Of a stretch of DNA of 32,841 nucleotides, positions 1 to 32,841 are shown piece after piece (within the stretch, counting starts at the first letter, position 1; every line of letters begins with the position of its first letter). The stretch is from Campylobacterota bacterium. GTDB lineage: Bacteria > Campylobacterota > Campylobacteria > Campylobacterales > Sulfurovaceae. Both the position numbers and the translations under genes were made by a program. The DNA lies in NCBI GenBank assembly GCA_011048515.1, contig DSDW01000094.1, positions 1-32,841 on the forward strand, read 5' to 3'. Below the pieces are notes generated by a model. It was not told the origin of the DNA. It saw only the letters and a list, made by a program, of their open reading frames with translations, and did no database searches.

Positions 1-2
1 AC

Positions 3-47
3 GGGAAGATCATCCTCAAAAAGAAACTGGAAAAAACCAAGCGCTAA
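3..47 (+). CDS. C-terminal end of an upstream gene, possibly glucose-6-phosphate isomerase
   Basis: The window opens inside a reading frame that ends at a TAA at 45-47. Its last residues read GKIILKKKLEKTKR. A GK-[IL]-[IL] motif followed by a basic tail resembles the end of the short Campylobacterota Pgi proteins, and pgi lies next to galU in Campylobacter as I recall. The frame starting at base 2 is also open, to a TAA at 62-64, but that stop overlaps the galU -10 box, so I prefer this one. Only 14 codons are visible, so both the gene identity and the frame are tentative. Confidence 0.4.
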   Translation, partial: GKIILKKKLEKTKR

Positions 48-59
48 TGATGCTTGGGC

Positions 60-65
60 TATAAT
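60..65 (+). promoter_or_regulatory. -10 box of the galU promoter
   Basis: A perfect TATAAT stands 32 bases before the galU ATG and just after the stop of the upstream frame. No good -35 is seen at the usual distance, as is common in Campylobacterota. An AAAGGA ribosome-binding site follows at 82-87. Confidence 0.55.
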
Positions 66-97
66 CTTAACCATTATTTACAAAGGAAAAGCAAACC

Positions 98-922
98 ATG
101 ATCAAAAAATGTCTATTCCCCGCCGCAGGCTACGGAACACGTTTCCTGCCTGCTACAAAAGCCACGCCAAAAGAGATGCTTCCGGTCCTTACCAAGCCGC
201 TGATACAGTACGGTGTCGAAGAGGCGATGGAAGCGGGTATCCATACGATGGCAATCGTTACGGGGAGAGGAAAACGTGCGATAGAGGACCATTTTGATAT
301 TTCCTATGAACTCGAACACCAGATCAAGGGAGGATCAAAAGAGCATCTGCTCGACGATATCCGTGCGCTGATCGATCAATGTACCTTCTCCTATACACGA
401 CAGATCGAGATGAAAGGCCTGGGCCATGCCATCCTCACCGGAGAGACACTGATAGGCAATGAGCCTTTTGCCGTGGTGCTCGCTGATGACCTTTGCACCA
501 ACAAAGAAAAAGGGGTACTCAGCCAGATGATCGAGGTCTATGAGAAGTACCAATGCTCCATCGTTGCGATCGAAGAGGTGCCGATGGACCAGACCGACAA
601 ATACGGCGTCATCGCAGGACATCTCGTAGACGGAACCGTTGACACCTACCGGGTCACGGATATGGTGGAGAAACCTGATCCCAAAGATGCACCGACCAAC
701 ATGGCGATCATCGGAAGGTATATCCTCACCCCGGACATCTTCGATATCCTCAGAGAGACCAAACCCGGCAAAGGCGGAGAGATACAGATCACCGATGCCC
801 TCCTTGAACAGGCAAAAAAGGGGAAAGTCATCGCCTACAAATTCAAGGGAAAACGTTTTGACTGCGGTTCCGTGGATGGGTTTGTAGAGGCGACGAACTA
901 TTTTTATCAGAACATAAAATAA
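98..922 (+). CDS. galU: UTP--glucose-1-phosphate uridylyltransferase
   Basis: GalU makes UDP-glucose from UTP and glucose-1-phosphate in the cytoplasm, supplying glucose donors for LOS, capsule and exopolysaccharide. The 274-residue protein has the usual family length. The N-terminal nucleotide-binding loop FPAAGYGTRFLPATKATPKE lies at residues 7-26. The metal-binding VVLADDL is near residue 126, and GKGGEIQITDAL comes later. The ATG is preceded by AAAGGA, with a TATAAT at 60-65. The acyltransferase gene starts 11 bases after its stop, so the two probably share a transcript. The context, just before a set of glycosyltransferases, agrees with precursor supply for surface glycans. Identification is firm. 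Confidence 0.96.
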   Translation: MIKKCLFPAAGYGTRFLPATKATPKEMLPVLTKPLIQYGVEEAMEAGIHTMAIVTGRGKRAIEDHFDISYELEHQIKGGSKEHLLDDIRALIDQCTFSYTRQIEMKGLGHAILTGETLIGNEPFAVVLADDLCTNKEKGVLSQMIEVYEKYQCSIVAIEEVPMDQTDKYGVIAGHLVDGTVDTYRVTDMVEKPDPKDAPTNMAIIGRYILTPDIFDILRETKPGKGGEIQITDALLEQAKKGKVIAYKFKGKRFDCGSVDGFVEATNYFYQNIK

Positions 923-933
923 AGTTATTTTGG

Positions 934-1845
934 ATGATCGATTATTTTTACCTCTTTATCTATAAATTTTTTACACTGTTATCCAAACTGCTGCCCAGGA
1001 AGGTGATGGACCTTCTTTTGCTGGGCTTAAGCAAGATCATATACCGCCTGGATAACAAACATCGACAGATCATCCATACCAATCTTGAACTTGCCTTCGG
1101 GAACACTCAGACAAAAGCTCAATTGGATAAAATCGGCATACGTACCTTCTACAATATGCTGCAAACCATTATCGGCTTTATGAAGCGTTACGGTAAAACC
1201 CAACAAGAACTGCTGGAGAACGTTTCCTTCCAAAATGAACAATTTGTACAGCATGCCATCGATACCAACCAAAAGATCATCTTTATGACAGGGCACTACA
1301 GCAACTGGGAACTCCTGGCACCGGCTATCGCTGCAAAGTTCAATATTACACTGGCTGCTGTCGGGCGCAAACTCGATTCAAGACTCATGGACCAAGTCCT
1401 CAAGAAGAATCGTGAACAGTTTGGTGTCGAACTGCTCTATAGAAAAGGTGCGATGAAAGGAATGATCAAAGCACTCAAAAATGGAAAAGCGGTAGGATTA
1501 CTGCTTGACCAGAACCTCAGAGAAAAACAGGGCGGGATCAAAGTTGACTTTTTCGGTAAAAGTGTCGGACACTCCCCTGCCGCCTCCATTCTCTCCAGGA
1601 CATTGGATGCAACCATTATCCCCGCGTTCATCACTACGGATGATTATGAAAACTACACCGTCACCTTCCACGAACCGCTGCCGATCATCAAAACAGAGGA
1701 TAAAGATAAGGATATACGTCTTATGACGCAGGCACAGGCCGACATTACCCAAAAAGTAATCGAAGCAAAGCCCGAGGAGTGGTTCTGGGTACATAAGCGA
1801 TGGAAAACCTATTATCCGGATCTCTATAACGGGTATGGATCATGA
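934..1845 (+). CDS. htrB: Late lipid A acyltransferase, HtrB/LpxL family
   Basis: This inner-membrane enzyme family transfers a secondary fatty acid from acyl-ACP onto the lipid A precursor. The protein has 303 residues, the normal family length, with a hydrophobic N-terminus (residues 1-35). The catalytic HX4E motif is seen as HYSNWE at residues 121-126, and a second conserved block, LLLDQNLREKQGGIKVDFFG, starts near residue 190. No strong ribosome-binding site precedes the ATG, so it may be translated by coupling to galU, whose stop is 11 bases upstream. The next gene begins inside its stop codon (ATGA). In Campylobacter jejuni htrB lies at the start of the LOS locus, which matches the glycosyltransferases that follow here. 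Which acyl position it acylates cannot be told. Confidence 0.9.
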   Translation: MIDYFYLFIYKFFTLLSKLLPRKVMDLLLLGLSKIIYRLDNKHRQIIHTNLELAFGNTQTKAQLDKIGIRTFYNMLQTIIGFMKRYGKTQQELLENVSFQNEQFVQHAIDTNQKIIFMTGHYSNWELLAPAIAAKFNITLAAVGRKLDSRLMDQVLKKNREQFGVELLYRKGAMKGMIKALKNGKAVGLLLDQNLREKQGGIKVDFFGKSVGHSPAASILSRTLDATIIPAFITTDDYENYTVTFHEPLPIIKTEDKDKDIRLMTQAQADITQKVIEAKPEEWFWVHKRWKTYYPDLYNGYGS

Positions 1846-2951
1846 AATTGTTCTTTTTTTCTGTAACAAAACATCAGTATCGTTATTTTCAAACCCTGAG
1901 AAAGTATCTCAACTACTCATCTAAGCATTTGTTTTTTCCTAATTTTTCTTTCTCATTAGAGGGATTTCTCTATACAAAGCAACTAAAGCTAATGAATATC
2001 TTTTCTATAAAATTTAGAGAAATTGACTGTAAATACACCAACCCGATCACGAAGTTTTTTTATAAACTATTACTAAAGTTACAAACGCCATGGATCGTTT
2101 CATCTGTCTATTCTCAACTTAAAATGTTTAAACCGGATTATCTTATTGTCTGGAACGGCAAAAAGTTTCACCAGGCAATCGCTGTTGAGATCGCAAAAAA
2201 GCTGAATATACAACCGGTTTTTTTTGAGAATGGCGTATTGCCAAATACGACAACGATGGATTTTAAAGGGGTGAATGCAAGTAACTCTGTGCCCAGAGAT
2301 TCATCATTTTTTGAACATCTTCAATTTGGAGAAGATCAAAAACTCCCCCAAACACTACAGGCGCGAGAGTCAAAGACCAAGAAAAAAATATTTGATACCT
2401 CTCTTCCTGACAGATATGTCTTTGTTCCTTTTCAAGTAGCTTATGACACCCAGATCATCCAACATTCCCCCTGGATAAAAGATATGTTCGAGCTATATGA
2501 GATCATCGAATGGCTGTCGAAACAGATCGACATCCCTTTTGTGATCAAAGAACATCCTTCAGACAGGGTAAGCGACTATACATCCCTGCATCAAAAAAGA
2601 AATGAGAGAATCCAATTTAGCAGTCATGATACACAATTTCTAATCGAAAATGCAGCATGTGTTATGACCATAAACTCCAGTGTAGCGATAGAATCTCTGC
2701 TTTTGGGCAAACGTGTAATCGTTCTTGGTGAAGCTTTTTTTGCCATAGATGGTATTGTAAAAATAACAAAATCCAAAGAGGCGATCAAAACCTGTTTGAA
2801 CACCTTAGATCAATGGCAGCTTGATGAAAAACTGATCAAAAACTTTTTGAACTATCTTTATTATGACTACCTCATCCCCGGTGACTGGAGAAATCCTTCA
2901 CAAAAACACTTAGAAGCTATCGAGATAAGGCTAAAGGAAGCACAATGTTAA
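1842..2951 (+). CDS. Capsule-synthesis-type glycosyltransferase (KpsS/LipB-like)
   Basis: The 369-residue protein resembles the capsule polysaccharide biosynthesis family (KpsS/KpsC/LipB type), whose characterised members transfer Kdo at the base of group 2 capsules. Visible family marks are FFENGVLPNTTTMDFKGVN (about residues 127-145), FVIKEHPSD in the second Rossmann-like half, and NSSVAIESLLLGKRVIVLGE near residue 284. These correspond to the donor-binding half of GT-B enzymes. It overlaps the acyltransferase stop by 4 bases and the next gene by 7, so translation is coupled. Base composition is clearly more AT-rich than in galU. The acceptor is unknown. It may act on LOS and not a capsule, since no capsule export genes are present in the window. 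Confidence 0.75.
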   Translation: MKLFFFSVTKHQYRYFQTLRKYLNYSSKHLFFPNFSFSLEGFLYTKQLKLMNIFSIKFREIDCKYTNPITKFFYKLLLKLQTPWIVSSVYSQLKMFKPDYLIVWNGKKFHQAIAVEIAKKLNIQPVFFENGVLPNTTTMDFKGVNASNSVPRDSSFFEHLQFGEDQKLPQTLQARESKTKKKIFDTSLPDRYVFVPFQVAYDTQIIQHSPWIKDMFELYEIIEWLSKQIDIPFVIKEHPSDRVSDYTSLHQKRNERIQFSSHDTQFLIENAACVMTINSSVAIESLLLGKRVIVLGEAFFAIDGIVKITKSKEAIKTCLNTLDQWQLDEKLIKNFLNYLYYDYLIPGDWRNPSQKHLEAIEIRLKEAQC

Positions 2952-3862
2952 ACTACTTTTTCAAACCATTCAATCCTCATCAATTCCGTCTTGTGATGAC
3001 CATTCTTGTCAAAAATGAAGCTGATATTATTGAGGCAAATATACGTACTCATGCGGCCTTGGGCGTAGATGCCTTTGCGGTAATGGATAATGACTCTACT
3101 GACGGGACTAGAGAGATACTTGAAAAGTTACAAAGTGAGTTTGAACTGCTGATTATCGATGAAAAGGGCCAATATAATCAAGCAAAATGGATGAAGCAAT
3201 TAGCCAACATCGCTAAAAACGATTTGAAAGCTGACTGGGTCATCAATAATGATGCCGATGAGTTCTGGTTGCCTTCAAATGATATGAACCTCAAAGAAAA
3301 TCTTGCTTTCAAAGGTTCCGTACTTACTGTAAACAGATACAATATGATACTCGATGAAGCTTGCCATGATGGCAATTTTTTTGCTTCGACTCACTATGTT
3401 GCAAATCCTGTATCGTATAGCAAAAAAACTCTGATGGATACAGAGGAGGCTTCATTGGTATTGACAAAAATTGGTCCAAAAACCATTGTTAACCCACATG
3501 GATTGATAGAGATCAGAGGAGGTAACCACAAAGCATGGCATATCGCCAATACCTATGAATATCTTTTTAAAAAGTATGACAAGATAAAAAAGTTTACTAA
3601 TATCAATGTATTGCATTATCAATTCAGATCCTATGAACAGTTTGAAAAAAATATCAAAAACCGTAAAATCCTTTTAGAGTCAAAAAAACACATACGTATG
3701 GGAGCACATTACAGACGGTGGGTCAACCTATTTGATGAAGGAAAGCTGGAAAAAGAATTTTATGAGAGACTCTGTTTTTATACCAGTGAATTAAACGTTC
3801 TGAAAAAATATGCTATCGTCAAAGCAGATACCTCGATCAAACAAAAAATTCTAATGAGTTAA
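2945..3862 (+). CDS. Family 2-type glycosyltransferase
   Basis: The 305-residue protein has the GT-A glycosyltransferase pattern. TILVKNEADIIEANIRTH lies near residue 20, DNDSTDGTREIL follows, and the metal-binding motif NNDADEFWLP lies near residue 100. This matches the branch of GT2 enzymes annotated as Glyco_tranf_2_4, often found in LOS and capsule loci. Its ATG lies inside the end of the preceding gene (7-base overlap). Its stop overlaps the 3' end of the minus-strand GT4 gene by 12 bases, so the two genes converge with no room for a terminator. Donor and acceptor sugars cannot be inferred. Confidence 0.8.
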   Translation: MLNYFFKPFNPHQFRLVMTILVKNEADIIEANIRTHAALGVDAFAVMDNDSTDGTREILEKLQSEFELLIIDEKGQYNQAKWMKQLANIAKNDLKADWVINNDADEFWLPSNDMNLKENLAFKGSVLTVNRYNMILDEACHDGNFFASTHYVANPVSYSKKTLMDTEEASLVLTKIGPKTIVNPHGLIEIRGGNHKAWHIANTYEYLFKKYDKIKKFTNINVLHYQFRSYEQFEKNIKNRKILLESKKHIRMGAHYRRWVNLFDEGKLEKEFYERLCFYTSELNVLKKYAIVKADTSIKQKILMS

Positions 3863-4876
3863 TGCCAAATATTCTTTGGCTACTTCTTTTGCATCAAACC
3901 GTAAATAATACTCAGGTACTATCTCAGGCTTATTCTTCATTGCTTCATTGATCTTCTGCGCTAATTTATCCACATTATTAACTTCCACAAGATAGTTTTT
4001 AAGTGGTCCTATCAAAATTTCTTCCGGACCTGATTTACAATTTGTACTTACAATTGGTGTGTGTAAAATCAAACTCTCAATCAGAACAGTCGGAAGACCT
4101 TCCACTTCTGAACTTAATACAAAAAGCTCAGCATTTTTTATATAGGGGTAAGGATTTTCTTTCCAGCCCAAAAAATGAACTTTGGATGCAAGATGAAGTT
4201 TTTGTACTAACTTTTTTAAAGTATCCAATTGACTACCGTCACCAAGTATTACCAAGTCCTCTCTTCTATTACTTTTTGCATAAGCTTTTAACAACATATC
4301 CTGTCTTTTAACCTTTTCTAAACGACCTGCATGCAAAATATAGGGTTTTTCTATCTCTACTGCTTCACTAGATTTATGTTGAATTTCAACTCTATCAAAA
4401 GGATTGTAGATTGTATGTAGCGAATCAGGAACAACATTCAATTCATTCACTAAATCATCTGCAATTCCTTTTGAGACAGTGATTAATTTATGCCCATTGA
4501 AAAGCTTTTGTAAACGTTTTATTCTTATACCGTATAAAATTTTTGTTAAAAAACGTCTCTGTTTTAAACGCTCTGACTGTGTACTGTGAATGACAAAAAA
4601 GAGATTATCCATATATACATTTTTTAAAATTTTTTGCGGAGTTTTCATATGTGCCAAAATTAAATCAGCATTTATCGTTTTTAACATCGAAATCAATGAT
4701 TTAGAAGAAGTATAAATGAGTTCTACCCCATCTAAGACTATATTTTCCTTATCTTGATCAATAAGAGTAATGATTATTGATTCATGTCCTAAGGAAACAA
4801 AAGCTTTTGCAAGTGTTTGAACAACTTTTTCTGCACCTCCTCCTTTTAATGATCTTATTATCTGGACAATTTTCAT
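3851..4876 (-). CDS. Family 4 glycosyltransferase (inverted gene in the cluster)
   Basis: This is a GT-B fold enzyme of family 4. The N-terminal glycine-rich loop SLKGGGAEKVVQTLA is near residue 10, the donor-site block PYILHAGRLEKVKRQDMLL lies mid-protein, and the EX7E motif is in EVEGLPTVLIES. VHFLGWKENPYPYIKNAELF and SGPEEIL are shared with the plus-strand GT4 at 4977, so the two are paralogues. I start it at ATG 4876 and not the TTG at 4879, because AAGG lies six bases before that ATG. It is the only minus-strand gene in the polysaccharide cluster and has its own TATAAT at 4899-4904. Low GC like its neighbours. The sugar specificity is unknown. Confidence 0.85.
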   Translation of the reverse strand: MKIVQIIRSLKGGGAEKVVQTLAKAFVSLGHESIIITLIDQDKENIVLDGVELIYTSSKSLISMLKTINADLILAHMKTPQKILKNVYMDNLFFVIHSTQSERLKQRRFLTKILYGIRIKRLQKLFNGHKLITVSKGIADDLVNELNVVPDSLHTIYNPFDRVEIQHKSSEAVEIEKPYILHAGRLEKVKRQDMLLKAYAKSNRREDLVILGDGSQLDTLKKLVQKLHLASKVHFLGWKENPYPYIKNAELFVLSSEVEGLPTVLIESLILHTPIVSTNCKSGPEEILIGPLKNYLVEVNNVDKLAQKINEAMKNKPEIVPEYYLRFDAKEVAKEYLALTH

Positions 4877-4976
4877 CAATGGCCTTAGTTTTTGGTCGAT
4901 TATATCAAATTTTGTAGTTTGTATAAGCTTATATGATTTATGTTACTATACGCTTCTATTTATTCAAAGGGTTTGA
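4877..4976. promoter_or_regulatory. Divergent promoter region between two GT4 genes
   Basis: This 100-base AT-rich spacer separates two divergent genes. On the minus strand a TATAAT occupies 4904-4899, about 22 bases before the ATG. On the plus strand the best -10 is TACTAT at 4944-4949, followed by AAAGG at 4966-4970 just before the ATG at 4977. Neither has a convincing -35. Confidence 0.45.
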
Positions 4977-6065
4977 ATGCGGTATAAAATAGGGTTTTTT
5001 CTCCCGGCACTTGAGAGCAAAGGCGGTGTAGTTGTTTCTGTACAGACTATTGCAAATCACCTAAAAGAATTAGGACATGAAGTACATCTCTTCCCTATAG
5101 GTAAAACTACCACCAAAGAGACCCCCTTTCTGCATCCAATCAATTCAAACTATAAGTCTAAACAACTTCAGTTAGTAAAAAAGCTTTATGCCAAAGAATC
5201 AGCCAAAAGGAAGTTTGATCTTTTAGTCTCTAATCATCTTATTTCCAACTATATACTCCATCATTTAGATGTTGGTGATCAGCATTTAATGGTGCTTCGA
5301 CAACCATCTCTATTGAAACATGCAAATGTACTAAGTAAAATAAAAAAAAGAATTCTATTTCCCAAAATATATAATCATAAAAATATTGTTATGATTTCTC
5401 AGTGTCTACTAGATGACTTTTTGACAAAACATCCTTATCTAAAGCCCAAAAGTAGCCGTGTTATTTATAACTCATATGATCCTGAACTGCTAGATATCAA
5501 AGCAAAGGAAAAAATAAATCTTCCCACTGAAAAAGAATACATTATATCTGTAGGTCGATTTACAAAAACTAAAAATCAATCTATGTTAATACATGCTTTT
5601 GAAAAAGTAAGTAATAAAAATATAGACCTCATTCTACTTGGAGATGGCAAAGAAACACATTCTCTAAAAATTCTAGTAAATAAGTTGAACCTTAATGAAA
5701 GAGTACACTTTATTGGCTGGAAAAAGAATCCTTATCCATACATCAAACATGCCAAACTCCTTGTACATACATCCAAATCAGAAACTTTTGGTAGAGTAGT
5801 ACTGGAGGGGTTGGCATTAAATACCCCTGTTATCAGTACAGATATTAAGTGCGGACCTAATGAAATTTTGACTGATGAACTAAAAGATTTTCTTGTGCCA
5901 CTCAATGATATTTCTCTTTTAACGGAAAAAATTGAACTTGCATTAAAACACTATCCAGCAATTGAATCCAAACACCTGGAAAAATTTAAAGTTGACTCCA
6001 TTGCCCAAGTATATATTGACTTTATAAAAGAAATGGCACATTATCATGATGAATGTCTTAAATAG
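4977..6065 (+). CDS. Family 4 glycosyltransferase
   Basis: The 362-residue GT-B protein carries FFLPALESKGGVVVSVQTIA at the N-terminus, YIISVGRFTKTKNQSMLIHA at the donor site, and the EX7E motif in SETFGRVVLEGL, followed by KCGPNEIL. VHFIGWKKNPYPYIKHAKLL is nearly the same as in the divergent minus-strand GT4, so one probably arose by duplication of the other. Length is normal for GT4. Its own promoter and an AAAGG site precede the ATG. It probably adds a hexose to LOS core or a related glycan, but the donor is unknown. Confidence 0.87.
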   Translation: MRYKIGFFLPALESKGGVVVSVQTIANHLKELGHEVHLFPIGKTTTKETPFLHPINSNYKSKQLQLVKKLYAKESAKRKFDLLVSNHLISNYILHHLDVGDQHLMVLRQPSLLKHANVLSKIKKRILFPKIYNHKNIVMISQCLLDDFLTKHPYLKPKSSRVIYNSYDPELLDIKAKEKINLPTEKEYIISVGRFTKTKNQSMLIHAFEKVSNKNIDLILLGDGKETHSLKILVNKLNLNERVHFIGWKKNPYPYIKHAKLLVHTSKSETFGRVVLEGLALNTPVISTDIKCGPNEILTDELKDFLVPLNDISLLTEKIELALKHYPAIESKHLEKFKVDSIAQVYIDFIKEMAHYHDECLK

Positions 6066-6099
6066 CTTCGCAACTACCATTATCGTCTAAGGAAACAAA

Positions 6100-7083
6100 A
6101 TGAATAGTATAAAAGTCAGTATCATCATACCTGCTTATAATGTAGAAAACTATATAGAACGTTGCGTAAAAAGTGGGATGAATCAAACTTTAAAAGAAAT
6201 AGAAGTCATTATAGTTAATGATGGATCCACAGATAGAACACAGGAGATCATCGAGAAAAATTTTTCCAGAGACAACAAAGTAGTTATTGTTAACAAACAA
6301 AATGAAGGTGTATCAGTTGCGAGAAACTATGGTGTGAAAATAGCAAAAGGCGAGTACATACAATTTTTGGATGGTGATGACTGGATAGAACCAACAGCTT
6401 GTGAAAAAATGTATAAGTTTGCAAAAAAAGAAAACTTAGACATTGTTGTATCCGACTTGTTTTATGACGATGATAATAATAATATAACAGTACGTAAAGA
6501 GTTGAATTCTAATCAACGTTTTTTTACAAAGGAAGAATATTTAATCGCACTATTTCAAGACAAAGCTGCTAGAGCAGTTTGGAACAAAATTTTTGTAAAA
6601 ACACTATTTGATGAGGAAACTTTTCCAAGAGGAGTGGCATATGGAGAAGATTTTGTTGCTACTGTAATCCTAACATCAAAAGCAACTAAGATTGGAAAAT
6701 ATAATGATGCCTTTGTTCATTACATAAAAAACCCATTAAGTACAACTCAAAATCAAGTATCAAAAAAAATATATCATTTATTCAATGTCTTTCATCATAT
6801 TGAAACTTACTTTCAGAGAAATGATCATTATCAAACCTATTACGATGAGATAGAGAAAAGTAAACAAAAAATAGTGTACAGATTTTTAAAGCAAGAACCG
6901 TTCTTTGGCGACGAAAACTATGAAAAAGGAATTGAAAAGACTTTAGAATATTTCAAGAGTAAACCGAAAATATATAAAAACTTGAACTTTTCAAGACGAT
7001 TAAAAATGGCCTTTTTGACAAAGTTTCCAAATAGAAAAAATATTGTCAGGATGATCAAATTTCATAATAAACAACATCTCTAA
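6100..7083 (+). CDS. Family 2 glycosyltransferase
   Basis: A classical GT2 protein of 327 residues. KVSIIIPAYNVENYIERCVK is at the N-terminus, VNDGSTDRTQEIIE at about residues 40-53, and the DXD-type FLDGDDW near residue 90. These form the nucleotide-sugar pocket of the GT-A fold. A TAAGGAAA site lies seven bases before the ATG, and the preceding GT4 ends 34 bases upstream, so they are likely co-transcribed. The C-terminal third is lysine-rich and may sit on the inner face of the membrane. It is the last gene of the AT-rich glycosyltransferase block; no rho-independent terminator is visible after it. Confidence 0.88.
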   Translation: MNSIKVSIIIPAYNVENYIERCVKSGMNQTLKEIEVIIVNDGSTDRTQEIIEKNFSRDNKVVIVNKQNEGVSVARNYGVKIAKGEYIQFLDGDDWIEPTACEKMYKFAKKENLDIVVSDLFYDDDNNNITVRKELNSNQRFFTKEEYLIALFQDKAARAVWNKIFVKTLFDEETFPRGVAYGEDFVATVILTSKATKIGKYNDAFVHYIKNPLSTTQNQVSKKIYHLFNVFHHIETYFQRNDHYQTYYDEIEKSKQKIVYRFLKQEPFFGDENYEKGIEKTLEYFKSKPKIYKNLNFSRRLKMAFLTKFPNRKNIVRMIKFHNKQHL

Positions 7084-7163
7084 TCTTTTTTTTGAAAATT
7101 TTTACCATTTTATCCAACTCAAATAATTTATTGTAATGGATTAACACTTTTACTTTAATTCGC

Positions 7164-7169
7164 TATAAT
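7164..7169 (+). promoter_or_regulatory. -10 box of the hisH promoter
   Basis: A perfect TATAAT in CGCTATAATCACG lies 42 bases before the hisH GTG. It marks where the AT-rich glycosyltransferase block ends and a new transcription unit begins. The upstream DNA is T-rich without an obvious -35. Confidence 0.55.
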
Positions 7170-7211
7170 CACGATATATTAACTCCTCTATCTATTCTTA
7201 AGGATACAATC

Positions 7212-7823
7212 GTGATAGGAATCGTCGATTACAATATGGGCAATCTCGCCTCGGTCATCAATGCGTTTAAAAGTGTGGGTGCCGAGATCGAAGTACAGAG
7301 TGATCCTGCCAAACTGGATCAGTATGAGAAGCTTATCCTTCCGGGTGTCGGTGCATTCGGTGATGCGATGGAGCACCTCAGTCGCAACGGTATGGATGAA
7401 GCGGTCAAAGCGTTTGCGGCTTCAGGCAAACCGTTGATGGGGATCTGCCTGGGAATGCAGCTGCTCTTTGAAAGCTCTGAAGAGTTCGGCCCCAATGAAG
7501 GGCTCGGACTGATCCCGGGAAAGGTCGTGGCTTTCGATGAAGCAGCCTTTGACCTCCCGCATAAGGTACCGCACATGGGCTGGAATGAACTCTTTGTACA
7601 AAAAGAGACACCGATATTTGCAGGGCTTCCAAAGGAGTTCTACCTCTACTTCGTGCACTCCTACCATGCCGTATGCGATGACAAGTATGCGATCGGCAAG
7701 ACGCACTACGGATATCCCTTCGTCTCAGCCGTACAGAACGGCAATATCTACGGCATCCAGCCGCACCCCGAAAAGAGCCATGAAAACGGCCTGAAAATCA
7801 TAGAAAACTTCGTCAAGCTATAA
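7212..7823 (+). CDS. hisH: Imidazole glycerol phosphate synthase, glutaminase subunit
   Basis: HisH hydrolyses glutamine and channels ammonia to HisF, which makes IGP and AICAR in histidine synthesis. The 203-residue protein has the class I amidotransferase triad: Cys79 in GICLGMQLL, and His185 and Glu187 in HPEKS. LPGVGAFGDAM lies near residue 43. Translation starts at GTG 7212, with AAGGA at 7200-7204. hisA follows after about 95 bases that hold a micro-ORF. The partner hisF is not in the window, so it must be encoded elsewhere if the pathway is complete. Confidence 0.95.
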   Translation: MIGIVDYNMGNLASVINAFKSVGAEIEVQSDPAKLDQYEKLILPGVGAFGDAMEHLSRNGMDEAVKAFAASGKPLMGICLGMQLLFESSEEFGPNEGLGLIPGKVVAFDEAAFDLPHKVPHMGWNELFVQKETPIFAGLPKEFYLYFVHSYHAVCDDKYAIGKTHYGYPFVSAVQNGNIYGIQPHPEKSHENGLKIIENFVKL

Positions 7824-7832
7824 GGAAATACC

Positions 7833-7922
7833 ATGAACTATTCACTATTCACTATTCACTATTCACTGGAGCAAAGCGACTTGCACTCTTCACTCATTTT
7901 TACTCATAAGGAGCAAAAATGA
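7833..7922 (+). CDS. Micro-ORF (29 codons) between hisH and hisA, built on a 7-base repeat
   Basis: An ATG at 7833 follows TAAGGAAATACC, a good ribosome-binding site that overlaps the hisH stop. The frame reads [12 protein letters not shown], then a further 17 residues, and stops at a TGA overlapping the hisA ATG (ATGA). The first half is encoded by four copies of ACTATTC, so the peptide repeats Tyr-Ser-Leu and Phe-Thr-Ile-His. The last codons also carry the hisA Shine-Dalgarno AAGGAG. It may be a coupling device that carries ribosomes from hisH to hisA, or simply repeat DNA with a chance start. No function for the peptide is claimed, and the single His-His-free stretch is not a histidine attenuator. 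Confidence 0.4.
7837..7867 (+). repeat. Tandem 7-base repeat, ACTATTC x4
   Basis: Four exact copies of ACTATTC (7837-7843, 7844-7850, 7851-7857, 7858-7864) are followed by a partial copy ACT. The array sits in the hisH-hisA spacer within the micro-ORF. Seven is not a multiple of three, so gain or loss of a unit would shift the micro-ORF frame. Confidence 0.9.
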
Positions 7923-8635
7923 CCATACTCCCGGCGATCGACCTCAAAGACGGCAAGGCGGTAAGACTCAGCAAAGGGCTGATGGACTCCGCAAAGATCT
8001 ACTCCGACGAGCCCTGGCAGGTGGCAAAACGATTTGAAGCGCTTGGCAGCGAGTGGGTACATCTTGTGGACCTCAACGGTGCCTTTGCAGGAAAGCCGGA
8101 GAACCTCGAACAGATCAAAAAGATCCGTGAGCACTGCAACCTCAAGCTTGAGCTAGGCGGCGGTATCCGTGACGAAGAGACGATCAAAATGTACCTGGAT
8201 CTCGGGATTGACAGGCTGATCCTCGGATCAATAGCCGTCAAAGACCCGGCATTTGTCAAGGAGATGGCGGCAAAGTACCCCATCGTTGTCGGTATCGACG
8301 CGATCGACGGGATGGTCGCCGTAGAAGGATGGGGAGAAGTCAGCGACATGAAAGCGACTGACCTTGCGCGCGAATTTGCCAATGCCGGTGTTGAGGCGAT
8401 CATCTGTACCGATGTCGGACGCGACGGGATGATGACAGGGGTCAATATCGACTTCACACTGGCGATCAAAGAGGCTTCGGGAGTGGAGACGATCGCAAGC
8501 GGCGGGTTAAAAGACATGGAGGATATCAAGGCGCTTATCGAAGCGGGGATCGACGGCACCATCGTCGGAAAAGCGTTCTATGAAGGCACGCTTGACCTGG
8601 AAGAAGCATTTAAGGCTGTAAAGGACGCAAATTGA
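7919..8635 (+). CDS. hisA: ProFAR isomerase (histidine biosynthesis)
   Basis: HisA opens the ribose of ProFAR to give PRFAR, the substrate of HisHF. The 238-residue TIM barrel has the catalytic Asp8 in [16 protein letters not shown] and the second catalytic Asp in [14 protein letters not shown]. The phosphate-binding loops ELGGGIRD and IASGGLKD are present. An AAGGAG lies six bases before the ATG. prmA starts inside its stop codon (TTGA). Length is normal for HisA. Confidence 0.96.
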
Positions 8636-9444
8636 AAAAAACCTATCATGAACTGACGATCACACTCGAGGATGATTATGTAGAGCTGATCGCGGATGTG
8701 ATCGCCAACCTGATTGATGATGCAGTAGAGCTGGGAACGGGAACGATCATAGTACGTTCCGAAAATGATTTAACTTCGGTTAAAGATGCTTTGGCAGCAT
8801 TCGAAGGCATCGAGATGACCTTTAGCCTGGAAGAGAAAGAGAACAAAGACTGGATCAAGGCCTACCAGGATTCGATAGAGCCGATCGAGGCCGGGAAGTT
8901 CTACATCTTTCCCAGCTGGTATGAACCCAAAGAGGGACTGATCAATATCAAGATCGATCCGGCACTGGCTTTCGGTTCGGGGCACCACGCGACGACATTC
9001 TCCTGTCTTCGGGCGATCTCCGAATACGTGAAAGCCGGAGACAGCGTCATCGATGTGGGGTGCGGATCAGGGATATTGGGCCTTGCGGCAAAAAAACTCG
9101 GCGCAACGGTAGCGCTGTGCGACACAGACCCCGTCTCTGTCAAAAGTACTCAGGAGAACTTTGCCTTAAATAATGAGAGATATGATAAACTCTGGGAAGG
9201 TTCGGTCAATAAAGCTGAGAGCAGCTATGATGTGGTGATCGCAAATATCATTGCCGATGTGCTCAAGTTTATCGCCAGAGACCTCAAAAAAGCGACCAAA
9301 GAGAACGGATATTTGATTCTATCAGGTATTTTGGACAAAAAAGAGAAAAATCTTCTTGGTTCATTCCAGGAACTGACATTAATCGAACGAATAGAAAAAG
9401 ATGAGTGGGTAACCCTAGTCTATAAGAAGGAAACGAATGGCTAA
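8632..9444 (+). CDS. prmA: Ribosomal protein L11 methyltransferase
   Basis: PrmA trimethylates ribosomal protein L11 using S-adenosylmethionine. The 270-residue protein has [10 protein letters not shown] at 113-122, the SAM-binding loop [10 protein letters not shown] at 141-150, and NIIADV at 205-210 in the catalytic position. Translation starts at TTG 8632, which overlaps the hisA TGA. AAGGA eight bases upstream supports this unusual start. Its stop lies inside the beginning of ftsH (8-base overlap). prmA directly before ftsH is an order I recall from other Campylobacterota. The N-terminal L11-binding domain appears complete. Confidence 0.93.
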
Positions 9445-11428
9445 TCCAAATCAAAATAACGATAACAACAAGAACAACAATTTTTTCAACAACAACCCCC
9501 TTCTGGCATTTGCAATCTTCTCCATCGTGGTGATCATGATCTTCAAGGTGATGGTCGGCGACGGCGGAGGCGAAGGGCTGGGGAATGTTCTTGGAGATCA
9601 GCAAGTCACACAGAACAAGCGCGTCACCTACTCCGAGATCAAAAAGCAGATCAAAGAGGGCAATGTGGAGAGTGTAAAGATCGCCTCAAGCACGATCGAA
9701 GCGATAGTCACAAACCCAAACGGTGTAAAAACACGATACAGTGCGAGCAATGTACCGGCTTTGGACAGAGAACTGATCCCGCTGCTTGAAGAGAGAGGGA
9801 TCAGATACGAAGGTGTGATCGGGAACGGTTTCTTTGCCGAAATGTTCAGCATGTTGCTGCCGATCATCATCTTCTTTGCCATCTGGATATTTCTGGCTCG
9901 GAGAATGTCCAAAGGAATGGGCGGAGGGATCCTGGGTGCCGGCAAAGCGGACAAACTGATCAACTCCGAAAAGCCAAATACCAAATTTGATGATGTGCAG
10001 GGGGTTGAAGAGGCAAAAGATGAAGTCAAAGAGATCGTTGACTTTCTTAAATACCCTGAGCGCTATATGGAGCTTGGAGCGAAGATTCCAAAAGGGGTAC
10101 TTCTGGTGGGACCTCCGGGTACAGGGAAAACGCTTCTGGCAAAAGCGGTTGCAGGTGAAGCCGAAGTACCCTTCTTCTCTGTCAGCGGATCGGCATTTAT
10201 CGAGATGTTCGTAGGTGTGGGTGCGAGCCGTGTACGTGACCTCTTCGCACAGGCAAAAAAGGAAGCTCCTTCGATTATCTTTATCGATGAGATCGATGCG
10301 ATCGGTAAATCGCGTGCAAGCGGCGGACAGATGGGCGGAAACGATGAGCGCGAGCAGACCCTCAACCAGCTCCTTGCAGAAATGGATGGATTTGGTACGG
10401 ATACACCTGTCATTGTACTGGCTGCCACCAACAGACCTGAAACACTCGATGCGGCGCTATTGCGTGCAGGACGTTTTGACAGACAGGTGCTAGTGGATAA
10501 ACCGGATTATGAAGGGCGTCTGGCGATCCTGAAAGTCCACTCAAAAGATGTAAAGCTTTCACACGGTGTTGACCTGGAAGTGGTAGCAAAACAGACAGCA
10601 GGATTGGCCGGTGCGGATCTGGCAAACATCATCAATGAAGCTGCTCTGCTTGCAGGACGCGGGAACAAGAAGAAGATCGAGCAGTCTGATCTGCTTGAAG
10701 CAATCGAAAGGGCTTTTGTCGGTCTTGAAAAGAAAAACAGAAAAGTCTCTGACATGGAGAAGAAGATCGTTGCCTACCATGAAAGCGGCCATGCGCTCAT
10801 GGCGGAACTTACAAAAGGTGCAACACGTGTCACCAAAGTGTCGATCATTCCAAGAGGACTTGGTGCGCTCGGGTATACGCTTCACCTTCCAAGCGAAGAG
10901 GACAGGTTCCTTAAGCAAAAGCATGAACTGCTTGCAGAGATCGATGTACTCCTTGGGGGACGTGCAGCCGAAGAGGTATTCATCGGCGAGATCAGTACAG
11001 GTGCAGGCAATGACCTTGACCGTGCCACAGCGATCATCAAAGATATGATCACCGTCTACGGTATGAGTGATGTTGCGGGTCTGATGGTACTCAAGAGAAG
11101 CCAACACAGTTTTCTCGGCGGAGCGGGTGCTATCACTGAGTACAGTGAGAAGATGTCCGAGGCGATCGATACACATATCAAAGCCACACTTGAAGAGCAT
11201 TACCAATATGTCAAGCAGACCCTTCGTGACTATCATGGTGCGATAGAGAAAATGGCTGCCGAACTGCTGGAGGTAGAGGTGATCGAAGGAACGACAGTCC
11301 AGAAGATCATCGATGAGTATGAAAAAGAGCACAACATGCCAAGCCGCCTTGCACATAAACCAAAGAGTGAAGAAAAAAACTCACAGGAGAGTGCATCGGA
11401 ACAAGATGACGAGGGTACGGAAAAGTAA
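9437..11428 (+). CDS. ftsH: ATP-dependent zinc metalloprotease FtsH
   Basis: FtsH is a membrane AAA+ protease that pulls out and degrades damaged membrane proteins and short-lived regulators. The protein has 663 residues. Membrane spans lie at about 22-40 and 136-154. Walker A GPPGTGKT is at 225-232, Walker [12 protein letters not shown] at 280-290, the second region of homology in [17 protein letters not shown], and the zinc site HESGH at 448-452, with the third ligand Asp in GAGNDLD near 526. All catalytic residues are present. Odd feature: the cytoplasmic N-terminus before the first span is mostly asparagine (11 of residues 2-20). AAGGAAACG precedes the ATG, which overlaps the prmA end. 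The C-terminal tail is acidic and Ser/Glu-rich. Confidence 0.97.
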
Positions 11429-11446
11429 AGGATAAAAACTATCCTT
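11428..11446 (+). terminator. Short hairpin at the ftsH stop, weak terminator candidate
   Basis: AAGGATA (11428-11434) pairs perfectly with TATCCTT (11440-11446) across a 5-base loop. The following bases, GACTTTCC, are not a real U-tract, so termination would be weak. The 3' arm overlaps the -35 box of the next promoter. Confidence 0.35.
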
Positions 11447-11473
11447 GACTTTCCTCGTCAAAATCATTATAAT
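11445..11473 (+). promoter_or_regulatory. Consensus promoter of the leucine leader-leuA unit
   Basis: TTGACT (11445-11450) and a perfect TATAAT (11468-11473) are separated by exactly 17 bases, a near-ideal housekeeping sigma promoter. The expected start, about 11480, gives a long leader of about 270 bases before leuA that carries a small ORF, hairpins and a dispersed repeat. Confidence 0.8.
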
Positions 11474-11495
11474 TTTAAAAAAATCAAAGGAGAGT

Positions 11496-11567
11496 ATGAT
11501 GAAAACAATCATCAATAAAAATAAAATTATCAAACAAGATAGTACTCTCCTGCTGCTCTCACTCTAA
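11496..11567 (+). CDS. leuL: Leucine leader peptide upstream of leuA
   Basis: A short ORF of 23 codons (22 from the second ATG at 11499) follows a strong AAAGGAGAG site at 11486-11494. It ends in Ser-Thr-Leu-Leu-Leu-Leu-Ser-Leu, encoded by four consecutive Leu codons CTC CTG CTG CTC, then TCA CTC and TAA. The leuA start is 186 bases downstream. Leader peptides rich in the pathway's end product are the hallmark of ribosome-stalling attenuation: scarce Leu-tRNA stalls the ribosome on the Leu run and favours read-through. The spacing to the second ATG (six to seven bases) is better. The ribosome site GGAGAGTA can pair with TACTCTCC at the Leu codons, an extra self-occluding fold. The Leu run and position are seen; the mechanism is inferred. 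Confidence 0.82.
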   Translation: MMKTIINKNKIIKQDSTLLLLSL

Positions 11568-11599
11568 TTTTTCCCACAACAATATTCTATTTTAGCGTT

Positions 11600-11630
11600 T
11601 CTAATTAACCGTAAATTCGGTAGAATTAGA
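11600..11630 (+). promoter_or_regulatory. Hairpin after the Leu leader, candidate attenuator
   Basis: TCTAATT (11600-11606) pairs with AATTAGA (11624-11630) and ACCG (608-611) with CGGT (618-621), around a 6-base loop with a small internal bulge. The downstream CAGTTTTACTTT is a modest U-rich stretch. The hairpin starts 33 bases after the leader stop, where an attenuator terminator would be expected. The stem is AT-rich, so a weak terminator is possible. TAGAAT at 11621-11626 could instead be a secondary -10. Confidence 0.4.
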
Positions 11631-11644
11631 CAGTTTTACTTTCA

Positions 11645-11716
11645 GTCATCCTGAGTTAGTTTCAGGATCTCATTGACTGGTCATCCAGAGAGATTCCGGA
11701 TCAGGTCCGGAATGAC
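11645..11716 (+). repeat. Composite palindromic element, copy A (leuA leader)
   Basis: Two hairpins in a fixed order. Type II: ATCCTGA (11648-11654) pairs with TCAGGAT (11662-11668). Type I: ATTCCGGA (11693-11700) pairs with TCCGGAAT (11706-11713). The whole runs from GTCAT to ATGAC, inverted ends. Related copies lie at 13317-13410 (inverted) and 13506-13608, so this is a dispersed non-coding repeat inserted in the leader between the attenuator region and the leuA ribosome-binding site. Confidence 0.8.
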
Positions 11717-11753
11717 AAAGATGAAAGTGCTTTAAGTATCCCAAGGTAATAAA

Positions 11754-13313
11754 ATGAGTAAAGAAATAATAAAAATATTTGACACCACATTGAGAGACGG
11801 CGAGCAAAGCCCCGGCGCGTCGATGAACACAGAAGAGAAGATCCAGATTGCTGCACAGTTGGAGCGTTTGGGTGTAGATATCATAGAAGCGGGATTTGCA
11901 GCGGCAAGTCCGGGAGACTTCGATGCCGTCAGCAAGATCGCACAGCGTGTACAGAACTCCACGATCTGTTCTTTGGCGCGTGCTATAGATGCCGACATCA
12001 AAGCGGCCGGTGAAGCAGTCGCAGCAGCCAAGATGAAGCGTATCCATACCTTTATCGCAACCAGCCAGATCCATATGGAGTACAAGCTTAAGATGAAACC
12101 CGATGAAGTGATCCGGCGTGCAGTCAGAGCGGTGGAATATGCCAGAGAGTTTGTCGAGGATGTGGAGTTCAGCTGTGAGGATGCGGGACGTTCTGATATC
12201 GGATTTATGAAAGAGATCACCGATGCCGTGATAGAAGCCGGCGCAAGCACGATCAACTTGCCGGATACGGTAGGCTTCAGGCTTCCCAGCGAGATTGGTG
12301 CGATGGTCAAAGAGATGAGCGAATATACCAGAGGGCGTGCCATCATCTCCGTACACAACCACAACGACTTGGGGTTGGGTGTGGCAAACTCGCTTGAAGC
12401 GATAATGAACGGGGCAAGACAGGTGGAGTGTACCATCAACGGTTTGGGAGAGAGAGCGGGAAATGCCGCACTTGAAGAGATCGTCATGGCGATCAAAACA
12501 CGCCAGGATATCTTCCATGGCTTTGATACCAATATCAATACCAAAGAGATCTACCCGACCAGCCGCCTGATCGCCAATATTACCGGTATCGAACCGCAGC
12601 CCAACAAGGCGATCGTCGGTAAAAATGCCTTCGCACACGAAAGCGGTATCCACCAGGATGGTGTATTGAAGCACAAAGAGACCTATGAGATCATCCGTCC
12701 CGAAGATATCGGTTTGGATATGGAAGATACCCTGGTGTTGGGTAAACACTCAGGCCGTGCAGCGTTCAAAGACAAATTGGCAAAACTTGGCTTTACCTTG
12801 AACGATGATGAGCTTAACAGCGCCTTTGAACGTTTCAAAGAGTTGGCGGACAAGAAAAAAGATATCTATGATGATGATATCCGTGCCTTGGTCACCTCAG
12901 AGATGACGACGATCGAAAAGGCGTACGAATTGGTTGCAATGCAGCTTATGGACTCTACCGGAGGCGTTCCGAGTGCTGCGGTGACGATCAGACATAACGG
13001 TGAAGATACCACCGATGCGGGGATCGGTGACGGGACCATCGATGCGGTATTTAAGACCATTGACCGTATCACAGGTTACCAGGGACAACTTTTAGACTAT
13101 AAAGTGAAGTCTGTCTCTGAAGGGAAAGATGCTTTGGCCAATGTCACGGTAAAAGTCACCTTCAATGCAAATGAACCGGCGATCATCGGTCACGGTTTGA
13201 GCCTCGATACGATGCTTGCCAGTGCAAGAGCCTATATCGGAGCACTGAACAGTTATTTGAGTATGGAAGGGAAGTTGAAGATACGCCATACAGACAGCAC
13301 CGAGACGATCTAA
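11754..13313 (+). CDS. leuA: 2-isopropylmalate synthase
   Basis: LeuA condenses acetyl-CoA with 2-oxoisovalerate, the first committed step of leucine synthesis. The 519-residue protein is the bacterial full-length type. [16 protein letters not shown] (residues 9-24) carries the catalytic Arg14 and metal-binding Asp15. The [13 protein letters not shown] block holds further metal-binding His residues, and [13 protein letters not shown] follows. The C-terminal third (from about residue 390) is the LeuA dimer domain that binds leucine for feedback inhibition. AAGG lies 8 bases before the ATG. It sits alone behind a leucine leader; leuB, leuC and leuD are not nearby. It is therefore probably controlled twice, by attenuation and by allostery. 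Confidence 0.96.
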
Positions 13314-13316
13314 CAC

Positions 13317-13410
13317 GTCATTCCGGACCACGATCCGGAATCTCTCCCTATCCAACAAAATCATTTCAAACTTGAACCGCAATGAGATTCTGAAACGAGT
13401 TCAGAGTGAC
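13317..13410 (-). repeat. Composite palindromic element, copy B (inverted, after leuA)
   Basis: Read on the minus strand this has the same order as copy A: type II TCTGAA/TTCAGA (13405-13389), then type I ATTCCGGA/TCCGGAAT (13341-13320). GTCA-type ends are kept. Minus-strand AGAGATTCCGGATC and GGTCCGGAATGAC match copy A, and so does the flank ATCTCATTG. It starts three bases after the leuA stop. It lies in the 339-base gap 13314-13652 between convergent leuA and serS, where I find no gene and no canonical terminator. The type I hairpin may fold in both transcripts. Confidence 0.75.
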
Positions 13411-13505
13411 ACATTTTCAGAATAAAAGCATTATTTCAAAGTTATTCATACTATGAGCTTCGGGATGAAAGATTGTAAGAGTAGAATGATATGTCTGATT
13501 CTACT

Positions 13506-13608
13506 GTAGTCCTGAACTTGCACCCCAAGGGTATTTCTTTCGGGTATTCAGGATCTACGTATTTCAAAACATTAAAGCTTGTGGATTCCGGATCAAGTCC
13601 GGAATGAC
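13506..13608 (+). repeat. Composite palindromic element, copy C (expanded type II)
   Basis: The same II-to-I order on the plus strand. TCCTGAA (13510-13516) pairs with TTCAGGA (13547-13553), but its loop has grown to 30 bases and holds an inner ACCC/GGGT stem. Then ATTCCGGA (13585-13592) pairs with TCCGGAAT (13598-13605) and the unit ends GGAATGACGG. It is the second element in the leuA-serS gap and lies head to head with copy B. Confidence 0.75.
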
Positions 13609-13652
13609 GGTATTTTCAGAGGGCTCAGTTCCTATTTACTTATTAAACAAGA

Positions 13653-14900
13653 TTACATATACCGCTGCAGTACAGCAGGTATCGTAATGCTTCCATCTTC
13701 ATTCTGATAGTTCTCCATGATCGCGATCAGTGTACGGCCTACTGCCAGGGATGAACCGTTCAGGGTATGGACGAAGCTGTTCTTCTTGCCGTCTTTGAAA
13801 CGGATCTTTGCGCGTCTTGCCTGGAAATCCCTGGTGTTGGAGATAGATGAGATCTCGCGGTATTTGTTCTGCCCCGGAAGCCAGACCTCAAGGTCGATAG
13901 TTTTCGCAGCCGAGAAGCCTAGATCGCCGCCGCAGAGCTCTACAACCCTGTGCGGCAATCCGAGGGTAGTCAGCATATCCGAAGCATTCTGTACCATCAT
14001 CTCGAACACTTCGTCACTCTTCTCAGGATGTGCGATCGCCACCATCTCCACTTTGTCAAACTGGTGCTGGCGAATCATACCGCGGGTATCGCGCCCTGCA
14101 CTCCCTGCTTCCTTTCTGAAACACGGCGTATAGCCTGTCATCAGCACCGGCAACTCCTTCTCGGAGAGTATCTCGTCATGATACATATTGGTCAGCGGTA
14201 CCTCTGCGGTCGGGATAAGGTAGAGCGCTTCATCTTCTATCTTGAAAAGGTCATCCCCGAACTTTGGAAGCTGGCCGGTACCCTGGAGCATCGCCGCATT
14301 GTTCAGAAACGGCACGCAGAGCTCTTCAAAGCCTTTTGCCCTGTTCGTATCCAGGAAGAAGTTGATCAGCGCTCTCTCCAGCCTTGCAGCCTCACCGCGA
14401 AGGACAGAGAAACGGCTCTTTGCCAGTTTTACCCCGCGCTCAAAATCGATCCATCCGTTCTTCTCCCCCAGTTCCCAGTGCTCCTTGGGTTCAAAGTCAA
14501 AACTTCTGGGCTCCAGCACTTTGCGAAGCTCGACATTTTCCTCTTCATCTTTCCCTTCAGGTACGCTTTCGTCAGGAAAATTTGGAATCGCCAGTGCCAC
14601 CGTATAGAGCGCTTCCTCAGCCTCCCTTGCACTCTCCTGGAGTTCCGCCATCACCTCTTTATTGGCATCTACCTTTGCCTTCAGTTCGGTAATATCTTTC
14701 CCCTCCTGCTTATACTGCCCAAAAAGCTTGGACATACTGTTCTGCTCTGCCCTTGCATTCTCAAAAGCGGCATTTGCCTCTTTCAGCTGAATAAAAAGGG
14801 ACTGAAGGTTTTCAAGTGTCTCACCCTCTACACCTTTTTTCTGAAGTCTTGCACTCGCCTCGCCAAAGTAGTTTTGGAGATATTTAAGGTCGATCATCAT
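13653..14900 (-). CDS. serS: Seryl-tRNA synthetase
   Basis: SerRS charges tRNA-Ser with serine. The protein has 415 residues. An N-terminal coiled-coil arm (about residues 1-110, rich in Glu, Lys and Ala) grips the tRNA. The class II core has motif 2 [20 protein letters not shown] and motif 3 in [19 protein letters not shown]. It starts at tandem ATGs (14900 or 14897). AGGTG upstream gives better spacing to the second. It converges with leuA across a repeat-filled gap. Upstream, a strong hairpin separates it from the large lipoprotein gene, so it is probably transcribed alone. Confidence 0.96.
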
Positions 14901-14964
14901 TACACCTATATAAAAGTTATATTGTTAAATGGAATTATAGTAGAAAATTAAAAAAATGGGGTTA

Positions 14965-14997
14965 ATGACCATAAGCTCTTGTCGAGCTTTTGGTCAT
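14965..14997 (-). terminator. Terminator after the Ig-like lipoprotein gene
   Basis: A 14-position stem with one mismatch (14965-14978 with 14984-14997, TGACCA and AGCTC arms) has a 5-base loop. On the minus strand it begins 10 bases after the lipoprotein stop and is followed by TTAACCCCATTTTTTT, a late U-tract. It separates that gene from serS. Confidence 0.65.
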
Positions 14998-15006
14998 AAA
15001 AATGAG

Positions 15007-18000
15007 TTAGAACTCTTGCGCTACCATGATATTTTCAATATCAAAGGTACAACTCTCTTGTCCACCCGGAATAGTAATCGTATATGTGACGTACGATCTA
15101 CCTAAACTTGAATACCCATTGTCACATGTTCTTGCATCATAATCATTACTAGATTTTACATACTGCCAGGAACATGTGCTTCCTGACTCAACAGAATGAG
15201 TAAAGTGTGCATTACGATATGCTTCAGGTGCATTTTCATGCCAAATTTCAAATGTCACATTGACATCATCACCTGGTAGTCCTTTAAATGTATGACCATC
15301 TGAAGGGACTTGAACGAATCCTGTTCCTCTAAGTGTATGTTTAGTCACCTCACCTACACGTATTTGTTTACCTGTATCTGGCTGGTATCCATCAAGGTTC
15401 ACCCAGATAAGGGCATCTTTCCCTGTCAAATGATAGTCATATCTATAATCAACTGTTACAGTACCTTCTTCATCCAACTGATAGGTTTCGGAATCTGTTG
15501 TACCGATCCACTCGCGTCCATCTTCACGACATAGATCTTGATAGTAGTTATGTCCTACTGCAAAGTATAGGCCATCTCTATTCACACCATAGTACTGATC
15601 TTGTAATACCAAAATATTATTGGCACCCCCAAGTTCCATATCCCATTTACCCATCGCTTCATAATTTTTTCTTTCACCGAAAACAACAAGCTTGTCAGTA
15701 TTATTACCTTCCACATTCACATACTGGAATACATCTGTATTAATCGTATCTGTGAAGGTAGTGGTAGAAGGATCACTATCACCAGCATTGTCTATCTCAC
15801 CATTAGCATAACCTAGATCAATATCAGACTTACCGTAGAAAAGTCTTTTTGTTTCATTGGTTTCGGTAGAACTAGCTTCACTTCCGTCCACTGCATAACC
15901 TACGATTGCTCCCAATGTCACATTAGGTCTGGTATTCACCTTATTGCCATACTCATCTGTCACTGAGATAGCTAAAGTCTCTATGTATTTTGCTCTGGAA
16001 GCATCTTGTGATGTACTTACATACGAGATACTGATTGCCGATGGCGGTCCAGAGAAGACTCTTACATTCACAACGGTTGATAGGTTTTGTTCCTCACCAT
16101 TTGCATCATCAAATGTGATAGACACTTCTAGAGGAACCAATCCTGATTTATCTTTCGAGACTAAAATAAATGCACTGTTGTTTACTGGAATGAGCGATAA
16201 AGTATTGACCAGAGTACTACTGTCTGTATCTAAGATCTGTGCTATCGTTGCATTTGTTGTAGTAACAGTAATATTGGTGATATTCTCATCTGTTAACGCT
16301 ACTTCATTGCCTGATGGATCTTTTGCTTTTAAGAATACATTAAATGTCTTCTCTTTGTCTGGTATACCCATACTGAAGTCATTGCTGGTAATCACGTTGA
16401 GTTCATAGTTTCTCGAAACATATGGATTATCCGGAAGAGTATACTCTACTGTCCAATTTTGTTTGTCTTCACTGTTCTCGACATGGTAGAACTTGAAGAT
16501 ACTACCATTATCATCATTACTGATTAGTGCCTGTAAATTGCTCGGACCTGTATAAATAAATGTAGCAATACCTAATTCATTTACATTCACTTCATATGCA
16601 TCAAATTGCCCTACATCTACACCATCTAGTACTTTTTCCGGAAGTTCAACTTTCACACTACCTTCAGTATACGGTGCAATATCCTTAAAGACTTTCAATG
16701 CTAACTCTATTGTCATAGAGTTGCTATTTAGTGTCACAATCCTTTGTTCTAATGGAATAACAACAACTGGCAATGTCGTATCCTCAATATAGCTATCTGT
16801 GGTTTCATTAAATATGACTGTAATATTTTCCTCTAAGTGGGTACTCCCCTCATCAAAATGTATCGTCATTGCAAAGGTTGTACCGTTAACCTCACTAAGA
16901 TCAGCTGGTGCCATATAGGTAAATACTGCATAGCCTAAAGAATCGGTTTGAACGGTATAAGGAGTAATCAGTGTACCGTTACCTTCATCAAATCCATTCA
17001 TAGTCACCGTTTTCCCCGTTATAGGTGTACCATCGTATAGCAACTGAGCTTTTACATCTCTCTTTTCACTAGCATGATTGATTTCGATATTTGAAATATT
17101 AATAAACTCATACTCAGTGGTAGCCATGCTAGAAAAACTAACTGCTACATTCGTATCATGACTGTTCGTTGCATTCGGGATAGAGAAGGTGATATTAAAG
17201 TCTGCAACCCCTGCAATGCTTGCCGGTGCCGTATATTCGAACACTACCTGACCATTTGCGTTAGTAATCCCGCTGTATGCATTCAATGTACCGCTTGAAG
17301 GATTAAAGAAATGGGCTATGATCTCCTGCCCCTCTACCGGCTGGCTTGTGCTCGTATCATTCAGGAAGAGTGACAGTTCTCTGCTCTCTCCATCTTTTGA
17401 AATAACTAAAGTTTCAGGTATTACAGTTAGATTATAAGTATCTGTATTCACTGTAGGTGTAGAGGTAGACGTGAAGTTCACTGCTACATTCGTCTCATGA
17501 CTGTTCGTTGCATTAGGGATTGAGAAGGTGATATCAAAATCGCTCAGTCCGCTGATACTCTCCGGTGCCGTATAGTTAAATACGACCTGTCCGTTTGCGT
17601 TAGTAATTCCGCTGTATATGCTCAGTGTACCTTTTGCAGGATCAAAGAAGTGTGCTATGATCTCCTGTCCCTCTACCGGCTGCATAGTGCTTGTATTATT
17701 CAGGTAGAGTGCCAAGGCTCTGCTCTCTCCGTCCTCTGAAATATTCACACTTGCAGGCACTGCTGTAAGGTTATAGTTTGTTGTATCCACGGTCGGTGTA
17801 GAAGTCGATGTAAAGTTCACCGCTACATTCGTATCATGACTGTTCGTTGCATTCGGGATCGAGAAGATGATATCAAAGTCTGTAGCCCCTGCTATGCTTG
17901 CCGGTGCCGTATATTCGAACACTACCTGTCCGTTTGCGTTAGTAATTCCGCTGTATGCGCTCAATGTACCGCTTGCAGGGTTAAAGAAATGTGCAATGAT

Positions 18001-19269
18001 CTCCTGCCCCTCTACTGGCTGGCTTGTGCTTGTATCTTCAAGGAAGAGTGACACCACTCTGCTCTCTCCATCTTCTGAAATATTGATACTGCCTGGCACC
18101 GCATGCATATTATAGGTAGCTGTATTCACGGTTGGCGTAGATGTTGATGTGAAATTTACAGTTACATCTCTCTGGAGTCCGGGTGTCCCGTTCAGCACTT
18201 CAAACGTGATATTGAAACTGCCTGAGGGGAGTGTCTCGGGTGCCGTATAATTGAATACCACCTGACCGTTGCTGTCCGTTGTCGCAAGATAACTGTTCAG
18301 CGTCCCGCTATTTGGATCGAACCATAACGCCCTGATATCCTTGTCAGCTACAGGCTCATGTGTTGCAGTGTTCGCAAGGTAAAGCGAAAGTGCCCTGCTC
18401 TCTCCTGCTTCAGAAATATTTACTGTACTCGGTACAGCTAGTAACTCCATCCCCGTTGTATCCACTTCCGGTCCAGCTGACGCAGTAAAGTTCAGAACTA
18501 TCTCTTTTGGAGTAATACTTGTATTCTCATCAACAAAATAGTCTGCAGTAAGAGTCACACTGCTGCCATATGCGGGAAGTGTCTCCGGAGAGGTATATTC
18601 AAATGTAACATATCCGTCAGAGCCTGTTGAAGCCTCGTAAATGGCTATATCTCCATAGGTATTGTCAAATGGTCGAAGTTTTATTGTTTCGCCCACTGCA
18701 ACATATCCATCTTTTAACAGTTGAACTTTGATTTGATACTTTGTATCTGCTTCGCTGATCGCTAAAGGTGTTGTTGCATTATAAAAGCTATAGCCATCTT
18801 CTGGTTGAAGGTCAACACTCCCGCTATAATCAAACATAAAACTTACCTGGCGTGTATCACTCTGGTTTCCACTTGTGATCTTCTGTGTCGCTGTCAACGT
18901 GTAGCCAGTCGGTGTACAGTTCGCATCAAATGTTCCTGAGATATAAAGCGTTTCTACTGATCCCTCTCCCCCGTCAAACGATAATTTAATTGCAGGGTTA
19001 TAAGTAATTGTATTGATCGAACATCCACCCGTTACCTCCAGACTAAAGCTGTTTAGCTCTACAAGATAGGCTTCACCGATCAATTTTTTAAAAGGCAGCG
19101 TTAAAGAGAAGTCAGTACCATTCGGCGCCTGCAGAATTTCCTGACCCTCTAGCTCTAAGACATCAGAGAGTACAGCATTCTGTTCTCCGTCCGACTTGCT
19201 GTTACTTCCACACCCCGTCAGCGCGACAGAAAACAGAAATGTCAATATGACTAAAATATTTTTCATCAT
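15007..19269 (-). CDS. Large surface lipoprotein with tandem Ig-like repeats
   Basis: The 1420-residue protein begins with a lipoprotein signal: a hydrophobic stretch at 5-17, lipobox LTGC and the acylated Cys20, followed by Gly and Ser. This favours the outer membrane. Residues about 270-720 hold four tandem units of about 113 residues with Ig-like (Big-type) features. Recurring segments are NISEDGESR, PVEGQEIIAHFF and GTLSAYSGITNANGQVVF. More diverged beta-rich Ig-like domains follow (about 720-1100). The C-terminal 300 residues look different, with three Cys and many Tyr, and may be the functional head. AAGGA lies eight bases before the ATG. It is the second gene of a pair with an outer-membrane barrel 18 bases upstream. 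It resembles adhesins or surface stalk proteins, but no named family is recognised and no binding function is claimed. Confidence 0.85.
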   Translation of the reverse strand: MMKNILVILTFLFSVALTGCGSNSKSDGEQNAVLSDVLELEGQEILQAPNGTDFSLTLPFKKLIGEAYLVELNSFSLEVTGGCSINTITYNPAIKLSFDGGEGSVETLYISGTFDANCTPTGYTLTATQKITSGNQSDTRQVSFMFDYSGSVDLQPEDGYSFYNATTPLAISEADTKYQIKVQLLKDGYVAVGETIKLRPFDNTYGDIAIYEASTGSDGYVTFEYTSPETLPAYGSSVTLTADYFVDENTSITPKEIVLNFTASAGPEVDTTGMELLAVPSTVNISEAGESRALSLYLANTATHEPVADKDIRALWFDPNSGTLNSYLATTDSNGQVVFNYTAPETLPSGSFNITFEVLNGTPGLQRDVTVNFTSTSTPTVNTATYNMHAVPGSINISEDGESRVVSLFLEDTSTSQPVEGQEIIAHFFNPASGTLSAYSGITNANGQVVFEYTAPASIAGATDFDIIFSIPNATNSHDTNVAVNFTSTSTPTVDTTNYNLTAVPASVNISEDGESRALALYLNNTSTMQPVEGQEIIAHFFDPAKGTLSIYSGITNANGQVVFNYTAPESISGLSDFDITFSIPNATNSHETNVAVNFTSTSTPTVNTDTYNLTVIPETLVISKDGESRELSLFLNDTSTSQPVEGQEIIAHFFNPSSGTLNAYSGITNANGQVVFEYTAPASIAGVADFNITFSIPNATNSHDTNVAVSFSSMATTEYEFINISNIEINHASEKRDVKAQLLYDGTPITGKTVTMNGFDEGNGTLITPYTVQTDSLGYAVFTYMAPADLSEVNGTTFAMTIHFDEGSTHLEENITVIFNETTDSYIEDTTLPVVVIPLEQRIVTLNSNSMTIELALKVFKDIAPYTEGSVKVELPEKVLDGVDVGQFDAYEVNVNELGIATFIYTGPSNLQALISNDDNGSIFKFYHVENSEDKQNWTVEYTLPDNPYVSRNYELNVITSNDFSMGIPDKEKTFNVFLKAKDPSGNEVALTDENITNITVTTTNATIAQILDTDSSTLVNTLSLIPVNNSAFILVSKDKSGLVPLEVSITFDDANGEEQNLSTVVNVRVFSGPPSAISISYVSTSQDASRAKYIETLAISVTDEYGNKVNTRPNVTLGAIVGYAVDGSEASSTETNETKRLFYGKSDIDLGYANGEIDNAGDSDPSTTTFTDTINTDVFQYVNVEGNNTDKLVVFGERKNYEAMGKWDMELGGANNILVLQDQYYGVNRDGLYFAVGHNYYQDLCREDGREWIGTTDSETYQLDEEGTVTVDYRYDYHLTGKDALIWVNLDGYQPDTGKQIRVGEVTKHTLRGTGFVQVPSDGHTFKGLPGDDVNVTFEIWHENAPEAYRNAHFTHSVESGSTCSWQYVKSSNDYDARTCDNGYSSLGRSYVTYTITIPGGQESCTFDIENIMVAQEF
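17113..18465 (-). repeat. Four in-frame tandem repeats of about 339 bases in the lipoprotein gene
   Basis: A landmark in each unit recurs at 17255, 17594 and 17933, exactly 339 bases (113 codons) apart. A more diverged fourth copy lies 336 bases further. Approximate unit limits are 17113-17451, 17452-17790, 17791-18129 and 18130-18465. The first and third of these (as listed) share long runs with only scattered mismatches, more alike than either is to its direct neighbour over the same stretch. This suggests duplication or gene conversion. Unit length is a multiple of three, so copy number could change without frameshift. Confidence 0.9.
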
Positions 19270-19287
19270 TATAAATCCTTCCCCCTA

Positions 19288-19818
19288 TTAATAAAAGTAG
19301 TTAAGTCCTACAACCACACTCTCGACATGGTCTGTATGGGCAGCATCTGTAAAGGAATACCGATACATCACATCGATATCGAAATGCTCTGTCACACCGA
19401 AGATAAATCCTGCCTGCCCGCCATAAAGGAATCCGTCCTCATCGATACCTTCAGACTCATAATTCATATACCCGGCATTGATCCCGATAAATGGACGGAA
19501 AGAGAATGATTCCGATTCATTGTTGAAGAGGTAGTAATCGAACTGTACAAGCCCTTTTTCATAGTTTTGATCATCATCCGAACTGTCGAAGTAGTCAAAC
19601 ACCAACATCGTTCTCCATTCATCATTTTGGGCACCCAGACGCAAACCAAACTCCGCATCATCCCCTTCATGATCATTGACCAGAAATGTATCTGCCTGGA
19701 TCTTCGCCGCTCCGACTTCAAAACCAATGAATTTTTTCACTTCAGAAAGTTCTGCTGCTTGCAAAGTACTACCCAATACCAAACATGATAAAGCAACTGC
19801 TACCTTTTTCACCATCAT
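19288..19818 (-). CDS. Small outer-membrane beta-barrel protein
   Basis: The protein has a classical signal peptide (KKVAVALSCLVLGSTLQA, cleavage near AEL). About 155 mature residues follow, with alternating hydrophobic and polar residues and many Tyr, Phe and Gly. It ends in GLNYFY, the terminal aromatic residue typical of barrels assembled by the Bam complex. The size fits an eight-stranded barrel. Acidic stretches such as NDHEGDDAE and DSSDDDQN may be surface loops. AAGGAG lies before TTG ATG ATG GTG; I choose the first ATG (19818), and 19815 is equally likely. The Ig-like lipoprotein gene starts 18 bases after its stop, so the two are very likely co-expressed. It could be an anchor or partner for the lipoprotein, which is inference only. 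Confidence 0.8.
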   Translation of the reverse strand: MMVKKVAVALSCLVLGSTLQAAELSEVKKFIGFEVGAAKIQADTFLVNDHEGDDAEFGLRLGAQNDEWRTMLVFDYFDSSDDDQNYEKGLVQFDYYLFNNESESFSFRPFIGINAGYMNYESEGIDEDGFLYGGQAGFIFGVTEHFDIDVMYRYSFTDAAHTDHVESVVVGLNYFY

Positions 19819-19828
19819 CAACTCCTTT

Positions 19829-20116
19829 TATAATGTAAATGTGCATTACTAACGCAATGACTCTAGCTACAAGAATATCATATTTTTATATTTTTTAAGA
19901 TTAAGTGAGCATTTTTTTTATATAAAATTGTTATAGAGCTGGATAGGCATATCAAAAATGGTATGACACAAATCGGGCATTGTCATCATTTCGCTATGGA
20001 AACCGCTTGAGTGTAAAGAAACAGACTGGATCCATCTTTTGAATGGGTGATAGATAATTAAAAAATAGTATTGAAGAAAAAGTGGTGTAAGAATAGAAAA
20101 TTTTGATTAATTTGGA
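19829..20116. other. AT-rich intergenic region upstream of the barrel gene
   Basis: No ORF of interest lies in these 288 bases. The likely promoter of the barrel gene is on the minus strand, TATGAT at 19882-19877, in strongly AT-rich DNA with A/T tracts and no clear -35. A weak inverted repeat, ATGACA (19963-19968) and TGTCAT (19981-19986), stands alone. The tRNA gene ends at the right edge without a visible terminator. Confidence 0.4.
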
Positions 20117-20193
20117 TGGTGTCAAGAGAGGGACTTGAACCCTCGACCTCCGGCTTATGAGACCAGCGCTCTAACCAGCTGAGCTACCTTGAC
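20117..20193 (-). tRNA. tRNA-Met (CAT anticodon)
   Basis: A complete cloverleaf of 77 bases including an encoded CCA. The acceptor 5' arm GTCAAGG pairs with the 3' arm, with a G-T at pair 7. The D-stem GCTC/GAGC, the anticodon loop CTCATAA and the T-arm GAGGG-TTCAAGT-CCCTC are all intact. The first pair is G-C, so it is not the initiator tRNA. It is probably elongator Met. A lysidine-modified Ile tRNA also carries CAT and cannot be excluded by eye. Confidence 0.9.
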
Positions 20194-20212
20194 ATCTTTG
20201 TTGGAGGTCGAA

Positions 20213-20218
20213 ATTATA
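20213..20218 (-). promoter_or_regulatory. -10 box of the tRNA promoter
   Basis: TATAAT on the minus strand (GGCTATAATTTCG) lies 20 bases before the tRNA 5' end, the right place for a short leader. It is downstream of the glutaredoxin-like gene, so the tRNA may have its own promoter. Confidence 0.5.
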
Positions 20219-20250
20219 GCCATGGTTTACTTAAGAAAACTTTAAATAAA

Positions 20251-20496
20251 TTAAATGTTTAACAGTTTTTCAACTTTTTCATAGTCAAACCCGCAAACCC
20301 ACTGTGAACCAATGAGATAGACCGGTACGCCGCGACATCCGTGTTTCTGGCAGTCCCTTGCAGCTTTTTGATCTTTTGTGATATCGATTGTTTTAAATGT
20401 AATGCCGTTATCTCTAAGATGCTTCTTTGCCGTGGTACACCATTTACAGGTCGGGGTTGTGAAGAGTATCACTTTTTTCTGTTTTGGTTGCATCAT
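20251..20496 (-). CDS. Glutaredoxin-like thiol-disulfide protein
   Basis: An 81-residue thioredoxin-fold protein with the active site CKWC at 17-20 and the cis-proline GVPVY at 57-61. The small size and simple fold fit the NrdH/glutaredoxin group (GrxC-like), which reduce disulfides or feed electrons to ribonucleotide reductase. An extra Cys pair (Cys49, Cys54) and Cys68 are present. GAGGAG precedes two ATGs (20496, 20493); the second has better spacing. It is divergent from groES, and the two promoters lie around a shared palindrome. The physiological partner is not identifiable here. Confidence 0.82.
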   Translation of the reverse strand: MMQPKQKKVILFTTPTCKWCTTAKKHLRDNGITFKTIDITKDQKAARDCQKHGCRGVPVYLIGSQWVCGFDYEKVEKLLNI

Positions 20497-20542
20497 TGCT
20501 CCTCATTTTTTATACTAAATATAGCACTTGAAAGCTTAAATT

Positions 20543-20616
20543 ACTATAACTCTATCAATATATTTTAGTCAATACGACTAAACCCTATTGACAATCACAG
20601 ATTTTTTTTGTAAAAT
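20543..20616. promoter_or_regulatory. Divergent promoters of grx-like gene and groESL with a shared palindrome
   Basis: For groES, TTGACA (20588-20593), a 17-base spacer and TAAAAT (20611-20616) form a near-consensus promoter. For the opposite gene, minus-strand TTGACT (20572-20567), an 18-base spacer and TATAGT (20548-20543) are seen. The palindrome TTTAGTC-N5-GACTAAA (20564-20570, 20576-20582) covers the minus-strand -35 and ends five bases before the groES -35, a natural operator position. No CIRCE element (HrcA site TTAGCACTC-N9-GAGTGCTAA) is present. Confidence 0.6.
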
Positions 20617-20649
20617 CGCTACAAAATAACTATTAAGTAAGGAGTCATA

Positions 20650-20910
20650 ATGAATTTTAAACCACTTGGTGAAAGAATACTTGTAGAACGCATAGAAGAG
20701 GCGTCTACGACATCATCAGGGATCATTATTCCTGACAATGCAAAAGATAAACCTTCTCAAGGCAAGGTGATCGCTGTAGGCAGCGAAGTAGAAGAGGTGA
20801 AGGTAGGAGATACGATTGTATTTGGTAAATACGCAGGCAGTGAGATCACGATTGATCACACTGAATATCTGATCATGGAACAATCGGACGCATTGGGTAT
20901 ATTGTCATAA
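20650..20910 (+). CDS. groES: Co-chaperonin GroES
   Basis: The 86-residue lid of the GroEL folding chamber. [15 protein letters not shown] at the N-terminus, the mobile loop at about residues 16-32 (with SSGIIIPD) and GKYAGSEI near the C-terminal half are typical. The length is slightly shorter than the 97 residues of E. coli, as is common in this phylum. TAAGGAG lies six bases before the ATG. The promoter is at 20588-20616 and groEL follows after 50 bases on the same transcript. Confidence 0.96.
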
Positions 20911-20933
20911 TTCCGGCTCAATACACACAATAA

Positions 20934-22589
<1,656 letters not shown>

Positions 22590-22612
22590 TCGTTTTTCGT
22601 TTTACACTACTA

Positions 22613-22643
22613 CCGTACTCCATCTGGAGTACGGCTTCTTTTT
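22613..22643 (+). terminator. Rho-independent terminator of groESL
   Basis: CCGTACTCC (22613-22621) pairs perfectly with GGAGTACGG (22626-22634) across ATCT, followed by CTTCTTTTT. It lies 24 bases after the groEL stop. It is the best terminator in the window. Confidence 0.92.
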
Positions 22644-22807
22644 GCTAGCCATTTTATCCCTACAAACATTTCTACTTCCCTTAATGACCTTTCCCCTATC
22701 AAAGCAGCAATGCTGATAAACCATTCATTACATTGCAATAAAAACACAAAAGATAGATATATTCCGGAAAAGTATGGTACCCATTCAAATCATACTGCAC
22801 CCCAATA

Positions 22808-22834
22808 AGATTCCGGATCAACGCCGGGGTAACG
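22808..22834 (+). repeat. Degenerate type I palindromic repeat, copy D
   Basis: AGATTCCGGATCAACG and CCGGGGTAACG resemble the type I half of the elements near leuA, but the second arm is altered (only CCGG still pairs well). It lacks a type II partner. It lies just downstream of the 3' end of the minus-strand EAL gene, in the 267-base gap after groEL. Apart from the groESL terminator I see nothing else in that gap. Confidence 0.55.
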
Positions 22835-22856
22835 GCAAGAACAAGCTTTATCGAAT

Positions 22857-24668
22857 CTATCGCAAAAGCTTTTGAAACTCAAATGAAGGCAAGGGTTTTG
22901 AAAAGTGGTAGCCTTGGAGATAATCACAGCCATAGGAGGCCATAAGGTCTACAACCTGTTGATTTTCTACACCTTCAACAACTACCTGCATCTCCAGATT
23001 ATGGGCAAGTTCAATCACACCCTGTACAATTCTCTGATCCTCATGCTTGACAAGGATATGCTCCATAAACGATCTGTCGATCTTCAGGACATCTGCCGGG
23101 AACTTTTTAATATAGGAAAAAGAAGTATACCCTGTACCAAAATCATCCAGAGCGATACGTACTCCCAGTTTGTGAAGTTTGTGGAACTCATTGAGTGTAC
23201 TTTTTTCACTCTCCATCGCTTTCCCTTCTGTGACCTCAAAGGTGATGAACTTCGGATCTATTTGGCTCTCTGCCAACTTTCTCTCTACTTGATCAAAAAA
23301 GTTTCCGTTCTCTATCTCTACCATCGAAACATTGATTGATACAGGAATTTGTTTGAACTTGAAGATCTCCCAGCGTTTTTGCTGTTTCAGTACCTCGTTG
23401 AGGATATATTTTCCTACTTCGATAATAAAACCTGTTTTTTCCATGATAGGGATAAATGCATCGGGCGGTATCAGACCATGTACAGGATGGATCCATCTGA
23501 TCAGCGCTTCTGCAGAAACAACCTCTTGGGTCTTCGCATCCATGAGCGGCTGATAATAAAGCTCGAACTCATTATTTTCAAGTGCCAGGTGCATCTCATT
23601 ATAGAGCGTCAACTCATCAAAGACAAATCTCGCCTGTTCGGGCATAAAGATATGTACCTGGCCATGTCCCTGGGACTGCGCTTCACTCAGAGCTTTGTAG
23701 GCATTGTCAAGCAGGTTTCGCGTATTCCCGCTGTCGGGATAGATACTGACACCTACCGATGCAGTCAAATACATCCTGACATCCTGCATTTTATAGAACT
23801 TTTTCAATTCCGTCTGCAGCTCTTCTACAAAGTTCAATGCAACCTGCGGATCTGCTACATCCGTCATCACAAGCAAAAATTCATTGGAATACATATGGTA
23901 GACGCTGAACGCATATTTTTCCGACCTGGAAACAAGATAGTTTGCAAGCTTGATAATGATCTTTGTGGATTGTTCATATCCCAACAGCGATCTGAGTTTA
24001 AGGAAGTTGTCTATCTCTACCGCAATGAACACGATCTTCCCCTTGATCAAATGGGTTTTTGCAAAGAGGAGATTTAGATCTTCAAGTGCCTGATTTTGAT
24101 TGGGGAGTTTCGTCACATTATGATGATGCTCCAATACTTTGCACTTTTCTTCATAACGCAGATCCTGAAGCGTGACAATATACTTCCATTCATCGCCCAT
24201 CTGGGTGTTTTTGATGATATGCATATTGGCAGGTATTGTACCTTTCTCCTGGATTCTGAGTTGCGTACGCTCTAAACTGTACAATTTCTTTTCAGATCTC
24301 ACCAGCTCACTATCGATCAACTCACCCAGTCTCAACCACTTCTTTTTCACTTTTATTTTCATCGACTGACAAATCTGTTCAGAGGTAAAATGAGGTTTTA
24401 CACCCAACAGCTTGATCATTAAAGAATTTAGATAAACCACGTGGTAAGAAGAAGAGAGAACCAACACAGATTCATCCGAACTGTCAAGCACTTTTTCCAA
24501 CAGTTCTCTGGACGAACCTGCTGCGGCAAGCGGTTTTTGCTGTAAACGTTTCATGAAAAAATAGAGCAGCACAAACAGTAAAATAGATATCCCCACTAAC
24601 AATAGAGGATCCAGATTCGTCAACACTTCTGCAATATTGTTTTTAAGCTCTTCTAAATTCAACGGCAT
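22857..24668 (-). CDS. Membrane c-di-GMP phosphodiesterase with PAS-like, degenerate GGDEF and EAL domains
   Basis: The 603-residue protein has one membrane span (about 20-40), a PAS-like sensor region (about 55-165), a GGDEF-type domain (about 185-340) and an EAL domain (about 355-600). The GGDEF signature is replaced by YSNEF at 260-264, so cyclase activity is unlikely; it may bind GTP or be structural. The EAL catalytic set is intact: E387 in EALIRW, NVSMVE, FEVTE near 478, DDFGTG at 508-513, K529 with D531, EGVE at 565-568 and QGY at 585-587. It should therefore cleave c-di-GMP. It follows xseA after a 131-base gap that holds a 16-base palindrome, so it may have its own promoter. AAGG sits close to the ATG. 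No partner gene is adjacent. Confidence 0.88.
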   Translation of the reverse strand: MPLNLEELKNNIAEVLTNLDPLLLVGISILLFVLLYFFMKRLQQKPLAAAGSSRELLEKVLDSSDESVLVLSSSYHVVYLNSLMIKLLGVKPHFTSEQICQSMKIKVKKKWLRLGELIDSELVRSEKKLYSLERTQLRIQEKGTIPANMHIIKNTQMGDEWKYIVTLQDLRYEEKCKVLEHHHNVTKLPNQNQALEDLNLLFAKTHLIKGKIVFIAVEIDNFLKLRSLLGYEQSTKIIIKLANYLVSRSEKYAFSVYHMYSNEFLLVMTDVADPQVALNFVEELQTELKKFYKMQDVRMYLTASVGVSIYPDSGNTRNLLDNAYKALSEAQSQGHGQVHIFMPEQARFVFDELTLYNEMHLALENNEFELYYQPLMDAKTQEVVSAEALIRWIHPVHGLIPPDAFIPIMEKTGFIIEVGKYILNEVLKQQKRWEIFKFKQIPVSINVSMVEIENGNFFDQVERKLAESQIDPKFITFEVTEGKAMESEKSTLNEFHKLHKLGVRIALDDFGTGYTSFSYIKKFPADVLKIDRSFMEHILVKHEDQRIVQGVIELAHNLEMQVVVEGVENQQVVDLMASYGCDYLQGYHFSKPLPSFEFQKLLR

Positions 24669-24736
24669 AACCTTTTGGATAGATATCTTGCTTCGATATC
24701 ATTGATCTGCTTCCCCTGTTTTCATCATAAACGTAT

Positions 24737-24752
24737 ATCATTTTAAAATGAT
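24737..24752. promoter_or_regulatory. 16-base perfect palindrome upstream of the EAL gene
   Basis: ATCATTTTAAAATGAT reads the same on both strands with no spacer. It lies 69 bases before the EAL-protein start and 48 bases after the xseA stop. Minus-strand TAAAAT within it could be a -10, in which case the palindrome is an operator on that promoter. No T-tract follows, so it is not a terminator. Confidence 0.4.
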
Positions 24753-24799
24753 GAGACTTAATACTATCTGTTTTCTACTTAAATTCTATGTCGTAGATA

Positions 24800-26065
24800 T
24801 CACGTTATCTTCAGTTCTTTCTTTTTGAGGCAGAGTGCTTCAACTCTGGCAGTTTGATCTTCAAGGATAAACTGTCGATCCTCTTCTAATCTGTCCAATG
24901 AAATGGCTCTCCCCTGATAGGAGACCTGGGCCCAGCCTTTTTTGTACTGTTTTTTGGGATCGGTCATCTCAAACCTTTTTGCCAGATATCCCAAGAGTTC
25001 AATTTTATGCTGCAGCACAAATGTTATATTTTGAGAAAAGTTTTTTTCTATTTCAGGGAGAAAAGAGCACTTCTTTTCAAAAGTACGGTTCACTGCTCTT
25101 TGGTATTCATTTTTGAGCTCTTCGTATCTCCTGCTGATCTCTTCAAGTCTCCTTGCCGGAGAGGAGCGCAATATCAGTTCATTGTGGTGCGCCAACACTT
25201 TTTCTTTCTGTATGATTTTTTCCTGCCATACATATCTCATACGCTCCTGCAGTTCGCCCAAAGCATACAATACTTCCTGTACATCGGGAAGTATCATCTC
25301 CATAGCGGCACTGGGTGTCGGTGCACGCAGATCTGCTACAAAATCCGAGATCATCACATCCACTTCATGACCCACGGCGCTTACCACCGGAGTCTGCATG
25401 GCATGAATCGCATCTGCAACAATCTCTTCATTGAATGCCCAGAGATCTTCCGTGCTTCCGCCTCCACGTCCTACCACAACCACGTCTGCTTCCAGCCTGT
25501 CCGCATAGGCAAGCGCTCTTGCGATCTGCGGCGCTGCATTCTCCCCCTGGACCAGCGTATCTACGATCACAACCTCAAGCAGTGGCCATCGTTTTTGCAT
25601 GATCTTCAGCATATCATGCAGAGCCGCACTCTCTTTGGCGGTCACCAACGCAAGTTTTTGGATGATTTTCGGGATCGCTTTTTTGCGTGAGGCGTCAAAA
25701 TATCCTTTGGCTTTGAGCTTCTCTTTGAGTTGTTCATATGCCAGTGCCAGTGCTCCCTGCCCGTATGGTTCTATCTTTACGGCATAAAACTGATATTCGC
25801 CTCGAGGGGTGTAAACACCGATCGACCCTTCTATCACGATATGCATCCCCTGCTCCAGACGGAACTTCATCTTCGCCGCATTGGAACGCCACATCACGCA
25901 CCTGATAGAGGATTCACTGTCTTTGATAGCAAAATAGACATGGCCGGAGGTATGATAGGTTACCGAAGAGACTTCCCCCTCGACCAGGATATGCATAAAG
26001 GTTGCTTCCAGAAGAGATTTGATCTTGGTATTGAGGGAGGAGACGCTCATCATAGGCTGCGACAT
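24800..26065 (-). CDS. xseA: Exodeoxyribonuclease VII large subunit
   Basis: XseA with XseB degrades single-stranded DNA in repair. The 421-residue protein has an N-terminal OB-fold (about residues 5-100, VEGEVSSVTYHTSGHVYFAI). The catalytic core includes VVGRGGGSTEDLWAFN and AVGHEVDVMISDFVADLRAP, with TPSAAME. A coiled-coil region (about 270-390) precedes a C-terminal part that binds the small subunit. AAGGAG lies five bases before the ATG, 17 bases after the ubiE stop. xseB is not in the window. Confidence 0.94.
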   Translation of the reverse strand: MSQPMMSVSSLNTKIKSLLEATFMHILVEGEVSSVTYHTSGHVYFAIKDSESSIRCVMWRSNAAKMKFRLEQGMHIVIEGSIGVYTPRGEYQFYAVKIEPYGQGALALAYEQLKEKLKAKGYFDASRKKAIPKIIQKLALVTAKESAALHDMLKIMQKRWPLLEVVIVDTLVQGENAAPQIARALAYADRLEADVVVVGRGGGSTEDLWAFNEEIVADAIHAMQTPVVSAVGHEVDVMISDFVADLRAPTPSAAMEMILPDVQEVLYALGELQERMRYVWQEKIIQKEKVLAHHNELILRSSPARRLEEISRRYEELKNEYQRAVNRTFEKKCSFLPEIEKNFSQNITFVLQHKIELLGYLAKRFEMTDPKKQYKKGWAQVSYQGRAISLDRLEEDRQFILEDQTARVEALCLKKKELKIT

Positions 26066-26082
26066 AGGGTCTCCTTGATTGA

Positions 26083-26820
26083 TTAAACTTTTTGAGCAAC
26101 GAGAAGTGTTGAGATACCCATGGAGAAAGACTTCACGTATTTCATCTCAAATCCGGCCTCTCTGAGCTCGTTCTCAAGCATCTCGGTCGTTAAAAACTCT
26201 TCGATGGAGTCAGGAAGATACTTATAGGCTTCGTAATTTTTGGAGATCATTCCCCCTACTCGCGGCAGTACTTTCTTCATCCCGAAATCAACAACCTTGT
26301 TGACAATACCGCTTCTGTCCTGCTTGGTAAACTCAAGGATCACTACCATACCTCCCGGTTTCAGTGCACGATAAAACTCCTGCAGGGCCTCTACCCTGTC
26401 CACAACGTTACGTATACCGTAAGAGATCGAGATGATATCAGTACTCTCGTTCTCTATCGGAAGCTCCTGCGCCTTCCCTTCGATAAAGGTTGCAAAATCC
26501 ACCTTCTCTTTGGCTACATTCAACATCCCCACAGAAGGGTCTATGCCTACAAAATTCTCTACAGCTATCCCACGTTGTTTGGCGATATCTCTCCAGAAGA
26601 GCAGCAGGTCACCCGTACCTGTAGCAACGTCTGTGATCTGCGTCAATGTATCTTTGCCAAGTATTTCATAGGCTTTGTTGCACCCTTTTTTTCTCCACTG
26701 CTTGTCGATACCGAAACTCAGTACCCTGTTTGCCAGATCGTACGTTGATGCGATATCATCGAACATACTGACGATCTTTTCCTGCTTTTCCTCTTTATTG
26801 GTCAGTTTTTCAATACCCAA
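26083..26820 (-). CDS. ubiE: Demethylmenaquinone/ubiquinone methyltransferase
   Basis: UbiE methylates demethylmenaquinone using SAM, the last step of menaquinone synthesis by the classical route; this is the likely role in this group if that route is used. The 245-residue protein has FDDIASTYDLANRVLSFGID at 20-39, the SAM loop DVATGTGD at 64-71 and SISYGIRNVVDR mid-protein. The start is a TTG at 26820. A GGAG eight bases upstream supports it, and no ATG occurs before codon 19, inside the first conserved block. It overlaps the end of ribD by 11 bases. Campylobacterota also use the futalosine route, so the exact substrate deserves care. Confidence 0.9.
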   Translation of the reverse strand: MGIEKLTNKEEKQEKIVSMFDDIASTYDLANRVLSFGIDKQWRKKGCNKAYEILGKDTLTQITDVATGTGDLLLFWRDIAKQRGIAVENFVGIDPSVGMLNVAKEKVDFATFIEGKAQELPIENESTDIISISYGIRNVVDRVEALQEFYRALKPGGMVVILEFTKQDRSGIVNKVVDFGMKKVLPRVGGMISKNYEAYKYLPDSIEEFLTTEMLENELREAGFEMKYVKSFSMGISTLLVAQKV

Positions 26821-27814
26821 TTTTTTTACTCCATATCATCATATCTACATCCATGCTTTCGGTATGCAAAAATTCTAAATTTATATCGATATTATAGGAT
26901 AAAGCGTTTGTAGAGAGCTTAGGCGTCTGATAGATCAACAGCCAGTCGATCTGTTTTTGCAGTGCATGAAGCATCCCTTCACCACCCTCAACCAACACAA
27001 AAGAAGGCCGCTCAAGAAAAGAGAGATCATCGGTGATCTCTATCTCTCTCTCCTCCACTTTAAAAAGAGGGATCTCTCTGTCAAAATCCTTCATATGTGA
27101 ATAGATCCGTACATCCGGTGCTCTGCCCCCTGAAAAACGGCAATCCAGTGTCGGCCTGTCCTCTCTCACTGTGTTGCCTCCTATCAGAAGCACATCACAC
27201 ACTTCCCGGAGACTATGGACATGTTCCAAAGAGGCTTTTGAGCTCAGATACCCACCGCCGATCCGTCCATTGGATGTCTGTGCCAGTTTGAAGAGAACAA
27301 ACGCCCGTCTTTGCCAGATCTTAAAAGGCTCAAGAAGCCTCTCTGCTTTTTCATGCAAAACACCAAATGTAACATTCTCAAGCAGATCCATGCCACCGTC
27401 ATGTCCCTTGATCGGATCAGATGTGGCGATCACTGTTCTTTGCAGCTGCAATTTTGAAATAAGGGAAGCACAGGAAGGTGTTTTGCCCTGATGCGAACAT
27501 GGCTCCAGGGTTACATAGATGGTACACGCTGCAAAGAAGTTCGGAGGAAGTTTCAGCAGAAAATCGTGTGATATTTGGGCATCTTTTGGATCGAACCCGA
27601 CCTTTTGCCCGCTTTTTGTTTCGTAGGCGCTGATCAGCGCCAACACTTCTGCATGCGATGTTCCTGATTTTTGGTGCGCTGAGATACTGAGAAGTCTGCC
27701 CTTCTCCACCACTACGGCACCTACCGCAGGATTTGGGTAAGTAAGGCCCTGGTATTTCCACGCTTCATCAAGCGCAAGCTGCATATAGAATTCATCAAAC
27801 TTCATATATGCCAC
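26810..27814 (-). CDS. ribD: Riboflavin biosynthesis deaminase/reductase
   Basis: RibD carries two activities. The N-terminal deaminase (residues 7-140) has zinc ligands His54 (HAE), Cys106 and Cys115 in PCSHQGKTPSC. The C-terminal half (about 155-334) is the reductase, with LLIGGNTVREDRPTLDCR. Both halves are present. GTG at 27814 is preceded by AAGG at four-base spacing. An ATG at 27805 is possible. It lies 11 bases after rimP and overlaps ubiE, so it is inside the long translation-factor operon. No FMN riboswitch is seen before it. The C-terminal half is less conserved than the deaminase. Confidence 0.92.
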   Translation of the reverse strand: MAYMKFDEFYMQLALDEAWKYQGLTYPNPAVGAVVVEKGRLLSISAHQKSGTSHAEVLALISAYETKSGQKVGFDPKDAQISHDFLLKLPPNFFAACTIYVTLEPCSHQGKTPSCASLISKLQLQRTVIATSDPIKGHDGGMDLLENVTFGVLHEKAERLLEPFKIWQRRAFVLFKLAQTSNGRIGGGYLSSKASLEHVHSLREVCDVLLIGGNTVREDRPTLDCRFSGGRAPDVRIYSHMKDFDREIPLFKVEEREIEITDDLSFLERPSFVLVEGGEGMLHALQKQIDWLLIYQTPKLSTNALSYNIDINLEFLHTESMDVDMMIWSKKIGY

Positions 27815-27825
27815 TTAACCTTCAA

Positions 27826-28257
27826 TTACCACTCAAAGTAGGTTTTTACGGTTCCCAGCTGATCATAGCGATAGGATTCGTCACCGTCCTTCGTTGTTAC
27901 CATGATCCCTTCATCATCTGCACTTTTAAGCACACCTTTGAGCTTCTCCCCGCCCAATATCTTGATCTTCACTTTCTCACCAATGGCATTTTGAAAATGG
28001 CTTGGTTTTGTCAGTTTGCGTTCGATACCCGGAGAACTTACCTCTAAACGGTATTTACCGCTTACCGGCGGATGTACATCCAAAAAAGGAGAGAGTTCAT
28101 TGGAGATATCTGCACATAGATCCAGTGTTACCCCGCCTGTTTTGGTGATAAGTACACGGTAGATCGCCTCATCAAATTCGGTAACTGTCTCTATGCCGTA
28201 GAGTGAGGCACCGTTGGCCTCTACGATCTTTGCGATCTGATCTTCACTTTTACTCAT
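27826..28257 (-). CDS. rimP: Ribosome maturation factor RimP
   Basis: RimP helps assemble the 30S subunit. I start it at ATG 28257 (143 residues) and not the upstream in-frame ATG at 28431, because AAGGTGAG lies just before it and the family begins with a sequence like MSKSEDQIAKIVE. The conserved ITKTGGVTLDLCADIS and YRLEVSSPGIERKL are present, and the C-terminal Sm-like half follows. It overlaps rbfA by 8 bases and is 11 bases from ribD. The order infB-rbfA-rimP is typical of Campylobacterota. Confidence 0.92.
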   Translation of the reverse strand: MSKSEDQIAKIVEANGASLYGIETVTEFDEAIYRVLITKTGGVTLDLCADISNELSPFLDVHPPVSGKYRLEVSSPGIERKLTKPSHFQNAIGEKVKIKILGGEKLKGVLKSADDEGIMVTTKDGDESYRYDQLGTVKTYFEW

Positions 28258-28618
28258 CACTCTCACCTTTTTTCTTACTGATCTGCTCGAATAGCTCTTC
28301 CATACGCTGCTGTTTCTCCAGCTGTTCATCAAACTCAAAGGTAAGACGGGGTGACTTAAACCAGCCTTCACTTTGTTTGCAATGGTTCTGTATATAACCA
28401 GATACACTGCGTAACTGCCGAAGCGCTTCATTCTGTTCTTTTTCGGTCAAAAACGATTTGTCCAGATAGACTTTCGCATCGCTCCGCCCTTTTGAACAGA
28501 CCACTTCTGTCACAAGCAGTGAGTTGATGCGTTCATCATCGAGCGTAGCCAAAGCCTCAGGGATGACCTCCTTGAGGACTGATTCTACACGGTGGCGTTT
28601 GATCTCTTCCTGGGTCAT
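28250..28618 (-). CDS. rbfA: Ribosome-binding factor A
   Basis: RbfA assists 16S rRNA 5'-end maturation in 30S assembly, partly in cold growth. The 122-residue protein shows the KH-like fold sequence: HRVESVLKEVIPEAL at the start, VTEVVCSKGRSDAKVYLD in the middle and LRSVSGYIQNH later. Its ATG overlaps the infB TAA by one base (TAATG). The acidic C-terminus ends inside the rimP start. Length is normal. Confidence 0.92.
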   Translation of the reverse strand: MTQEEIKRHRVESVLKEVIPEALATLDDERINSLLVTEVVCSKGRSDAKVYLDKSFLTEKEQNEALRQLRSVSGYIQNHCKQSEGWFKSPRLTFEFDEQLEKQQRMEELFEQISKKKGESDE

Positions 28619-31263
28619 TACAGTACTGCCTGTTCCTCAACATTTTTGAAGGTCTCGATCACATCACCCTCTTTAAGGTCATTATAGTTTTCAAGCATGA
28701 TACCACACTCATATCCACTTTTAACCTCTCTTGCATCTTCGCTGAAACGTTTAAGTGAAGCGATCTTGCTTTCATAGATAACAACACCGTCACGGATAAG
28801 CCTTGCTTTGCTTCCTCTAGTGATCACACCGTCACTTACCTTACATCCGGCAATTGTACCGATTTTACCGACCACAAATGTTTCACGTACTTCAGCCTGT
28901 CCTGTCACCTCTTCAGAGATCACTGGACTCATCATACCGCCAAGCAATGCTCTCACATCATCGATCAGGTCATAGATGATCGAGTAGGACTTGATCTCTA
29001 CACCAAGCTCTTTGGCCTTCTTCTTCACTGCACCGGTAGGACGCACATTGAAGCCCAGGATCACCGAATGTTCAGAAGCATCCGCAAGTGTCACATCGCT
29101 CTCCGTAACCCCACCGACACCTTCATGGATGATATTGACTTTAACCTCTTCGTTTTTAAGCTTGTCGAGACTTCCTTTGATCGCTTCAAGAGAACCTTGT
29201 ACATCTGCTTTGATCACAATCGGCAATGATTTGAGCTTACCTTCCGCAATGAGTTCAGAGAGATCATCAAGAGAAGCTTTCGTACTCTTGGAGAGTTGTT
29301 TCTCCCTTTCGTACTCCGCTCGCTTCTCTGCCAGCTCTCTCACCTCTTTTTCACTCTCCATCACGATCAGTGTATCACCGGCACCCGGTACTTCATTCAG
29401 ACCTACGATCGCTGCAGGTGTACTTGGTCCGATCTCCTTCACGCTTGTTCCATCGTCAAGCCTGATCGCTTTGATACGTCCGTATGTTTTCCCTGCGATC
29501 GCATTGTCACCTACTCTCAGCGTACCGTTTTTGATGATCACATTGGCAACCGGTCCAAATCCTTTTTCCAGTGAACTCTCTACAACCACTGCTTTCGCCT
29601 GACGCGTAGGATCAGCTTCCAGTTCCATCACTTCGGCTTGAAGCAGGATCGTCTCAAGCAGATCGTCGATCCCCATACCGGTATGAGCCGATACAGGGAC
29701 AAATTCATACTCTCCGCCCCAATCGATCGGTGTAATTCCCATTTCTGAAAGCTGTGCTTTCACATTGTCGGGGTTTGCCGTCTCTTTGTCCATCTTGTTG
29801 ACAGCAATGACCATTGGTACACCCGCTGCTTTGGTATGGGAGATCGCCTCTCTGGTCTGAGGCATCACCCCGTCATCTGCGGCAACCACGATAATGACGA
29901 TATCTGTCGCCTGCGCACCGCGTGAACGCATCTCCGTAAAGGCTTCGTGGCCCGGTGTATCCACAAAAGTGATCTTTTTGCCGTTTTTTTCCACCTGGTA
30001 AGCGCCCACGTGTTGTGTGATACCACCGGCTTCTTTATCTGCAACTTTTGCCGAACGGATTTTATCAAGCAGTGAAGTCTTACCGTGGTCAACGTGCCCC
30101 ATGATCGTAATCACCGGCGGTCTCTCCTCAAGATGCTCATCTTCTATCGCATCATATGCTGCTACGTAATCAAGTTCGTCAAGCGGGTTCATCGTACTTA
30201 CTTCTACGCCGAACTCCTCTGCCAGGATCTCGATCTCATCTTTGGAGAGAAAGTCATTTTTTGTTACCATCATACCCAGCGCGAAGAGCACCTTAACCAC
30301 ATCGCCTACAGACCTGTTCACTTTCTCTGCAAACTCATATACCCTTACATTTTCAGGGATCTCTACTGAGGTTACGACTTCTGTACTTGCCTCTTTGACA
30401 TACTTCTTGCGTTTACCTCCACGTTTAAGTGAGCGCTGCTGCTGAGGACGGAATGCCTGTTTGGTCTTGCCGCCCAACACACCTGCATTCTCACGCTTTT
30501 TAGCCTCTTCTTTACGCTTCTGCTCCTGTCTTTGCATCTCTTCGTAAATATTTTTGTCAGAGAAGTCCAGCAGGACAACCTCTTCTTCGCCGAATCCTGA
30601 ACTGATGTCCGAACTGATATCACCGCTGAAGATATCCAGCCGCTCTCCGCTCTCTCTGGCTTCAGCAATTTTTTTCGCTTTTTTCTTTGAGGAAAAAGTC
30701 TCTGTACTCGCCTGGTCAAGTGAGATCTTTTTCGCTGTCTTGACAGGCTCAGGCTTCGCTTTACGAACGATTTTGATCCCGCCTCTGGAGAGAGTTTTTC
30801 TCATCGGAGCCTCTTCGTCTGACGCTTTTCTTATCTGCGCTGTCGCTTCCTCTTCCGGCGCAACGACAGAGATCCCTTTACGCTTTTTCACCATTTTCTT
30901 TGGAGCCGGCTCCTCTTCTGCTGCAGCTGCTTCTGGTTTTGCCTCTTCTTTGGTGACAACCTGCTCTTTTTCGACTGCTCTCTCCGCTGCAGGACTCTCT
31001 AGGGTCTCCTCTTCAGAAGTCTCAACTGTTTTGGGCTCTTCTTTCTTTACCACTTTTATTTTCGGCTTTTTCTCTTCCGGTTTTTTAAACCCTTTAGGCA
31101 GTGTACCGCTGATAGCATAGTCTACAAGTATCCCTGCTTCATCCATACTGATCGCACTGTTGGCTGCTTTTACTGCAAAACCTAACTCTTTTGCCTTCTC
31201 CAGCAGTTCATTGTTGGATAGACCTGCTTCTAATGCTATCTCTTGGATTCTAACTTTATCCAT
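28618..31263 (-). CDS. infB: Translation initiation factor IF-2
   Basis: IF-2 is the GTPase that brings initiator tRNA to the 30S subunit and joins the 50S. The protein has 881 residues. An IF2-N region (1-60) is followed by a long Lys/Glu/Ala-rich linker (60-290), a second IF2-N type region (300-360), and the G domain with G1 GHVDHGKT 389-396, DTPGHEAF near 436 and NKMD 489-492. Domains II-IV then follow. GAGGAG lies ten bases before the ATG. It overlaps ylxR by 8 bases and rbfA by one. The linker is low-complexity, as in other IF-2 proteins. All catalytic motifs are present. Confidence 0.97.
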
Positions 31264-31501
31264 TCTTGATTAACTCCTCTAAAAGCTTTAAAAACCGTTC
31301 TTCATCTTGTTTAAAACGTTTGATCAAGCCTTTGATTTTTTTTTGATTTTTACTGCATACATCACAAAGATAAAAGCTGCGCCCACTGCCATCGTATGCT
31401 ACGATATCATTGTTATCTGCCATCTTCAGTCTCAGCATACTCCCCTGAGACTGTCTCTCCCGACAACTGATACACATACGTATGGGCTGTGATTTATTCA
31501 T
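31256..31501 (-). CDS. ylxR: YlxR family RNA-binding protein
   Basis: A small (81-residue) protein of the YlxR family (DUF448). The first half, RMCISCRERQSQGSMLRL, carries the family's CxxC and R-rich pattern, and GSGRSFYLC and a second CxxC follow; the C-terminal half is Lys-rich. Family members bind RNA and sit between nusA and infB or directly before infB in many bacteria. Here it is directly before infB with an 8-base overlap, so it is co-translated. Its role is not fully established; reports include a link to RNase P and ribosome function, which the sequence cannot test. Confidence 0.85.
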   Translation of the reverse strand: MNKSQPIRMCISCRERQSQGSMLRLKMADNNDIVAYDGSGRSFYLCDVCSKNQKKIKGLIKRFKQDEERFLKLLEELIKNG

Positions 31502-31534
31502 TCGCGTATTATACCCAATTAGAATTAAGCTGTT

Positions 31535-32416
31535 CTAATCTTTGGTGATTACACCATAGTTGTCAAGATCAAGGATCAAAACTCTGTATTGCGGGAAACG
31601 GGAACGAAGTGATTGTGCGATTTTAGGCGCATCCTTTTCATACGCCAACGAAAAGAAGGTCGAACCGGATCCCGACAGCGTACTCATCAACGCACCATGC
31701 TTCAGTGCCAGTTTTTGCACATCAAAGAGTTCCGGCATCATCTTCATACGTCTGGACTGGTGCAATTTGTCTTTTGCTGCGACACGCAGCAGATCCCAGG
31801 ATTCTGACATAAAAAGCGCTGTCATGTAGGCTGCTCTGGAGAGAGAATAGACCGCTTCCTCTTTTTTGTATACTTTTGGTAGTACTGTTCTGGACTTCGC
31901 TGTAGAGATCGTGCGATTTGGTATAACCACGACCGCTTTCAGATAATCAGGAAGCCGTCTTTTTTTACTGTAGACACGGCCGTTTTCTACACAGGCAACA
32001 TTGAACCCACCCATCACTGCCGGCGTGATATTGTCCGGATGACTTTCATAGCGCAGTGCCTGGTTGAGTATCTCTCTTTTTGTATATTTGACTCCTGCTG
32101 CCGTATAGGCTGCACTGAGACTCGCTACGATCACGGCTGAAGAACTCCCCAACCCTCTTGAGATAGGGATCCGGTTATGAAACTCAAAACGGAAGTTATC
32201 TGTTCTTTTAGTCAATCTTTGATAGTTTTCATTGAATATATTTAAAAAAAGGGTGTTTTTTTTGATCTTGGGATTATCCGCTCCCTCTCCATGGGTGGAG
32301 ATAGACAAAAACTTTGATGGTTTAATGATGATCTCATTTCTCAGATCAACCGCCAGACCCAGAGTGTCAAACCCCGGTCCAAGATTTGCCGAAGTGGCTG
32401 GTACGCTTACAAACAT
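31535..32416 (-). CDS. thrB: Homoserine kinase
   Basis: ThrB phosphorylates homoserine for threonine synthesis. This is the GHMP-kinase form: [20 protein letters not shown] at the start, the ATP loop RGLGSSSA at 87-94 and the C-terminal [11 protein letters not shown]. Length 293 is normal. The ribosome-binding site is weak (GAGAATAAAG before the ATG). It lies 15 bases after tsaB and 33 bases before ylxR, so it is probably part of the same operon. thrB beside infB and tsaB is an order I recall from Campylobacter (thrB before infB). Confidence 0.94.
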
Positions 32417-32431
32417 CTTTATTCTCTATTC

Positions 32432-32841
32432 TTAAACAGCAGGCAGTACATACTCAGGTGTTGATTCTTCATCTAACGGTAGATCTTGAATACTCTGAGG
32501 CAATGTAAACTCTGCATTGACCGGCTGCTCAATTTTTTTCGTTATTATAGTCTCTTTTTCCTTGGTAAAATAAAGGTTCCCCATCGCTTTGATCGGAGCA
32601 CCGTTATTCAGTGCAAAAGCGCTACACCCCAAACATTTGATACCCCGCAGGATCTCAATGGTTTTCAGCGTAATATAGGTGAGTTTGATCGCCATATAAG
32701 AACCCGGGCCGCGCGTATAGATGATATTTTCCAGATCATACCGTTGCATGGATCTGACCAACAATGGCAGAAGTATCTCAGAGGTCTTTTTCTCACTGGA
32801 AATAGTCTCGATCAACTCTTTATCTTTATATATCCCTATCA
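32432..32841 (-). CDS. tsaB: TsaB-like protein for tRNA t6A modification (start cut by the window edge)
   Basis: TsaB (YeaZ) is the non-catalytic partner of TsaD in making t6A37 on ANN-decoding tRNAs. The frame stays open to the window end, reading IGIYKDKELIETISSEK, so the true start is outside. The family hallmark GPGSYMAIKLTYITLKTIE (usually GPGSFTGLRIG) is recognisable but altered. The C-terminal part ends with LDEESTPEYVLPAV and is short compared with TsaB of E. coli (231 residues), as is usual in this phylum. It stops 15 bases before thrB. Identification rests on the GPGS block and gene order. Confidence 0.72.
   Translation of the reverse strand, partial: IGIYKDKELIETISSEKKTSEILLPLLVRSMQRYDLENIIYTRGPGSYMAIKLTYITLKTIEILRGIKCLGCSAFALNNGAPIKAMGNLYFTKEKETIITKKIEQPVNAEFTLPQSIQDLPLDEESTPEYVLPAV

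Follow-up and report, generated by a model that had tools for sequence, protein, structure and literature searches.

The window analyzed here, a stretch of 32,841 nucleotides from a Campylobacterota bacterium of the Sulfurovaceae (GenBank contig DSDW01000094.1), carries on its plus strand, in this order, hisH, hisA, a methyltransferase-like gene (named by eye), ftsH and leuA, and a seryl-tRNA-synthetase-like open reading frame (ORF; likewise named by eye) is oriented towards leuA. The leuA gene (11754 to 13313) encodes 2-isopropylmalate synthase, with 704.6 bits against TIGR00973 (cut-off, 598.7) and a score above the cut-off of NF002086. Between the end of ftsH at 11428 and the leuA start at 11754 lie a promoter, a ribosome site and a leader ORF, which are on the plus strand, as are all features of this interval described below. 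Rfam returned a tRNA as the sole match in the whole window, where no leader, T-box or riboswitch family exceeded its gathering score; between 11400 and 11800, at E values up to 5, there were weak matches only, far under the gathering scores. Elsewhere, a second leuA-like ORF was seen on contig C49 of genome G000 (5303 to 6373; locus L002), with 32% identity across residues 8 to 376, and the minus strand of the window holds, at 15007 to 19269, an ORF of 1,420 residues that, judged by eye, starts like a lipoprotein and contains domain-like units in repeated form.

The leader promoter, TTGACT-17-TATAAT (11445 to 11473), matches the consensus at 11 of 12 positions and ranks first among the seven promoter candidates in the 3 kb scanned, and a -10 element with at least five of six matching positions occupies the equivalent place in 120 of 131 leaders. 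It is followed by the ribosome site AAAGGAG (11486 to 11492) and by the leader ORF, MMKTIINKNKIIKQDSTLLLLSL (11496 to 11567), whose 22 to 23 codons end in LLLLSL before the stop. By its spacing, the second ATG, at 11499, is the likelier start; most relatives have a single ATG at this place. Four consecutive Leu codons, CTC CTG CTG CTC (11547 to 11558), and a fifth, CTC (11562 to 11564), place five leucines among the last six residues of the peptide, and 186 nt separate the leader stop from the leuA ATG. The promoter with its 17-base spacer, the ribosome site and the short ORF with four Leu codons and then one more had been called in the original prediction, and these details check out.

The leader is widespread. 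The search for leuA covered 78 genus genomes, 73 of them with a match, and genome contigs, from which 80 of 580 confirmed loci were kept; of 111 leuA loci, 108 had a leuA start, and removal of identical upstream sequences left 97 distinct upstreams. A script that searched upstream of leuA for an ORF with a Leu run, together with a ribosome site, succeeded in 84 of these 97. Among its 13 misses, L080 and L095 have less than 140 nt of upstream sequence, and a leader is visible by eye in L090, L099 and L107; in 8 of the 97 upstreams, neither the script nor the eye detects a leader. In other families of the order, 46 leaders, hand-picked and some of them doubtful, were accepted among 70 loci. Measured on equal-length leaders in pairs that were 5 to 45% different, dN/dS of the whole leader ORF is 0.33 to 0.42 in frame (0.24 to 0.43 by segment) and 1.4 to 1.5 in the +1 frame, consistent with in-frame purifying selection. 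The leader is thus not due to chance, since such an ORF stands in most upstreams and evolves like translated sequence. A leucine leader is well supported by these comparisons, and the Leu codons, on whose conservation in close relatives the original prediction had hung, are kept in close and distant relatives alike.

Leaders of this kind are already known, having been predicted across Epsilonproteobacteria and found to be translated in Campylobacter jejuni. In the accessible part of a C. jejuni transcriptome paper of 2013 (PMC3847290), LeuL is a predicted peptide of 28 amino acids with five Leu codons, rare ones, whose RNA extends only a short way past the stop codon; orthologs are reported in most Epsilonproteobacterial genomes having leu genes, in a genome set that names Sulfurovum. 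Ribosome profiling of C. jejuni detected initiation at LeuL, according to the part at hand of a second paper (PMC11955535). As portrayed in these two sources, LeuL leaders have 20 to 35 amino acids, several Leu residues near the end and a ribosome site, and lie directly upstream of leu genes; the window leader resembles them in its 22 to 23 residues, its Leu-rich C terminus, its AAAGGAG and its place upstream of leuA. A stretch like G-V-I-K-A-x-K-F-L-P-K-I-E-I-K-N precedes the Leu run in 27 leader ORFs at loci within L161 to L230 (families f3, f8, f9, f17, f19 and f21). For these 27, pS is 0.72 against a pN of 0.18, a dN/dS of about 0.08, and here the peptide itself, beyond its Leu codons, seems to be under selection. 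The literature searched held no mention of LPKIEI, and the window peptide, unlike these LeuL leaders of other families, has no LPKIEIKN-type stretch.

The leader ribosome site is complementary to the leader's own Ser/Thr-Leu-Leu codons. In the window, the 5' strand of this helix, P1, is AGGAGAGTAT (11488 to 11497), which covers the leader Shine-Dalgarno (SD) site, and the 3' strand is GTACTCTCCT (11542 to 11551), made up of the Ser-Thr-Leu-Leu codons; they form 10 pairs at -15.8 kcal/mol, 8 of which appear in the MFE and centroid folds. Pairing of the SD site with the final 42 nt of the ORF has a probability of at least 0.5 in 88 of 89 family leaders and 36 of 46 others. Synonymous codons drawn at leuA usage lower the mean SD pairing from 0.96 to 0.53 in the family and from 0.75 to 0.49 in the others, and leuA ribosome sites of the family are 0.54 unpaired on average. 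TTA and TTG make up 2% of the Leu codons in family leaders, 63% in their leuA genes and 29% in ten window ORFs. The family counts of 86 to 89 used here and below join leaders from genus genomes and contigs with five from the other-family listing, and include at least two loci titled as other genera (L108 and L111).

Because the spacing from SD site to start varies, P1 was tested by permuting SD/ORF pairs and not by counting columns on alignment A5 (76 sequences); removal of near-duplicates reduced the set from 135 to 122. In the family, own pairs beat permuted ones, none of 5,000 permutations being as low, and this result holds for 22 representatives at most 66% alike. The same test is weak in other families, where 113 of 5,000 permutations, or 1,485 of 5,000 with 18 representatives, did as well. 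For the window alone, synonymous shuffles pair as well in 4% of cases at window usage and in 14% at the pooled usage of the leaders. Clear joint changes are found in L081, L085, L091 and L097. At the level of sequence, these data show P1 to be a conserved complementarity that covaries in the family.

More than 40 nt beyond the Leu codons stands a hairpin, H1 (CTAATT-A-ACCG..CGGT-AG-AATTAG; 11601 to 11629; dG, -7.8), which model matches and pair counts identify as conserved. When 95 loci were searched with a covariance model built from 14 hand-chosen seeds among 41 H1 sequences, 63 matches came out at E up to 5. The window's own genome gave a single match below E 1, and 54 of the 78 genus genomes had matches at E up to 0.01. 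Of these 57 genus-genome matches, 55 lie at most 400 nt ahead of a leuA match and the other two are not near one; H1 is conserved and almost exclusive to leuA. In an alignment that was fitted to the structure and takes in a small number of weak matches, the share of paired cells is 98.1% versus 96.9% in shuffles, with 17 changed cells one-sided and 7 both-sided; both sides of the outer stem are replaced in L085 and L087 (CCGAUUU/AAAUCGG). Nine of 57 sequences picked by the right-arm pattern form no hairpin ending there, and the median dG is -4.3. The hairpin that the original prediction had described is thus real, whereas its modest U-rich tail is not directly attached: the U-rich stretch ACAGUUUUAC begins 5 nt past the stem, no U run stands directly behind H1, and the sequence after it reads ACAGUUUU.

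The scan for hairpins with a U run, made after near-duplicates had been removed (135 reduced to 130), found no terminator-like hairpin at the window locus. In the family of the window it found 26 in 86 loci versus 12.7 in shuffles (standard deviation, 3.2), and 17 of the 26 end 21 to 26 nt before leuA, so that some relatives may use a true terminator; other families gave 1 in 44 versus 2.1 in shuffles. Folding of the interval from leader stop to leuA has a mean z of -1.20 in the family and 0.11 in other families, and the 277-nt leader of the window reaches -4.57, to which an inserted repeat contributes. We found no partner sequence that could act as an antiterminator once freed by ribosome stalling at the Leu codons. 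By eye, alternative pairings can be drawn, namely a helix between leader stop and H1 (UCUAAU:AUUAGA), a UUAG-UUU-CUAA hairpin and a helix between the right arm of H1 and downstream sequence, and relatives with five Leu codons show a mini-hairpin after the stop (UCGU..ACGA) that is absent in the window. The right arm of H1 lies 132 to 146 nt past the leader stop in L004, L011 and L025; in L004 and L011 the extra distance comes from a repeat inserted between leader stop and H1, TTTAAGCAAAGCTCAAAG..ACTAGTCG, which is unlike the window's repeat. That repeats are tolerated here argues against competing helices between leader and H1.

The right arm of H1, TTTnGnTAnAATTAG in many relatives, resembles a promoter -10 element, and in the window TAGAAT (11621 to 11626) may be the -10 element of an internal leuA promoter, P2; the window copy of the motif, AATTCGGTAGAATTAG, deviates from it ahead of the -10. 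This assignment leans on the context of the motif in relatives. Outside leuA, 11 of 24 motif places, which are those kept as loci and not all matches, are followed, 20 to 35 nt downstream, by a ribosome site with a start codon (the 11 representing about 8 distinct genes), against 0 of 30 for the reversed pattern. Directly upstream of leuA stands TAAAATTAG in the leaderless loci L083, L086 and L096, and TAAAATTAT in L075 and L098. A matrix made from the leaders' own promoters speaks against P2: among family loci it did not single out the element (11 of 86 below 0.1). In family f7 (L190 to L193, L196, L197 and L199), a TATAAT follows the leader in seven of eight leader loci, ending 25 to 27 nt upstream of leuA, and may be a second promoter there too.

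Rho prefers C-rich, G-poor RNA. A G-poor stretch of the leader (11500 to 11604; 6.7% G and 21.9% C), possibly a region of Rho loading, is among the lowest 0.35% of window stretches in G content and in the top 3.7% in C minus G (family median, top 0.9%); the 10 loci measured in other families showed no such excess of C over G. A rho gene was found in the genome (686.8 bits). Because the leader is G-poor, a terminator was not found and the genome carries rho, Rho is probably the likeliest output step in the family.

We propose that a LeuL-type leader senses charged Leu-tRNA through the run of Leu codons near its end, a role to which its anatomy and conservation point. When leucine is plentiful, the ribosome would complete the leader, P1 would close and further ribosomes would be kept from entering; the naked, G-poor leader would then let transcription stop before leuA, most likely through Rho and not through a terminator hairpin. 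When leucine is short, the ribosome would stall on the codons, P1 would be held open and the RNA occupied, and polymerase would reach leuA. The model also draws on the size of the ribosome footprint. P2, overlapping the right arm of H1, may supply basal leuA expression that bypasses the leader, a role that has the support of sequence only. The model is supported by the conservation of the leader, its in-frame selection, the P1 tests, the lack of a terminator in the window, the G-poor leader, the rho gene and the motif context of P2; it is weakened by the terminator-like hairpins of the family, the weak P1 and missing C-over-G excess in other families, the 14% of window shuffles at pooled usage that pair as well, and the matrix result for P2. 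We give the whole of it, from the Leu-sensing leader and self-closing P1 to the likely Rho-dependent stop and possible P2, an even chance of being right. More tentatively, and a little short of even, we suggest that the leader gates itself: its control codons would double as an anti-SD sequence for its own ribosome site, each transcript would probably be read once, and stalling would be reported by the closure of P1 without a terminator/antiterminator pair.

The original prediction had taken the region for a likely attenuator. Under classical attenuation by the ribosome, transcription would terminate at H1 or at another hairpin immediately ahead of the leuA ribosome site, and stalling would favor a competing antiterminator. 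We consider this unlikely here. The conservation of H1, with a U-rich stretch at +5 to +9 in most of the 57 sequences, the doubling of hairpins with a U run over shuffles in the family and the low folding z of the window leader, which stems in part from the inserted repeat, all fit it; set against them are the failure to find a terminator in the window, the distance of H1 from the Leu codons, which grows further in L004, L011 and L025, and the single terminator-like hairpin in 44 loci of other families that retain the leader. The original prediction is thus partly supported: the leucine leader stands, but the attenuator reading holds only in part, and its classical form lacks support at this locus, where no terminator-like hairpin was found and H1 may overlap an internal promoter.

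H1 might instead be chiefly a DNA element, P2 plus an inverted repeat bound by a regulator, with the leader as a separate layer. The right-arm motif of many relatives, its promoter-like placement elsewhere and its position directly upstream of leuA in the three leaderless loci would suit this, but most left-arm changes amount to G-U wobbles (in an alignment fitted to structure), most genus genomes have one match, few for a regulator, and the leaders' -10 matrix fails to single out P2; we rate this reading as improbable. It is very improbable that control is translational, with the leader or its Leu codons masking the leuA ribosome site. The actinobacterial LEU element, at the same genes and with the same idea of Leu codons and an SD box, provides the precedent in the part of PMC1262725 at hand, yet pairing of the leuA ribosome site with the post-stop region or the Leu codons is disfavored, own pairs being no better than permuted ones in 82 family loci and in 44 others. 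That the ORF is a chance one without regulatory role is scarcely credible: against the eight leaderless upstreams stand the conservation of the ORF, selection specific to its frame, its biased codons, the covarying pairing and the translation of LeuL in C. jejuni (accessible part of PMC11955535).

The usual explanation for leader control of amino-acid operons is a switch between terminator and antiterminator. If a translated leader controls leucine synthesis across much of the order and does so without such a switch, as our preferred reading of a Leu-sensing leader with a self-closing P1 would have it, the output step becomes the question. Enteric leu and trp attenuators place successive control codons in a small translated leader before the biosynthetic gene, and the window leader is like them in having such a run before leuA; unlike them, the window yielded no terminator-like hairpin, and other families with the leader generally have none. 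If the anti-SD reading is true, the preference of LeuL for CUN codons, interpreted until now as a means of sensing rare tRNAs, has a second cause. The actinobacterial LEU element also has a Leu-run leader before leuA whose Leu codons pair with an SD box, and classical attenuation was thought unlikely for it (PMC1262725, accessible part); in that element the pairing involves the leuA site and a pseudoknot, whereas in the window the leader's own site is the partner. This element is the nearest idea to P1, with the other SD site as partner. For the proposed output, the E. coli tna operon, cited in the same part of PMC1262725, combines a leader peptide with Rho-dependent termination, and Rho would similarly act here where the leader lacks ribosome protection, as the G-poor leader, missing terminator and rho gene suggest. 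The accessible parts of the two LeuL papers (PMC3847290 and PMC11955535) mention neither P1, H1 nor a possible internal promoter, and in the literature searched, P1, H1 and the absence of a terminator in this group are undescribed.

The repeat inserted between H1 and leuA in the window (11645 to 11716) is a dispersed one, with 15 matches in its own genome including itself, most of them partial. Copies of this palindromic sequence (..TCCGGATCAGGTCCGGAATGAC) lie on both sides of leuA, at 11645 to 11716, at 13317 to 13346 on the minus strand and at 13584 to 13608.
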